Shown here one piece after another: positions 1 to 60,733 of a stretch of 60,733 bases of DNA; position 1 is the stretch's first letter, and each line of letters begins with the position of its first letter. The notes below the pieces were generated by a model, which saw only the letters and a list, made by a program, of their open reading frames with translations, had not been told where the DNA came from and searched no databases. A program made the position numbers and the translations under genes. This DNA comes from Actinomycetota bacterium (lineage in GTDB: Bacteria; Actinomycetota; Actinomycetes; Nanopelagicales; Nanopelagicaceae), in NCBI GenBank assembly GCA_009699205.1, contig WLOP01000008.1:1-60733 (forward strand). The letters run 5' to 3'.

Positions 1-1191
1 AACTACGGTTCAGATTTCACCACTCCTCAGAGTGGATTTACTGTTGAGACGATTGATTCATCAAGCTTCACCATTACCTTTACCTCACCTACTCAATCAT
101 CGAGTGCGCTCTATAAGCTCACCATTGAATCCAGTGATACATCACCTAACCCAACGGCCTCGCCATCATCGTCGAGCAGTTCATCGCCGTCATCGTCGGC
201 TAGTGCATATTGGGCTGTAGCAACTCTTCCTGCCTTTACTAACTCCGACTGGGTTAACCAACCTACTTATGCCTTGTCTTCAGATGGGACAAAAATAGTC
301 GCCGCTCTTGGAGACGCTCTCTGGCGTTCGATAGATTCTGGTTTCTCATGGTCAGACATCACTCCATCCACTGCTCTAGATGTGAGCACCCACCCATTTT
401 CAGCTGCCTGGTCTTCACCTGATGGAAATAATCTGGCAACAGTTCAATTCAAAGGTGACCTTTACATTTCTTCAAATGCCGGAGCCTCTTGGACTAGCTC
501 TGGAATAGAAGAAGCAAGTATCTCTTTGAGTTTATCCAGCGATATGCAAAAGATTTTCATCGGTACACGTGAACATTGGACTGGTTCTGCTTGGGCTGCC
601 GGCGGCACCGTTCTTCGATCAGTAGACGGTGGTGCCAACTGGACCAGTGCTGCAAGTTTCTTTTTAAACACGGAAGTTAGATCTGTAAAAACAACTCTTG
701 ATGGTTCTAAAGTTTGGGCATTAGGAGAGTTCGACTTCTGGCAATCCCAAGATGGCGGTATGACTTGGTCGCTAAATAGCCATGGAGGAACCAATTGGGG
801 CTCTTGTTGCTGGGTGGCGGATTCATCTGACGATCTCAACACTATTTTGATTGGAGCCAATGGAAATGGCTTCTACTTGTCTAAAGACGGCGGAGATACT
901 TTTACGCAATGGAATCCAGATCCAGTTTATTACGGATATGGGTTAGGAGTATCTCGGGATGGTACAAAGCTTGTGGCCCTAAATCTTGGAGCTACCGAAC
1001 CCGGCAATTTAGTTTGGGTATCTCAAGACGGCGGCACAGTCTGGGTGCAACAAACATTAAGTCAAGATACGTGGCATGGCTTAGCAGCGATATCTAACTC
1101 TGGAAATACGATTGTCTTAGGTACCGAAATTGATATCGATTGGTTCGATACCCACTCAGGTTCGACTTATATCTACCACGGAGTCAATTAA
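1..1191 (+). CDS. Partial exported beta-propeller (BNR/sialidase-like repeat) protein
   Basis: The frame is open from base 1 to the TAA at 1189-1191, so the 5' end lies outside the window; the TTG at 274 is internal. The first ~45 residues look like an extracellular beta-sandwich end, followed by a Ser/Pro-rich linker (about residues 46-65) and a ~320-residue domain with repeated S-x-D-G-G-x-x-W-type motifs (for example at 625-650, 748-770, 886-905 and 1024-1046). Such BNR/VPS10-like repeats form beta-propeller blades in secreted or surface proteins. No catalytic residues could be assigned. It converges on korB with an 8-base gap. Substrate and function are unknown. Confidence 0.75.
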   Translation, partial: NYGSDFTTPQSGFTVETIDSSSFTITFTSPTQSSSALYKLTIESSDTSPNPTASPSSSSSSSPSSSASAYWAVATLPAFTNSDWVNQPTYALSSDGTKIVAALGDALWRSIDSGFSWSDITPSTALDVSTHPFSAAWSSPDGNNLATVQFKGDLYISSNAGASWTSSGIEEASISLSLSSDMQKIFIGTREHWTGSAWAAGGTVLRSVDGGANWTSAASFFLNTEVRSVKTTLDGSKVWALGEFDFWQSQDGGMTWSLNSHGGTNWGSCCWVADSSDDLNTILIGANGNGFYLSKDGGDTFTQWNPDPVYYGYGLGVSRDGTKLVALNLGATEPGNLVWVSQDGGTVWVQQTLSQDTWHGLAAISNSGNTIVLGTEIDIDWFDTHSGSTYIYHGVN

Positions 1192-1199
1192 GAAAAGCG

Positions 1200-2201
1200 C
1201 TATTCAACTGTCCAGGTATCGCCGCTGTTAAGCAGTTTATGTAGATCTCCTGCGCCATCCTTTGCGATGATGTCGCTAATTTGAGTATTTACCTGCGCCG
1301 AGTAACTTGCGCGTGCAACATCACGAAATATTCCCACTGGAACGTGGTCTAACTCAGATGCTGATAGACGAGAGAGCGCAAAGGCATAAGAAGGATCTGG
1401 GTTATGGGCATCGTGGATAATTAGGTCTGCCTCATTTGTGTTTACTAATTCAACAAGTTTAAGTGATCCGTTTTCTCGGATAACGCCATGGGTTTCAGAT
1501 TTGATTGCTTGTCCATGAACCATCTGAAGAAGGGCGGCGCCTTTTGTGGAAGGATCTTTAACTGAATCAAAAGCGCCATCGTTGAAGATTGGGCAGTTTT
1601 GATAAATCTCAATGAGAGCAGATCCTTTGTGAGCTGTGGCAGCACGGAGAACCTCAGTGAGGTGCTTGCGATCGCTATCGACGCTCCGGGCAACGAAGGA
1701 TGCTTCTGCGCCAAGCGCTAAAGAGATTGGATTAAATGGCGAATCAAGTGATCCAGCAGGTGTGGATTTTGTAATCTTGCCTTGCTCACTCGTTGGTGAG
1801 TACTGACCCTTTGTTAAGCCGTAAATACGATTATTAAAGAGCAAGATTTTGAGTTCGATATTGCGACGAAGTGCATGGATTAAATGGTTTCCACCGATTG
1901 AAAGCGAATCACCGTCACCGGTGATGACAAAGACGCTCAGGTCGGGACGTGAAATCGCAAGCCCTGTGGCAATGGTTGGTGCACGACCATGGATGGAGTG
2001 CATGCCGAAAGTTTCTAGGTAGTAAGGGAACCGGGATGAACAACCGATACCTGATACGAAGACGATATTTTCGCGGGGGATACCTAGTTCGGGCAAGAAG
2101 ATTTGCATCGTGGACAAGATGGAATAGTCGCCACAACCTGGGCACCATTTCACTTCTTGTTCTGATGTGAAATCTTTCTTTGTGAGAGCGATATCAGCCA
2201 T
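1200..2201 (-). CDS. korB: 2-oxoacid:ferredoxin oxidoreductase, beta subunit
   Basis: Thiamine-pyrophosphate subunit of a two-subunit 2-oxoacid (probably 2-oxoglutarate):ferredoxin oxidoreductase, which decarboxylates the oxoacid to acyl-CoA and reduces ferredoxin in the cytoplasm. The 333 residues show the CPGCG motif (Cys20, Cys23), Cys54 and Cys203 as likely 4Fe-4S ligands, and a TPP/Mg motif GDGDS (95-99) followed by NNRIYGLTKGQ (123-133). The start overlaps the end of korA by 8 bases, indicating translational coupling. 2-Oxoglutarate is inferred from family resemblance; another 2-oxoacid is possible. Confidence 0.93.
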   Translation of the reverse strand: MADIALTKKDFTSEQEVKWCPGCGDYSILSTMQIFLPELGIPRENIVFVSGIGCSSRFPYYLETFGMHSIHGRAPTIATGLAISRPDLSVFVITGDGDSLSIGGNHLIHALRRNIELKILLFNNRIYGLTKGQYSPTSEQGKITKSTPAGSLDSPFNPISLALGAEASFVARSVDSDRKHLTEVLRAATAHKGSALIEIYQNCPIFNDGAFDSVKDPSTKGAALLQMVHGQAIKSETHGVIRENGSLKLVELVNTNEADLIIHDAHNPDPSYAFALSRLSASELDHVPVGIFRDVARASYSAQVNTQISDIIAKDGAGDLHKLLNSGDTWTVE

Positions 2202-4041
2202 GGAGCACCGCCTTGATCGAATCGGCTATCTCTGCAGTGGTAAAGGGAAGTCCACGTACCTGATTAAGAGAGATGACATCTTTCAGGAATTGGCTACGCA
2301 AAAGCATTGCTAACTGTCCTAAATTCATTTCCGGAACCATAACTTTTGGGTACTTCTGCAGAATTTCACCAAGGTTTTTAGGGAAAGGATTGAGATGACG
2401 TAGGTGGGTCTGGGCAACTTTCTCGCCGCTGGCGCGTAGAACTTCGATAGCTGATGCAATTGGTCCGTATGTTGATCCCCACCCAAGAACGAGCAGCTCT
2501 GCTTCGCCAGATGGATCATCTATTTCTAAATCTGCGACTTCGATGCCTGCAACCTTGGCTGCGCGGGTGCGCACCATGAAGTCATGGTTTGCAGGGTCAT
2601 AAGAAATCTCGCCGGTCTTATCTGCTTTTTCTAGGCCGCCAATGCGATGTTCAATTCCTTTAGTGCCAGGAATTGCCCAAGGGCGTGCGAGAGTTTTTGG
2701 CTCGCGCAGGTAGGGCATGAAATTTTCTTGAGTTTTAGCGAACTCCACATGCAAATCCGGCAGAGAATCAATGTCAGGGATCATCCATGGTTCAGAACCG
2801 TTAGCAATGTAGCCATCAGAGAGAATAAATACTGGGACTCGATACGTTGTTGCGATGCGGGCAGCTTCGATTGCAATAGCAAAGCAATCACTAGCGTGCG
2901 AGGGTGCAAGAACAACTGCAGGAGATTCGCCGTTGCGCCCAAACATCACCTGAAGTAAATCTGCTTGTTCGGTCTTTGTTGGCAATCCGGTAGAGGGCCC
3001 ACCGCGCTGTACATCGATGATAATCAGCGGCAGTTCGAGCATTACGCCAAGGCCAATCATTTCGCTCTTAAGGGCAACGCCTGGGCCTGAAGTTGTGGTG
3101 ATGCCTAGTGCTCCACCGTAAGAAGCACCAAGGGCTGATCCGACCGCAGCAATTTCATCTTCTGCTTGAAAGGTGATGACACCAAACTTCTTATGTTTTG
3201 AAAGTTCATGCAAAATATCGGAAGCAGGAGTGATGGGGTAGGAGCCCAAGAACAATTGCAATCCGCTGCGCTGTGATGCTGCGATCAAACCGTAGGCCAT
3301 TGCAGTATTTCCGCTGATGTTGCGGTACTTACCCGCAGGCATCTTTGCCTTGCCAATGTCATAAGAAACAGCGAAATCTTCGGTGGTCTCTCCGTAGTTC
3401 CAGCCAGTTTTATAAGCAAGCAGGTTCGCTGCAAGAATTTCTGGCTTGGTTGCAAACTTTGCCTTCAAGAAATTTTCGGTGGACTCTGTGGGACGGTGAT
3501 ACATCCAAGTCAACAAACCAAGAGCGAACATATTCTTTGAACGTTCAGCTTCTTTGCGAGTAAGTGACAATTCTGATAGCGCCGCAACAGTTAAAGATGT
3601 TAGGCCGACCGCATGAATCTTGTAGCTTTCGAGTGAGCCATCTTCTAGTGGATTAGTTGCATACCCAACTTTAGAAAGATTTCGCGTGGTAAATTCATCT
3701 TTATCAACGATGATTGTCGCTCCGCGCTTTAATTCTTTGATATTTGCTTTAAGAGCGGCAGGGTTCATGGCTACCAATACATCTGGAGCATCGCCTGGAG
3801 TTTGTACGTGGTGATCTGCAAAGTGAAGTTGGAAGGATGAAATTCCGTGGACAGTACCTTGAGGTGCTCGAATTTCAGCAGGGAAGTTAGGCAGAGTAGA
3901 TAAATCATTTCCTAGGCTTGCGGTATCCATAGTGAAACGATCACCGGTCAGCTGCATGCCATCGCCACTATCACCAGCAAATCGAATAGTTACTTGATCT
4001 AGCGACACTACTGGCTTGCTCACACCCTTTATCTTGCTCAC
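2194..4041 (-). CDS. korA: 2-oxoacid:ferredoxin oxidoreductase, fused gamma-alpha subunit
   Basis: Partner of KorB. The 615-residue protein begins with a gamma-type domain (GDSGDGMQLTG near residues 23-33, running to about residue 200) fused to an alpha-type pyrimidine-binding domain. The latter carries the family motif SYPITPASD, AEDEIAAVG and the QRGGPSTGLPTKTEQADL segment. This gamma-alpha fusion is the usual form of actinobacterial KorA. The start is GTG at 4041. It is the first gene of the korAB pair and lies 28 bases after the upstream flavoprotein gene, so the three may be cotranscribed. Function follows from family; 2-oxoglutarate specificity is inferred. Confidence 0.92.
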   Translation of the reverse strand: MSKIKGVSKPVVSLDQVTIRFAGDSGDGMQLTGDRFTMDTASLGNDLSTLPNFPAEIRAPQGTVHGISSFQLHFADHHVQTPGDAPDVLVAMNPAALKANIKELKRGATIIVDKDEFTTRNLSKVGYATNPLEDGSLESYKIHAVGLTSLTVAALSELSLTRKEAERSKNMFALGLLTWMYHRPTESTENFLKAKFATKPEILAANLLAYKTGWNYGETTEDFAVSYDIGKAKMPAGKYRNISGNTAMAYGLIAASQRSGLQLFLGSYPITPASDILHELSKHKKFGVITFQAEDEIAAVGSALGASYGGALGITTTSGPGVALKSEMIGLGVMLELPLIIIDVQRGGPSTGLPTKTEQADLLQVMFGRNGESPAVVLAPSHASDCFAIAIEAARIATTYRVPVFILSDGYIANGSEPWMIPDIDSLPDLHVEFAKTQENFMPYLREPKTLARPWAIPGTKGIEHRIGGLEKADKTGEISYDPANHDFMVRTRAAKVAGIEVADLEIDDPSGEAELLVLGWGSTYGPIASAIEVLRASGEKVAQTHLRHLNPFPKNLGEILQKYPKVMVPEMNLGQLAMLLRSQFLKDVISLNQVRGLPFTTAEIADSIKAVLHG

Positions 4042-4069
4042 TTTTGGCCGCTTTGACTAGGTATTTGCC

Positions 4070-5530
4070 TTAACTTGGCAGAGATTTTCCTCTCAGTGCT
4101 AGCACACCGCTCATTAGGTAGTCGACAATCTCAGCGGCTCCCCAGCCTTGAGGGAATCGTTCTAAGGCGCTGTTAATTCCTGCAAGGTCTGCACCAAGAG
4201 TTACAAGGGGTAATTCGGTATACCCAGTGCCACGGGTATTTGCCAGCCCTATATCGGCCATAAGTGCGTTACATAAACATTTTCGCCCTAGAGCATCTTC
4301 GACTGTTCCACCTTTGCGAATAAAGACATGTACTGGTTCTGCAGCACATCTATATCCGACGGTTCCTGGCGTTCGTTCATAAGGGATGCGTAGATAACCC
4401 AAATCGCAAAGCCGAGGTCTTTGCGTATAACTTTGTGAAGTAGAAATTGTGTCGGGCAGCGAGACGACTTTAAATGGAAATCCGGTGGGCGAAGCAAACG
4501 GATCGGTGCGAACCTCTAATGAACCATCACGAAGATTTTGCATCATCTCATCGCGTAACGTTGCGGTTAGACCCGTTTCTTTCGCAAGAGCAAATAAGGA
4601 TCCCACTTGTACGCCAACTGCGCCAAGTGATTGCGCTTTCTCGACTAATTCTGGGGTTGAATATCCACCGGCAAGCCAAAAAGGCAAACCAACCTTTGCA
4701 ACTTTTTCAAGATCAGCTTCATCGCGGGGGCCGAAGACAGGCTGTCCGTCTTCATCCAAAATCATTGTTCCACGGGGAGGAGCGTTATGTCCTCCTGCGT
4801 TGAAACCTTCAACGATGAAACCATCAGGCTTGGTGATTTCGTCTTTAGCAAGGTAGGCGGCAAGAACATGTGCTGAAATAATCGCCAAGAATTTAGGGCG
4901 GAGAAGTGGAGGCAGAGTTCTATTTGTGAAGATTTTTGGATAGAAGGTTGATTTATATTGTGAAGTTGCTTCATCGACGGTGATATTTAAGGAAGCCGCT
5001 TGATGCGCTGCTAAGTGATTGAGAAGTTGAGGTATTTCCGCGGGAATACCAGCGCCCATCAATACAAAATCAACGCTCGCCAACATTGCGCCATATGCGG
5101 CGCTGGGCGTGCCCATTTGAATCTTTTCTAAGTAATTAATACCTACAACGCCATCGTGCCCCTCTTTCGCTAGCCATACTTCGGCAAAGTTTGCGAGGAC
5201 GTTGAGTTCGAGTGCGTCAGGGTTGGGCTTGATAATTAATTTAGGAATAGTTGCGTATTGCAAACCTTCAGCAATTCCACCTTCGCAGAAATAGCGTTCC
5301 AAAACACGTTCTGCAATTTCTGGAAATGGAAACGCAGCGGCAGCTCTGCGAAGATCACCAGTGGGGTCACCATCTTGAAGCCTGCGCGCAAAGACCGCGT
5401 CAATTGCGGTTCCGGAGACAACTCCAAGTTGGCCCTTGTGCGATACCGCCCGTGCAAGTTGCCAAGAAGATACGGCAATGCCCATCCCACCTTGGATAAC
5501 TATGGGAAGTTCTTTCTCGAGCGTATTCAC
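4070..5530 (-). CDS. Nitronate monooxygenase-like FMN protein
   Basis: A 486-residue TIM-barrel flavoprotein of the nitronate monooxygenase / 2-nitropropane dioxygenase family. Signatures are an N-terminal IQGGMG motif (residues 12-17), the EGFNAGGHNAPPRG glycine-rich loop that binds FMN phosphate, and FWLAGGYSTPELV plus a GAVGVQVGSLFA segment near the phosphate site. It is longer than classical NMOs (~320-370 residues) because of a C-terminal part with Cys residues (RLCDLGYLR, GYRCAAEP, GRKCLCNAL), as in a PfaD-like or uncharacterised subgroup. The substrate cannot be read from sequence. The start is GTG at 5530, six bases after a TACGCT -10-like hexamer. Confidence 0.8.
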   Translation of the reverse strand: MNTLEKELPIVIQGGMGIAVSSWQLARAVSHKGQLGVVSGTAIDAVFARRLQDGDPTGDLRRAAAAFPFPEIAERVLERYFCEGGIAEGLQYATIPKLIIKPNPDALELNVLANFAEVWLAKEGHDGVVGINYLEKIQMGTPSAAYGAMLASVDFVLMGAGIPAEIPQLLNHLAAHQAASLNITVDEATSQYKSTFYPKIFTNRTLPPLLRPKFLAIISAHVLAAYLAKDEITKPDGFIVEGFNAGGHNAPPRGTMILDEDGQPVFGPRDEADLEKVAKVGLPFWLAGGYSTPELVEKAQSLGAVGVQVGSLFALAKETGLTATLRDEMMQNLRDGSLEVRTDPFASPTGFPFKVVSLPDTISTSQSYTQRPRLCDLGYLRIPYERTPGTVGYRCAAEPVHVFIRKGGTVEDALGRKCLCNALMADIGLANTRGTGYTELPLVTLGADLAGINSALERFPQGWGAAEIVDYLMSGVLALRGKSLPS

Positions 5531-5536
5531 TGAGTC

Positions 5537-5542
5537 AGCGTA
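5537..5542 (-). promoter_or_regulatory. Putative -10 element of a leaderless promoter (NMO-like gene)
   Basis: TACGCT on the minus strand ends six bases before the GTG at 5530. The same spacing recurs at several other genes here, which suggests a leaderless or nearly leaderless transcript. No convincing -35 is seen. Confidence 0.45.
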
Positions 5543-5590
5543 TAGGTCAAGTTTCGTTACTAGCCCGTACCTTTCCGATTTTAAAGGTGA

Positions 5591-6010
5591 TTAAGCGCTA
5601 GCCCCAGTGAGTATTGGCACATTCTCAAGAATGGCCCACTCTTGATCGCTAAATAGACGCGATCGAATTATGAATCTAAATCCCTCGGGTGCTTCGAGTG
5701 AGAAACCACCGCCTCGACCTGCAACAGCGTCAATCGTTAAATGTGTGTGCTTCCAATATTCAAATTGTCCTAACGAAATCCAGACTTTTATAGGTGCAGT
5801 GATTCCTTTAATAACGAGATTGCCAAGAAAAACATCGGAACCTCCAACCCTGAATTCGCCAGCGAGGTAACACATCGGGGATGAACCATCACAACAACCA
5901 CCTGATTGATGAAACATTAAAGGACCGTGCGCTGCGGTTAATTTCCGCAACAATTCTGCAGCTTCCTCAGTCACATTAACGCGAGGAGGAATTATCTCTG
6001 TAGCAACCAT
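5591..6010 (-). CDS. DUF779 family protein
   Basis: A 139-residue protein matching the DUF779 family: a central QSGGCCDGSSPMC motif with three Cys, followed by a beta-rich region ending in GGGFSLEAPEGFRFIIRSR. In many actinobacteria DUF779 genes sit beside ExaC/Adh-type aldehyde dehydrogenase genes, as here (the dehydrogenase lies just upstream on the same strand). The conserved Cys cluster suggests metal or thiol chemistry, but no biochemical function is established to my knowledge. A strong hairpin lies between the two genes and may set their relative expression. Confidence 0.85.
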   Translation of the reverse strand: MVATEIIPPRVNVTEEAAELLRKLTAAHGPLMFHQSGGCCDGSSPMCYLAGEFRVGGSDVFLGNLVIKGITAPIKVWISLGQFEYWKHTHLTIDAVAGRGGGFSLEAPEGFRFIIRSRLFSDQEWAILENVPILTGASA

Positions 6011-6041
6011 ACCTAGAGCCTAATACTTCCGGGCAGAGTCA

Positions 6042-6072
6042 CGGGGGCTACGCCTATTCTGCGCAACCCCCG
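6042..6072 (-). other. Intercistronic hairpin between aldehyde dehydrogenase and DUF779 genes
   Basis: CGGGGG pairs with CCCCCG and the stem extends inward through T-G, T-A, G-T, C-G and G-C to about 11 pairs, closing a loop of about nine bases. No T-run follows in the minus direction, so it is more likely an RNA stability or processing element, or a weak terminator, than a full intrinsic terminator. Confidence 0.5.
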
Positions 6073-6087
6073 GGCTCCGACTAGTGG

Positions 6088-7614
6088 TTAAAAGAATCCA
6101 AGCTTCTTCGGAGAGTAAGAAACAAGGAGGTTCTTTGTCTGTTGGTAATGATCGAGCATCATCTTGTGAGTTTCTCGGCCAATACCTGAAGACTTATAAC
6201 CACCAAACGCTGCATGCGCTGCATAGTCGTGATAGCAATTTGTCCAAACGCGACCTGCTTGAATCTCGCGACCTGCGCGATATCCCGTGTTCATGTCACG
6301 TGTCCAAACGCCAGCACCTAGACCGTAAAGCGTGTCATTGGCGATCTTCATTGCTTCATCGAATCCATCGAATCGCGTTACCGATACGACAGGCCCAAAG
6401 ATTTCCTCTTGGAAGATTCGCATGGAGTTCTTGCCTTCGAAGATTGTTGGTGCAACGTAGTAACCACCTGCGAGATCGCCAGGAAGTTCCACACGATGTC
6501 CGCCGGTGACGAGATTTGCGCCTTCGGCTTTTCCAATTTCTATGTAGGACAAGATTTTTTCTAGTTGATCGTTGCTCGATTGAGCGCCAATCATTGTGTC
6601 TGTATCAAGTGGGTTTCCTTGGATGACTGCCTTCGTGCGGACAGTGGCATCAGCAAGGAATTGGTCATATATGGAGCTCTCGATAAGTGCACGAGATGGA
6701 CAAGTACAAACTTCGCCCTGATTGAGGGCGAACATTGTGAAGCCTTCGAGCGCCTTGTCGTAAAAATCATCCTTAGCTTCGGCAACATCTTTGAAGAAGA
6801 TATTGGGGCTTTTGCCACCTAATTCGAGGGTGACAGGAATGATGTTCTCGGCTGCATATTGCATGATCAAACGACCTGTGGTTGTTTCACCAGTGAAGGC
6901 AACCTTTGCAATGCGACGTGATGATGCAAGTGGTTTACCTGCTTCTACGCCGAAGCCGTTAATAATATTAAGGACCCCTGGTGGAAGGAGATCTTTAATG
7001 AGATCCATCCAGAAGTGAATCGAAACTGGTGTTTGTTCGGCTGGCTTAAGAACTATGCAGTTACCGGCAGCAAGTGCTGGTGCAAGTTTCCAGACAGCCA
7101 TAAGGATTGGGAAGTTCCAAGGAATAATTTGCGCAACAACCCCCAACGGTTCGTGGAAATGGTAGGCAACGGTGTCATCGTTAAGTTCGCTTAACGCACC
7201 TTCTTGGGCACGTAACGCGCCTGCAAAATATCTAAAGTGATCGATTGCAAGTGGCAAGTCCGCAGCTAAAGTTTCGCGAACAGGTTTTCCATTTTCCCAA
7301 GTTTCGGCAACTGCTAGCGCTTCGAGATTTGCTTCCATACGATCTGCAATCTTAAGCAAGATATTGGATCTCTCAGTCACAGAAGTTTTACCCCATGCAC
7401 GAGCTGCAGTATGTGCTGCATCAAGTGCGAGTTCGACATCTTGTGCGTTGCCTCGAGCAACTTCGCAGAAAACCTTTCCGTTGACTGGACTTACATTCTC
7501 GAAATATTGGCCTGAACTTGGTGGCACATACGCCCCGTTAATCCAGTGGTCATAACGTGACTTGTATGTTGCAACAGAACCTGGTTGGCCTGGCGCAGCG
7601 AAAACTTTTCCCAT
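6088..7614 (-). CDS. NAD(P)-dependent aldehyde dehydrogenase (ExaC/AldA type)
   Basis: Cytoplasmic aldehyde dehydrogenase of 508 residues, oxidising an aldehyde (probably acetaldehyde or a similar short-chain aldehyde) to the acid. It shows the PWNF motif (Asn167), the LELGGK motif with general base Glu264, and the catalytic Cys303 in EVCTCPSR; the CxC arrangement is typical of ExaC/acetaldehyde dehydrogenase II. The start ATG at 7614 is preceded by GAGGAGAAATA. It is the first gene of a minus-strand run with DUF779 and is divergent from the CstR-like operon. Exact substrate is inferred. Confidence 0.92.
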
Positions 7615-7736
7615 TATTTCTCCTCAATAAGGGAAGCACCATCGCCTCTCCTCGTTGCCGACACGTTAAACCTGTGTATTAGACGCCACAAGAGCGAACC
7701 CTGAGTGGCAGCCCTTAATTGAATCCAGATTTGCAT

Positions 7737-7752
7737 ATACCCCTAGGGGTAT
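7737..7752. promoter_or_regulatory. Palindromic CsoR/CstR-family operator
   Basis: ATACCCCTAGGGGTAT is a perfect 16-base palindrome 37 bases upstream of the CsoR-family gene at 7790. The core TACCC...GGGTA is the operator form known for CsoR/CstR repressors. Its placement implies autoregulation of the downstream sulfur operon. Confidence 0.85.
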
Positions 7753-7789
7753 GAGAGAGTAAGCAATAACAAGCACTAAGGAGAACCCC

Positions 7790-8077
7790 ATGGCAAAGAA
7801 GACGTCATCAAGCGTCCTCACCGATCCCGCTCAACTTGAAGCCCTCACCAAGCGACTCAAGCGAGCACACGGCCAGCTCGGCGCAGTCGTTCGCATGCTC
7901 GAAGAGGGGCGCACCTGCGAAGAGATTGTTACGCAGATGGCAGCTGTTGGTAAAGCGGTGAACACGGCCGCTTTTACTTTGATTGCAGCCAATCTAAAAG
8001 AATGCCTCGAAGAGGGCTCTACAAATGGTCCTGCCGTATCCGACAAACTTCAAAAACTTTTCCTAACACTGGCATAA
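7790..8077 (+). CDS. cstR: CsoR/FrmR-family repressor, CstR-like persulfide sensor
   Basis: A 95-residue all-helical DUF156 repressor. The CsoR copper triad is Cys-x24-His-x3-Cys; here the equivalent positions are Cys43, Asn68 and Cys72. The His-to-Asn change with both Cys kept is the CstR pattern, in which the two thiols react with persulfide or sulfane sulfur instead of binding Cu(I). The gene starts after a good ribosome site (AAGGAG) and is followed by rhodanese and disulfide-reductase genes, as in known cst operons. The upstream palindrome is its likely operator. The CstR assignment rests on the Asn substitution plus context; a different metal sensor is less likely. Confidence 0.85.
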   Translation: MAKKTSSSVLTDPAQLEALTKRLKRAHGQLGAVVRMLEEGRTCEEIVTQMAAVGKAVNTAAFTLIAANLKECLEEGSTNGPAVSDKLQKLFLTLA

Positions 8078-8079
8078 AG

Positions 8080-8466
8080 ATGAAAAAACTTGCCCTAGCA
8101 ATCGTCGCCGCTTTAACACTTACTGCATGTTCATCAACCGGAGGAGCTGTAACAACCATGAACTCATCAGAATTTTCTGCAAAAGCAAAAGAACCCGGCG
8201 TAGTGGTACTCGACGTTCGTACCCGAGAGGAGTTTATCAGTGGTCATATCGAAGGTGCCATCAATATTGATGTTGAATCAACGACATTTGCTAACGAAAT
8301 TGCAAAGCTCGATAAATCTCAATCGTATGCCGTCTATTGCCGAAGCGGACGACGTTCATTGGTTGCAGTCGATCAGATGGAAAGCACAGGATTTAAATCA
8401 ATTGCAAATCTAAAGAATGGAATTGTCGATTGGGTAGCTAACGGGTATCCAGTTGTGATGAACTGA
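8080..8466 (+). CDS. Rhodanese-domain lipoprotein
   Basis: A 128-residue sulfurtransferase. The start is taken at ATG 8080, three bases after the repressor stop, because it gives a lipoprotein signal (MKKLALAIVAALTLTAC, lipobox Cys17); an upstream in-frame start would bury this signal. The single rhodanese domain (about 28-128) contains the LDVRTREEF and GHIEGA motifs and the persulfide-forming Cys87 in the CRSGRRS loop. It should be anchored on the outer face of the membrane and carry sulfane sulfur. The last base of its stop overlaps the next start, so the operon is translationally coupled. Confidence 0.9.
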   Translation: MKKLALAIVAALTLTACSSTGGAVTTMNSSEFSAKAKEPGVVVLDVRTREEFISGHIEGAINIDVESTTFANEIAKLDKSQSYAVYCRSGRRSLVAVDQMESTGFKSIANLKNGIVDWVANGYPVVMN

Positions 8467-10109
8467 TGAAAATAGTAATTATTGGTGGAGTTGCGGGCGG
8501 TATGTCTGCTGCTACACGTTTGCGGCGCCTGAATGAGAACGCAGAGATCATCGTCCTCGAAAAGAGTGGTCATGTGTCGTATGCAAATTGTGGCCTTCCT
8601 TATTTTGTTGGGGGAGTAATTGAGGATGAATCCTCCCTCTTGCTACAAACGCCAGAATCACTTCATGCCCGATTTAAGCTTGATGTACGCGTTCTGGTGC
8701 AAGCGACCGAGATTGATGCGCGCGCTAAAACTCTCAAAGTTTTGAGTTTAATTACAGGCGAATTTGATGAGATTTCATATGACAAATTGATCCTTAGCCC
8801 GGGGGCAACCCCCATAGTCCCATCGCTACCTGGCATAGAAAGCGCTTTAACTTTGCGCACCGTGGAAGATGTGGAACGAATTGTTGCTGAAGTCGCAAAG
8901 AAACCTAAGAACGCTGTAGTCATTGGTGGCGGATTCATCGGGGTAGAGATTGCCGAAAACCTCGTACATCGTGGGATTGCTACTTCCATTGTGGAAGCAA
9001 CACCACAGCTTCTAGCGCCGCTTGATCCTGAAATGGCGAGCATGGTCGCGGATGAAATGGTTCTTAATGGAGTTCGAGTATTCCTCGGAGATAGCTTGGC
9101 ATCTATGGATTCAACTTCTGTCACACTTTCAAGTGGTGAAGTTCTATCAAGTGAGATGACAATTTTGGCAATCGGAGTCCGTCCTGACACATCACTTGCG
9201 GTAAGTGCTGGACTTTCTATTGGTGAACGTGGAGGAATCTTAACCAACGATTTTAACCAAACGAGCAACCCTGATATTTATGCCGTGGGAGATGCCGCAC
9301 AGAAAGTGGATTCGATTGATGGTGGCCCTTCTTTAGTGCCCCTTGCCAATCTTGCTAATCGCCACGGTCGCGTCGTAGCCGATCACATCAATGGATTAAC
9401 AGTGAGATCCGTTTCAACAATCGGCACAGCCATAGTCAAAGTTTTTGACTTAATGATTGCAACTACTGGTTGGAACGAAAAGAGATTGATTTCGGCGAAA
9501 CGTCCGTATCAAGCCATACATACACATCCGGGATCTCATGCAGGTTATTACCCAGGTGCTCAAACGATGTCTCTCAAACTCTTACTTGATCCGACCACTG
9601 GTGCAATTTTCGGTGCGCAAGGGATTGGCAAAGAGGGCGTTGATAAACGTATAGATGTCATAGCAACTGCAATGCGAGGCGGACTTACGGGACCACAGCT
9701 TGCAGATTTAGAACTTGCTTATGCGCCGCCATTTGGTTCCGCGAAGGATCCAGTGAATATGTTGGGCTATATCGCCGAAAATCTCTTATCTGGGCTGACA
9801 GCAAACGTTCAATGGCACGAAGTCGAAGCTTTTAGGGAAAACGGGTACATCTGCGTTGATGTGCGAACCGCTTCAGAATTCGCCCGCGGAACGATTCCGG
9901 GTTCGATAAATATTCCAGTAGATGATCTTCGTCAACGCTTCAACGAAATCGAAGGCAAGAAAGTCGTTGTTAACTGTCAGGTGGGAATGCGCGGACACAC
10001 TGCGGCTTTGCTCTTAAAGGAGCTGGGCTTTACCGCCCTCAATCTGGATGGCGGATACCTCACGTGGAGTAAATCACCAGCTCGTTTTATACCGGCAATG
10101 ATCAAGTAG
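8466..10109 (+). CDS. FAD-dependent CoA-disulfide/persulfide reductase with C-terminal rhodanese
   Basis: A 547-residue flavoprotein. It has an N-terminal FAD-binding GGVAGGMSAA motif (7-16), a single redox Cys42 in YANCGLPYF as in CoA-disulfide reductase and NADH oxidase, an NAD-binding GGGFIGVE segment (about 156-163), a GDAA motif, a dimerisation domain, and a fused rhodanese (about 455-547) with active Cys504 in NCQVGMRGH. This is the architecture of CDR-RHD and NADH-dependent persulfide reductases, which reduce CoA persulfide or polysulfide. Together with the CstR-like repressor and the rhodanese lipoprotein it makes a sulfide/persulfide detoxification operon. Substrate preference is inferred. 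Confidence 0.92.
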   Translation: MKIVIIGGVAGGMSAATRLRRLNENAEIIVLEKSGHVSYANCGLPYFVGGVIEDESSLLLQTPESLHARFKLDVRVLVQATEIDARAKTLKVLSLITGEFDEISYDKLILSPGATPIVPSLPGIESALTLRTVEDVERIVAEVAKKPKNAVVIGGGFIGVEIAENLVHRGIATSIVEATPQLLAPLDPEMASMVADEMVLNGVRVFLGDSLASMDSTSVTLSSGEVLSSEMTILAIGVRPDTSLAVSAGLSIGERGGILTNDFNQTSNPDIYAVGDAAQKVDSIDGGPSLVPLANLANRHGRVVADHINGLTVRSVSTIGTAIVKVFDLMIATTGWNEKRLISAKRPYQAIHTHPGSHAGYYPGAQTMSLKLLLDPTTGAIFGAQGIGKEGVDKRIDVIATAMRGGLTGPQLADLELAYAPPFGSAKDPVNMLGYIAENLLSGLTANVQWHEVEAFRENGYICVDVRTASEFARGTIPGSINIPVDDLRQRFNEIEGKKVVVNCQVGMRGHTAALLLKELGFTALNLDGGYLTWSKSPARFIPAMIK

Positions 10110-10148
10110 TAAGCCCCAAAAATAACTCACTAGAGAAAAGGAACGAAT

Positions 10149-10331
10149 ATGTGCAGCAAGACAACGTGCAGAAAATGTGGAAAACCAACATGGAGTGGTT
10201 GCGGAAACCATATTGAGCAAGCGCTCTATGGCATCCCTAAGAGCCAACGTTGTTCATGCGATAAGAATGCACAAACGACACCAGCGCCAGGAAACGGAAA
10301 TTTCTTTACACGTTTACTCGGCGGGAAATAA
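10149..10331 (+). CDS. Small Cys-rich protein (60 residues)
   Basis: A 60-residue protein with seven Cys: CSKTTCRKCGKPTWSGCG, then a His, then CSC. The MC-KTTC--CGKPTWxGCGxH pattern is one I associate with a widespread small hypothetical family. The CxxC and CxC pairs suggest a zinc knuckle or thiol-rich metal site. Start ATG 10149 follows a ribosome site (AAAAGGAA). It is 39 bases after the persulfide reductase in the same direction with no visible terminator, so it is probably the last gene of the sulfur-stress operon. Function is unknown. Confidence 0.75.
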   Translation: MCSKTTCRKCGKPTWSGCGNHIEQALYGIPKSQRCSCDKNAQTTPAPGNGNFFTRLLGGK

Positions 10332-10333
10332 TT

Positions 10334-10726
10334 TCATCTCCTATTTTTGAAGTAATTGAGCCACGCAAGAGCCGAACCAATAATTAGGTAAGGTGCAGCG
10401 CTTGCAAGGGATGCGATGAAATCTAAGCCGACGCGGGATGGATGCAATCCATCAATGAGTACAAGTGAGAAAAGTAGAAAGGTTGCAAATGCAATTGGCG
10501 GGGTGACTGCGCATATATATGCAGTTCCGGTTCGACCAAAGCGCATGCCGCCGAGAACGACAGCACAGATTGCTAGGCCAGTGAGAATTCCGATTCCGTG
10601 GCGCAAAGTAAGTTCAATGAGAACAAAGAGCGAAATTATCAAGAATTGAAGTACGGCGACGCCAGGCTTTGTTAATCCGGCTGCCGAAATTTTGACTGGC
10701 GGGCGTTGAATCGTGGGGGAAGTCAT
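10334..10726 (-). CDS. Small integral membrane protein, DUF6542-like
   Basis: A 130-residue protein with about four hydrophobic segments (around residues 22-40, 44-60, 68-90 and 103-124) and a basic C-terminus. Its size and position beside rmuC and ychF match the DUF6542 membrane protein found beside ychF in mycobacteria. The ATG at 10726 abuts the rmuC stop by one base, so the two are coupled. No function is established; the assignment is from topology and context. Confidence 0.65.
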   Translation of the reverse strand: MTSPTIQRPPVKISAAGLTKPGVAVLQFLIISLFVLIELTLRHGIGILTGLAICAVVLGGMRFGRTGTAYICAVTPPIAFATFLLFSLVLIDGLHPSRVGLDFIASLASAAPYLIIGSALAWLNYFKNRR

Positions 10727-11856
10727 TAGTTCTCCTCGTCTACTTCTTCTGCATCAATAAAATCTTCGGGGGCATCGAGAGCAAGATTACTCTTGAGTTG
10801 TCGCACATTCTCTGAAACTTCAGGGAAGGCCTTAAGTTTACTGGCATCCCCGGAAACCCCTAAGTTCAAAATCTTCTTGGCCGGGCTCAAAACTGTGCTC
10901 TCTGCTGTTGGAATCATCTCGTTATATGCCTTAAGAGTGCTTTTAAGTCGATCTCCGACGGTGACAATCTTGGTGTGAAGCGCTGCAACATTTTTGAGGA
11001 ATGTACCTGCAAGCTCTTGAATCTCGGTCGCGCTTTCAGCTAGGCGATTGCGACTAAAGATATATCCCACTGTGCGCAGAAGAGCCATCATCGTAGTTGG
11101 CGTTGCGATAGTGACACCTTTAACGAAGGCGTAGTTGAGTAAATTGCTGTTAACTCGAAGTGCTTCGGTCAGGATTGATTCAAAAGGCGCAAAGAGAACG
11201 ACAAAGTTTGGAGAGGAATCCTTATCCGCGTAACCACGCTTGGCCAAAGCATCAATATGTTTGCGGAGATCATCTGCATGTTGTGTCATCAACTCTTCAC
11301 GTTTATCAGGATCTGACGTCTCATATGCTTCAAGAATTCTGTCGAAGGGAAACTTGGAATCGATAAAGAGCATGCTGGAACCAGGCATAGATATCGTGAT
11401 ATCGGGAATGCCTGTCTTCTCATCATCTGTTTTGAAAGATTTTTGTCGTGTGAAATGTTCACCTTCGATAAGACCGGATGTCTCAAGTAACATTTCCAAT
11501 TGCGCTTCGCCAAATTTCCCACGCTTTTGCGAACTTGTGAGTGCACCAGCAATCTTTGTCGTCTCATCCAACAGAGATTTATTTGCTTGTGCCATGTTTG
11601 TTAAGTCCTTGCGAATTCCTTCCTCCGCCGCAATGCGACTACGGTCGGCTTCGCGAGCTTGAGTAGAGAGAGATTCGACAGATTTCTTCATGGCTTCAAG
11701 TTCGGTGGCGACGCGGGTAGTTTCAGTCTGCGCCTTTTGCATGGAGGCGATCTGTTTTTCGAGGGCTTCTACGGCTCCGGCTCCGCGATTTTTGGAGAAA
11801 AGGACCCCCGCAGCGATACCTAGGAAGAAGGTGGCGATAGCTATAGATATGGTCAT
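10726..11856 (-). CDS. rmuC: RmuC family DNA recombination protein
   Basis: A 376-residue RmuC protein: an N-terminal transmembrane helix (about 4-20), a coiled coil (about 28-110), and the conserved nuclease-fold domain with the GKFGEAQLE and DSKFPFDRI motifs and the ANFVVLFAP-like strand. RmuC limits inversions and rearrangements at short inverted repeats in E. coli and is related to PD-(D/E)xK nucleases. Length is somewhat shorter than E. coli RmuC. It is divergent from ychF across 51 bases and coupled to the membrane protein downstream. Confidence 0.9.
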   Translation of the reverse strand: MTISIAIATFFLGIAAGVLFSKNRGAGAVEALEKQIASMQKAQTETTRVATELEAMKKSVESLSTQAREADRSRIAAEEGIRKDLTNMAQANKSLLDETTKIAGALTSSQKRGKFGEAQLEMLLETSGLIEGEHFTRQKSFKTDDEKTGIPDITISMPGSSMLFIDSKFPFDRILEAYETSDPDKREELMTQHADDLRKHIDALAKRGYADKDSSPNFVVLFAPFESILTEALRVNSNLLNYAFVKGVTIATPTTMMALLRTVGYIFSRNRLAESATEIQELAGTFLKNVAALHTKIVTVGDRLKSTLKAYNEMIPTAESTVLSPAKKILNLGVSGDASKLKAFPEVSENVRQLKSNLALDAPEDFIDAEEVDEEN

Positions 11857-11892
11857 GGGCCTATCGTGGCAGGAACCACTGACGAACCCCCG

Positions 11893-11898
11893 TAGGCT
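11893..11898 (+). promoter_or_regulatory. Putative -10 element, ychF
   Basis: TAGGCT lies nine bases before the ychF ATG and no Shine-Dalgarno sequence fits between. It is one of several TAnnnT hexamers placed just ahead of start codons in this window. Confidence 0.5.
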
Positions 11899-11907
11899 CT
11901 ACTCCTC

Positions 11908-12981
11908 ATGAGTCTTTCTATCGGAATTGTCGGGATGCCCAATGTGGGTAAGTCCACCCTTTTTAACGCTCTGACCAAGAACAACGTCCTAGCTGCCAAC
12001 TATCCCTTTGCCACCATCGAACCCAACGTAGGAGTCGTCGGAGTTCCCGATGCGCGTTTAGCGGTACTCGCTGGCATCTTTGGCTCGCAAGCGCTCTTGC
12101 CCGCTGTCGTATCTTTCGTGGATATCGCCGGAATCGTTAAAGGCGCATCTGAAGGTGCTGGGCTTGGAAATAAATTCTTAGCAAATATCCGCGAGACCGA
12201 TGCAATCTGCCAAGTGATTCGAGTTTTCAATGATGGCGATGTTGTTCACGTCGAAGGTCGCGTCGATCCAGCAAGCGATATGGAAATCATTAACACCGAA
12301 CTCGCGCTCGCCGATTTGCAAACAATCGAAAAAGCGTTGCCTCGTCTTGAAAAAGAGGCGCGGGTAAATAAAGAGCGCGTGCAAGTTCTTGAAGCAGTTA
12401 AAGAAGCCGAGAAGTTTCTCAATGAAGGCAAGCCGCTATCTAGTAGCAAGATCGATCTCGCTCTGATTTCCGAATTACAGTTGATGACAGCAAAACCATT
12501 CCTTTATGTCTTTAACGTAGATGCAGCAGAACTTAATGATCAAGAACTTCGCAAAACTCTTCAAGCACTCGTTGCGCCAGCTGAAGCGATTTTTCTTGAC
12601 GCAAAAACCGAAGCAGAACTCGCAGAGCTCAGCGATGAAGATGCACTAGAACTTTTAGAATCGATTGGACTATCAGAACCGGGCCTTGCAACATTGGCTC
12701 ACGTGGGTTTTCGGACTCTAGGATTACAAACTTATTTAACTGCAGGTCCTAAAGAAGCGCGCGCATGGACAATTCACGTAGGCGACACTGCGCCAATGGC
12801 CGCAGGCGTTATTCATACAGATTTCCAGAAGGGCTTCATCAAAGCTGAAGTTGTTTCCTTTGACGATCTTGTAGCAGCAGGATCAATGGCTGAAGCCAAA
12901 GCACATGGCAAAGTGCGGATGGAAGGTAAGGAATACATCATGCATGATGGAGACGTCGTTGAATTTAGGTTCAACGTTTAG
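11908..12981 (+). CDS. ychF: Redox-regulated ATPase YchF (Obg-like)
   Basis: A 357-residue YchF/OLA1 protein, a translation-associated P-loop ATPase of the Obg family. It shows the G1 motif GMPNVGKST (8-16), a G3-like DIAGIVKGASEG, the NxxE-type specificity motif (NVDAAE) that favours ATP over GTP, and the C-terminal TGS domain (about 275-357) with TAGPKEARAWTI and EYIMHDGDVVEFRF. Length is normal. It converges on the aminotransferase gene with a 3-base gap. Confidence 0.95.
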   Translation: MSLSIGIVGMPNVGKSTLFNALTKNNVLAANYPFATIEPNVGVVGVPDARLAVLAGIFGSQALLPAVVSFVDIAGIVKGASEGAGLGNKFLANIRETDAICQVIRVFNDGDVVHVEGRVDPASDMEIINTELALADLQTIEKALPRLEKEARVNKERVQVLEAVKEAEKFLNEGKPLSSSKIDLALISELQLMTAKPFLYVFNVDAAELNDQELRKTLQALVAPAEAIFLDAKTEAELAELSDEDALELLESIGLSEPGLATLAHVGFRTLGLQTYLTAGPKEARAWTIHVGDTAPMAAGVIHTDFQKGFIKAEVVSFDDLVAAGSMAEAKAHGKVRMEGKEYIMHDGDVVEFRFNV

Positions 12982-12984
12982 CTT

Positions 12985-14337
12985 TTACGCTCCTGTGTAG
13001 TGCTTTTCGATTTCAGTAAGCGCCTTATCTAACATCTCAAGACCTAGCCGCGCATCTGCTTCTGAGATGTTGCATGGTGGTGTCATATGTAGGCGGTTGA
13101 AGTTAGGAAATGGCATGAGGCCATTCTTCTTGCAGGCAGCGATAAGTTCATTCATTGCAGGACTCGAAGCACCGTAAGGCGCAATCGGTGTGCGTAATTG
13201 GCGATCGATGACTATATCCATTCCCCAGAAAACACCCACGCCTCGCACATCACCAATGACCTTGTGCTTCTTTGCTAATTCGCGAAGACCAGGACCCAAG
13301 ATTGTTTCGCCAATGTGTGCGGCATTTTCGACGATCTTCTCTTCTTTCATTGCATCAATCGTTGCGACAGCAGTCGCGCACGCGAGCGGATGGCCAGAGT
13401 AAGTAAGTCCACCGGGGAAGACGCGATCATCGAATGTCTTTGCGATGTAATCAGGAATGATGACGCCGCCGAGTGGGATGTATCCCGAAGTAACGCCCTT
13501 AGCGAATGCGATGAGATCGGGCTCGACGGATGAATGCTGGAAGGCAAACCACTTACCCGTACGTCCAAATCCAGCCATGACTTCATCGGCAATCCAAAGA
13601 ATTTCATACTTGTCGCAAAGTGCGCGGACACCTTCGAGATAGCCCTTAGGTGGCACGAGGATTCCTGCAGTACCTGGAACAGTTTCGATCATTATCGCTG
13701 CAATTGTTTTTGGACCCTCAAAGATAATTGTTTGCTCAAGATGTTCTAGTGCTCGCTGACATTCCTCAGCTTCAGTTGTCGCCCAGAATGATGAGCGATA
13801 AAGGTATGGTCCCCAAAAATGAACGTGGCCAGAGCTATTCTCGTTAGGGAAACGGCGTGGGTCGCCAGTTGCATTAATCGCTGAACCGGTGTTGCCGTGA
13901 TACGAGCGATAAGTAGAAAAGATTTTATGCTTTCCTGTATGCAAGCGAGCCATACGGATTGCATTTTCAATCGCATCGGCACCAGCATTAGTAAAGAAGA
14001 CCTTGTTAAATTTTGAACCTGCTAATTCGACGATACGTGCAGCGGCTTCATTGCGCGCGATGTTGGCATGTTGTGGCGCAATAGTGGTTAGTACTGCAGC
14101 TTGCTCTTGAATGGCCTTAACAACCTTTGGATGTTGGTGGCCAATGTTGGTGAAAACCAATTGGCAAGAAAAATCTAAATAACTTTTCCCGTCGTAATCC
14201 CAAAAATAGGAGCCTTGCGCACCAGCAACGGTCATGGGAGCGATTTGAGCTTGGGCGGACCAGGAGTGAAAGACATGTTCTCTGTCGGCGGCGTAAACGC
14301 TCGCGCCAAGGGTTGGATTAGGAACGGGTTTGATCAT
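12985..14337 (-). CDS. Class III omega-aminotransferase
   Basis: A 450-residue pyridoxal-phosphate enzyme of the class III (subgroup II) family, which includes beta-alanine:pyruvate, taurine:pyruvate and GABA aminotransferases. The start at ATG 14337 is chosen because AGGAGG lies eight bases upstream; the longer open frame to 14430 has no support. Motifs include LVFTNIGHQHP, FTNAGADAIENAIRMARLHTG, WIADEVMAGFGRTG and the Schiff-base Lys in FAKGVTSGYIPLG. It is divergent from a (methyl)malonate-semialdehyde dehydrogenase, whose substrate could be its product if the donor is beta-alanine or 3-aminoisobutyrate. Donor identity is inferred. Confidence 0.88.
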   Translation of the reverse strand: MIKPVPNPTLGASVYAADREHVFHSWSAQAQIAPMTVAGAQGSYFWDYDGKSYLDFSCQLVFTNIGHQHPKVVKAIQEQAAVLTTIAPQHANIARNEAAARIVELAGSKFNKVFFTNAGADAIENAIRMARLHTGKHKIFSTYRSYHGNTGSAINATGDPRRFPNENSSGHVHFWGPYLYRSSFWATTEAEECQRALEHLEQTIIFEGPKTIAAIMIETVPGTAGILVPPKGYLEGVRALCDKYEILWIADEVMAGFGRTGKWFAFQHSSVEPDLIAFAKGVTSGYIPLGGVIIPDYIAKTFDDRVFPGGLTYSGHPLACATAVATIDAMKEEKIVENAAHIGETILGPGLRELAKKHKVIGDVRGVGVFWGMDIVIDRQLRTPIAPYGASSPAMNELIAACKKNGLMPFPNFNRLHMTPPCNISEADARLGLEMLDKALTEIEKHYTGA

Positions 14338-14407
14338 CTCAGTCCTCCTAGGACCTTCTCGTAAAGCGCTCAATAAGGGTTCATTAGCGTCACTATAACG
14401 TCTGAAG

Positions 14408-14413
14408 TAAAGT
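14408..14413 (+). promoter_or_regulatory. Putative -10 element, semialdehyde dehydrogenase gene
   Basis: TAAAGT ends six bases before ATG 14420, with no room for a ribosome site. The shared 82-base divergent region also serves the aminotransferase. Confidence 0.45.
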
Positions 14414-14419
14414 GAGCAT

Positions 14420-15904
14420 ATGACCCACATTACGCACTGGATTAACGGCTCACTTTCTACCCAAAAAGCAGATCGTCATGGCGATATTTACAATCCCGCG
14501 ACGGGGCAGGTAACAGGCAGTGTGGACTTTGCAAATGCGGCAACGGTCGATGCAGCGGTGGCCGTTGCAACCAAGGCCTTTGAGCAGTGGCGCCATAGCT
14601 CTTTAACTAAACGGGTCCAAGTTCTCTTTGCCTTCCGCGAATTGCTACACGTCAATAAAGAGAAGATTGCCGCGCTTATAACCCAAGAGCATGGCAAAGT
14701 TTTGAGTGATGCTGCTGGCGAAGTAACACGTGGGCTAGAAGTCGTTGAATTTGCGTGCGGAATTCCCCATCTACTCAAAGGTGGATTTTCAGAAGAAGTT
14801 TCAACTGGCGTTGATGTTTACTCCATCCGCCAACCATTAGGACCGGTAGCGATTATTTCTCCATTCAATTTCCCCGCAATGGTGCCGATGTGGTTTTTCC
14901 CTGTTGCAATAGCTTGCGGCAATAGCGTAATCGTAAAACCATCTGAGAAAGATCCAAGCGCTGCGATGTTTTTGGCTCAACTCTGGAAGGAGGCCGGACT
15001 TCCCGATGGTGTATTCAATGTTGTTCATGGAGATAAAGAAGCTGTCGATGCGCTTCTGACGCATCCAGGAATTAAATCCATTTCATTTGTTGGCTCAACA
15101 CCAATTGCACGTTACGTGTATGAAACAGGAACTAAAGCTGGAAAACGTGTGCAAGCACTCGGGGGCGCCAAGAACCACATGGTTGTTCTGCCTGATGCAG
15201 ATTTGAATCTTGCTGCCGATGCTGCAATCAACGCTGGCTTTGGTTCTGCGGGCGAGCGTTGCATGGCGATTTCTGCACTAGTTGCAGTCGAACCAATTGC
15301 CGATGAATTGATTGCAAAAATTAAGGAACGTATGGCAACGCTTAAAACTGGCGATGGCACCAAGGGTGCAGATATGGGACCACTCGTTACTGCGGTTCAT
15401 AGAGAGAAGGTGGCTTCCTATATTGCTGCTGGTGAAAAAGAAGGTGCAACTCTGGTTGTAGATGGACGTGACTTAAAGGTTGAAGGCGGTGGATTCTTCC
15501 TTGGACCCACTCTTTTCGACAATGTAACTCCTTCTATGTCTGTTTATACCGACGAAATCTTTGGTCCAGTCCTGAGCGTTCTTCGCGTTAATTCATATGA
15601 TGAAGCTCTGAAGTTAGTGAATGATCATCAATACGGAAACGGCACTGCGATATTTACAAATGATGGTGGAGCCGCACGCCGCTACCAAAATGAAGTTGAA
15701 GTGGGAATGGTCGGCATAAACGTTCCGATTCCAGTCCCAATGTCTTATTACTCATTTGGTGGATGGAAGAATTCACTCTTTGGCGACTCGCATGCACATG
15801 GCATGGAAGGCGTTCATTTCTTCACTCGCGGTAAAGTTGTCACGAGCCGTTGGCTAGATCCCAGCCATGGTGGAATCAATTTAGGATTCCCTCAGAACAC
15901 GTAA
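14420..15904 (+). CDS. mmsA: CoA-acylating (methyl)malonate-semialdehyde dehydrogenase
   Basis: A 494-residue aldehyde-dehydrogenase-fold enzyme. The family mark is that the usual LELGGK general-base motif is replaced by LGGAKNH (247-253), and the catalytic Cys281 lies in GERCMA, as in MmsA/IolA. These enzymes convert methylmalonate or malonate semialdehyde to propionyl- or acetyl-CoA with NAD and CoA. The divergent aminotransferase suggests a short route from beta-alanine (from pyrimidines) or 3-aminoisobutyrate (from thymine) to an acyl-CoA; valine or inositol breakdown is the alternative. No other pathway gene is visible nearby. Confidence 0.92.
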   Translation: MTHITHWINGSLSTQKADRHGDIYNPATGQVTGSVDFANAATVDAAVAVATKAFEQWRHSSLTKRVQVLFAFRELLHVNKEKIAALITQEHGKVLSDAAGEVTRGLEVVEFACGIPHLLKGGFSEEVSTGVDVYSIRQPLGPVAIISPFNFPAMVPMWFFPVAIACGNSVIVKPSEKDPSAAMFLAQLWKEAGLPDGVFNVVHGDKEAVDALLTHPGIKSISFVGSTPIARYVYETGTKAGKRVQALGGAKNHMVVLPDADLNLAADAAINAGFGSAGERCMAISALVAVEPIADELIAKIKERMATLKTGDGTKGADMGPLVTAVHREKVASYIAAGEKEGATLVVDGRDLKVEGGGFFLGPTLFDNVTPSMSVYTDEIFGPVLSVLRVNSYDEALKLVNDHQYGNGTAIFTNDGGAARRYQNEVEVGMVGINVPIPVPMSYYSFGGWKNSLFGDSHAHGMEGVHFFTRGKVVTSRWLDPSHGGINLGFPQNT

Positions 15905-16014
15905 TTTTTTCACGCCTAATAATCAGACGATTTAAGGGTTATACGTGCTGGATGCTATTCTGCACCGCTCTATTGATGTTGATACAGAGCACAATCGAGT
16001 GGAGCTGAGGGTCA

Positions 16015-17910
16015 ATGTCTAATTCATCAAACGCGCACCTGGCAGGATTGCCAATCAAAAAGCGCGAAAATTTGCGTAACGTTGCGATCATCGCCCACGT
16101 AGATCATGGCAAGACAACCCTCGTTGATGCCATGTTGTGGCAGTCGGGCGCATTTGCCGCCTATAAGAAACAAGGCGAAGGCCAAGAGCGCATGATGGAC
16201 TCGATGGACCTTGAGCGCGAAAAGGGCATCACGATTCTTGCAAAGAACACCGCCGTTAAGCGCGGAGAGACCATTGTTAACATTATCGATACTCCTGGCC
16301 ACGCCGATTTCGGTGGCGAAGTAGAACGCGGACTTGAAATGGTTGACGGCGTTATCTTGCTCGTCGATGCTTCAGAGGGTCCACTTCCACAAACGCGTTT
16401 CGTTCTTCGTAAAGCTCTTCAGAAAAACCTTCCAGTAATTTTGCTTATCAATAAAGTTGACCGCCCCGACTCACGTATCGCGGAAGTTGTCGATGAAACT
16501 TACGAACTATTCCTTGACCTAGATGCCAACGAGACACAAATTGAATTCCCAGTTGTCTATGCATCCGCTAAAGCAGGACGCGCTTCTTTGAAGCGTCCAG
16601 CAGATGGTGGAATGCCAGAAGAAGAAAACCTCGATATTTTGTTCGACACTATCTTCTCTGCCATCCCAGCCCCTGAGTATCACGAAGGCGCGCCATTGCA
16701 GGCACATGTAACAAACCTCGACTCGTCACCATTCCTTGGTCGCTTAGCTCTTTGCCGCGTCCGCGAAGGCGTCATCCGTAAGGGTCAACAAGTAACTTGG
16801 ATGAAAACAGATGGAACAACAGAGCGAGTAAAAGTTTCTGAACTTCTGATTACCGAAGCTCTCGAGCGCGTACCTGCACTTGAAGCGCATCCAGGAGACA
16901 TCATCGCTGTCGCAGGTATTGAAACGATTACTTTGGGCGAAACGTTGGCAGATAATGACAATCCTGTAGCGCTACCGCTGATTATCGTTGACGAACCTTC
17001 AATCTCGATGACTATTGGTATTAATACCTCTCCTCTTGCAGGAAAGAGTGGATCCAAGCTCACCGCTCGCCAAGTCAAGAATCGTCTTGATGCAGAGCTC
17101 GTTGGTAACGTTTCATTGCGCGTGCTCACAACAGAGCGTCCTGATACTTGGGAAGTTCAGGGACGTGGAGAACTTCAGCTCGCTGTTCTCGTTGAAATAA
17201 TGAAGCGCGAAGGTTTCGAACTTACCGTGGGTAAGCCACAAGTTGTTATCAAGATTATTGATGGCAAGACACACGAACCTATGGAATCGTTAACAATTGA
17301 TGCACCTGAAGAATATCTCGGAGTTTTGACTCAATTGATGGCACTTCGCAAAGGTCGCATGGAGCAAATGGTTAACCATGGCACCGGATGGATTCGTCTT
17401 GATTACCGTGTTCCTTCACGTGGTCTTATTGGTTTCCGTACCGAGTTCCTTACCGAAACTCGCGGTACCGGTTTACTTCACCACGTCTTTGATGGCTATG
17501 AAGCTTGGCACGGAGATATCCGTACCCGCGGAACTGGATCTCTAGTTTCAGATCGCATGGGCACTGTTACTTCTTACGCACTTTATGGCACACAAGATCG
17601 CGGAAGCATCTTCGTTGAGCCAGGCGATGAAGTTTACGAAGGCATGGTTATCGGCGAGAACTCACGTTCTGAAGATATGGATGTCAACTGTGTTCGCGAA
17701 AAGAAGCTCACGAATATGCGCGCATCCGGTACTGACGAATCAGAGCGTTTGATTCCGCCTAAGAAACTCAACATGGAAGGCGCTCTCGAATTCTGCCGCG
17801 AAGATGAGTGCGTTGAAGTCACACCTGCTGTGGTTCGTATCCGTAAGGTAATTCTCAATGGCGACGAACGTGCTCGTCTCACGGCGCGGGCTAAACGAGC
17901 CAACGTCTAA
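16015..17910 (+). CDS. typA: Translational GTPase TypA/BipA
   Basis: A 631-residue ribosome-binding GTPase of the EF-G family involved in ribosome assembly and stress adaptation. G1 AHVDHGKTT (about 27-35), the G2 region ending EREKGITI, G3 DTPGHADF and G4 NKVDR are intact, followed by domain II, EF-G-like domains III and V ([35 protein letters not shown]), and the TypA-specific C-terminal domain. Start ATG 16015 has GGAGCTGAGG upstream. Length is typical. The preceding 110 bases carry no gene. Confidence 0.96.
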
Positions 17911-17924
17911 CAATCCTTCTCCGT

Positions 17925-19358
<1,434 letters not shown>

Positions 19359-19363
19359 TTTTC

Positions 19364-19735
19364 ATGGCGCATGTTGAACGTTTTGGAACATATGTAATCT
19401 TGTCGCTTTCGCGAACAGAGAAGATATTTGCATTTCACGGCAATATTCAAGTGAAATTTAGCGAACTCATTTCAGTAAAGCCAGTGAAGAAAGTCTGGAC
19501 GATGAAAGTTCTTCGTGGGTTCAGAGCCCCGGGGACTGGACTCCCATTTGTAGTGGGACTGGGCACACTGCGCCTACGTCGCGGCAAGAATTTCATGGCC
19601 GTTTATGGCCGCAAACCTGGATATGTATTTACCTTCTCTAAGGGATCCTTCAATCAGTGGATTATTACCCCTGATAACACTCCAGAAGAGATGGCCGAAT
19701 TATTTGACGGCGTCTTCCAGCCGATTGTCACCTAG
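19364..19735 (+). CDS. Conserved hypothetical protein, possibly PH-like
   Basis: A 123-residue protein of alternating beta strands ending in a helix (TPEEMAELFDGVFQPI). The pattern, with IQVKFSELISVKPVKKVW early and GLGTLRLRRGKNFMAVYGRKPGYVFTFSKGSFNQWIITPDN later, recalls small bacterial PH-like domains, but I do not recognise a named family. It starts five bases after argG and ends 18 bases before the adnA start, so it could be cotranscribed with either. Function is unknown. Confidence 0.65.
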   Translation: MAHVERFGTYVILSLSRTEKIFAFHGNIQVKFSELISVKPVKKVWTMKVLRGFRAPGTGLPFVVGLGTLRLRRGKNFMAVYGRKPGYVFTFSKGSFNQWIITPDNTPEEMAELFDGVFQPIVT

Positions 19736-19753
19736 GTCGGGTTGAATGGCGCC

Positions 19754-22700
19754 ATGGGTAAAGAAGCGGCGCAGAAGGTAAAGCTCTCTCGTCGCGCCCT
19801 TGTCGCCAAAGAACTTTTGCTCACACCCACGCAAGAAAGCGTGATTAATCATCGTGGTTCACCGCTCATAGTTTTAGGCGGACCTGGCACTGGCAAGACA
19901 ACACTTCTTGTGGAAGCAGCACTTGCTCGTATTAACGAAGGCACGGATCCAAACTCGATTCTTATGTTGACCTTTGGTCGCGAAAGAGCCTCCGAACTGC
20001 GCGATGCCGTTGCGCTTGGGACTAATGCGATCATGAAAGAACCGCTCGCACGGACATTTCACTCTTTAGCTTTTTCAATTCTCAAGATGAAAGACAATCC
20101 AGATGCGCCAGATCCCATTCTTATGTCTGGCCCCGAACAAGAGAGTTTTATACGTGATCTCTTGGAAGGTGACCAGGATTCCGGTAAAAATTATTGGCAT
20201 CAAGATTTAGGGCAAGCAATCACTACTGATGGTTTTGTACGCGAACTACGTGACCTTTTCCTACGAGCTTCAGAGCGCAATCTCTCTCCACAATCCCTTA
20301 AAGAATTAGGTGCAATGTACGGTGAGAAGTACTGGGAAGGCGCATCTGGATTCTGGAAGCAGTACCTTGAGACTTTGGTATTGATGGAAGAAGGCGCACA
20401 GGATTCTAAGAAGCGGATCGACCCAAGCCAGATTGTTGCTGAAGCGCTTCATCATTTGCAAACTTTTCCAAAGATTGCCCAAGAACTTCGCGCTCGCTTC
20501 ACCACAATATTGGTGGATGAATTCCAGGAGAGCGATCCAGCACAGAGAAAATTACTTCGCGAACTCGTAGGCGCAGATGTAGTTATCTTCGCCGATGGCG
20601 ATAGCGCTGTAGGACGTTTCCGTGGCGCAGACCCAGATCAACTCACGCCCGAACTCGATCATTACCTCACGACCGGAAAACAGATCGTCCTCAATGAAGT
20701 ATTCCGAAACCTTCCTCGAATATGTGATGTGGGGCTTGCAGTTGCATCAGAATTTCGTGGCAGCGCGCCTGCTCGCAAACGAATCTGTATGACGCCTCCA
20801 GCGAGCACAGATCATCAGCCAGTAATTGTTGGGCGCTTCCGTTCACAAAGCGAAGAAGCGCAATTTATTGCCTATCAATTCCGTCATGCACATCTCATTG
20901 AAGGTAGGCCATGGAGCGAGATGGCAGTGATTTTGCGCTCTGGTGGCGCGCAAGAATCGACTATTCGTCGCGCCCTCACTCAAGCCTCAATCCCGGTCAC
21001 ATCTGACCTTGAAGCGCTCTCGCATAACCCTGCAATTAAACCCTTCCTTCTCTTGGCGCAGATTGCAATCGGCGAAAAAGAATTAACTCTGCAGCGATGC
21101 GAAGAATTATTGATCAGCGAATTTGGTGGCGCAGATTCTGTCTCCTTACGCCGGATACGTCGCGCGCTCATTGCGGCCCGCCCTGCAGGGGATTTACGTA
21201 CAGGTTCTGAGATCCTCATTGCGGCAATTAAGAATGGTGAAATTCCTATTGAAGGGGCCCAACCATTAATTCGCATTCACGAACTTCTTTCCAAGGCGCG
21301 CAAGGTGGCAAAACGTCCACGTGCTCAAGGAGAGGATTTGCTCTGGGAAATTTGGAATAACGCGCTCTCTAGTGACAATGAAAAGCTCTCCGAAAGTTGG
21401 CGACGCCAAGCATTGCGTGGCGGTGCACGGGGAGCAAGTGCTGATCGTGATCTGGATGCGATGATGCAACTCTTTGAATCGGCTCGCCGATACGCCGAAC
21501 GCTTTCCTGGTTCTGGCCCATCTAGTTTTATCCGACAGATTAGCCAAGAAGATATTTTGGGCGATGCGATTGTCGCTAAAGGACAGCGCCCCGATGTTGT
21601 TGAGATATTGACCGTTCATTCGGCTAAAGGACGCGAATGGGAAATTGTTGCAGTTGCTGGATTGCAAGAAGGTACGTGGCCCAATTTGCGACAACGTGGA
21701 TCTCTTTTAGGTTCCGAACGCCTTGTCGAACGGGCGCGTCACGGGGCTCTTGCTCGCGCCGAACTCGATGCTCTCACTGCAAGCGGGTTACTCGAAGATG
21801 AGCGACGCCTCTTTCATGTTGCAGTGACGCGTGCGAAATCTCAACTTATTCTTTCGGCAATCTCAAAGGAAGAGGACGAACCTTCCGCGTTTTTTGAAGA
21901 GGTTTCATCTTTGATATTGGGTGAGTGGAGCGATGAACCTGAGATGACTGCGGTTCCACGACCTATTACGCCGGCGGCACTTGTGGCAACGTTACGTGGC
22001 GAAATCGAACGTGGTAATCCCAAAGCAGCGGCAATATTGCAACGTTTGAGCAAAGAAGGTTTATCCCTTGCAGATGTTGATTCTTGGCATGGAGTTTTAC
22101 CAATAAGCAGTTCGGGTCCTGTCGTAAAGCCCGCAGATTTGATCTCTGTTTCACCCAGCAGCGCTGAGAGCTTTCAAGAATGTGGTGTGAAATGGTTTCT
22201 CGAACGCAGCGGTGGCACCAACGGCGATAGCACTGCACAAATACTTGGCTCAGCAATTCACGCATTCGCAGCGCTGATGGAGCAGGATTCGACGATAACC
22301 GAAGCGGCGTTAATTGATAAATTAAAGAGTTCGTGGAAGTTAATTGATCCATCTGCGGGTTGGCTCGGCGCAACACAGTTGGATAAGGGCGTGAAAATGC
22401 TCGATAGATTTATTCGCTATCACAAAGCATCGATAAATACTGTTGTAGGTGTCGAAAAAGAATTTGAGATAATAATTGGACGTGCAAAGATTCGCGGAAG
22501 CGTTGATCGACTCGAAGTTAGCGCATCCGGTGAGCTATTTGTTGTAGATTTTAAAACCGGTGCGGTGGTTCCCACCGCCGAAAAAGCCAGAACCAATATG
22601 CAGATGCAGGCATACCAACTTGCTGTCATCGAAGGCGAATTCGCGGACCTTCATGAGAGCCGCACTAGCGCTGGTGCCGAACTCGTCTTCCTAGGTAAAG

Positions 22701-22888
22701 ATGCAGTCGGAATCATTACCCGTAATCAAGGACCAATTGATGTCGATAGTCTCAAAGTAGAAATTGAGAATATCGCTGAAGGCATGGGGGCTGCGATTTT
22801 CACTGCAACGATTAATTCGCGTTGTCCACGTTGCCCAGTCCGCAACTCTTGTCCTATCCAGAGCGATGGAAGGGCGGTCTTCGAATGA
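19754..22888 (+). CDS. adnA: AdnA-like helicase-nuclease subunit
   Basis: First subunit of an actinobacterial AdnAB-type end-resection motor-nuclease. The 1044-residue protein (ATG 19754; a TTG at 19742 would add four residues) has UvrD/Rep motifs: Walker A GGPGTGKTT near residues 42-50, motif II VDEFQESDP, motif V HSAKGREW and motif VI DERRLFHVAVTRAK. The C-terminal RecB-type nuclease domain has VVDFKTG and an iron-sulfur-type Cys set: one Cys in FQECGVKW and three in CPRCPVRNSCP at the end. It overlaps adnB by ATGA. No recBCD or addAB is seen here. Confidence 0.88.
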   Translation: MGKEAAQKVKLSRRALVAKELLLTPTQESVINHRGSPLIVLGGPGTGKTTLLVEAALARINEGTDPNSILMLTFGRERASELRDAVALGTNAIMKEPLARTFHSLAFSILKMKDNPDAPDPILMSGPEQESFIRDLLEGDQDSGKNYWHQDLGQAITTDGFVRELRDLFLRASERNLSPQSLKELGAMYGEKYWEGASGFWKQYLETLVLMEEGAQDSKKRIDPSQIVAEALHHLQTFPKIAQELRARFTTILVDEFQESDPAQRKLLRELVGADVVIFADGDSAVGRFRGADPDQLTPELDHYLTTGKQIVLNEVFRNLPRICDVGLAVASEFRGSAPARKRICMTPPASTDHQPVIVGRFRSQSEEAQFIAYQFRHAHLIEGRPWSEMAVILRSGGAQESTIRRALTQASIPVTSDLEALSHNPAIKPFLLLAQIAIGEKELTLQRCEELLISEFGGADSVSLRRIRRALIAARPAGDLRTGSEILIAAIKNGEIPIEGAQPLIRIHELLSKARKVAKRPRAQGEDLLWEIWNNALSSDNEKLSESWRRQALRGGARGASADRDLDAMMQLFESARRYAERFPGSGPSSFIRQISQEDILGDAIVAKGQRPDVVEILTVHSAKGREWEIVAVAGLQEGTWPNLRQRGSLLGSERLVERARHGALARAELDALTASGLLEDERRLFHVAVTRAKSQLILSAISKEEDEPSAFFEEVSSLILGEWSDEPEMTAVPRPITPAALVATLRGEIERGNPKAAAILQRLSKEGLSLADVDSWHGVLPISSSGPVVKPADLISVSPSSAESFQECGVKWFLERSGGTNGDSTAQILGSAIHAFAALMEQDSTITEAALIDKLKSSWKLIDPSAGWLGATQLDKGVKMLDRFIRYHKASINTVVGVEKEFEIIIGRAKIRGSVDRLEVSASGELFVVDFKTGAVVPTAEKARTNMQMQAYQLAVIEGEFADLHESRTSAGAELVFLGKDAVGIITRNQGPIDVDSLKVEIENIAEGMGAAIFTATINSRCPRCPVRNSCPIQSDGRAVFE

Positions 22889-25800
22889 GTTCAGAAATTC
22901 GCTATAGCCCAATTGCTATCGCAGAAGCGCTTGCCCGTGTTGATAGCAAAGTACGAACACCTACCCCCGAACAGATTGCGATTATTCAAGCTCCGCTAGA
23001 GCCTGCTGTTGTTATTGCGGGCGCAGGATCTGGCAAGACTGAAACTATGAGCGCCCGAGTTCTCTATCTCGTTGCAAATGGAATCCTGCAACCCAATGAA
23101 ATCTTAGGTCTCACTTTTACTCGCAAAGCAGCTGGCGAACTCGGAGTTCGTATCCGAGGGCGTTTGCGACAATTGCGAGCTGCCGGCCTTTTGCCTCAAA
23201 ACATAGCTATTGACGCTTCTGTCATGACCTATCACTCATACGCCGGACGGATACTTTCTGAGCACGGAATTCGCTACGGGATTGATGCAAGCGAGGAACC
23301 ATTGGGGGATGCCGCGATTTGGCAGATGGCATCTGATTTAGTTACTCACTGGCAGGACGAGGAGTTCCGATCTACGAGCGCTTTGAGTACGGTGATTAAA
23401 GATGTCATTGGGCTTACGCGATTAGTTTTGGAGCACGAATGCAGTTCCGAAAAGATAATCGCTGCCTCGCTCCCTATTCTCGAGAAGATCGAATCTCTAG
23501 GTTCTAAATCCAATGCAGAGGTTCGCAAAGTGCAAGAGGTACTCAAAGCGCGAATAAGTATCTTGCCTATGGTCGAGAAATTTATTGAGAAGCGCAATAA
23601 CGAGGGGTTACTCTCATTTGATGATCAGATGTCCCTTGCAGCGAAGATTTCGATTCATCATTTAGATGTAGCAGAATTAGAACGCTCGCGTTACAAATTA
23701 GTACTCCTTGATGAATATCAAGATACTTCGCAATCGCAAGTTCGGATGCTTTCAGCTCTCTTTGGCAAGGCACATCCCGTGATGGCAGTTGGTGATCCTT
23801 GCCAAGCGATTTATACCTGGCGCGGAGCGGCGGCCGGGACTATAGGTGCATTCAATAAGAATTTCCCTAAAGGCGTTGGACAGAATGGACCGAAACAATT
23901 CTCGCTCTCCACAACTTTCCGCAATGACAAGATCATTCTGGATCTAGCTAATGCCGTTTCTGCGCCCATTCGCGAAATTCCCGAACTCGATGTTGCCCAG
24001 CTAGTAGCTCGAACAGGGGCTGGTCCAGGCGAACTTGCCTGCGGAATTTACGAATCAATCGAATCCGAAGCCAACGCAATTGCACAATATTTCTCAGCTC
24101 TCTGGTTTAGCCCTGAGCGAGCTAAAGAGGATGAAAATAAGCGAAGCTCCTTCGCGGTGCTTGTACGCACACGATCCCTCATTGCTGAAATCGAGATTGC
24201 CTTGCGTCGTTGCAACATCCCTGTCGAAGTTTTAGGAGTGGGCGGATTAATTCATGTCGCCGAAGTCGCTGATGTCATCTCTTTACTGCGCATTGTTAGC
24301 GACCCCGATGCTGGCGCTGCGCTCATGCGTCATCTCACCGGAGCTCGCTTGAATATTGGCCCAGCAGATATCGCCGCCCTAGGTCGATATTCACGTTCAA
24401 GAGCCGAATCCACACATATGACTTCAAAAGATTTCATCGCCAAAATCGCCGCAGGCAATCCTCTCCGCGAAGAAGCCGACGATCAGATACTCGGGAGCCT
24501 TATCGATGCTCTTGATGAAATTGGGCATGCAAAGAAAGATGCCTTCACTGCAGATGGTTATGCACGCCTTACTCACTTTGCAGCAGATCTGCGCAGACTT
24601 CGATCAAGAGCCGCAGGTCCGCTTACCGATCTGATTGGCGAAATCGAAAATTATCTCTCTCTCGATGTTGAAGTAATGCTCCGAGATGGAGTCCAGAATG
24701 GGCGACGTCATCTCGACCGCTTCCTTGATGAAGCATCTAAATTTGCACGCGCAGGGGGCACGATTGGCGAATTCCTTAACTGGCTAGATGTTGCATCATC
24801 TGAAGAGGGTGGACTTAAATCAGGCGCACCTGAAGTTCGCCGAGATGTTGTTCAAATCTTGACGGTACACAATGCCAAAGGCGCCGAATGGGATGTCGTC
24901 GCAATTCCAGGACTTGCCGAAAGAGTTTTCCCGAGCCAAGGACACGAGCGCGATGATTGGCTTACCAACGAGAAACACATTCCATTTTCGTTACGTGGAG
25001 ATAAAGAGGAACTTCCTAAAATTGATATCTCTCAATGTGAGAGCAATACCGAGGTGAAGAAGAAGTTTGACGATTTTGCCGACGAATGTAGTGCGATGAA
25101 ATATCTCGAAGAAGTTCGCCTAGGTTATGTTGCAGTTACTCGTGCACGTACACATCTACTCTGCACCACATCTCGATGGCGCGATGGCACTCGAGCTGTT
25201 CTGCCAAGTTCTTTGTATCTCACGGTAGAAACTTTGGCGGCAAAGTCCGGGCGCGTCCTTTCAGAGGTGCAACCACCAGAGGATGGCAGCCGCAACCCTG
25301 CTACAGAGAATCCTCATAGCGGGACCTGGCCGCGCGATCAATTAGGTACGCGGCGAGAGAGCTTTGACAGAGCAATCGAATTAGTGCGCACGAGCCAACC
25401 AGATTCACTTGAGGATTTAGATGCCACTATGTGGGTGCGCGATGCACAGGCGCTCATCAATGAGTTGCATCAGGGCAAAAGCAATCCAGAGGTATTTCTA
25501 CCACCGCGTTTATCGGTCTCGACTCTTGTGGCTCTTAGCGAAAATCCAGAAGAGTTGGCGCTGGCAATTCGCAGGCCAATGCCGCGTCCTCAGGATGAAT
25601 ATTCGCGACGCGGAACTGTTTTCCACCTCTGGGTTGAAAAACATTTCAACCAGAGCACACTCTTTGATGAAGATGATCTTGACCCAGTCGACGCTCTTGA
25701 ACCCGATCAGAACCTTGAGGAGCTTAAGCGCGCATGGCTTGCAAGCCAATGGGGCAATCGCCAACCCCATGCAGTGGAAGTTCCTTTTGAAACCGTTATC

Positions 25801-26067
25801 GCCGGCCTGCTTGTACGTGGTCGAATTGATGCAGTCTATAAAGATGGCGAGAGTTTTGATGTGATTGATTGGAAAACTGGGTCCAAGAAGCTTGGCGTTT
25901 CATCTGCCATTCAACTTGCCGTTTACAGACTTGCTTGGGCAAAGCTACAAGCAATCAGCCTCGATAAAGTGAATGCAGGTTTCCATTATGTGCCGACATC
26001 GATAACCGATCGCCCGGTTGACTTGCTCGATGAAGAAGGTTTGATCGCCCTGATTTCGAAGTACTAG
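22885..26067 (+). CDS. adnB: AdnB-like helicase-nuclease subunit
   Basis: Second subunit of the AdnAB-like complex, 1060 residues from ATG 22885, which overlaps the adnA stop in an ATGA; the longer frame from 22822 is not supported. Motor motifs are Walker A GAGSGKTE, motif II LLDEYQDTSQSQ, motif III GDPCQAIYTWRGA, motif V VHNAKGAEWD and motif VI EVRLGYVAVTRAR. The C-terminal nuclease domain has GTVFHLWVEKHF and the catalytic VIDWKTGSKK. All motor motifs look complete, consistent with AdnB being the lead motor in mycobacteria. It ends four bases inside the convergent EEP gene. Confidence 0.88.
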   Translation: MSSEIRYSPIAIAEALARVDSKVRTPTPEQIAIIQAPLEPAVVIAGAGSGKTETMSARVLYLVANGILQPNEILGLTFTRKAAGELGVRIRGRLRQLRAAGLLPQNIAIDASVMTYHSYAGRILSEHGIRYGIDASEEPLGDAAIWQMASDLVTHWQDEEFRSTSALSTVIKDVIGLTRLVLEHECSSEKIIAASLPILEKIESLGSKSNAEVRKVQEVLKARISILPMVEKFIEKRNNEGLLSFDDQMSLAAKISIHHLDVAELERSRYKLVLLDEYQDTSQSQVRMLSALFGKAHPVMAVGDPCQAIYTWRGAAAGTIGAFNKNFPKGVGQNGPKQFSLSTTFRNDKIILDLANAVSAPIREIPELDVAQLVARTGAGPGELACGIYESIESEANAIAQYFSALWFSPERAKEDENKRSSFAVLVRTRSLIAEIEIALRRCNIPVEVLGVGGLIHVAEVADVISLLRIVSDPDAGAALMRHLTGARLNIGPADIAALGRYSRSRAESTHMTSKDFIAKIAAGNPLREEADDQILGSLIDALDEIGHAKKDAFTADGYARLTHFAADLRRLRSRAAGPLTDLIGEIENYLSLDVEVMLRDGVQNGRRHLDRFLDEASKFARAGGTIGEFLNWLDVASSEEGGLKSGAPEVRRDVVQILTVHNAKGAEWDVVAIPGLAERVFPSQGHERDDWLTNEKHIPFSLRGDKEELPKIDISQCESNTEVKKKFDDFADECSAMKYLEEVRLGYVAVTRARTHLLCTTSRWRDGTRAVLPSSLYLTVETLAAKSGRVLSEVQPPEDGSRNPATENPHSGTWPRDQLGTRRESFDRAIELVRTSQPDSLEDLDATMWVRDAQALINELHQGKSNPEVFLPPRLSVSTLVALSENPEELALAIRRPMPRPQDEYSRRGTVFHLWVEKHFNQSTLFDEDDLDPVDALEPDQNLEELKRAWLASQWGNRQPHAVEVPFETVIAGLLVRGRIDAVYKDGESFDVIDWKTGSKKLGVSSAIQLAVYRLAWAKLQAISLDKVNAGFHYVPTSITDRPVDLLDEEGLIALISKY

Positions 26068-26867
26068 TTAATGTCAATCGTCAGCGGCATGTGGTCACTG
26101 ATACCTGGATAACGACAAGGCAACATCATCACATCTTCAGAAGCAACTTTCTGGGATAAGAAGTAATCAATTTGTGCGCGCGGTTGCCAGGCTGGAAATG
26201 TTTTTACCTTTGCTAACGAGTTCCATTGATATCCCTTAGCAAAAACTTCAAGCGGGATATTGAGATCCCCCATAATTAGGATCTTAGATTTATCTTTAAT
26301 TGGCAAACTTCTTGTCCATCTCTTAATCTTCATCAACTGCCACCAACTAAAGCCCGGTACGAAAGATAGATGGGTGTTAATTACAACCCATCCATTATCA
26401 AGGACAGCTGCAAGAGCAGAGCGTGGATGATCACGAACGTAAAAGCGTTTCAACTTTCCATCTACTGGAAATGCAAGAGGCGCACCGATAGGAGAGCCAG
26501 TGAGATTGAGGCGATGCCACGAGAGAACTGGAATTTTTGATGCGATACCAATTCCGTAACCCGCAACTTGTGATGCCGATTCGGAGGTAACAATTAATTC
26601 ATCATCGGGGCGTGGATTTCGCCAATCCTCATCGGGAGAACCGATAAGAGAGGGAGCAAAGGCCCAATATTTCGTCTTCATTAAATCGGCAAAGTTGCCC
26701 ACTTGATTCATCGATCCCGAGCGCGGTAGCAAGTAATCCACTTCCTGCAATCCGATGAGGTCAGGGGTGAGCCTGCTCATTTCAGCGGCAATCAAGGCGG
26801 CTGGGTCATCACTTGGTGAGGGTGGGGTTACGAGGCCGTGCTGAAGATTCCACGAGGTGAGGCGCAT
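26064..26867 (-). CDS. Endonuclease/exonuclease/phosphatase family protein
   Basis: A 267-residue EEP-fold protein: N-terminal SWNLQHG, metal-binding Glu in IGLQEVDYL, the NTHLSFVPG strand, the GDLNIP motif, and the terminal SDHMPLTIDIN with the catalytic Asp-His. This fold covers DNases, phosphodiesterases and lipid phosphatases, so the substrate cannot be stated. No signal peptide is seen, suggesting a cytoplasmic enzyme. It sits on the opposite strand between adnB and nudC, a place occupied by a different gene in mycobacteria. Confidence 0.85.
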   Translation of the reverse strand: MRLTSWNLQHGLVTPPSPSDDPAALIAAEMSRLTPDLIGLQEVDYLLPRSGSMNQVGNFADLMKTKYWAFAPSLIGSPDEDWRNPRPDDELIVTSESASQVAGYGIGIASKIPVLSWHRLNLTGSPIGAPLAFPVDGKLKRFYVRDHPRSALAAVLDNGWVVINTHLSFVPGFSWWQLMKIKRWTRSLPIKDKSKILIMGDLNIPLEVFAKGYQWNSLAKVKTFPAWQPRAQIDYFLSQKVASEDVMMLPCRYPGISDHMPLTIDIN

Positions 26868-26894
26868 GGGGACATGCTAGTAGTGTCGCCCATC

Positions 26895-27833
26895 ATGAGC
26901 GCCTCAGAGATGTCGGGAAAACCGGCCGGGCGGTTAAAGAATTTAACCCTAGCCCGAAGCCAGATTGATCGCGCCAGCGAGCTGCGCACCGATTCTGCGG
27001 CCATGAAAAAACAATGGGAAGACGCGAAAGTTCTTGTTGTCGTTGGCAATTCTCTCTCTGCCAATGATGAGGAGTTGATTTACTACTCACCGAGAGATTT
27101 TGGCGATGAAGGCGAAAGATACTTTCTTGGGCTAGAGCCAAGTAACGGGCAAAGTTATTTTGCGATTCACTTGCCTGTCGGCGATGAAAGATTTAGCGAA
27201 GAGAAATTACGAACGCTACGCCAAGTCGGTGCCAATCTTTCGGATTTAGAAGCTGGTCTAGCGGTACATGCAATCGCTCTAGCCAATTGGCACACCACCC
27301 ACCCTTGTTGTTCTCGATGCGGCGCCCCTACTCGAGTTGATTTAGGGGGAGCGGTGCGAATCTGCACCGCCGATGAAACCCAACATCATCCACGGACAGA
27401 TCCAGCGGTCATCGTACTTATTCGCGATAACGCAGATCGTATTTTGCTTGGCCATCAACCGATTTGGCCAGTGAGACGTTTTTCTGCCTTTGCAGGTTTT
27501 GTTGAACCAGGTGAATCTTTCGAGCAGTGTGTAGAACGTGAAGTATTCGAAGAGTCGGGAGTAAAAGTTCACTCCGTTTCATATTTAGGTTCGCAGCCAT
27601 GGCCATTTCCCGCATCAATCATGATCGCATACGAAGCAATCACAGATGATGCATCAACGGCTAAAGCCGATGGGATAGAAATTACCGAGATACGTTGGTT
27701 CACTCGCGCCGAGATGAAACTAGCCGTAGAAAGCGGAGAGGTGCTCTTGCCTCCACGAATAAGTGTTGCAAGGCGAATGATTGAACATTGGTATGGGGCG
27801 GAAATCGAGACTGACGAAAGTTGGCGCCCATGA
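26895..27833 (+). CDS. nudC: NADH pyrophosphatase / RNA deNADding Nudix enzyme
   Basis: A 312-residue NudC protein, which hydrolyses NAD(H) and can remove NAD caps from RNA. Start ATG 26895 is preferred to the longer frame; ATG 26910 is also possible. The zinc region has CSRC followed by a third Cys (RICTADETQHHPR), but the usual fourth Cys is absent and a His may replace it. The Nudix box GFVEPGESFEQCVEREVFEESG and the NudC signature SQPWPFPASIM are intact. It overlaps uvrD2 by ATGA. Confidence 0.9.
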   Translation: MSASEMSGKPAGRLKNLTLARSQIDRASELRTDSAAMKKQWEDAKVLVVVGNSLSANDEELIYYSPRDFGDEGERYFLGLEPSNGQSYFAIHLPVGDERFSEEKLRTLRQVGANLSDLEAGLAVHAIALANWHTTHPCCSRCGAPTRVDLGGAVRICTADETQHHPRTDPAVIVLIRDNADRILLGHQPIWPVRRFSAFAGFVEPGESFEQCVEREVFEESGVKVHSVSYLGSQPWPFPASIMIAYEAITDDASTAKADGIEITEIRWFTRAEMKLAVESGEVLLPPRISVARRMIEHWYGAEIETDESWRP

Positions 27834-29491
27834 CCCAAGAGAACGAAGTTCGTGCTGAGGAAATTTTGGCTGCGCTCGATGAAGAACAACGCCAAGTCGC
27901 TCTAGCTACTCGCGGACCTGTGTGTGTAATTGCTGGAGCGGGTACAGGTAAGACGCGTGCGATTACTCACCGCATTGCATATGGCGCAGCAATTGGAACC
28001 ATGAACCCACAAAAAACCTTGGCTTTAACCTTTACCGCTCGTGCAGCCGGAGAGATGCGTGCACGTTTGCGCTCACTGGGAGTTCCGACAGTGACTGCTC
28101 GAACATTTCACTCGGCAGCGCTGAAGCAGCTTCTCTACTTCTGGCCCAGCGTTTTCGGTGGCAGAACTCCAGATTTGTTAACTACAAAAACTACCTTCAT
28201 CACCGAATCTATTGCTCGCGCAGGTCTTACCTCGATCCTACCTGCTACCTCGCGCGAGCTTTTACGAGATGTTGCAACAGAGATCGAATGGGCGAAAGTT
28301 TCTATGATTCCGCCAGAGGATTACATGGAGAGCGCTAAAATTCGCGCCGAACGGAATCGCATTAGCGCTGGTCAAGTTGCGCAAGTCTACGCAGCCTACA
28401 TGTCACTTCTCCGGCAAGAGCACGCAATAGATTTTGAAGATGTCTTGCTCCTGACAACTGCCATGATTGAAGAAGAGCGAGAAGTTCGCGAAAGAATTCA
28501 TGACCAGTATCGATTCTTTACTGTTGATGAATATCAGGATGTTTCTCCCTTACAACAACGACTTCTTAATGCCTGGTTAGGTAGCAGACAAGAGATCTGC
28601 GTTGTTGGCGACCCTGCACAAACTATTTATTCATTTGCAGGGGCGACGCCCATTTTCCTCAATCAATTCACTCAGCGTTTTCCTGAAGCAGAAGTGATTC
28701 GCTTGACCTCGGGATATCGCTCAACCCCAGAGATTGTTTTCACTGCAAATAGCGTTCTGCGAACTGGCTCAATGGGCCAAGAAATTGTCGCAATTAATGC
28801 ACATGGTGAGCGTCCCGTACTCAATAACTACAAGGATGAGGCAAGTGAAGCTGCTGGCGTAGTACAAGAGATTAAGCGCTTGGCAACTGTGGGAGTTCCA
28901 CCTCAAGATATTGCAGTATTAGCGCGGACAAATGCTCAGCTAAAAGTCTTAGAAAAAGAGTGCATTGCTCAAAAGATCCCCTACCAAGTGCGAAACAACG
29001 ATCGTTTCTTCGAACGTTCCGATGTGCGAGATTTCCTTAAAGGAGTTCGCCAAGCGTCAGTGATTCCTACAGAAGGAGTGGCTTGGTTAGATGAGTTGCG
29101 AACTTTGGCACAACCATTTATTGCATCTAGCGTTACCGACGGGGTCACAGCCCTTTTACATTTGGCGCGAGAGTTAGATGGTGATCCCACATTTAAACCT
29201 AAAACTTTACGGACCTACTTGCGCGAGCTCGAAGATCGATCAGAACAGAACAACCCACCAGTGATGCCCGTGACAACTCTTGCAACTTTGCACGCTGCTA
29301 AGGGCTTGGAGTGGCCACAAGTCTTCCTTGTAGGTGCGAATGAAGGAATTTTGCCCACACATGAAAACGCTGTTGAAGAAGAGAGAAGACTTTTCTATGT
29401 AGGAATCACTCGCGCTCAAAACCATCTTGTAGTGAGTTACCGCCAAAATCCGAGTCGATTCTTGCGAGAAGCAGGGTTACTGACGAGTTAG
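27830..29491 (+). CDS. uvrD2: UvrD2-like superfamily I helicase, short form
   Basis: A 553-residue 3'-5' DNA helicase starting at ATG 27830 within the nudC stop. Motifs: Walker A GAGTGKTR, TFTARAAGEMR, motif II VDEYQDVSPLQQ, motif III GDPAQTIYSFAGA, motif IV LARTNAQLK, motif V LHAAKGLEW and motif VI EEERRLFYVGITRA. The protein stops about 25 residues after motif VI, so the HRDC domain and tetracysteine tail of mycobacterial UvrD2 (about 700 residues) are absent. Position after nudC and before whiB7 supports the UvrD2 identity. Confidence 0.88.
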   Translation: MTQENEVRAEEILAALDEEQRQVALATRGPVCVIAGAGTGKTRAITHRIAYGAAIGTMNPQKTLALTFTARAAGEMRARLRSLGVPTVTARTFHSAALKQLLYFWPSVFGGRTPDLLTTKTTFITESIARAGLTSILPATSRELLRDVATEIEWAKVSMIPPEDYMESAKIRAERNRISAGQVAQVYAAYMSLLRQEHAIDFEDVLLLTTAMIEEEREVRERIHDQYRFFTVDEYQDVSPLQQRLLNAWLGSRQEICVVGDPAQTIYSFAGATPIFLNQFTQRFPEAEVIRLTSGYRSTPEIVFTANSVLRTGSMGQEIVAINAHGERPVLNNYKDEASEAAGVVQEIKRLATVGVPPQDIAVLARTNAQLKVLEKECIAQKIPYQVRNNDRFFERSDVRDFLKGVRQASVIPTEGVAWLDELRTLAQPFIASSVTDGVTALLHLARELDGDPTFKPKTLRTYLRELEDRSEQNNPPVMPVTTLATLHAAKGLEWPQVFLVGANEGILPTHENAVEEERRLFYVGITRAQNHLVVSYRQNPSRFLREAGLLTS

Positions 29492-29519
29492 CGCTCAATT
29501 ATTGATTGAATTAATTAAT

Positions 29520-29549
29520 TTGCATCATCGTGGGGCTGTGCATTATCCT
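29520..29549 (+). promoter_or_regulatory. Putative whiB7 promoter with AT-rich upstream element
   Basis: A -35-like TTGCAT (29520-29525) and -10-like TATCCT (29544-29549) are 18 bases apart. The -35 abuts an AT-only tract (TTAATTAAT), the arrangement described for WhiB7-activated promoters, so autoactivation is likely. Transcription would start about 45 bases before the leader ORF. Confidence 0.55.
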
Positions 29550-29601
29550 TGCCACACGCAATTATTCGATTGCAGAAGAAGAGTGTAGAAAGGACGCGAA
29601 A

Positions 29602-29751
29602 ATGCAATTATCTATGCATAATTTAACTACTTCGCGCTCATTCGTGCTCTCTTCACATTCCTATTCGGCCACAACCACACATCGCGCCTCAAAGCGCGCC
29701 TCGTGGTATCCCGCATTTAGCGAGATGGCCGCTTGGAGCTCAATCGGATAA
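29602..29751 (+). CDS. whiB7 leader peptide (uORF)
   Basis: A 49-codon reading frame (ATG 29602, TAA 29749-29751) with a ribosome site (GAAAGGAC) eight bases upstream, lying between the putative promoter and an intrinsic terminator that precedes whiB7. The peptide is rich in Ser, Thr, Arg and His with three Trp-containing stretches (ASWYP, AAWSS) and shows no domain. Mycobacterial and Streptomyces whiB7 genes are controlled by translated leader ORFs with a terminator, so a sensing role for ribosome-targeting antibiotics is likely. The peptide itself need not have a function. Confidence 0.75.
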   Translation: MQLSMHNLTTSRSFVLSSHSYSATTTHRASKRASWYPAFSEMAAWSSIG

Positions 29752-29761
29752 AACCGAATTG
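29741..29761 (+). promoter_or_regulatory. Leader hairpin overlapping uORF end; alternative pairing partner of terminator
   Basis: CAATCGG (29741-29747, last codons of the leader ORF) pairs with CCGAATTG (29754-29761) with one bulged A. The segment CCGAAT (29754-29759) is also complementary to ATTCGG (29790-29795) in the terminator 3' arm, so the two structures exclude each other. Ribosome position on the uORF would choose between them. Confidence 0.6.
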
Positions 29762-29769
29762 GGAACCCA

Positions 29770-29810
29770 AGGGCCACGAATCCACAAGGATTCGGGCCCT
29801 TTTTCTTTTT
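29770..29810 (+). terminator. Intrinsic terminator (attenuator) between uORF and whiB7
   Basis: AGGGCC-A-CGAATCC pairs with GGATTCG-GGCCCT around an ACAA loop (13 pairs, one bulged A), followed by TTTTTCTTTTT. It ends about 60 bases before the whiB7 start, so it must be read through for expression. Confidence 0.9.
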
Positions 29811-29871
29811 CCCAAAGAGGGGTGAAAGAAAGAAGTCACGAGCAAGAACGAGTAGAAGGAAGGTGAGAGCG

Positions 29872-30210
29872 ATGGGCGTTCTCTTCAGTGAGTTATTGGT
29901 ACCAGGCTGGGCACAAGAGGGGGAGATGATTGGGCTAGATGAGGTGACCGGCGCTTATGGCTCCGATATCGCTTTCAGCTTGCCATGTCACAACGCTGAT
30001 CCCGAACTCTTCTTCTCGGAAAAACAAGGCGAAGTAGATGTTGCTAAGGGGCTATGCACCGCGTGCCCTGTTCGTGCGCAATGTCTTGAAGCTGCGCTGT
30101 CACGTCAAGAGCCTTGCGGCGTTTGGGGTGGAGAGTTATTTGAAGAGGGGCAAGTTATTGCGCGCAAGCGCACCGTTGGACGTCCTCGCCTAGTCAGTGA
30201 TGCAGCGTAA
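29872..30210 (+). CDS. whiB7: WhiB7-type transcriptional regulator
   Basis: A 112-residue WhiB protein, an iron-sulfur regulator that binds the housekeeping sigma factor and activates intrinsic antibiotic-resistance genes. Cys39, Cys62, Cys65 and Cys71 are the 4Fe-4S ligands; GVWGGE (83-88) is the WhiB turn; and RKRTVGRPR (98-106) is the AT-hook that marks WhiB7. ATG 29872 is chosen for its spacing from AGAAGGAAGG; GTG 29863 is an alternative adding three residues. It follows uvrD2 as in mycobacteria. Regulation is probably by promoter autoactivation plus leader attenuation. Confidence 0.93.
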   Translation: MGVLFSELLVPGWAQEGEMIGLDEVTGAYGSDIAFSLPCHNADPELFFSEKQGEVDVAKGLCTACPVRAQCLEAALSRQEPCGVWGGELFEEGQVIARKRTVGRPRLVSDAA

Positions 30211-30246
30211 GCGAGAAGAGGAATCTTCGAGGTATTAATTTCAAAA

Positions 30247-31395
30247 CTATCTCGGAGATTTCTCTTGCCCCCAATTACATCCGCATGCAAGATGACGGGT
30301 ATAGAGAGTCCGGTCAGTCGTGGCAAGATTATGAAAATCTATTGTCAGGCAAGCACCTAAGAGTTGAGATTTTTCTCTATCAATGTATGAGAGAAGCTCA
30401 AGAGTGATTAACCCAGCAACGTAATGTGCAACAGAGACTGGGACTTCAGAGGGCGCATGTGTAAGCCGATTAAGTTCGATCTCATCCCAGAGTATTTCGC
30501 GTTCGTGCCTTATTAATCTGACGCAGCGAAGACATGGAGTTATTCCAGGAATTACCAATGGCCCTATAAAAAGAGAAGCGCATTCTGCTGGCTCAATTAC
30601 CAGATGTGGCGTGCCAGAACTCATCCATTCTTGCTGCTGATCAGCTTGTGGCTGCCCGATAGAAATTGCGAATTTTTCTCGGGCATCGGATGAATTGGCA
30701 GGAAAGAGGGAGAGTTCTCCAGCTAATTCGCTACTTCGTACTTTGAGGTTGAGGCCAATATCGCTTTGGCGAAGAAAGCCCGATGTCAGGCTTTCAGCAG
30801 AGATCGCAGTTGAATTCTTTGCGGGGATTAGTAAGGTTTCCGAGATTCCGCTGGCAAGCAATATTCCATAGAGCAATGTTGCAATTCGGCCCTCACCGAA
30901 AATCGAAACCTCCCAATTTCGTCGTTGCGCAATAACGTTAACGCCACCATCTCTTACTCCTGATATCCAGGTAGAAGCAGAAAGTTCGGGAGCGAGTTTG
31001 CTCTGCAACTGTTGGAAGCCGCCATCATTGCTGTCATCATTTTTATGAGTAGAACGATTGGGGTTGGGCGAATGAAAGCGTTGAACGCGAATCGAAGTTC
31101 GGACGGTGTCTACTAAGCCAGCGTTATCGAGAGCGCGAACGATTTCCAGAACATCATCAAGACCAGCTCCAGAGTTCTGGCTAATCTGCGCGCACGTACT
31201 CTGGCCATCCATAGCGTTAAGGATGGCGCGGGCGTGAGGTAAATCGCTTTCGATCCCATAATTAATGCCACCGATGTAAAGACCATGACCTGTGTTGAGT
31301 ACAAGAACCCCTACTTTGAGCCGGGGCTCAATTTCTTTTAGATTTTCTAATGTCCTAGCGCTAGCAGAGCCCTCTGATTTGTTTATCTTTTTCAT
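30247..31395 (-). CDS. ThiF/cyclodehydratase-like protein of unknown role
   Basis: A 382-residue protein. The N-terminal ~100 residues look like a winged-helix or peptide-clamp region (LPHARAILNAMDGQSTCAQIS...LDDVLEIVRALDNAGLV), as in TOMM leader-binding proteins. The middle resembles a Rossmann E1-like domain (VSIFGEGRIATLLYGILLASGI, about 165-186). The C-terminal part has CLRCVRL and a final HLACGCNWG, which could hold a zinc ion. Mycobacteria carry a similar protein beside whiB7/uvrD2. No YcaO partner or precursor peptide is visible, so a heterocycle-forming role is doubtful. It converges on whiB7. Confidence 0.65.
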   Translation of the reverse strand: MKKINKSEGSASARTLENLKEIEPRLKVGVLVLNTGHGLYIGGINYGIESDLPHARAILNAMDGQSTCAQISQNSGAGLDDVLEIVRALDNAGLVDTVRTSIRVQRFHSPNPNRSTHKNDDSNDGGFQQLQSKLAPELSASTWISGVRDGGVNVIAQRRNWEVSIFGEGRIATLLYGILLASGISETLLIPAKNSTAISAESLTSGFLRQSDIGLNLKVRSSELAGELSLFPANSSDAREKFAISIGQPQADQQQEWMSSGTPHLVIEPAECASLFIGPLVIPGITPCLRCVRLIRHEREILWDEIELNRLTHAPSEVPVSVAHYVAGLITLELLSYIDREKSQLLGACLTIDFHNLATTDRTLYTRHLACGCNWGQEKSPR

Positions 31396-31505
31396 GGGTG
31401 CACGATGGCGAGGAAAACTTATTGCCGGTGCAAATATTCACATGCTGGGCCGCTACGTACTCGAATCTGCGCTGTGCGTGAGGTCGAGATCACTTAGGGC
31501 AAAAG

Positions 31506-31537
31506 AAAACTGGCGCCCCGTGCGGGACGCCAGTTTT
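31506..31537 (-). terminator. Intrinsic terminator after the zinc-ribbon gene
   Basis: AAAACTGGCG and CGCCAGTTTT form a perfect 10-base stem extended by CCC/GGG pairs; on the minus strand the stem ends in TTTT followed by CTTTTG. It lies 33 bases past the stop at 31570. T-runs on both sides could let it act in either direction. Confidence 0.85.
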
Positions 31538-31569
31538 CGTAAAAGTAATTCGGTGTTGGACTACCCGCG

Positions 31570-31731
31570 TTACTGTGCTTTTCCGAGGATGCGGTTGACC
31601 TTGGTTCCACAGACTGGGCAGATGCCCTGGGCCATGCGACGACCAGAGTCAGAGACCTTTACAGTTCCCTCGAAATCACGCTTTGCTTTGCACTTAACGC
31701 AGTAAGCGTCACCCTTATATGTCTCCGTCAT
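31570..31731 (-). CDS. Small zinc-ribbon protein, DUF5679-like
   Basis: A 53-residue protein starting at ATG 31731, directly after GGAGGAGAAA; the longer frame to 31752 has no ribosome site. It has two CxxC pairs (CVKC and CPVC) around a basic, strand-rich middle (RDFEGTVKVSDSGRRMAQGI), the form of a single zinc ribbon. This matches the DUF5679 family of actinobacteria. It ends in a strong terminator and so is probably a single-gene transcript. A role in nucleic-acid binding is possible but unproven. Confidence 0.82.
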   Translation of the reverse strand: MTETYKGDAYCVKCKAKRDFEGTVKVSDSGRRMAQGICPVCGTKVNRILGKAQ

Positions 31732-31856
31732 TTTCTCCTCCAATCGACGCAAGCGGTTCGCGGGAGAGTTTCCCGAAATCTCGCGAGCGTGCAGGCGTCA
31801 CGATACCCCTCGGCGCGCTGGAATTGGGGGTATTGCCCGCGTGGGCAGGAAGATTT

Positions 31857-32483
31857 TTAGCTCAGTTTTGGAGGGCGAAGAGCATCCTCGGCCGCCTCAT
31901 ACCCGTCTAAATAGGCCTGAGCTCGGCTCTGCGCGGGGAAACGGGCCAGAGTCGAGGTGAACTCGCCTCCGTGGTCTCCAAAGCGCAGGTGGATAGCTTC
32001 GTGGAAGAGGACGAAATCTAGGACATAGGCGGGGCGACCTTGAAGGCGGCTGGAGATTCGAATGGTGCCATCGACGTTGGTGCACGAGCCCCATCGCTCA
32101 TGCATCGTCCGCCAGCTCACGCTGGTGGGTCGTTCGTGGATCTCGGGGGCATATTGGCTCAGAAGTTGATCGATGCGCGTGGAGAGAGCAGATTCGTCGA
32201 AGGTGCGCGCAGCCTCTTGAGCCCGAATCTTGGCAACCATCTCGGGGACAACGCTGCGCTCATCGTATTTACTTAATCGCGCAGGGATTGAGACAACAAT
32301 CTTTCCGCCTTGACGGTATGCCGAAATGTTTCGCTTACGCCTAGCGGAGCGAATAACAATAATTTCGCCTTCCCCTATTCCTGGAAGAGAGAGTGCCGCG
32401 CTCTCTTCAATAAAGGTGCTCTCAACTCGTACTTCAGAGTTTGCTCCGTTATCTTCATCACGCATTTGATGAAAGTAGCGCAA
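31857..32483 (-). CDS. YgjP-like metallopeptidase domain protein
   Basis: A 208-residue protein with the zincin motif HEAIH (about 164-168) and a downstream HGGEF that can give the third ligand, preceded by SWRTMHERWGSC as in YgjP/DUF45 (SprT-like) proteins. The N-terminal half is beta-rich (IIVIRSARRKRNISAYRQGGKIVVSIPARLS). The start could be ATG 32483 or ATG 32465. These proteins are often encoded with restriction or repair functions, but the physiological substrate is unknown. It follows the structured intergenic element at 32535-32612. Confidence 0.85.
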   Translation of the reverse strand: MRYFHQMRDEDNGANSEVRVESTFIEESAALSLPGIGEGEIIVIRSARRKRNISAYRQGGKIVVSIPARLSKYDERSVVPEMVAKIRAQEAARTFDESALSTRIDQLLSQYAPEIHERPTSVSWRTMHERWGSCTNVDGTIRISSRLQGRPAYVLDFVLFHEAIHLRFGDHGGEFTSTLARFPAQSRAQAYLDGYEAAEDALRPPKLS

Positions 32484-32534
32484 ATTCTCAGGATTTAGTT
32501 GATTCGCAGACGTTTGTCACATAAGTTTCGCTTA

Positions 32535-32612
32535 CGAAGTCCTCGGATAACCGTTCTCTATCTGCAAGGGGAAGGCAGATAAAGAATCGTGCGCCCGGGG
32601 ACTTCGCTTTTT
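32535..32612 (+). ncRNA. Long structured hairpin, candidate small RNA or cis element
   Basis: CGAAGTCCTCGG (32535-32546) pairs fully with CCGGGGACTTCG (32595-32606, one T-G pair); inside, TATCTGC (32559-32565) pairs with GCAGATA (32575-32581), with a TTCT/AGAA stem between and a loop AAGGGGAAG. On the plus strand a T-run follows at once. Both flanking genes are on the minus strand, so it is not the terminator of an obvious plus-strand gene. It could be a plus-strand sRNA or an intercistronic element of the minus-strand transcript. Confidence 0.5.
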
Positions 32613-32622
32613 GCCTAAAACT

Positions 32623-33951
32623 TTATTCGCTCAATCCTGAGAGATCGTCGGGAATTTCAACGCTCTTCAAATAGGCGCTCGCATCCGTAAGCTCTTCTTG
32701 AGTAGGCAAAATTCCACTCCAGATTTGATCGCGCCCAGCCAACTCACCTACTTTGCGGATCTCTGCCCAGAAAGCGCTAGCTTCGCGCGACATTCGTGGC
32801 GAAACTTCAAGACCAAATAGCGATGAGAAAAGTTGTTGCGCCGGCGATGATGATGCGCGGTGGCGACGCAGAGTTTCGCGAAGAGCTTCGATGCCAGGCA
32901 ATCTATTTCCTGCAGCGAGAGTTGTTACATCATCCGCCCAGCCATCAATCAGCGCTAACGCAGTTTCTAGTTTACTTAAAGCATATTTTTGAGAAGGAGT
33001 TTCTTCGGGGGTGAAGACACCTTGATTGAGTGCGATAGAAAATGTCTCTGGGTTTTCGGGATCTATTGCACCCGAATCCATGGACTCTTGAATTTGATTT
33101 TGAATTTGCGAGATATCGATCCGGATTCCTTTTCCGTAATCCGAAATTGCACTTCTCATATATTCAATGAGCCAAGGGTTGTTATCAAAAAGACGAGCGA
33201 CGGCGCCTTCGCGCAGCGCATGGAAAATCCGCACCTCTGATTCGGCAACACCAATATCTGCGCCCCAAGCAGCGATATTTTCAGCAATTAACGCAGGCCT
33301 TGGAGGGGAGATGAGGGGGAGCCCCACATCGTGAGCTCCTGTCACAGTTGAAGCTAAACCTCCGATGCACTGACCCAATTGGGTAGCAATTAGCGTTCCG
33401 ATAAAGGTTCGGAGCAAACCAGTAACAGCCCCAATTGCTGCTGCGCCTTCTGGCAATTCTTGCTCATCAATAATGGAGCTCATTGCCTGAGCCAGTCCTG
33501 CTGCAAGTGGTTCGACGCTCTCTTGCCAACCGGTGAGAGTTGCATCCACCCAATCACTTCGGCTGAGAACAATTTTCTCATTGGAATTTGCTGGAAAGAC
33601 GGTTGCTTCGTTGAGCCAGAGATCTGCAATTTCCATCGCCTCGCGCATTTGCGCGACATCACTTTGTCCTACCGGTTTGTTACCCGCAGCCGACACAAAT
33701 TTCTTAGCGATGTCGCGAATGACATCTACGGGGAGCGCCTTGCCAGTGGCCGAACTTTGGAATGGATTGAGAAATCCCACAGGATTGATTCCTAATTTGG
33801 CGAACTGCTCTTGAATATCTTTCTGTAAATTCTCTGGAAGCTGATCACCGAATTGTGATTGCAGTTGTGATTGCAGCGCCGCAAAAAGGGCAGCGAAATC
33901 AGGAGGCGTTTCCTCTGAGCCATCGTCAGGGGTAAATCCAAAAGGAGTCAT
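32623..33951 (-). CDS. Zincin-like DUF2342-type protein without visible HExxH
   Basis: A 442-residue protein (start ATG 33951, giving the family-like N-terminus MTPFGFTPDD with GGATGGTGG upstream; ATG 33963 is an alternative). It matches the actinobacterial zincin-like family encoded beside UPF0182 proteins in mycobacteria: N-terminal acidic region, the segment SRSDWVDATLTGWQESVEPLA, a Gly/Ala-rich helix pair (AAIGAVTGLLRTFIGTLIATQLGQ), and RIFHALREGAVARLFDNNPWL where a catalytic HExxH would be expected. That motif is absent, so it may be non-catalytic. The role is unknown. Confidence 0.75.
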   Translation of the reverse strand: MTPFGFTPDDGSEETPPDFAALFAALQSQLQSQFGDQLPENLQKDIQEQFAKLGINPVGFLNPFQSSATGKALPVDVIRDIAKKFVSAAGNKPVGQSDVAQMREAMEIADLWLNEATVFPANSNEKIVLSRSDWVDATLTGWQESVEPLAAGLAQAMSSIIDEQELPEGAAAIGAVTGLLRTFIGTLIATQLGQCIGGLASTVTGAHDVGLPLISPPRPALIAENIAAWGADIGVAESEVRIFHALREGAVARLFDNNPWLIEYMRSAISDYGKGIRIDISQIQNQIQESMDSGAIDPENPETFSIALNQGVFTPEETPSQKYALSKLETALALIDGWADDVTTLAAGNRLPGIEALRETLRRHRASSSPAQQLFSSLFGLEVSPRMSREASAFWAEIRKVGELAGRDQIWSGILPTQEELTDASAYLKSVEIPDDLSGLSE

Positions 33952-34077
33952 TGCGTCCACCATCCTCACTTCTCTGCCAACACTATCGGCCTGCCTCCTG
34001 TGGTCACATGTGAACATTCAGGATCAGCGCTTGTATCTCTATAACAATCTGATGTCACGCTTTCTTCCCCAAGCCGA

Positions 34078-34083
34078 TAGGCT
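34078..34083 (+). promoter_or_regulatory. Putative -10 element for the membrane-protein/protease operon
   Basis: TAGGCT ends six bases before ATG 34090 with no ribosome site between, implying a leaderless transcript. Confidence 0.5.
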
Positions 34084-34089
34084 CACACC

Positions 34090-34317
34090 ATGTCCAACGC
34101 GCTTTCAGCCCTCATCTGGTGGTTGGTTCCCATCTCAGCGTTAATTGGTGTTTTTGGGTACATCCTTTGGGTAACTAAATTTCAAGAGAAATTCCAGAAT
34201 GAGACGACCCGATCAATGGGTCAGTTCGAACGTTTCCAAAGCTCATTTAGAGTTCGCGCCGAAGCAGAAGCCGCCAAGGCTGCAGCGCGCGATGAAAGCA
34301 CTCCGCCGAACCTTTAG
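34090..34317 (+). CDS. Small single-pass membrane protein
   Basis: A 75-residue protein with one hydrophobic segment (about residues 5-28, ALSALIWWLVPISALIGVFG) and an Ala/Glu/Arg-rich helical tail (residues 33-70) suited to a coiled coil or membrane-proximal contact. I do not recognise a family. It overlaps the following protease gene by 26 bases, so the two are probably coupled and may act together. Amino-acid composition and context support a real gene. Confidence 0.7.
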   Translation: MSNALSALIWWLVPISALIGVFGYILWVTKFQEKFQNETTRSMGQFERFQSSFRVRAEAEAAKAAARDESTPPNL

Positions 34318-35101
34318 TTCTATCTCGGTACTCATGATGCGATTTTCACGACTTCCACGAGTGCCTCTTTTCATTGTCGGACTCCTGATAACTCTTAGCT
34401 TGATACTCCCTTTGCAATTTGCAGTTATCTCACCCGGTCAAGGTCGAGATGTGCTGACTTCGGTAATCACAATTAAAGGTGCACCGACATATAAATCTTC
34501 TGGAAAATTATTGGTGCTTACGGTTCTGGCAACCAGCCCCTCATCATCGCTATTTGGTTTAGATGTGATCTATTCATGGATAAGGGGAGAGACAATCGTG
34601 CTACCGCGAAGCGTTGTCTATCCACCGAATCAGAGCGCCAAAGATATCGAGAAAGAATCAACTGCTGATATGAAGAATTCGCAGGATGCAGCAGCTCTTG
34701 CTGCTTTCTCATTCCTAGGTTTCGAATCGAATCAATCGAAAATTACAACGTCAATAAATTTGGCTGATACTGGTGGCCCAAGTGGTGGCCTAGTTTTTGC
34801 TTTGGGAGTAGTAGAGAAACTCACTTCTGAAGATATCTTGGCAGGGCGAATCGTTGCAGGCACCGGAACGATTGATCCCATGGGAAATGTTGGCGCTATC
34901 GGAGGAATAAACGAAAAACTTATTTCGGCAGATCGCGCAGGCGCTTCGGTATTTCTCTTCCCAGTCCAAAATTGTGCGAGTGTTCACCATATTCCTCAAG
35001 GCTTGAAGCTCTATTCAGTAGCAACCCTGACAGAGGCGGTTGCTGTGCTCAAAAATCCAGCGTCAGCAAAGCCACATTGCACATGGCAACAAATTCGGTA
35101 G
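34292..35101 (+). CDS. Membrane-anchored Lon-type (S16) protease lacking a PDZ domain
   Basis: A 269-residue protein with one N-terminal membrane helix (PLFIVGLLITLSLILPLQFA), an extracytoplasmic segment, and a C-terminal Lon proteolytic domain with the catalytic Ser in DTGGPSGGLVFALG and the catalytic Lys in GGINEKLISADRAGA. Homologues such as the mycobacterial protein encoded beside UPF0182 carry a PDZ domain between the helix and the Lon domain. Here the region goes directly from SQDAAALAAFSFLGFE to the protease, so the PDZ is missing. ATG 34292 is the likely start; ATG 34334 is possible. Confidence 0.8.
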   Translation: MKALRRTFSSISVLMMRFSRLPRVPLFIVGLLITLSLILPLQFAVISPGQGRDVLTSVITIKGAPTYKSSGKLLVLTVLATSPSSSLFGLDVIYSWIRGETIVLPRSVVYPPNQSAKDIEKESTADMKNSQDAAALAAFSFLGFESNQSKITTSINLADTGGPSGGLVFALGVVEKLTSEDILAGRIVAGTGTIDPMGNVGAIGGINEKLISADRAGASVFLFPVQNCASVHHIPQGLKLYSVATLTEAVAVLKNPASAKPHCTWQQIR

Positions 35102-35104
35102 CGT
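35099..35104 (+). promoter_or_regulatory. Putative -10 element, UPF0182 gene
   Basis: TAGCGT, formed partly by the stop codon of the preceding gene, ends six bases before ATG 35111. It may give UPF0182 its own leaderless transcript. Confidence 0.4.
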
Positions 35105-35110
35105 TGGCAC

Positions 35111-37960
35111 ATGACTTTTACCAATCAGCCTAATTTCCCCAAGATGCCCAAGGGTCGTAGCCCTCTCGTTATTACCGCAGCGATTGTTGGTGCGGCAATA
35201 GTCGCACTTATCGCCACGAGCGGTTTTTACGCGGATTGGCTCTGGTTTAAGTCGGTAGATTTCACAACCGTATGGAAGACAGTTCTTGCAACTAAGGCAG
35301 AACTCTTTGCAGTCTCAGGCCTGCTTACTACTGCAATTATCTTGGCAAACATCGCACTAGCTTTTCGCAAGCGCCCGCTCTATGCGCCTATCAGCATTGA
35401 AGCTGACAACCTCGAGCGATATCGCGGACAAATTGAACCTATTCGTCGATTCCTTACTATCGGCTTGGCGATTGCACTCTTCTACTTCTCTGGTTCAGCT
35501 GGATCTCAACTCTGGACATCTTGGCTTCTATTCAAGAACTCCACTCCATTTGGAGTTAAAGATCCACAATTTAATCTAGATATTTCATTCTTCGCTTTCA
35601 AGTTGCCTTTCTGGCAATCACTTCTTGAATGGGCAATTTCTACACTTGTGTTAGCGTTCATCGCTGCAGCGATCGTTCACTATCTCTATGGCGGAATACG
35701 TCTACAGACTCGTGAAGATCGAACAACTGTTGCAGCGCGAGTTCAGCTCTCGGTGCTCTTAGGATTCATCGTCCTTCTTAAAGGAGCTGCCTATTGGCTA
35801 GATCGCTATCACTTAGCTTTGGCCGAGGGAAAATTAATTACAGGTCTCACTTACACCGATGTAAATGCAGTACTTCCGGCTAAGGCAATTCTTGCCGGGA
35901 TTGCAGTTATATGTGCACTTCTTTTCTTTGCCAACATCGTTCGCCGCTCTTGGGTACTCCCAGCTGCTGGCGTCGCCCTTATGGTTATCTCCTCTGTGCT
36001 TATTTCAGGTGTTTACCCTGGGGTCATTCAGCAATTCCAAGTAAAGCCAAGCGAATCATCAAAAGAGGCCCCCTATATTCAGAAGAATATTGATGCCACC
36101 CGCGCCGCTTACGGAATCGATAATGTAAAAGTCACTGATTACCAAGCGACAATTGCTACCTCAGCAGGTCAGCTTTCGAAAGATGCGTCCACGATTTCAA
36201 ATATTCGCTTGATGGATCCGAATGTCCTTTCTGCGACGTTCCGTCAATTGCAACAAATCAAGCCTTATTACACTTTCCCTGAGTCCCTTGATATTGATCG
36301 CTATAAAGTTAATGGGGTAGAGCGTGATGTAGTTGTTGCGGTGCGCGAACTCAACATTGCCGGAAATCCAAGCCGCAACTGGATTAACGATCACCTCATG
36401 TACACACATGGATTTGGTTTTGTAGCAGCTCTCGGAAATGCTCGTGATGCAGATGGCAAGCCTTCATTTGTCGTAGGGGATCTTCCACCCACTAAGGGTC
36501 TCGGTACTTTCGAGCCACGGGTTTACTTTGGTGAAAATGTTCCCGACTACTCAATTGTTGGTGGCGCAAAGGGAAGTGTCGCTGCTGAGTTTGACTACCC
36601 AGATGATTCTTCAGCCAATGGGCAAAAGAACGTTACCTATACCGGTAAAGGTGGAGTCCCGATGGGATCGCTCTTTAATCGATTGGTCTTCGCAATTAAG
36701 TATCAAGAAGGGAGAATTGTTCTCGCTAATTTGGTGAATGCTGATTCCAAGATTCTTTTCGAGCGAAATCCACGCGATCGCGTTGCAAAAGTTGCTCCAT
36801 GGCTAACGCTCGATGGAGATCCATACCCAGCTCTCGTCGATGGCAGAATTACCTGGATTGTTGATGGCTACACCACAAGTGCTGGATATCCATACGCAAA
36901 GAAGACAACTCTTTCTAGCGCAACTTCAGATGCACTTACAACGAATTCAACATCTATCACGGCACAAACAAATGCTTCCATCAACTACATTCGCAACTCT
37001 GTAAAAGCCACTGTTGATGCTTATGACGGAACAGTTACTTTGTACCAGTGGGATACAAAGGATCCTGTACTTGCTACGTGGAGCAAGGCATTCCCAGGAA
37101 CCGTGAAACCAAAGAGCGCTATTTCAGCTTCATTGCTCGATCACATCCGTTATCCAGAGGATCTCTTCCGAGTTCAACGTGACATCTTAAGTTCCTACCA
37201 CGTCCAAACTGCTAGCGCGTTTTATGGTGGTCAGGATTTCTGGCGCGTACCACGTGATCCTTCAACTTTCGGCGCCAATGCAAGTGCGCAGCCTCCGTAT
37301 TACTTAACTTTGCAGATGCCTGGTGCAAGCAAAGCATCGTTCTCGTTGACAACACCATTTGTTCCTCGTGGTGGGCGCGAAAACTTATCTGCCTTTGCAG
37401 TAGTTAATTCTGATCCGGGGCCCGATTACGGCAAGATCACTGTTTTGCAATTGCCTCGCAGTACAAACATCGCTGGACCATCTCAGGTGGCTTCAAACTT
37501 TGAAGCAAAACCAGAAGTAGCTAATTCGCTTTCCCTGCTTCGCCAAGGTGGATCAGATGTTGTACTCGGAAACCTCCTGACACTTCCTGTTGGTGGTGGA
37601 TTGCTCTACGTACAACCTGTCTATGTCCGCGCAACCGCGAACACAGCGTCTTATCCATTGCTCCAGAAAGTACTTGTCTCCTTCGGTGATCAAATCGGAT
37701 ATGACGACAATTTAAAGGGCGCGCTGGATCAAGTCTTTGGTGGTAATTCAGGAACTACTTCAACTGGAAGCACGTCAGGAACTACTGCAACGACAGGAAG
37801 CAAGAGTGCAGATATTGCATCTGCAACTGCCAGCGTTACTCAAGCATTTAAAGATGCAACAACAGCACATACAAAGGGTGATTACGCCGCAGAAGGTAAA
37901 GCACAGGTACGCCTTAAAGCAGCTATCGCAGCGCTAAATGCTGCATTAGCGCGAAAGTAA
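35111..37960 (+). CDS. UPF0182 family large membrane protein
   Basis: A 949-residue UPF0182 protein. About seven membrane helices occupy the first ~330 residues (for example around 18-40, 60-80, 108-128, 160-195, 215-235 and 255-300). A large soluble domain (about 330-880) on the outer face contains GFGFVAALGNARDADGKPSF and GRITWIVDGYTTS. It ends in a Gly/Ser/Thr linker and a helical tail (SADIASATASVTQAFKDATTAHTKGDYAAEGKAQ). The adjacent Lon-type protease is conserved beside this gene in actinobacteria, suggesting joint action at the membrane. Molecular function is unknown. Confidence 0.92.
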   Translation: MTFTNQPNFPKMPKGRSPLVITAAIVGAAIVALIATSGFYADWLWFKSVDFTTVWKTVLATKAELFAVSGLLTTAIILANIALAFRKRPLYAPISIEADNLERYRGQIEPIRRFLTIGLAIALFYFSGSAGSQLWTSWLLFKNSTPFGVKDPQFNLDISFFAFKLPFWQSLLEWAISTLVLAFIAAAIVHYLYGGIRLQTREDRTTVAARVQLSVLLGFIVLLKGAAYWLDRYHLALAEGKLITGLTYTDVNAVLPAKAILAGIAVICALLFFANIVRRSWVLPAAGVALMVISSVLISGVYPGVIQQFQVKPSESSKEAPYIQKNIDATRAAYGIDNVKVTDYQATIATSAGQLSKDASTISNIRLMDPNVLSATFRQLQQIKPYYTFPESLDIDRYKVNGVERDVVVAVRELNIAGNPSRNWINDHLMYTHGFGFVAALGNARDADGKPSFVVGDLPPTKGLGTFEPRVYFGENVPDYSIVGGAKGSVAAEFDYPDDSSANGQKNVTYTGKGGVPMGSLFNRLVFAIKYQEGRIVLANLVNADSKILFERNPRDRVAKVAPWLTLDGDPYPALVDGRITWIVDGYTTSAGYPYAKKTTLSSATSDALTTNSTSITAQTNASINYIRNSVKATVDAYDGTVTLYQWDTKDPVLATWSKAFPGTVKPKSAISASLLDHIRYPEDLFRVQRDILSSYHVQTASAFYGGQDFWRVPRDPSTFGANASAQPPYYLTLQMPGASKASFSLTTPFVPRGGRENLSAFAVVNSDPGPDYGKITVLQLPRSTNIAGPSQVASNFEAKPEVANSLSLLRQGGSDVVLGNLLTLPVGGGLLYVQPVYVRATANTASYPLLQKVLVSFGDQIGYDDNLKGALDQVFGGNSGTTSTGSTSGTTATTGSKSADIASATASVTQAFKDATTAHTKGDYAAEGKAQVRLKAAIAALNAALARK

Positions 37961-37971
37961 TTTCCTAGGAT

Positions 37972-38000
37972 TTGCCTCTATAAGAGCAATTGCCTACGAT
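37972..38000 (+). promoter_or_regulatory. Promoter of tRNA-fMet
   Basis: -35 TTGCCT (37972-37977), 17-base spacer and -10 TACGAT (37995-38000), placing transcription start a few bases before the mature tRNA end at 38013. Confidence 0.65.
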
Positions 38001-38012
38001 TGCGCTTACCGA

Positions 38013-38089
<77 letters not shown>

Positions 38090-38091
38090 AG

Positions 38092-38125
38092 GAGCGTCTA
38101 CTTAACTGTAGGCGCTCTTTTTCTT
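38092..38125 (+). terminator. Intrinsic terminator after tRNA-fMet
   Basis: GAGCGTCTAC pairs with GTAGGCGCTC (10 pairs including one T-G) around a six-base loop, followed by TTTTTCTTT. Confidence 0.9.
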
Positions 38126-38128
38126 TGC

Positions 38129-38245
38129 TTACTTACCGCAGGAGCAGTGGGACTCTTCAGCTTTGTTCTCTTGGCAACAACCGCCGCCTCCGCCGCATTT
38201 ACATTCTTTTTCAACTACAACAAGTTCAACTTTTGAATCAGTCAT
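38129..38245 (-). CDS. 38-residue Cys-rich peptide, candidate metallothionein-like protein
   Basis: Reading the minus strand from ATG 38245 to TAA 38129 gives a 38-residue frame with six Cys: Cys15 and Cys17 (CKC), a run of five Gly, Cys23 and Cys24 (CC), then Cys34 and Cys36 (CSC) next to His33. The N-terminal half is VELVVVEKE. The clustered thiols suggest soft-metal binding. It lies 99 bases downstream of the copper-ATPase stop on the same strand, with no terminator visible between, so a copper buffer or chaperone role is inferred. The ribosome site is weak (GGGGCTCAAG). It is convergent with the tRNA-fMet terminator. Confidence 0.65.
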   Translation of the reverse strand: MTDSKVELVVVEKECKCGGGGGCCQENKAEESHCSCGK

Positions 38246-38344
38246 CTTGAGCCCCATTTACTTAAGTTCGATATTTATCGATTTCTTAAGAGTAGATGCA
38301 TTCGCTGAAAAATTCGCGGGGAAAAGGCGCAGATTACAGTGCTA

Positions 38345-40597
38345 TCACTTAATCCGTAACGAATTGGTCACAACAAAGAAGCTTGAAAAGGCCATCGCAG
38401 CAGCTGCATACATAGGCTTGAGTGCGCCGACGCCAGCAATAGGAATCCCCACAAGGTTATAAGCGAAGGCCCAGGTAAGGTTTCCACGAATTACTCGCAT
38501 AGTTTTGGTTGAAAGGTTGAGGGCGGCAATAACGCCGCTTAACTCGGGGCGCATAAGCGTGATATCTGCTGTTGCGATAGCAGTATCTGTTCCAGTTCCC
38601 ATTGCAATACTTAAATCCGCACTAGCTAGCGCTGCGGCATCGTTGATCCCATCGCCAACCATCAATACTCGGTGCCCTTGAGATTGGAGGAATTTTACGT
38701 GTTCTACTTTATTTTGAGGGAGCGCTCCTGCCACCACATGGTCTGCATCTATACCTACTTGTTTAGCAACGCTCAAGGCAACTTCGACGCTGTCTCCGCT
38801 TACTAACCAGGGTTCAATTCCAGAGTTACGGAAGGATTGAATGGTCGAAATTGCATCGGGTTTAATTTCATCTCCCACTGCGAATGCAGCAAGTGCAACA
38901 CCATCCCAGGCGAGTACAGAGACCGTGAGTCCTAGGCTTTGTGTATCAGTAACCCATTGCGCAAGTTCTGGGTGAAATGGAGTCGTGCTATGTGCCACGG
39001 CAACAGGAGAACCAATGAGAACTACAGGGGAGAGCATTCCTAAATTAACACGACCAGCAGCGCCAGAACCTGGTGCCACTGAAAACTCTGTAACAGTTGT
39101 TGCTTTTATCCCTTGGAGTTTGATCGCTGCAACTATTGCCACGGCAACAGGATGCTCGCTTTGAGATTCAATAGAGAGAGCGGTCGAAAGTATCGTGGGA
39201 GCAAGAAGTAGATCCGTATAACGCAGACCAAGGGGCGCGCCAGCCTGAGGAAGCACAATCGATTGCAACAAGGACATCTGCCCACCAGTGAGAGTCCCCG
39301 TCTTATCGAGCACCACGGCATCAATTTTCTTTGCAACTTCTAACACTCGAGGTTGACGGATAACAATTCCGCGCTGTGCCCCACGGCCGGAAGCCACTAA
39401 TAAAGCAACGGGCGTCGCTAATCCAAGGGCGCAAGGACAAGCGATGACCAGAACTGCGATTGCAGAGGATATTGATTCTGCAAGCGAATGATCTAAGTAA
39501 CGCCAAGTAAAGAAAGTTCCAATTGAAATCAAGGTGACAACCGGAACAAATACTGCGGCGATTCGATCCGCCATCGCTTGTATAGGTGCTTTTGTTCCTT
39601 GTGCGCTCACAACCATCGCAGTGATGCGTGCTAATTCGGTATCAGATCCGATACGAGTGGCTCGAATAGTTAATCGACCGTTCCGATTTATTGAAGCTCC
39701 AATTACTTGGGAGCCGGTTGATACATCTACAGGTATGGATTCGCCAGTTAATAGAGAATTATCAACAGCGCTTGTTCCCGAAGTTACTACTCCGTCGGTA
39801 GCAATTCGCTCACCAGGTTTAGTGACGAATTCATCGCCAATCTCAAGGTGATCTATGGGAATGAGCACTGTTTCGCCGTTACGTAAGACCGCGACCTCTT
39901 TGCTGCCAAGTGCCAATAAAGTAGAGAGTGCGCTGCTGGCGCGCTTTTTGGCTCGAGATTCTAAGAAACGACCGGCAATAACGAACGTTATAACCGTGGC
40001 ACTTACTTCTGCGTAGACATCACCGAGCGCTGTGGCATTGGCATAAATTGACCAACCGAAAGCTGAGAGTGATCCAAGAGTAATTAAAGTATCCATTGTG
40101 GGATGTGTGATATTTCTGATGGCGGCACGATGAATAGGTATCGCGATTATCAAAACGACAGGAGCGCTTAGGCCAATCACTAGCCATGATGTAGCCGATC
40201 CAAGGGGATGTTGCACGCCGTACAAATCTAATTGGCCGATAATCCACGCTTCGATTCTGTGATGCCAATGCATATTCATGGAGATTGCTAATACTGGAAT
40301 TGTGAAAAGAACTGCAAAGAAGAGCGAAGTTGCGGACTTCTTGCTATGGAGTGCTACTTGGCTGCTATCTGAAATCAATGAAGCAGAGTATCCCGCACTC
40401 TTAACGGCGCTTATAAGTGTCTTGATTGGCATCTCTGCCGGAGCCATGATGTGCGCAGTTTCGGAAGCAAAGTTTACAGTCGCCGTCACTCCATTGATCC
40501 CGTTGAGAGTCCGCTCAATAGCAGCAACACATGCAGAACAGGTCATCCCCTCAACTCTTAGCGTTGTGGGTTCGAGAGCGATTGTTTTAATTTCCAT
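38345..40597 (-). CDS. copA: Copper-transporting P1B-type ATPase
   Basis: A 750-residue Cu(I) exporter. The start at ATG 40597 places an HMA domain with GMTCSAC (17-23) at the N-terminus; the longer frame to 40744 is not supported. Eight membrane helices are expected; seen motifs are TGES, the transmembrane CPC (IACPCALGLATP), the phosphorylated Asp in DKTGTLTGG, the SEHPVA motif and GDGINDAAALASAD. The CPC and HMA motifs assign it to the Cu+ group. It overlaps the preceding phosphatase gene by 11 bases and is followed by the Cys-rich peptide. No CsoR-like copper sensor is adjacent. Confidence 0.94.
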   Translation of the reverse strand: MEIKTIALEPTTLRVEGMTCSACVAAIERTLNGINGVTATVNFASETAHIMAPAEMPIKTLISAVKSAGYSASLISDSSQVALHSKKSATSLFFAVLFTIPVLAISMNMHWHHRIEAWIIGQLDLYGVQHPLGSATSWLVIGLSAPVVLIIAIPIHRAAIRNITHPTMDTLITLGSLSAFGWSIYANATALGDVYAEVSATVITFVIAGRFLESRAKKRASSALSTLLALGSKEVAVLRNGETVLIPIDHLEIGDEFVTKPGERIATDGVVTSGTSAVDNSLLTGESIPVDVSTGSQVIGASINRNGRLTIRATRIGSDTELARITAMVVSAQGTKAPIQAMADRIAAVFVPVVTLISIGTFFTWRYLDHSLAESISSAIAVLVIACPCALGLATPVALLVASGRGAQRGIVIRQPRVLEVAKKIDAVVLDKTGTLTGGQMSLLQSIVLPQAGAPLGLRYTDLLLAPTILSTALSIESQSEHPVAVAIVAAIKLQGIKATTVTEFSVAPGSGAAGRVNLGMLSPVVLIGSPVAVAHSTTPFHPELAQWVTDTQSLGLTVSVLAWDGVALAAFAVGDEIKPDAISTIQSFRNSGIEPWLVSGDSVEVALSVAKQVGIDADHVVAGALPQNKVEHVKFLQSQGHRVLMVGDGINDAAALASADLSIAMGTGTDTAIATADITLMRPELSGVIAALNLSTKTMRVIRGNLTWAFAYNLVGIPIAGVGALKPMYAAAAMAFSSFFVVTNSLRIK

Positions 40598-41363
40598 TGA
40601 GATGCTTGACCACTTTCTCATGGATTGCACTGTTGGTAGAGAGGCCACTTCTATGTGTTGGACCAGGTTGGCCCGAAACGGAGGTAAATCTTCCGCCAGC
40701 TTCGCGAACGATGATATCCAAAGCAGCCATATCCCAAATTGCAAGTGAAGGTTCTACCGCGATTTCTGCAGCTCCTTCTGCGACGAGCATATGAGACCAA
40801 AAATCCCCAAGGCCGCGAGAGCGCCCACAAATATCTATGAGAGAAGTGAACGCACTTTTCTTTTCTCCCCAACCAATGAAATCTGAATATGTAATGCAAG
40901 CATCTTCCAAATTAGCAATTTGCGAAACAGAAATCTTTTTAGGTTGCTCAGCGTTAAATACTACGAACGCCCCATTGTCTTTGGAGGCATACCAACGTCG
41001 ATTCAGCGCTGGTGCACTCGCTACACCGACTACTACTTCCTCATTCTCAACTAAAGCAATAAGCGTTGCCCATGTAGGGACGCCACGCATAAAATTCTTT
41101 GTTCCATCAATGGGGTCCATCACCCAGTAGCGGGATTTACCCTCCACATTATTGCCAAATTCTTCACCCAATAATCCATCTGCGGGCCGTTCTATTTGGA
41201 GAACTTCACGCAAAGCTTTTTCTGTAGCTCGGTCAGCATCTGTAACTGGGGTGTTATCTGGCTTAGTAATGATTTCTAGATCCTGGGCTAAATATCGCGC
41301 CGAAGTAATTTCATCAGCGATATCTGCAAGTTTGAGCGCTAATTGAAGATCTGCGGTAACCAT
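40587..41363 (-). CDS. hisN: Inositol monophosphatase family, probable histidinol-phosphatase
   Basis: A 258-residue Mg-dependent phosphatase. The metal-binding motifs are GEEFG (Glu), DPIDGTKNF (about 82-90) and WDMAALDIIVREAGG near the C-terminus. The sequence resembles actinobacterial HisN, which dephosphorylates histidinol phosphate; inositol phosphatase activity cannot be ruled out. It is 12 bases after rsgA and overlaps copA, so rsgA-hisN-copA looks like one transcript following aroA. Confidence 0.87.
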   Translation of the reverse strand: MVTADLQLALKLADIADEITSARYLAQDLEIITKPDNTPVTDADRATEKALREVLQIERPADGLLGEEFGNNVEGKSRYWVMDPIDGTKNFMRGVPTWATLIALVENEEVVVGVASAPALNRRWYASKDNGAFVVFNAEQPKKISVSQIANLEDACITYSDFIGWGEKKSAFTSLIDICGRSRGLGDFWSHMLVAEGAAEIAVEPSLAIWDMAALDIIVREAGGRFTSVSGQPGPTHRSGLSTNSAIHEKVVKHLNGN

Positions 41364-41372
41364 TTGATTTAT

Positions 41373-41378
41373 ATTCTA
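41373..41378 (-). promoter_or_regulatory. Putative -10 element, hisN-copA
   Basis: TAGAAT on the minus strand lies nine bases before the hisN ATG and overlaps the end of rsgA. It could give hisN, copA and the Cys-rich peptide their own transcript. Confidence 0.4.
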
Positions 41379-42374
41379 GTCGAGCTTGATATCTAGAAGG
41401 CTTCGTAAACTATCAACTCGAGCTTGGCGGGCAGGAATTCCTGTGCCATTCGGGCAAGCCCATTCGGTGAGGGCGCATCCTTGCTCAACATGCGAGCAAT
41501 GAGGCATACATTGAGCGATTACCTCGCGCAAATCTTCAAAGGTAGCCACAATGCGGTTGGGATCTATATGCGCCAAACCAAAAGCACGGATCCCGGGTGT
41601 ATCAATAATCCACCCATCACTTAATTTGAGCGATGGAGAGAGCGGAAGTGCAATTGCACTTGATGAGGTGTGCTTTCCTCGGCCTGTAACAGCATTCACT
41701 TCACCAATCACGCGTTGTGCATGTGGAACGAGTTCATTAATTAACGTTGATTTTCCGACACCTGAATGGCCTACGAGAACAGATGTTTTGCCATACAGGA
41801 TTTTTCGTATCTCTGTTATATCTGCACCCTTGCTAGTTGTCAGAACCGGAATCTCTAGCGCGCGATATTCATCAAGAAAAGTAGGTGGTTGTTCAAGATC
41901 AACTTTTGTTACGAGGATAAGGGGCGCGATTGATTCATTGAATGCACTCACTAGAAAACGGTCAACAAGTCCTTTCCGTGGTTCAGGATTTGCCGCGGCC
42001 AAGACAATTACCAGTTGGTCGATATTGGCAACAATGACGCGCTCGACCTTGGCCACGTCGTCAACCGTTCGGCTGAGAGAGTTTTTTCGTTCCTGAACTG
42101 TGACGATTCGCGCTAAAGAACCAACGGATCCTGATGTATCACCAACAATGCCAACAAAATCACCGACTACAACTGATTTTGGCCCTAGCTCCCGCGACTT
42201 CATTGCAGTAATAATTGTGCCATCGGTAGTGATGCACGTTGTTCGTCCGCGATCTACGGTAGTTACTAAAGCTTCTATCGCGTCGGAATAAGAGGGGCGG
42301 TCCTTGCTACGTGGGCGGGTGCTCCGACTTGGCCTGATTCGTACATCAGATTCATCGAATTCGCGCGCGCTCAT
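41376..42374 (-). CDS. rsgA: Ribosome small subunit-dependent GTPase A
   Basis: A 332-residue circularly permuted GTPase acting late in 30S maturation. After an N-terminal OB-fold-like region, the order is TKVD (G4), then GHSGVGKSTLIN (G1), then DTPGIR (G3), the hallmark permutation. The C-terminal zinc region has CMPHCSHVEQGC. The start ATG 42374 is six bases after the aroA stop. The aroA-rsgA pairing is common in actinobacteria. Confidence 0.94.
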   Translation of the reverse strand: MSAREFDESDVRIRPSRSTRPRSKDRPSYSDAIEALVTTVDRGRTTCITTDGTIITAMKSRELGPKSVVVGDFVGIVGDTSGSVGSLARIVTVQERKNSLSRTVDDVAKVERVIVANIDQLVIVLAAANPEPRKGLVDRFLVSAFNESIAPLILVTKVDLEQPPTFLDEYRALEIPVLTTSKGADITEIRKILYGKTSVLVGHSGVGKSTLINELVPHAQRVIGEVNAVTGRGKHTSSSAIALPLSPSLKLSDGWIIDTPGIRAFGLAHIDPNRIVATFEDLREVIAQCMPHCSHVEQGCALTEWACPNGTGIPARQARVDSLRSLLDIKLD

Positions 42375-42380
42375 AGTTTC

Positions 42381-43652
42381 TTATTCAACAATGCTCGACC
42401 AAAGGGCTGCAAAATCGGGCAATGTTTTTGCGGTTGTGGCGATATTTTCAACCTTGATTCCAGGAATTGCTAAACCAAGAACTGCGCCAGCGGTAGCTAG
42501 GCGATGGTCCTCGTAGGTATGAAAAGTGCCACCATGCAACTTCGCAGGCTTAATAAGCAGTGATGTCTCATCCTCTGTGACATCGCCGCCCAAAGCATTT
42601 ATCTCACGCGTGATTGCTGCAAGACGGTCTGTTTCATGCAAACGTAAATGACCAATACCGCGAAGATGAGATGGTGAATCAGCTAGCGCAGCAAGTGCGG
42701 CTATGGCAGGTGTTAATTCCCCCACGTCGTGGAGGTCGATATCAATTCCGTGAATTGCGCCGTTGCCAGTAATTGTTAGGCCATCTGTCCCAAGGGCGAT
42801 AGAAGCGCCCATCACTTTTAGAATAGTTTTCAGTTGGTCACCAGGTTGGGTAGTGATCTGTGGCCAATCAGCGATGGTGATTTTGCCGCCGCATACCATT
42901 GCAATCGACAGGAACGGTGCTGCATTGGATAAATCTGGTTCGATTGTTATCTCTTGCCCAATAAGTTCGGATGGATGGACTCTCCACACTTTATTCTCAT
43001 GATCAACATCAACTTGCGCTCCGAAATCTTGAAGCATCTGGCAAGTCATATCAATGTGGGGTGTTGAAGGTAAAGAGGAACCAACATGTTTTACGGTGAT
43101 TCCAAGTTCTGTCGATGGCCCAATGAGGAGCAGGGCTGAAAGAAATTGGCTCGATGCCGATGCATCGATAGTGATTTCGCCTCCACGCAAAACTCCAGTT
43201 CCATCTATTTTTAAAGGCAAGCTATATCGACCTTCGTGTTCGATATTCACACCAAGCTCTTCAAGAGCTTTAATCACTGGAGCTAATGGTCGCTCGTGAG
43301 AGCGCAAGTCACCGTCAAAAGAAATTGTTCCAGCGGCAAGGGCCGCAACTGGCGGCAAGAACCGCATTACTGTTCCGGCGTTGCCCACATCAATTGCAGC
43401 AGGACCGCGAAGTTTCCCTGGTGTAACTCTCCAAGAGCCATCACGAATGTCAATCGCGCAACCTAACGAGATAAGTCCATCTTTCATCAACGTTGTATCG
43501 CGAGAAATCAACGGGCGATGCAAAATTGAAGGCGTATTAGCCAAGGCGGCTAAGACCAGGGCTCGATTTGTTACTGACTTTGAACCAGGGATATGCAGGC
43601 GCGCGTCGACGGAGTTTCCTCCACGAAAGGGCGCCGACCATAGTTCACTCAT
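42381..43652 (-). CDS. aroA: 3-phosphoshikimate 1-carboxyvinyltransferase (EPSP synthase)
   Basis: A 423-residue shikimate-pathway enzyme joining phosphoenolpyruvate and shikimate 3-phosphate. It has the KSVTNRALVLAALA motif, GNAGTVMRFLPPVAAL, SSQFLSALLL and the C-terminal EDHRLATAGAVLGL with catalytic residues. A TAGGCT -10-like hexamer lies six bases upstream of the ATG. It is divergent from the SRAP gene across 53 bases and heads the rsgA-hisN-copA direction. Confidence 0.95.
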   Translation of the reverse strand: MSELWSAPFRGGNSVDARLHIPGSKSVTNRALVLAALANTPSILHRPLISRDTTLMKDGLISLGCAIDIRDGSWRVTPGKLRGPAAIDVGNAGTVMRFLPPVAALAAGTISFDGDLRSHERPLAPVIKALEELGVNIEHEGRYSLPLKIDGTGVLRGGEITIDASASSQFLSALLLIGPSTELGITVKHVGSSLPSTPHIDMTCQMLQDFGAQVDVDHENKVWRVHPSELIGQEITIEPDLSNAAPFLSIAMVCGGKITIADWPQITTQPGDQLKTILKVMGASIALGTDGLTITGNGAIHGIDIDLHDVGELTPAIAALAALADSPSHLRGIGHLRLHETDRLAAITREINALGGDVTEDETSLLIKPAKLHGGTFHTYEDHRLATAGAVLGLAIPGIKVENIATTAKTLPDFAALWSSIVE

Positions 43653-43658
43653 GTGCTC

Positions 43659-43664
43659 AGCCTA
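43659..43664 (-). promoter_or_regulatory. Putative -10 element, aroA
   Basis: TAGGCT on the minus strand ends six bases before ATG 43652; it mirrors the SRAP -10 in the same 53-base divergent region. Confidence 0.55.
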
Positions 43665-43692
43665 CCGTTGCCAAAGTTCTGGCGATTGCTCA

Positions 43693-43698
43693 TAGGCT
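43693..43698 (+). promoter_or_regulatory. Putative -10 element, SRAP gene
   Basis: TAGGCT ends seven bases before ATG 43706 with no ribosome site between. It supports this start over the longer upstream frame. Confidence 0.55.
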
Positions 43699-43705
43699 AT
43701 TGCCC

Positions 43706-44434
43706 ATGTGTGGGCGTTATGCGCAATCGGCTTCGATGGCCGAATTGGTCGAGGAGTTTGGAATAACTGGATCGACCCCAGAAACTCCTTTGCCTGCTAG
43801 CTGGAATATTGCGCCAACTCAAGAGATTTACATTCTTCGTCAATCTCCATTGAATCAACAATTGGATTTAGCAACAGTGTCGTGGGGTCTTATTGGACAT
43901 TGGCATAAAGATTGGGCGAATGCACGCGCTTCACAATCACACGCGATAAATGCACGCAGTGAATCTATTTTTGAGAAGCCAACATTTAGAGATTCTTTTC
44001 GCAAGCATCGTTGCCTAATTCCGGCAGATGGGTATTACGAATGGGCGACAGAGTTGGGACGATATGCGCCCAAGCAACCTTTCTATATTTCCCGTAAGGA
44101 TGGTCATTCATTATCAATCGCCGGAATCTGGAGTTCATGGGTGGCTCCTAATGGAGAGCTCGTAGAAACTGCTTCAATTATCACCCGTGAAGCAGTTGGT
44201 ATCTTGGCGCCAATTCATCATCGCATGCCTGTGATTATGCCTTCCGATCGCTGGGAGAGTTGGCTCAACCCTGAGAACCGAGAAGTTGAGGAGCTAAAAG
44301 CGCTCATGGAATTTTCTGAGCCCGAACGTGGTTTACAGGTACATGCCGTATCAAGCGCAGTTAATACAGTTGCCAATAATGGGCCGACCATGACTGATGA
44401 AGTAACTCTTGGCGAGCCAGAAACTCTCTTCTAG
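43706..44434 (+). CDS. SOS-response-associated peptidase (SRAP/HMCES, YedK-like)
   Basis: A 242-residue SRAP protein, which covalently shields abasic sites in single-stranded DNA. The start ATG 43706 is fixed by the family rule that Cys2 is exposed after Met removal (MCGRYAQ). Other motifs are SWNIAPTQ with Asn, the catalytic Glu in GYYEWATE, and the His in [11 protein letters not shown]. Length is normal. The sigR promoter candidate lies inside its 3' part, and sigR begins 11 bases after the stop. Confidence 0.95.
44308..44333 (+). promoter_or_regulatory. SigR/SigH-type promoter for sigR
   Basis: GGAAT (44308-44312), exactly 18 bases, then GTT (44331-44333). This is the GGAAT-N18-GTT pattern reported for Streptomyces SigR and close to mycobacterial SigH promoters. 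It lies about 113 bases upstream of the sigma-factor start, inside the SRAP gene. Confidence 0.7.
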
Positions 44435-44445
44435 GGGTAGCCTTT

Positions 44446-45045
44446 ATGACGATGACAACTGATTTAGTAAAGGAGAGCGCGCAGGAACGGAATGCGCGCT
44501 TCGAACGTGATGCTCTGGCATTCACCGATCAGTTGTACTCCGCTGCCATGCGATACACCAAGAATCCACACGATGCTAAAGACTTAGTTCAAGACACTTA
44601 TCTCAAAGCCTTTTCGTCATTTCACCAATTTGAACCCGGCACCAATTTAAGGGCTTGGCTTTATCGAGTCTTAACTACAACTTTTATCAACTCGTACCGA
44701 AAAGGACAGCGCCAACCCCTAATAGCCGACAATGAAATTGAAGATTGGCAATTAGCTAAGTCTGCTTCTCACACGAGCGATCAAGGTAAGTCGGCTGAAG
44801 TCGAGGCGCTGGAAAAATTACCAGATAGCGATATCAAGAGAGCGCTTCAAGAAATTCCCGAAGAGTTCCGTATCCCTGTTTACCTTGCCGATGTAGAGGG
44901 TTTTTCATACAAAGAGATCGCTGAAATAGTTGGAGCGCCCACCGGAACGGTAATGTCTCGATTGCATAGAGGACGTAAAGCTCTGCGGACTTTATTAACG
45001 GATTATGCAAAGGAACGTGGATATGTTGTGGAGGAGAAGCCATGA
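44446..45045 (+). CDS. sigR: ECF sigma factor, SigR/SigH type
   Basis: A 199-residue group 4 sigma factor for thiol-oxidative stress. Region 2 has [26 protein letters not shown] and ends with [19 protein letters not shown]; region 4 has [57 protein letters not shown]. These match SigR/SigH closely. Its stop overlaps the anti-sigma start by four bases. A SigR-type promoter upstream implies positive autoregulation. Confidence 0.94.
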
Positions 45046-45425
45046 CACCTCATGAATTATTCGGACCTCCTTGCGTAGAAGTTCTTAGCGCGGTGGTGAT
45101 GTTCGTCGATGGGGAAATCTCTGATACTTCGCACGTTCAGCAAATTGAATCTCATGTCGAAAGCTGTATTCCATGTCGCAATGAAATTGCCCATGAACGT
45201 CGCATGCATCAGTTAATGAATGAAGCCCTTCAACGATCTTGTTGCGAAAAGGCTCCTCAAGAACTTCACGATCAAATTGCTGCGATTGCCCATCAAGGGG
45301 CGACTTTCTTTACTGAAGTAACAATGACCGAAATATCAATTGAGATTGATGAATTTGGTCAGGTCGAGCGCCACGAAATAACCATTGAACACTCTCAAGA
45401 ATTTAGATTGCCTCCTCAAGAGTAA
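45042..45425 (+). CDS. rsrA: Zinc anti-sigma factor, RsrA/RshA type
   Basis: A 127-residue redox-switched anti-sigma factor. The zinc ligands are visible: Cys11, His38, Cys42 and Cys45 (HVESCIPC), the same arrangement as RsrA, where oxidation forms a disulfide, releases zinc and frees the sigma factor. It is coupled to sigR by ATGA. Beyond the ZAS domain there is a C-terminal tail of about 35 residues ([19 protein letters not shown]...) that is not part of the minimal domain. Confidence 0.92.
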
Positions 45426-45427
45426 AG

Positions 45428-45847
45428 ATGGAAAACATGGCTGGGATTATTGGGGCTGTTGGCTTTTCGGTAATGACAATCCGCCCGGCAGATAGCGCGG
45501 TCGCAATGGGGCTCGGTGATTTGCCGATTGCGGCTCCGGCTCATTTCGTAACTTTGCTTGAGAGCGCAGCTTTAGCTGCCCTGGCCGATCATTTACAGCC
45601 TGGAGAAACCACTCGGATGCTTTCGATTGAATTACATTGCTTAGATGCTGTGGGAATTGGTTGCCAATTAAGAGCAACCGCTACCTGTACTGAAATTGTT
45701 GGGCGCGATCTCCACTTTGTTTGCGATATTTATGAGGGCAATCGACATATTGCGCAGGCACAAATGACACGAGCGACAGTGGAGCGAGTATCTTTCCTCG
45801 CACGCACTGCCGCTCAGAGCCTTAATTCACAAATATTTCCTCAGTAA
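45428..45847 (+). CDS. Thioesterase-like hotdog protein (FlK type)
   Basis: A 139-residue single hotdog-fold protein. The order IAAPAHFVTLLESAALAAL, GETTRMLSIELHCLDAVGIGCQLRATATCTEIVGRDLHFVCDIYEGNRHIAQAQMTRATV follows the FlK-like thioesterase pattern, with Glu in LLES and His in ELHC as candidate catalytic residues. It starts two bases after the rsrA stop, so it may belong to the sigR operon. The acyl substrate is unknown. Confidence 0.78.
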   Translation: MENMAGIIGAVGFSVMTIRPADSAVAMGLGDLPIAAPAHFVTLLESAALAALADHLQPGETTRMLSIELHCLDAVGIGCQLRATATCTEIVGRDLHFVCDIYEGNRHIAQAQMTRATVERVSFLARTAAQSLNSQIFPQ

Positions 45848-45849
45848 CT

Positions 45850-46236
45850 TTATTTTTTAGTTGCCCAGAAAATTTCTGCAATCTCATCGATTTTGGAAAT
45901 TAGCTTTTCAGCAACTGCAACATCATTTGTTCCCTTGGTTCCAGCAGCACCTGCGAGTTTTGTTGTCTCGTTGAAGAGTGCGTTGAGCTGAGGGTAAGCC
46001 TCGAAATGGTTTGGCTTGAAGTAATCTGTCCAGAGCACCCAAAGGTGTTCTTTGACCATATTTGAACGTGCTTCTTTGATCGCAACTGCGCGAGCTTTGA
46101 AATCTGGGTCGCTGCTTGCGGCGTACTTCTCCATGCAAGCCTTGACGGATTGGGCTTCAATCTTGGCTTGGGCAGGATCGTAGATGCCGCAAGGTAGATC
46201 GCAGTGGGCGAGAACAACTCTCTTCGGTGTGAACAT
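45850..46236 (-). CDS. sodN: Nickel superoxide dismutase
   Basis: A 128-residue NiSOD precursor. After a 10-residue leader (MFTPKRVVLA) the mature protein begins HCDLPCGIYDP, the nickel hook: His1, Cys2 and Cys6 bind nickel. The start is ATG 46236 with GAGGAGAG seven bases upstream; the longer open frame is not supported. The rest is the helical bundle, with EARSNMVKEHLWVLWTDYFKPNHFE. It is cytoplasmic and removes superoxide. The divergent protease gene at 46353 should expose His1 by cleavage. Convergent with the thioesterase gene. Confidence 0.96.
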   Translation of the reverse strand: MFTPKRVVLAHCDLPCGIYDPAQAKIEAQSVKACMEKYAASSDPDFKARAVAIKEARSNMVKEHLWVLWTDYFKPNHFEAYPQLNALFNETTKLAGAAGTKGTNDVAVAEKLISKIDEIAEIFWATKK

Positions 46237-46352
46237 ATTTCTCTCCTCGTTTGTTTGGCGGATTGATGTAGTGACGGCTTGGGGATTTTCCATTCGTGAT
46301 CTTGGGTAGTGCTTGGGTAACAAAAACTTTGATAGATGTGAGAATACAGCCC

Positions 46353-46670
46353 ATGAAGGCATTTCGCAGATTTGGGGCTGTGGCGGTCAGCGGGGCCTCG
46401 ATGGCGCCAAAATATCGCAACGGTGACTGGCTCCTGGTGCGCTGGGGCGGGGGTTTTTACGTCGATCACATAGTTGTGATTGAGCGTGAAAGTTATCCAG
46501 GGATTTTCTATATCAAGCGAGTGAAAAGCATAAAAGGTAATGAAGTATGGGTAGAAGGTGACAATCGCCAAAGTAGCGAAGACTCACATAAATGGGGAGC
46601 GATTTCACCAGAGGAAATTGTTGGCAAAGTCCTTTTCAGATATCGAAAAGGTAAAACTCTTAGCGAGTGA
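46353..46670 (+). CDS. sodX: SodX, processing protease for NiSOD
   Basis: A 105-residue signal-peptidase-I-like (S26) protease without a membrane helix. Catalytic Ser16 lies in SGASMAP and Lys55 in IFYIKRVKS; the C-terminal EGDN motif is the box E-like element. NiSOD requires removal of an N-terminal propeptide before nickel binding, and a SodX-type gene next to sodN supplies this. The start ATG 46353 gives the standard length. Its 3' end overlaps the convergent kgd gene by 11 bases. Confidence 0.92.
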   Translation: MKAFRRFGAVAVSGASMAPKYRNGDWLLVRWGGGFYVDHIVVIERESYPGIFYIKRVKSIKGNEVWVEGDNRQSSEDSHKWGAISPEEIVGKVLFRYRKGKTLSE

Positions 46671-49600
46671 AGGCTTCCATGAGTAGAGCTTTTTGCTCTT
46701 CCTCATGAACGTAATGATTGCCCGTTGCCGGACTTGCTGTTGCTCGACGTGAGATTCTCCGCAGAGTACGACCATTGAACGTTTCTAATGTATTAAGTGA
46801 GATAAATGGCCAAGGACCTTGGTTTGCAGGTTCGTCTTGCACCCAGAGCAAATTAGCGCGGGGGTGCTTAGCGGCTTCTTCAGCCAATTCACGAGATGGA
46901 AGTGGATAGAACTGCTCAACGCGGACAATTGCAGTTCCTGCTTCGCCAAGACGTGTTCTCTCGGCGAGTAGATCGTAATAAATACGACCGGAGCAGAAGA
47001 TAACTCGTTCAGCGTTTACAACGGTTGGGTCCACGATCACTGGTTGGAAATGTCCTTGAGTAAATTCTTTGAGAGAGGATGCGGCTGCGCGCAAGCGGAG
47101 CATTGATTTTGGAGTGAAGACGATCATTGGGCGATGCGCAGGATTTTTGGCATGCCAGCGAAGTAAATGGAAATAAGAAGATGGCGAAGATGGTTGAGCA
47201 ACTGTCATATTTGCTTCAGCGCAGAGTGCCAAGAAACGTTCGATGCGCGCAGAAGAATGGTCAGGGCCTTGGCCTTCATATCCATGAGGCAATAGCAAGA
47301 CGAGCGCTGAACGCTCGCCCCATTTTTGCAGTGAGGAAGAGATGAACTCATCAACGATTGTTTGAGCACCATTACTAAAGTCTCCGAATTGGGCTTCCCA
47401 AAGGACTAAAGCCTCGTTGCGGGCGAGGGAATAGCCGTATTCAAAGCCCATAGCTGCATATTCTGAGAGCAAGGAATCAATGACGAAAAATTGGTTTTCA
47501 TCAGAAATCAAGCCACGTAGGGGAGTCCAATCGCTACCGTTCTCTTTATCAACAATTACGGCGTGACGGTTACTGAATGTTCCACGCTTTGAATCTTGGC
47601 CAGCAAGTCGAATTGGCATTCCCTCGAGAAGTAGCGAACCGAATGCAAGAGTTTCACCCATCGACCAGTCGATAGTTCCATCGTTAAGCATCTCGACACG
47701 TTTAGCTAACTGAGGTGTGAGTTTTGGATGAACGTTGAAACCCTCAGGCACTGCAATTTGAGTCTGCGCAATCTTTCTTGCGACTTCTTCGCTGATACTT
47801 GTGTCGACGCTTTGAGGAATTGGTGCGATAGGTACAGCAAAGTGGGGTTCATCTTGTGGCTCAAGATCATGGACCGCAGCAAAGACGCCCTCAAGTTGTG
47901 CCTGATAATCGCGCGCGACTTCTTCGGCTTCTTCAACGGTAATATCTTTGCGGCCTATCAGCGCTTCTGTGTAAAGCGTACGAGTCGATCGCTTCGCATC
48001 GATGAGTTTGTACATCATTGGTTGCGTAAAGCTAGGTTCGTCGCCCTCATTATGTCCACGACGTCGGTAACAGACCATGTCAATCACGACATCTTTATTG
48101 AAAGCTTGGCGATACTCAAAGGCTAAGCGCGCTACACGTACGCAAGCTTCTGGGTCATCAGCGTTGACATGGAAAATTGGGGCAGAAATTCCTTTAGCAA
48201 TATCTGTTGCATAAGTTGAGGAGCGCGATGCATGAGGCGAGGTGGTAAAACCAATTTGATTATTAACCACTAAGTGGACTGTGCCGCCGGTGCGATATCC
48301 AGGAAGTTGGGAGAGGTTGAGAGTTTCAAATACAACCCCTTGCCCTGCGAAAGCAGCATCCCCATGCACCAATATTGGAAGCACGGTGTAAACATTTCTG
48401 ATATTCATTTTGTCTTGCTTTGCCCGCACAACGCCTTCAAGTACAGGGTTTACCGCCTCTAAGTGGGATGGGTTAGCTGCCAAATAGATCTTTGTCGTTG
48501 CTCCCGATTCGGCGGTGAAGATTCCTTCGGTCCCAAGGTGATACTTAACGTCGCCCGTCCCGTGGACAGCATTCTTGGCATAGTTGCCTTCGAACTCTTG
48601 GAATATCTGACCATAGGATTTGCCAGCAATATTGGCGAGAACATTGAGACGCCCACGGTGTGGCATACCAATACAAACTTCATCGAGTCCTGATTCTGCG
48701 GCCGCAGAGATAACGGCATCCAATAACGGAATCATTGTTTCGCCACCCTCAAGTGAGAAACGTTTTTGACCTACATATTTAGTTTGCAGGAAGGATTCAA
48801 ATGCTTCGGCACTGTTGAGTTTATGGAGGATGCGCAACTGTTCTTCGCGTGGAGGTTTGGTGGCGCCGATTTCTAATCGTTCTTGAATCCACTGGCGCTC
48901 AGCTGGATTTTGAATGTACATGTATTCGGCACCAATAGTGCGGCAATAGGAATCACGCAGAATTCCAAGAATCTTTCTCAATTTCATAAAGCTTTCGCCG
49001 CCGAAACCACCTGTCGCGAATTCGCGGTCAAGATCCCAGAGAGTCAATCCGTGCGAAACTACATCTAAATCTGGATGTGAACGTTGCTTGTATCTCAGAG
49101 GATCAATTTCGGCCATGAGGTGGCCAAAAGTTCTGTAAGCGTGGATTAATTGCTGAACTCGTGCAGTCTTATCGATTTCATTGTCGCGCGCGAATTCGAT
49201 ATCTGTTACCCAACGGATTGGTTCGTATGGAATGCGAAGAGCAGTGAAGATTTCATCATAGAAACCATCGGCGCCAAGCAGGAGGTCATTAACTTTGCGC
49301 AAGAAATCTCCTGATTGCGCCCCTTGAATAATGCGGTGGTCATAAGTACTTGTAAGAGTGACAACCTTGCTGATTGCCAAGCGATTTAAAGTTTCTTCGC
49401 TAGCACCTTGGAATTCTGCTGGATAATCAAGTGCGCCAACGCCCATGATCATTCCTTGACCCACCACAAGACGCGGCACCGAGTGAACTGTTCCGATTGT
49501 TCCGGGGTTGGTGAGCGAAACGGTTGTTCCGGCAAAGTCCTCAACAGTTAAAGCGCCGTTGCGAGCTTTCGCAACTGTTGCTTCATATGAAGCCCAGAAC

Positions 49601-50349
49601 TGAGCGAAATCTAGCTCCTCGCAACCTTTGATTGATGGAACTAGAAGTTGTCGAGAACCATCTGCTTTTGCAATATCAATGGCAATTCCAAGATTGATGT
49701 GATCAGGGTGTCCCACTGCAGGTTTGCCATCGAGTTGTGTGAAGTAAGAATTCATTTCAGGCATCGCTCGGAGTGCTTTAATCATTGCAAATGCAATGAG
49801 GTGCGTGAAGGAAACTTTTCCGCCACGAGCGCGCTGAAGATGGTTGTTAATGACAATTCGGTTATCAATTAATAATTTAGCGGCAATAGCACGCACACTT
49901 GTTGCTGTGGGAACCGAGAGTGAAGCTTCCATACTTTGTACAACACGTCCTGAAACACCACGAAGCGCTTCAACTTTTCCAGCATCTGGATTGGCGAGCA
50001 CAGGTGCAGGTTTTACAACTGGGTCAGCGGGGGTAGTCGACCTTGGCGCCGCTGGCTGAACAACTCCTCGAGCTGAGGTAACAATTGGAGCTGAGGTAAC
50101 AATCGGAGCAGGTGTAACAATGGGAGCAGGTGCAACCGGTTGCGATGATTTTGGAATTGGAGGAGTGCCGCCCCGTGGAGCTCCTGCAATAGGGGTGGGC
50201 GAATGAGTCGCGCCGTTCTCTTTGATATCGGCAAAGAGGGCGTGCCACTTGGGATCTACCGCTGCTGGGTCGAGTAGAAAACGTTCATACATCTCCTCGA
50301 CGAGCCACTCATTAGCTCCAAATTGTTCGGCAAATTGATCGCCAGGCAC
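46660..50349 (-). CDS. kgd: Multifunctional 2-oxoglutarate dehydrogenase/decarboxylase
   Basis: A 1229-residue actinobacterial Kgd/SucA. Residues 1-~40 form the N-terminal helix region, followed by a Pro/Ala linker. Residues ~130-345 are an E2-like acyltransferase core (TSVRAIAAKLLIDNR, DHRIIQG) without a lipoyl domain, and the rest is the E1 part with the TPP site (GMPHRGRLNVLANI, GDAAFAGQGVV, NNQIGFTT). Length matches the mycobacterial enzyme (about 1230). The linker contains a 6-residue repeat encoded by 18-base units. In other species it is inhibited by a GarA/OdhI protein, not seen here. Confidence 0.96.
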   Translation of the reverse strand: MPGDQFAEQFGANEWLVEEMYERFLLDPAAVDPKWHALFADIKENGATHSPTPIAGAPRGGTPPIPKSSQPVAPAPIVTPAPIVTSAPIVTSARGVVQPAAPRSTTPADPVVKPAPVLANPDAGKVEALRGVSGRVVQSMEASLSVPTATSVRAIAAKLLIDNRIVINNHLQRARGGKVSFTHLIAFAMIKALRAMPEMNSYFTQLDGKPAVGHPDHINLGIAIDIAKADGSRQLLVPSIKGCEELDFAQFWASYEATVAKARNGALTVEDFAGTTVSLTNPGTIGTVHSVPRLVVGQGMIMGVGALDYPAEFQGASEETLNRLAISKVVTLTSTYDHRIIQGAQSGDFLRKVNDLLLGADGFYDEIFTALRIPYEPIRWVTDIEFARDNEIDKTARVQQLIHAYRTFGHLMAEIDPLRYKQRSHPDLDVVSHGLTLWDLDREFATGGFGGESFMKLRKILGILRDSYCRTIGAEYMYIQNPAERQWIQERLEIGATKPPREEQLRILHKLNSAEAFESFLQTKYVGQKRFSLEGGETMIPLLDAVISAAAESGLDEVCIGMPHRGRLNVLANIAGKSYGQIFQEFEGNYAKNAVHGTGDVKYHLGTEGIFTAESGATTKIYLAANPSHLEAVNPVLEGVVRAKQDKMNIRNVYTVLPILVHGDAAFAGQGVVFETLNLSQLPGYRTGGTVHLVVNNQIGFTTSPHASRSSTYATDIAKGISAPIFHVNADDPEACVRVARLAFEYRQAFNKDVVIDMVCYRRRGHNEGDEPSFTQPMMYKLIDAKRSTRTLYTEALIGRKDITVEEAEEVARDYQAQLEGVFAAVHDLEPQDEPHFAVPIAPIPQSVDTSISEEVARKIAQTQIAVPEGFNVHPKLTPQLAKRVEMLNDGTIDWSMGETLAFGSLLLEGMPIRLAGQDSKRGTFSNRHAVIVDKENGSDWTPLRGLISDENQFFVIDSLLSEYAAMGFEYGYSLARNEALVLWEAQFGDFSNGAQTIVDEFISSSLQKWGERSALVLLLPHGYEGQGPDHSSARIERFLALCAEANMTVAQPSSPSSYFHLLRWHAKNPAHRPMIVFTPKSMLRLRAAASSLKEFTQGHFQPVIVDPTVVNAERVIFCSGRIYYDLLAERTRLGEAGTAIVRVEQFYPLPSRELAEEAAKHPRANLLWVQDEPANQGPWPFISLNTLETFNGRTLRRISRRATASPATGNHYVHEEEQKALLMEAFTR
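50071..50142 (-). repeat. 18-base tandem repeat inside kgd linker
   Basis: Four 18-base units starting AGCTGAGGTAACAATTGG on the plus strand, the last one divergent, encode a repeated APIVTP/S hexapeptide in the interdomain linker. The array is in frame and should vary only linker length. Confidence 0.85.
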
Positions 50350-50485
50350 GGGCGGTCTCCTTATCGATTCGAGTTTCTACGAGTGAGCCCCCGTAGCGTA
50401 CCGATTAGCAAGGGCGAGGATAAATTGAAATTGGCCTTGCAGTAGCGATTTTGCGCACAGTAGTAACTTTTTTTGGGGTGCGCGC

Positions 50486-50896
50486 TTACTTCTTTGCTGT
50501 AAATGGAGGCGAATCGGGGAGTATCGAGAGAGCTAGGGCAAAGGTGATTCCAGCGAGAAGGGCTAGGCCAACTCCGCTCACCCAGAGGTGGGCTTGGAGT
50601 TGGAAATACGCGACGCCAAGAGCGATGCCGTTAGCCAGGACGGCAGGTGCGCGACCGTAATTACGTGCACGTCGAAATTCTCGCGCCGCACCTATTAATC
50701 CAAGACCTCCTAAGAGCGAAAAGAGGATGACTCCAATTACCGCGCTCAGCGCTTGCACGTCGGAAGTTAAGGATTTAACGAGGAGGAATCCGCCTAGGGC
50801 AAACACGATTATCGCTTCGACTGAGAGAAGGGTTGCCACGATAGACCTTCGCCAATTCTTATCGGCAAAATTACTTCTCACATTCTTATTTATCAT
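50486..50896 (-). CDS. Four-helix integral membrane protein
   Basis: A 136-residue protein with four hydrophobic segments (about 19-40, 49-70, 85-103 and 107-127) and basic termini. A motif GLIGAAREFRRARNYGRAPAVLANGIALGVAYF lies between helices 2 and 3. It resembles small membrane proteins often seen in actinobacterial genomes, but I cannot name a family function. It is divergent from the Tad-type cluster across 29 bases and lies 136 bases beyond the start of kgd. Confidence 0.7.
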   Translation of the reverse strand: MINKNVRSNFADKNWRRSIVATLLSVEAIIVFALGGFLLVKSLTSDVQALSAVIGVILFSLLGGLGLIGAAREFRRARNYGRAPAVLANGIALGVAYFQLQAHLWVSGVGLALLAGITFALALSILPDSPPFTAKK

Positions 50897-50925
50897 GCTT
50901 CATACAATAGCAAGGTAGGTGACAG

Positions 50926-51348
50926 ATGCACTCGCATGATGGGATACAGGATTCTTTCACTCGCCTCTCTGCACCGAGCGCACTCTATGAACACCTTCGC
51001 CGTGAACTCTCTCGATGTGAGCGCGATGGAAGCGCTCTTTGGCTCATTCGGTTTGTGCTGAAAGCGCACTCGCCATATGAGTTCGAGGTACTTTCCTTTG
51101 CACAAACTCTTCATGAAATTTGTCGCGTCGAAGACCTCTGTGCACGAACTGGTGAATTGGAATTCATTCTCGTCCTTAGAAGTGATGAGAAGGGCGCCCA
51201 TATCGCTCTCAGAAGAATTTGGGAGAAATGGCAGATCGATCCCGAATATTCCGCTCTCGAATGCAGTTCTATTTCGAGCAATACTGGCGAAGGCGCCTTA
51301 GAACTTCTCAACCGCTTGGAGTTAGAACCAACTCTTACCTCTCTCTGA
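50926..51348 (+). CDS. Degenerate GGDEF-like protein preceding Tad cluster
   Basis: A 140-residue protein. The pattern LRRELSRCERDGSALWLIRFVL...FAQTLHEICRVEDLCARTGELEFILVL follows a diguanylate-cyclase fold: first helix with an arginine-rich RxLxRxxRxG, a strand, a second helix ending in R-x-x-D, then A-R-x-G-x-x-E-F where the GGDEF signature would be (residues 75-80 TGELEF). The catalytic Gly-Gly-Asp is lost, so it is probably inactive, perhaps a nucleotide sensor or protein partner. It lies 105 bases before the Tad ATPase on the same strand. The fold assignment is by eye. Confidence 0.6.
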   Translation: MHSHDGIQDSFTRLSAPSALYEHLRRELSRCERDGSALWLIRFVLKAHSPYEFEVLSFAQTLHEICRVEDLCARTGELEFILVLRSDEKGAHIALRRIWEKWQIDPEYSALECSSISSNTGEGALELLNRLELEPTLTSL

Positions 51349-51453
51349 ATCAACCTGCAAGTAAGCGCAGAAGTGGAGCTGTGCAAAGGCTGGCTATCCA
51401 CGTACAAAATGTTTCACACACACTGCCAACGTCGAGACTCTTAAAGTCACCGC

Positions 51454-52497
51454 ATGTCATTAACGGATATGGAAATTACCTTCGGCGCCCTGGCGCCATA
51501 TATGTGCGACCGCGAAATTGAAGAGATCTGGATTAACTCACCCGAGAGAATATTTATTGCGCGTGGTGGACTTAACGAACTCACCAACCTGATGCTCTCT
51601 GCCGATGAGGTGCGCAATATCGTTGAACGGGCGCTGATGTGGAGCGGTCGACGGCTAGATCTTTCGCACCCATTTGTTGATGCCAGGCTGCCAGACGGGA
51701 GTCGACTGCACGTTGCGATTCCAGAAATTACGCCCGAGCACTGGGCAATCAATATTCGCAAACATCTCATGCGCAATTTTTCGCTTCAAGACTTAGCTTT
51801 CTCAGGCGCAATGACTCCTCAAATCGCCACAGTGCTCTCCGATTCAGTGACTGCTGGCGTCAATATCCTCGTTAGCGGCGGCACTCAAGCGGGAAAGACA
51901 ACGGTGCTCAATGCACTTGTGTCAGCGATTCCAGTTCAAGAACGCGTTATAACAATTGAGGAAGTATTTGAACTTCGACCTAATCTTCCAGATGTTGTGG
52001 CGATGCAAACTCGAAGCGCCAATCTGCAAGGCGGGGGAGAGATTGCACTGCGCCGCCTCATCAAAGAATCTCTCCGTATGCGCCCATCAAGAATCATTGT
52101 CGGAGAAGTCCGTGAAGCTGAAGCGCTAGACCTTTTAATAGCACTCAATTCTGGGCTTCCTGGCATGGGAACTATTCACGCAAATTCAGCGCGAGATGCA
52201 ATCGTGAAATTACAAACTCTTCCCCTATTAGCCGGTGAAAATATCTCCCAGAAATTCATTGCACCAACGGTGGCTTCGGCAATTGATCTAGTTATTCAAG
52301 TTGCTCTCGACAATACTGGCAAACGACGAATCGTCGAAGTGGCATCACTGAGCGGGCGGGTAGAAAACGACCATATCGAAGTTGAAACTCTCTGGCGTTG
52401 GCAAGGAGAGAAATACGAACGTGGATTGGGAACGCTCCCTCACATAGAAAAATATAGAAATGCAGGAATTCTTCTTAATGAATGGGCGACTCAGTGA
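51454..52497 (+). CDS. CpaF/TadA-type secretion ATPase
   Basis: A 347-residue type II/IV secretion ATPase powering assembly of Tad-type pili. N-terminal region EIEEIWINSPERIFIARGG, Walker A GGTQAGKTT (142-150), the Asp/Glu-box ERVITIEEVFELR, Walker B SRIIVGEVREAEALDLL and His-box GMGTIHANSARDAI are intact. It is shorter than many CpaF proteins because the N-terminal extension is missing. It overlaps the TadB-like gene by 16 bases. Confidence 0.9.
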   Translation: MSLTDMEITFGALAPYMCDREIEEIWINSPERIFIARGGLNELTNLMLSADEVRNIVERALMWSGRRLDLSHPFVDARLPDGSRLHVAIPEITPEHWAINIRKHLMRNFSLQDLAFSGAMTPQIATVLSDSVTAGVNILVSGGTQAGKTTVLNALVSAIPVQERVITIEEVFELRPNLPDVVAMQTRSANLQGGGEIALRRLIKESLRMRPSRIIVGEVREAEALDLLIALNSGLPGMGTIHANSARDAIVKLQTLPLLAGENISQKFIAPTVASAIDLVIQVALDNTGKRRIVEVASLSGRVENDHIEVETLWRWQGEKYERGLGTLPHIEKYRNAGILLNEWATQ

Positions 52498-53414
52498 TTT
52501 CACCAATCTTCGCGTCACCTCTACTTATCGCACTCATCTCCAGCGCTTTATGTGGGTTCGCGCTTTCGCTAATAGAACCTCCGGCAACTGCTCGGGGAAA
52601 GAACGCCTTACAAAGGAGTGGCTTGCATAAGAGCACTTTGGATAGAAATTTCGATAAAAAAGTTCCTGTGCGCCCCACTCACACAATTACTACCAAACTG
52701 GCGGCGAAGAAACGAGAGTTAGTTTCAGTGAGCCTTGCTACCTTGACCGTCACGGCGATTGTTCTGTTTTGGACTAATTCCCTTGTAATAAGCGCGCCAT
52801 TCACCTTCTTTTCAGGGGTGATTACGTGGATCTATCTAAAGAGAGCTACTGCCAAGACAAAGCGCGCATTGGATAACGTGTGGCCAGAGGTGATCGATCA
52901 CTTAATCTCGGGAATTCATGCTGGGCTTTCGTTATCAGAGGCGATGGTTGGCTTATCTATACGTGGCCCGGAAGTTACCCGTGAGGCATTCCTGCAATTT
53001 AGCAACGATCTTCGAAGCGGATCTGACTTCGCTTCGGCTGCAGAAAAGTTGAAAGCAAACTTCAACTCCCACAGCAGCGACCAAATCTTGGAGGCGATTC
53101 TCTTGGCTAAATCACTTGGCGGTTCTGAACTGCTTCAAATATTTCGAACTCTCGGAGATTTCCTTCGTCAGGATTTGGCTCTGCGTAAAGAGATTGAGAT
53201 TAAACATGGATGGATTATGAGTTCGGCGCATATGTCATCTGCAGCGCCATGGTTGTTATTACTTCTACTCTCCAGTCAGCCAGGGACAGCAGAAGCTTTT
53301 GCTCAACCAGGTGGCATCGCAATATTGCTTGCAGGAATTGCTTCGACCGTCGCGGCATACTTTTGGATGGGGCGATTGAGTCAACTGCCCCAAACTCCTC
53401 GGGTCTTTGGATGA
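52482..53414 (+). CDS. TadB-like pilus inner-membrane protein (T2SSF domain)
   Basis: A 310-residue membrane protein: an N-terminal helix (about 8-27), a basic loop, a helix pair (about 85-122), the cytoplasmic T2SSF domain (about 135-235: VIDHLISGIHAGLSLSEAMVGLSIRG...FSNDLRSGSDFASAAEKLK), and C-terminal helices (about 247-303). It resembles TadB, the platform protein working with the CpaF ATPase. No second T2SSF protein (TadC) is present. It is coupled to the ATPase upstream and to the TadE/G-like gene by an ATGA overlap. Confidence 0.85.
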   Translation: MGDSVISPIFASPLLIALISSALCGFALSLIEPPATARGKNALQRSGLHKSTLDRNFDKKVPVRPTHTITTKLAAKKRELVSVSLATLTVTAIVLFWTNSLVISAPFTFFSGVITWIYLKRATAKTKRALDNVWPEVIDHLISGIHAGLSLSEAMVGLSIRGPEVTREAFLQFSNDLRSGSDFASAAEKLKANFNSHSSDQILEAILLAKSLGGSELLQIFRTLGDFLRQDLALRKEIEIKHGWIMSSAHMSSAAPWLLLLLLSSQPGTAEAFAQPGGIAILLAGIASTVAAYFWMGRLSQLPQTPRVFG

Positions 53415-53878
53415 AGCGGGACTTTGCCGAAGATGAAACTGGTTCGATTTCCATATTAATTATCGGTCTCTTCTTGCTCACCGTGGCGCTACTTTTTCTT
53501 ATCACCGATGTTGCAACCGTGGCAGTGGCAAAGCGCTCTCTTGTACAAGCCACAGAAGCTGCAACTTTACGTGGTGCGCAGAGTTTAGATCTTGCTTCGT
53601 ATTACAACGGAAACTCTGGCGTTGCGATTCCCCTTGATTGCAATGTTGCTCGCGGAAAAGTTTTTGATGAGATACAGAGTTGGGCGAGTACTTCAGGGGT
53701 AATGCGCCGCCCTGAGATCGTGGATGTAGCTGTTGAAGAGTTCGCATGTTTTGATAACTACATACATATCAGTGTGAGCGCACGTGCGCTCTTACCTTTT
53801 AGGTTGCCACAATCTTCTCTGGTCGATATTGAGATTTACGCTAGCGCAGGGGCAGCAAGTGAAAGGTCAACGAGATAG
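53411..53878 (+). CDS. TadE/TadG-like pseudopilin
   Basis: A 155-residue protein from ATG 53411 in the tadB stop; the longer frame is unsupported. It starts [21 protein letters not shown], with the acidic residue and hydrophobic stretch typical of TadE/TadG minor pilins and Rv3654c-like proteins, then a membrane helix (about 12-35), a helix [18 protein letters not shown], and a secreted domain with two Cys (LDCN, FACFDN) that could form a disulfide. It ends 16 bases before prfB, so it closes the reduced Tad cluster. Confidence 0.8.
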
Positions 53879-53894
53879 TGGGTACTCTTTGCCT

Positions 53895-55013
53895 ATGGCC
53901 GCGCGCGAATACGATCTCGAGATTGCTGCGATCGACGCTACCTTGGTTTCCATTGAGAAAGTGCTCAACCTTCCTAAATTGCGCCAAGATGCAATCACTT
54001 TTGAAGAAGCAGCAGGCGTGCCTAACCTTTGGGATGACCCCGATAACGCGCAAAAGGTGACGAGCCGACTTTCACGCGTTCAAAGCGAGATTAAACGCCT
54101 AGTAGATCTGCGTCAACGGGTTGAAGATTTGCCCATACTCATTGAACTTGCCCAAAATGAATCAGATCAAAGCGCTCTGGCAGATGCTGAACGCGAACTC
54201 GATAGCGTTACCAAAGCGATCAGCGAACTCGAAGTGCAGACTCTACTCAACGGCGAATATGACGACCGTGATGCACTCATAACAATTCGCTCCGAAGCAG
54301 GTGGCGTGGAAGCAGCTGATTGGGCTGAAGCGCTCATGCGCATGTATCTACGTTATTGCGAGCGCCATAGTTATAAAGTGGACGTTCTCGAAACTTCCTA
54401 TGCAGAAGAAGCTGGAATCAAGTCAACAACTTTTAGAGTTTCTGCGCCATATGCATACGGAACTCTCTCTGTTGAACAAGGTACACATCGCCTAGTGCGC
54501 ATCTCACCCTTTGATAGCCAGAGTCGTCGCCACACTTCTTTTGCTGGAGTCGAGGTAGTTCCAGTAGTTGACCAAAGCGATCACATTGAGATTGATGAAA
54601 AAGAAATTCGTATTGATGTGTACCGTTCGTCGGGCCCTGGTGGTCAAGGAGTAAACACCACCGACTCTGCTGTTCGAATTACACACATGGCAACAGGGAT
54701 TGTCGTCTCTTGCCAGAACGAGCGGTCACAAATTCAAAATAAAGCTACAGCGATGGCTGTATTGCAATCGAAACTTTTGGAGCGACGTCGCCAAGAAGAG
54801 GCCGCAAAAATAAATGCTCTGAAGGGCGACAACAGCGGATCTTGGGGAAATCAGATGCGCTCGTATGTTTTGCATCCTTACCAAATGGTCAAAGATCTTC
54901 GTACCGATCACGAGACCGGCAACACTGCCGCAGTATTAAACGGTGAGATTGATGATTTCATTGAAGCCGGTATTCGTTGGCGCCGAAGTTCAGCACCTTC
55001 GCAGGAGCGCTAA
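53895..55013 (+). CDS. prfB: Peptide chain release factor 2
   Basis: A 372-residue RF2, releasing peptides at UGA and UAA. The SPF tripeptide that reads the stop codon is in [15 protein letters not shown] and the GGQ catalytic motif in SGPGGQGVN. The frame is continuous from ATG 53895, so the programmed frameshift that controls prfB in many bacteria is absent. The start lies 16 bases after the pilin gene; the open frame upstream belongs to that gene in another frame. The C-terminal helix bundle is complete. Confidence 0.96.
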
Positions 55014-55236
55014 AAACCGCTTCACTTTCTCCGCACTCATGTGAATAAGGATGAGTTCACGCTATTTAGCGGTTGTATCCAGAGGAAATAGCTGGGGATT
55101 CCACTCTCAGCTCTCAGGGAATAGGTGAGATATCCCCTAAGAAATCCTCGAAAAGACGCAGTTTTATCCCTGCTGAGCCTGAGCCTTTGCCTAAACTATG
55201 CATGTAGATGTCCGTATCGAATCTTTTGGAGTGCTT
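55014..55236 (+). other. Intergenic leader region upstream of ftsEX with several hairpins
   Basis: 223 bases with no credible gene. AACCGCT (55014-55022 region) pairs with AGCGGTT near 55070, enclosing ACTCAT/ATGAGT; further on GGGGAT (about 55095) pairs with ATCCCC (about 55134), enclosing ATTCC/GGAAT-like pairs. The layout could be a 5' leader of ftsE or a terminator-like region of prfB, but there is no T-run. I recognise no known riboswitch. Confidence 0.4.
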
Positions 55237-55926
55237 GTGATCCGCTTTGAGAACGTCAGCAAGATTTATCCTGGGCAAGAGAAGGCAGCCCTCGATGGCG
55301 TCAACCTCGAAGTGCTCAAAGGGGAGTTCGTTTTTCTTGTGGGGCTTTCAGGTTCCGGCAAGTCAACATTCCTTCGCCTGGTTCTGCGCGAGGAGTATCC
55401 AACCTCGGGGACTATCCATGTAGCGGGAAAGAATCTCAACACACTTTCTAATCGCAAGATTCCAGAGCTACGCCGCCAAGTTGGCACTGTATTTCAGGAT
55501 TTTCGCTTACTGCCCAACAAAACAATTTTTGAGAACGTTGCTTTCGCTCTGCACGTTCTGGGCTATTCACAGAAAGAGATTAAGCGCGAAGTTCCTGAGG
55601 TCCTAGAACTTGTGGGACTTGAAGATAAGAGCGATCGCAGACCTAATGAGATTTCTGGTGGCGAACAACAAAGAGTTGCCATCGCACGTGCCTATGTGAG
55701 CCGTCCCGCAATCTTGATTGCCGACGAACCCACAGGAAACTTGGATCCTGCAACAAGTGTAGGAATTATGAAATTACTTGATCGCATTAATCGCGAAGGT
55801 ACGACCGTTGTCATGGCCACGCACGATTCGGGAATCGTGGATCAGATGCGTAAGAGAGTTATCGAATTAGATGGTGGCTTTGTCATTCGCGATCAGGTTC
55901 GCGGTGTTTATGGGTATACGGGTTAA
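55237..55926 (+). CDS. ftsE: Cell-division ABC transporter ATPase FtsE
   Basis: A 229-residue ABC ATPase that, with FtsX, controls peptidoglycan hydrolases at the septum. The start is taken at GTG 55237 because GGAG lies five bases upstream and the N-terminus then reads like other FtsE ([13 protein letters not shown]); ATG 55198 is an in-frame alternative adding 13 residues. Walker [11 protein letters not shown]-loop FQDFRLLP, signature [14 protein letters not shown], Walker [14 protein letters not shown] and switch His in MATHD are intact. Twelve bases precede ftsX. Confidence 0.95.
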
Positions 55927-55938
55927 GGGAGAAGTCAG

Positions 55939-56841
55939 ATGCGCGCTCGTTTTCTAGTTAGCGAAGTTGGTATTGGCCTTCGCCGTAACCTCACCATGAC
56001 ATTCGCTGTCGTAGTTACAGTTGCAATTTCTCTGTCATTGCTCGGCATCGGCTTGCTCTCGAATGCACAAGTGAATGCAATGAAAGATTATTGGTACGAC
56101 AAGATCGAAGTCTCGGTCTACCTATGCGGATCTCTATCAGAATCACCTTCGTGCTCTGGCGGAATTGTCACAGCAGCCCAGCGCATTCAAATTCAGCAAG
56201 ATTTAGAGGCTTTGCCTGTGGTGCAGAGCGTTTATTACGAATCTCAAGCTGAGGCCTTTACGCGTTTCCAGGAACGATTTAAAGATTCAGCCATTGCCCA
56301 GAATGTAACGTCAGATCAATTGCCTGAGTCATTCCGAGTGAAGTTGAAAGATCCCACCCAATTTCCAGTAATTGTCAGCGCATTTTCGGGTCGCCCCGGA
56401 GTTGATGTTGTACAAGATCAACGAAGTATTCTAGAAAAGTTCTTCCGACTTCTTGGAGTTCTTCGCAATGGCGCACTTCTTGTGGGACTTGCATCTGTCC
56501 TTACTGCCGCCCTTTTAATTAGTAACACTTTGCGCATCGCCGCCTTCAATAGACGGCGTGAGACCGGCGTTATGCGACTAGTTGGCGCAACCTCGTTTTC
56601 GATTCAACTTCCATTCCTTCTTGAAGGCGTGATCTCGGCAATATTAGGTTGGGGTATCGCCACTGGCCTCTTGGCAGCGCTCAAGAGCGTCATCGATTCT
56701 AAAGTTGCTCCACTACTTTCCTTCACCAAGTTCTTTGGTTGGGGCGAAGTCTGGGTCTCATCGGCATATCTGCTTGGTGTCGGGCTCGTCGTTTCTATTT
56801 TCGCCTCAGTATTTACACTTCGCCGCTACCTCAAGGTCTAA
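55939..56841 (+). CDS. ftsX: Cell-division membrane protein FtsX
   Basis: A 300-residue, four-helix membrane partner of FtsE. After an N-terminal basic stretch and helix 1 (about 22-44), a periplasmic-type domain (about 45-175) contains two Cys (LCGSLSESPSCSGG), as in mycobacterial FtsX. Helices 2-4 follow (about 178-200, 222-248, 272-295) with the NTLRIAAFNRRRETGVMRLVGAT segment. It transmits ATP-driven changes to NlpC/P60 hydrolases. Coupled to ftsE and followed by smpB. Confidence 0.94.
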   Translation: MRARFLVSEVGIGLRRNLTMTFAVVVTVAISLSLLGIGLLSNAQVNAMKDYWYDKIEVSVYLCGSLSESPSCSGGIVTAAQRIQIQQDLEALPVVQSVYYESQAEAFTRFQERFKDSAIAQNVTSDQLPESFRVKLKDPTQFPVIVSAFSGRPGVDVVQDQRSILEKFFRLLGVLRNGALLVGLASVLTAALLISNTLRIAAFNRRRETGVMRLVGATSFSIQLPFLLEGVISAILGWGIATGLLAALKSVIDSKVAPLLSFTKFFGWGEVWVSSAYLLGVGLVVSIFASVFTLRRYLKV

Positions 56842-56868
56842 ACTCCACGTTATGTGGGGTTGCGCGTC

Positions 56869-57354
56869 ATGGTAAAAGAGGTCGGTCGCAAACTCATCGC
56901 GCAAAATAAAAAAGCGCGTCATGATTACTCAATCGAAGATGTATTCGAATGCGGGTTAGTTCTTACCGGAACTGAAGTGAAATCACTTCGTCAAGGTCGC
57001 GCCTCGCTTATCGATGGTTTCGCCATGATGCAAAACGGTGAGCTCTGGCTTAGCGGAGTACATATTCCTGAATACACCGAAGGGACGTGGACTAACCACG
57101 TTCCCCGTCGCGATCGCAAACTACTCGTTCATAAAGATGAACTCAATCGTTTGGCCGGAAAAATTAAAGAGGGTGGATTAACTCTGGTTCCGCTTTCGCT
57201 CTACTTTAAAGATGGAAAAGCGAAGATTGAATTGGCCGTAGCGCGTGGTAAGAAATCACACGACAAGCGCGCTGCCCTGATGGAACGTCAAGCAGGTCGC
57301 GAAGTGGAGCGCGAACTTTCGCGTCGTAAATCTGGAAAGTCTGGAGAGCGCTAA
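56869..57354 (+). CDS. smpB: SsrA-binding protein SmpB
   Basis: A 161-residue SmpB, which carries tmRNA to stalled ribosomes. The start ATG 56869 gives the conserved N-terminus [20 protein letters not shown]; a GTG at 56854 would add five residues. The beta-barrel includes [21 protein letters not shown] and the C-terminal tail is basic ([17 protein letters not shown]...). A small hairpin (CTCCAC/GTGGGG, 56843-56860) overlaps the region just upstream. The ssrA gene follows 149 bases downstream. Confidence 0.95.
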
Positions 57355-57502
57355 ACGCGATCCCAATAGCGCTTATTTCGCCTTCGAAACTCACTCAATT
57401 ACCTAATGTCTTCTCCATCTTCTACAATTACCACGCGGGTTAATCCTGCGCACGACCACAACTCCATAGCGATGCAGTAACGCTTCAATTCTCAATAATC
57501 TT

Positions 57503-57872
57503 GGGGGTGAACGGTCTCGACTTTGGATGTTGGGGCAGGGGAAGCGGGCCGAGGAAGCCAGGATGATCTCGTTAACCAATAACCTGTGCAAAAAACTAAG
57601 CGCCAGTACAACTGCCGCTGACTTTGCTCTCGCTGCCTAAGCGAGCTCCCTAGTCCGTTAGCCCGAGTGAGCCTTCGATTCGGGACCTAGCGCCGTAAGA
57701 GGGCTTTTCATGGTGTTGGTTTTGCGGACAATGCCAGAGAACAGTTCTGCAAATGAGTTCGTCGGATACTTGTGTGTAAGAGATCCGGAACTGAGAAAAC
57801 GATAAACGCACTACGCCCGTAGAAGCCCTGTTTTGGTACCGAAGGACCCGGGTTCGATTCCCGGCACCTCCA
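57503..57872 (+). ncRNA. ssrA: Transfer-messenger RNA (tmRNA)
   Basis: 370 bases. The 5' GGGGGTG and 3' CACCTCC form the acceptor stem with the conserved G3-U pair, and the T-arm GGGTTCGATTCCC is standard; the discriminator A is followed by CTT, so CCA is not encoded. The tag frame ends in DFALAA before TAA at 57638-57640, preceded by KKLSASTTAA. The resume codon could not be fixed; TNNLC lies directly upstream of the KK. Position after smpB is usual. Confidence 0.95.
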
Positions 57873-57901
57873 CTTGTGTAATTCTGTTCTTAACTTACTT
57901 C

Positions 57902-58234
57902 TTAGCTCTGCCCTGCTGGGCCCGAACCATCATTGCCTGAAGAAGTACCCGTTGGCCCACGGAATCTAAAATTTGGAAAGTGCTCACGCTTTATTGCATT
58001 CACTGAAGTAAGCAAGCCCATGATCGCAATGAATTGTGCAGTGATTACCCTGCTTGAAGTAAAGAGCCCGATTGATATGAAAATTCCCACTGCTGCAAGA
58101 ATTGTGAGAAATACTTTCCGTGTCATGTCAGCAACATTGTTCTTAAGGTGTAGATAGGTAAGAGCGAGTGAAATCGGTCCGCTAAAAAGTGCTGTCGATA
58201 GCAAGATGAATGCCAAGAGAGCCAAAGAATACAT
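57902..58234 (-). CDS. Small membrane protein of unknown function
   Basis: A 110-residue protein with three hydrophobic segments (about 3-29, 38-58 and 62-80) and a soluble tail rich in Gly and Ser (RGPTGTSSGNDGSGPAGQS). I do not recognise a family. It is two bases downstream of the GNAT gene on the same strand, so probably cotranscribed, and it converges on tmRNA. Confidence 0.6.
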   Translation of the reverse strand: MYSLALLAFILLSTALFSGPISLALTYLHLKNNVADMTRKVFLTILAAVGIFISIGLFTSSRVITAQFIAIMGLLTSVNAIKREHFPNFRFRGPTGTSSGNDGSGPAGQS

Positions 58235-58236
58235 AG

Positions 58237-58806
58237 TTAGAGGCTAGTCCATTGGTCATCAATTGCAGAGAAAAGGACCATATCTACTTGCCTACCATCA
58301 TCGCGTGTCACCTTCTTGCGAAGGGTGGCTTCGAATTGATAGCCGGCGCTCAATAGGAGCGCTTGCGAAGCTTTATTTTCGGCATCAACGAGCCCTTCAA
58401 TCCTTCGAAATCCCATCGCGGTAAAACCGTAATGAGTAAGCGCCTTAACCGCGCGAGTTCCAATTCCTTTGCCGCGCATGGGCCCAGCCATCCAGTAACC
58501 AATTTCTGCACCGTGGTCGTTGAGATCTACTGAGTGAAATGAGATGACTCCACAGAACACTTCTTCACCAGGGTATCCATGGGTAATAACAAATCGAATT
58601 TCGCGTCTACTATCAAAGCCGGCGAGGCCCCCCGTGTAGAAAGAGGCAGCATGCTCGCGAGTGTAATTTGTTGGAAGGGTTGTGAAGAGCGCAATCAATG
58701 GATCTTGACATGCCTCATAAACATCGAGTGCATCAGATTCTTCTGCAGGGCGCAAGGTAATTAGCCCATCTTGCAATGTGGGGATCTCGCTTGGCCACCA
58801 AATCAT
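58237..58806 (-). CDS. GNAT acetyltransferase, RimJ/RimL-like
   Basis: A 189-residue N-acetyltransferase of the RimJ/RimL type. It shows LRPAEESDALDVYEA at the start, IGYWMAGPMRGKGIGTRAVKALTHYGF (the acetyl-CoA pyrophosphate loop R/Q-x-x-G-x-G/A), and FRRIEGLVDAENKASQALLLSAGYQFEATLRKK. The acceptor may be a ribosomal protein N-terminus or a small amine; sequence alone does not decide. Confidence 0.85.
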   Translation of the reverse strand: MIWWPSEIPTLQDGLITLRPAEESDALDVYEACQDPLIALFTTLPTNYTREHAASFYTGGLAGFDSRREIRFVITHGYPGEEVFCGVISFHSVDLNDHGAEIGYWMAGPMRGKGIGTRAVKALTHYGFTAMGFRRIEGLVDAENKASQALLLSAGYQFEATLRKKVTRDDGRQVDMVLFSAIDDQWTSL

Positions 58807-58820
58807 GGGCTAAGTATTAC

Positions 58821-59789
58821 CTAAAGAGCTTCGAGTGCGTCGCGCGCAGGGACGAAATACTTTTTTCCTAGGGGCGAAATCCATTGGCATGAACCATCGG
58901 AGAAACTTTCTAGTTGCCATCCGCCATGAGTTTTAAGTTGATGATGGCGTCGGCAGAGTGCTCCAAGATTCTGCGGAGACGTTGAACCCCCGCCCTCCCA
59001 ACTTTGCGCATGATCGAGATCGGATAATCGCGCCGGCGCTCGACATCCGGGGAATCGACAGGTTCGATCTCGCGCGATGAGAAAATCTACGAGCGCTTGA
59101 GGCGGTTCATAATTTTCTCGCCCATAATCTAAAAGTGCACCCGAAGTTGGGTCGGTGATAAATCTTCGCCATTTACCGTCGGCAGCCAATGAACGCGCAA
59201 CTGATGCCGGAATTGCTCCATACCCAGAGAGTTGTCCAGGGTTTTGAGCTAAGCCCATCAGCGTTGGCAAATCAATGGTGACGTTTACGGTGATGGGTCG
59301 CCGATGCGGACGCACTGCATCACTGGATTGCGAAAGTACCCAAGCGGCAATCTCGGTGAGAGCATCTGCACGTTTCATATCCATACTTCTGCCATCACTG
59401 CCAATTTCCTCGTCAGAGATTGTTCCGGCATTGGGATCGTTATCGGAGCCGCTACCTGAATCCTTATTCGAGCGCTTGGGCGAACCTTTAAGAACAAAAC
59501 TTTCGATTGCTGACATAACAATCTGAGCATCTTCGGCTGGCAAAATCGCCACGATCGTTGAGATCCCATCGCTCTCGCGATAGCAGGAGACTCGACGCGT
59601 ATCACGTGCCTTAGCAACAGCCGTCGCAAATTCTTCGGGTGCAAATTGGGCAAGCGTGGTGCGGACTTTGTTAGCAACTTGAGCAGGGGTATGAAACTCT
59701 GCATACGCAAGAGCGCGCTCTTGGATTGTGTAGAGTGCAAACTCCGAAAGCCCATCGCGAATCGCCGCTGATGTTTCGCGAGCAATCAC
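58821..59789 (-). CDS. 5'-truncated DUF222/HNH endonuclease-domain protein
   Basis: A 322-residue C-terminal portion of an actinobacterial DUF222 (13E12-type) protein ending in an HNH domain: CRFPGCRAPARLSDLDHAQSWEGGGSTSPQNLGALCRRHHQLKTHGGW. The only available start is GTG 59789, yet family-like sequence continues upstream in frame (LRACHDTILTTAHATVI, about 59790-59840) until a stop at 59889-59891. Full-length relatives have a further N-terminal ~100-150 residues. The gene therefore looks decapitated, with the methyltransferase gene starting where the missing part should be. Confidence 0.75.
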   Translation of the reverse strand: MIARETSAAIRDGLSEFALYTIQERALAYAEFHTPAQVANKVRTTLAQFAPEEFATAVAKARDTRRVSCYRESDGISTIVAILPAEDAQIVMSAIESFVLKGSPKRSNKDSGSGSDNDPNAGTISDEEIGSDGRSMDMKRADALTEIAAWVLSQSSDAVRPHRRPITVNVTIDLPTLMGLAQNPGQLSGYGAIPASVARSLAADGKWRRFITDPTSGALLDYGRENYEPPQALVDFLIARDRTCRFPGCRAPARLSDLDHAQSWEGGGSTSPQNLGALCRRHHQLKTHGGWQLESFSDGSCQWISPLGKKYFVPARDALEAL

Positions 59790-59926
59790 AGTTGCATGAG
59801 CAGTAGTTAAAATTGTGTCATGACAGGCACGAAGCCTTAAATTTGGCCAATCTGGCTCAAACCTGTCTAGGGTGATGGGGATTGTCGGTTAGTGCGGATA
59901 GAGTTCAAGCATGTGTTGGAGATCAA

Positions 59927-60682
59927 ATGCCTAAGCCGAGCCTCAAGCCGTACCTCAACAAGTTCAACTGTGGGGATGCCGTGGAGGTTATGCGGGGAAT
60001 GCCATCCGAGAGCATTGACGCTGTGGTGACTTCACCGCCATACAACCTAAAGAACTCAACCGGAAATGGCATGAAGGACGGTAGAGGCGGTAAATGGTCC
60101 TCCGCAGCTCTTTTGGATGGGTACCAAGATCACGCCGACAACATGTCGCATGATGATTATGTGGCGTGGCAACGCGAAGCGCTCACGGAAATGATGCGAC
60201 TTCTGAAACCTAATGGCGCAATTTTTTACAATCATAAATGGCGAGTCCAAGCGGGTTTACTTCAAGACCGTTCCGACATCGTTGAAGGATTCCCAGTTCG
60301 TCAGATAATCATTTGGCGCCGTAAAGGTGGAATTAACTTTAATGCTGGATATTTTCTACCAACTTATGAAGTCGTTTACCTTATTGCTAAGCCTGAATTC
60401 AAATTAGCACCAAAAGCCAATGCGTTTGGTGATGTTTGGGAATTCACTCAAGAGATGAAAAATTCTCATCCCGCACCCTTTCCATTAAAATTTGCTGAGC
60501 GCTGTGTCGCGTCTACCCCAGGAAAAATTATTTTAGATCCGTTTATGGGTTCAGGAACAACAGCCCTTGCGTGTGTTAATCAGGAAAAAGATTTTATCGG
60601 TATTGAAATATCTCAATCCTACTGCGATTTAGCCAATGAGAGACTTTCTAAACATACGACTCAGGATGAGTTAGCACTTTGA
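59927..60682 (+). CDS. Site-specific DNA methyltransferase (beta class)
   Basis: A 251-residue amino-methyltransferase (N6-adenine or N4-cytosine). Motif IV TSPPYNLK near residues 33-41 precedes the target-recognition region, and motif I DPFMGSGTTALACV comes near the C-terminus; this order marks the beta class. The start at ATG 59927 has GGAG five bases upstream; an upstream TTG/GTG frame exists but lacks a ribosome site. Specificity cannot be read from sequence. The following gene overlaps its stop, which suggests a type II restriction partner. Confidence 0.9.
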   Translation: MPKPSLKPYLNKFNCGDAVEVMRGMPSESIDAVVTSPPYNLKNSTGNGMKDGRGGKWSSAALLDGYQDHADNMSHDDYVAWQREALTEMMRLLKPNGAIFYNHKWRVQAGLLQDRSDIVEGFPVRQIIIWRRKGGINFNAGYFLPTYEVVYLIAKPEFKLAPKANAFGDVWEFTQEMKNSHPAPFPLKFAERCVASTPGKIILDPFMGSGTTALACVNQEKDFIGIEISQSYCDLANERLSKHTTQDELAL

Positions 60683-60733
60683 AGACTTTCACCAAGGAGA
60701 GTCTCAAAGCTGAACTTAGAGAAATTGCTGAAC
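60679..60733 (+). CDS. Start of a gene coupled to the methyltransferase, cut by window end
   Basis: A TTG at 60679 overlaps the methyltransferase TGA (TTGA) and opens a frame to the window edge: MKTFTKESLKAELREIAE. Only 18 residues are visible, helical and charged. Position suggests a cognate restriction endonuclease, but there is no sequence proof. Confidence 0.45.
   Translation, partial: MKTFTKESLKAELREIAE

Follow-up and report, generated by a model that had tools for sequence, protein, structure and literature searches.

The main finding of this analysis is that whiB7, a stress-regulator gene in the window, by which we mean the whole stretch of 60,733 nucleotides that was analysed, is preceded by what we are highly confident is a ribosome-controlled transcription attenuator. 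The genome from which the window comes measures 1.42 Mb. This reading of the leader draws on features established by computation: the parts themselves, covariation of an antiterminator (P1) together with the hairpin it encloses (P2) and of the terminator, mutual exclusion between antiterminator and terminator, the spacing between a TGG and the stop codon of an upstream ORF (uORF), and constraint on the uORF peptide. That the position of a ribosome on the uORF controls the leader had been proposed by an earlier, sequence-only reading, and this idea is now strongly supported by comparison, because almost all relatives retain the uORF, the terminator and an antiterminator that excludes it. The features are listed below.

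29509-29518, plus strand: AT box AATTAATTAA, just 5' of the -35 element; presumed WhiB7 contact.
29520-29549, plus strand: promoter predicted from conserved sequence, with -35 TTGCAT (29520-29525) and -10 TATCCT (29544-29549).
29590-29594, plus strand: uORF ribosome site AAGGA, from sequence, scored.
29602-29751, plus strand: uORF of 49 codons, MQLSMHNLTT...WYPAFSEMAAWSSIG, with stop TAA at 29749-29751.
29726-29736, plus strand: P1 5' arm TGGCC-g-CTTGG in uORF codons 42-45, from fold, pair probabilities and covariation.
29739-29763, plus strand: stop-codon hairpin P2 (29739-29747 with 29754-29763) inside P1, from fold, its covariation being counted jointly with P1.
29767-29776, plus strand: P1 3' arm CCAAG-GGCCA, common to the terminator 5' arm, from fold and covariation.
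29769-29810, plus strand: intrinsic terminator, pairing 29769-29783 with 29788-29801, plus its U-tract, from fold and covariation.
29856-29863, plus strand: whiB7 ribosome site AAGGAAGG, from sequence.
29872-30210, plus strand: whiB7, matching PF02467.

The controlled gene is a whiB7 orthologue by its PF02467 match and by its closest solved structure, M. tuberculosis WhiB7 (E 3.7e-25), with which the GVWGGE motif and the GRPR AT-hook are aligned. NCBIfam models gave no match to the window's WhiB protein, and a search of viral contigs returned a single weak, partial match. The protein is nearest to proteins from freshwater actinobacterial MAGs, the top two identities being 86 and 81%, and its relatives include records named Nanopelagicaceae and Planktophila; the titles Streptomyces griseus and Bifidobacterium breve in the same list appear to be mislabelled. 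Of 201 family genomes, 178 carry a close whiB7 relative, and among the good ones the figure is 96 of 99. Two family genomes, G092 (L027 and C1:306570-306899) and G179 (L030 and C5:41353-41586), have two close copies each, which could be genuine or could reflect mixing in assembly. Elsewhere in the window there is a protein on the minus strand (30247-31395) with a match below cut-off to TIGR03882, the TOMM precursor leader peptide-binding model, a tRNA gene found by Rfam search (38013-38086) and a tmRNA gene far over its Rfam threshold (57503-57875).

The region just upstream of the leader is conserved. A promoter-like pattern, TTGC followed after about 20 nt by TANNNT, is found in 102 of 105 relatives, and the AT box lies at most 12 nt from the -35 element in 87 of 102. 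To judge from the literature, this box would be the site of WhiB7 contact (PMC7157823), and the whiB7 promoter is probably autoregulated. A strict promoter pattern, applied to the genome as a search for a WhiB7 regulon, matched the whiB7 promoter alone (the reversed control gave 1 match), and a looser pattern gave 5 matches against 7 in the control, so we claim no regulon. The helicase gene upstream of the leader ends nearby, at 29491, which could be taken to mean that the terminator merely ends helicase transcription and that the uORF is there by chance. However, a conserved promoter separates the helicase gene from the terminator, the uORF is under constraint, the antiterminator covaries, and the spacing between its TGG and the stop has a preferred value, all of which leave this explanation with a negligible probability.

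The 49-codon leader ORF with its ribosome site was described by the sequence-only reading much as we find it, and conservation of the uORF, which that reading had suggested checking, is indeed seen, since a homologous uORF is kept in nearly all relatives. In leaders of the family the open uORF ends about 48-62 nt ahead of the U-tract, and the few family leaders that appear to have none are contig-end cuts or mis-calls by the script. For the codons 5' of the P1 arm, pN/pS in six genera runs from 0.19 to 0.75, below 1 in each, although these values are rough because the blocks are short and the sequences related. Translation of the uORF is therefore very probable, and the sequence of its peptide seems to matter. 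Measured against seven other proteins of the window, the peptides of this uORF and its family homologues show an excess of Ala, Thr, Ser, His and aromatic residues (Tyr, Trp) and a strong deficit of Asp, Glu and Leu; the positions 11-18 codons ahead of the stop are rich in Phe, Tyr and Ala. Conservation of this Ala/Thr/Ser/His/aromatic-rich, acid- and Leu-poor stretch, just 5' of the antiterminator arm, may exceed what RNA pairing accounts for, and the stretch may cause ribosome stalling when translation is under general stress or when a few amino acids run short. We nevertheless regard it as unlikely that the peptide is a selected sensor and not a mere spacer; if it is, the switch in these genome-streamlined freshwater actinobacteria would signal nutrient state more than antibiotics. 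Several uORFs of genus g17 (L025-L041) lack a visible ribosome site and begin very close to the -10 element, and may be translated from leaderless mRNA. In genus g5 (L065, L066) the uORF is just 27 codons long, and an antiterminator of the usual kind is not convincingly seen.

The analysis also identified the pairing that opposes the terminator. When the leader is folded only up to the terminator 5' arm, with the 3' arm not yet made, P1 forms at -27.9 kcal/mol with core pair probabilities of 0.83-0.99 and encloses the hairpin at 29739-29763. This hairpin over the last uORF codons had been recognized in shorter form; the fold lengthens it to CTCAATCGG (29739-29747) paired with CCGaATTGGG (29754-29763), and its loop holds the TAA stop. 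The strong terminator already noted ahead of whiB7 was recovered as well, at 29769-29801 with a U-tract to 29810 and about -24 kcal/mol; terminators of the family leaders are mostly between -19 and -27 kcal/mol, and in the family alignment 0 of 500 shuffles match the covariation score of this element, which lies between uORF and whiB7. In genus g12 (L055, also L054, L056 and L058), a long gap separates the terminator from whiB7 and is full of short head-to-tail repeats, with GCAGAAAA or GCAGAACA units whose number varies among relatives. Since bases 29769-29775 are common to P1 and the terminator, only one of the two structures can exist at a time. A point against the model is that the complete RNA at equilibrium favours the terminator, with P1 pair probabilities of 0.05-0.18, so that the switch has to work kinetically.

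Covariation points to the same antiterminator, which overlaps the uORF end. In an alignment of 70 non-redundant relatives of the family, P1 and P2 together have 80.8% of cells paired and a covariation of 0.185, against 0.122 in shuffled alignments (0 of 500 shuffles reach it), with 47 double-change cells against 20.8 in shuffles. As kinship alone can push covariation past shuffles without any structure, slid controls also count here, and the best slid version scores 0.124. An alignment-free duplex between the uORF end and the terminator arm has p<=0.05 in 51 of 68 relatives, and the antiterminator reaches at least 5 bp in 67 of 68, these being counts over akin sequences and not independent trials. 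Median energies in the relatives are near-equal, at -24.1 kcal/mol for the antiterminator and -23.7 kcal/mol for the terminator. A case that counts against the model is genus g5 (L065), where the predicted antiterminator has merely 4 bp and the duplex a p of 0.8. In 73 family leaders, and in 19 of 48 class leaders, the TGG of P1 precedes the uORF stop by exactly 12 nt.

The sequence-only reading had proposed another competing pairing, in which CCGAAT of the stop-codon hairpin binds ATTCGG of the terminator 3' arm. While the two motifs are complementary in the source genome and in a few close relatives (L006, L014, L023), 57.9% of cells pair in the 70 relatives against 57.4% when shuffled, and the score of 0.098 (0.095 shuffled) is reached by 191 of 500 shuffles. 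Moreover, the alignment-free duplex has p<=0.05 in just 6 of 68 relatives, and the pairing is gone where the terminator reads ATTCAGG. We have therefore rejected this candidate, which has only a very slim chance of being the antiterminator. Of the two pairings proposed at that stage, the hairpin is upheld by covariation when counted with P1, and CCGAAT:ATTCGG is not. Judged by fold and covariation, P1 is the real antiterminator, and P2 sits inside it without competing with the terminator through CCGAAT.

Which stall position favours read-through had been left open, but the geometry of P1 allows it to be inferred. A ribosome usually covers about 15 nt on either side, so one at the uORF stop would mask the P1 5' arm and the hairpin but not the terminator, and full translation would mean off; a stall upstream, or no ribosome, would leave P1 free and whiB7 on. 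In the scheme that we infer for the direction of the switch, ribosome coverage, uORF translation, inducers and autoactivation, polymerase would start at the probably autoregulated promoter and transcribe the uORF. A ribosome at the uORF stop would cover 29726-29736 and melt the stop-codon hairpin, and with P1 blocked the later-made 29769-29801 would fold as terminator, switching whiB7 off. If the ribosome stalled sooner, no further than about codon 38, or did not start at all, P1 would form first and claim 29769-29776, and the resulting read-through would let WhiB7 boost its own promoter. The same rule has been described for whiB7/wblC in other actinobacteria (PMC11550727, PMC9618640, PMC13393426).

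The Trp codons of the uORF raise the alternative of a classical tryptophan attenuator, in which conserved codons sense charged tRNA-Trp. At the position five codons ahead of the stop, Trp is the commonest residue (49 of the non-redundant set), and a further Trp stands upstream of it in 58 of 64 peptides, but the upstream one has no fixed position, and a ribosome stalled at the Trp codon of P1 would mask P1 itself. Furthermore, CCTGG is retained as RNA although the frame shifts in L032, L039 and genus g12, it is replaced by the re-paired CCCGGGAG in genus g9, and it is absent from part of genus g16. The Trp codon is thus lost in several genera while RNA pairing persists (L032/L039, g12, g9), which led us to reject the P1 Trp codon as a sensor. 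Conserved regulatory codons for a single amino acid, as in trp-type leaders, are not found at the control position, and the controlled gene is whiB7 and no trp operon. Tryptophan sensing is accordingly very improbable, and ribosome control of the leader through P1 remains our preferred reading.

The layout is found well outside the family. The leader peptide and the arrangement had been described as coming from a very different lineage, a view that does not hold, since uORFs that end in W-S-x-x-V/G-stop, have their TGG 12 nt ahead of the stop and take part in the same pairing occur across Actinomycetia, including Streptomyces-sized genomes. In most leaders from other families of the class, the uORF closes with WSPPV or a similar end, GCCTGGAG pairs with CTCCAGGC at a terminator GGCCGCGGA, and a hairpin spans the stop. 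P1 covaries in 46 wider-class leaders (0 of 500 shuffles reach its score), with compensated variants such as GCCTCGAG/CTCGAGGC and GGCCTTTGAG/CTCAAAGGCC; a minority of class leaders are without this P1 (e.g., L127, L154, L158 and L182). The whiB genes of L243 (Acidimicrobiales) and L247 (Desertimonas flava) are likewise preceded by a uORF and a terminator, and the uORF end is predicted to pair there too, with different sequence, suggesting that the layout may extend beyond the class of the window. A search of Rfam 15 with the leader gave nothing at gathering score and chance-level matches only below it; a model built from the family leaders (R1) finds some distant leaders and matches the source genome at one place only. 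We make no claim of newness for the class-wide P1 pairing. A whiB7 attenuator with the same uORF-stop layout is retained by almost all genomes of a streamlined freshwater family and is found across the class, and translation sensing by whiB7 thus looks ancestral, with no special tie to pathogens or to antibiotic producers of the soil. Backed by covariation, P1 gives an exact base-pairing scheme that is testable and could seed the missing Rfam family.

The mechanism itself is already published; here it is present in a streamlined freshwater lineage, with its pairing worked out and with no Rfam family. Lee, Lee and Roe (2022) reportedly described a uORF-mediated wblC/whiB7 attenuator in Streptomyces coelicolor. 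According to the reports on that system, full translation of the uORF keeps the gene off (PMC11550727, PMC9618640), and uORF, intrinsic terminator and antiterminator precede the orthologous gene as they do here. Likewise, in L143-L145, from Streptomyces-sized genomes, CCCTGGAG at the uORF end pairs with the terminator arm, and the TGG lies 12 nt before the stop. Compared with Streptomyces wblC, however, the present leader is AT-rich, P1 is shorter with a weaker inner part, and the peptide is different. The mycobacterial whiB7 leader also has an intrinsic terminator behind a uORF and is induced by ribosome stalling (PMC4128351, PMC13236596), but in Mycobacterium sp. E740 the predicted antiterminator differs in register, GTCCGT pairing with ACGGAC, and SVDRGTT forms the end of the uORF. 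The masking rule itself has a parallel in M. tuberculosis ilvB1, in which a terminating ribosome masks the antiterminator and an upstream stall frees it (PMC13236596), the same rule as proposed here, although ilvB1, unlike whiB7, senses defined LVVI codons and has a biosynthetic operon as its target.
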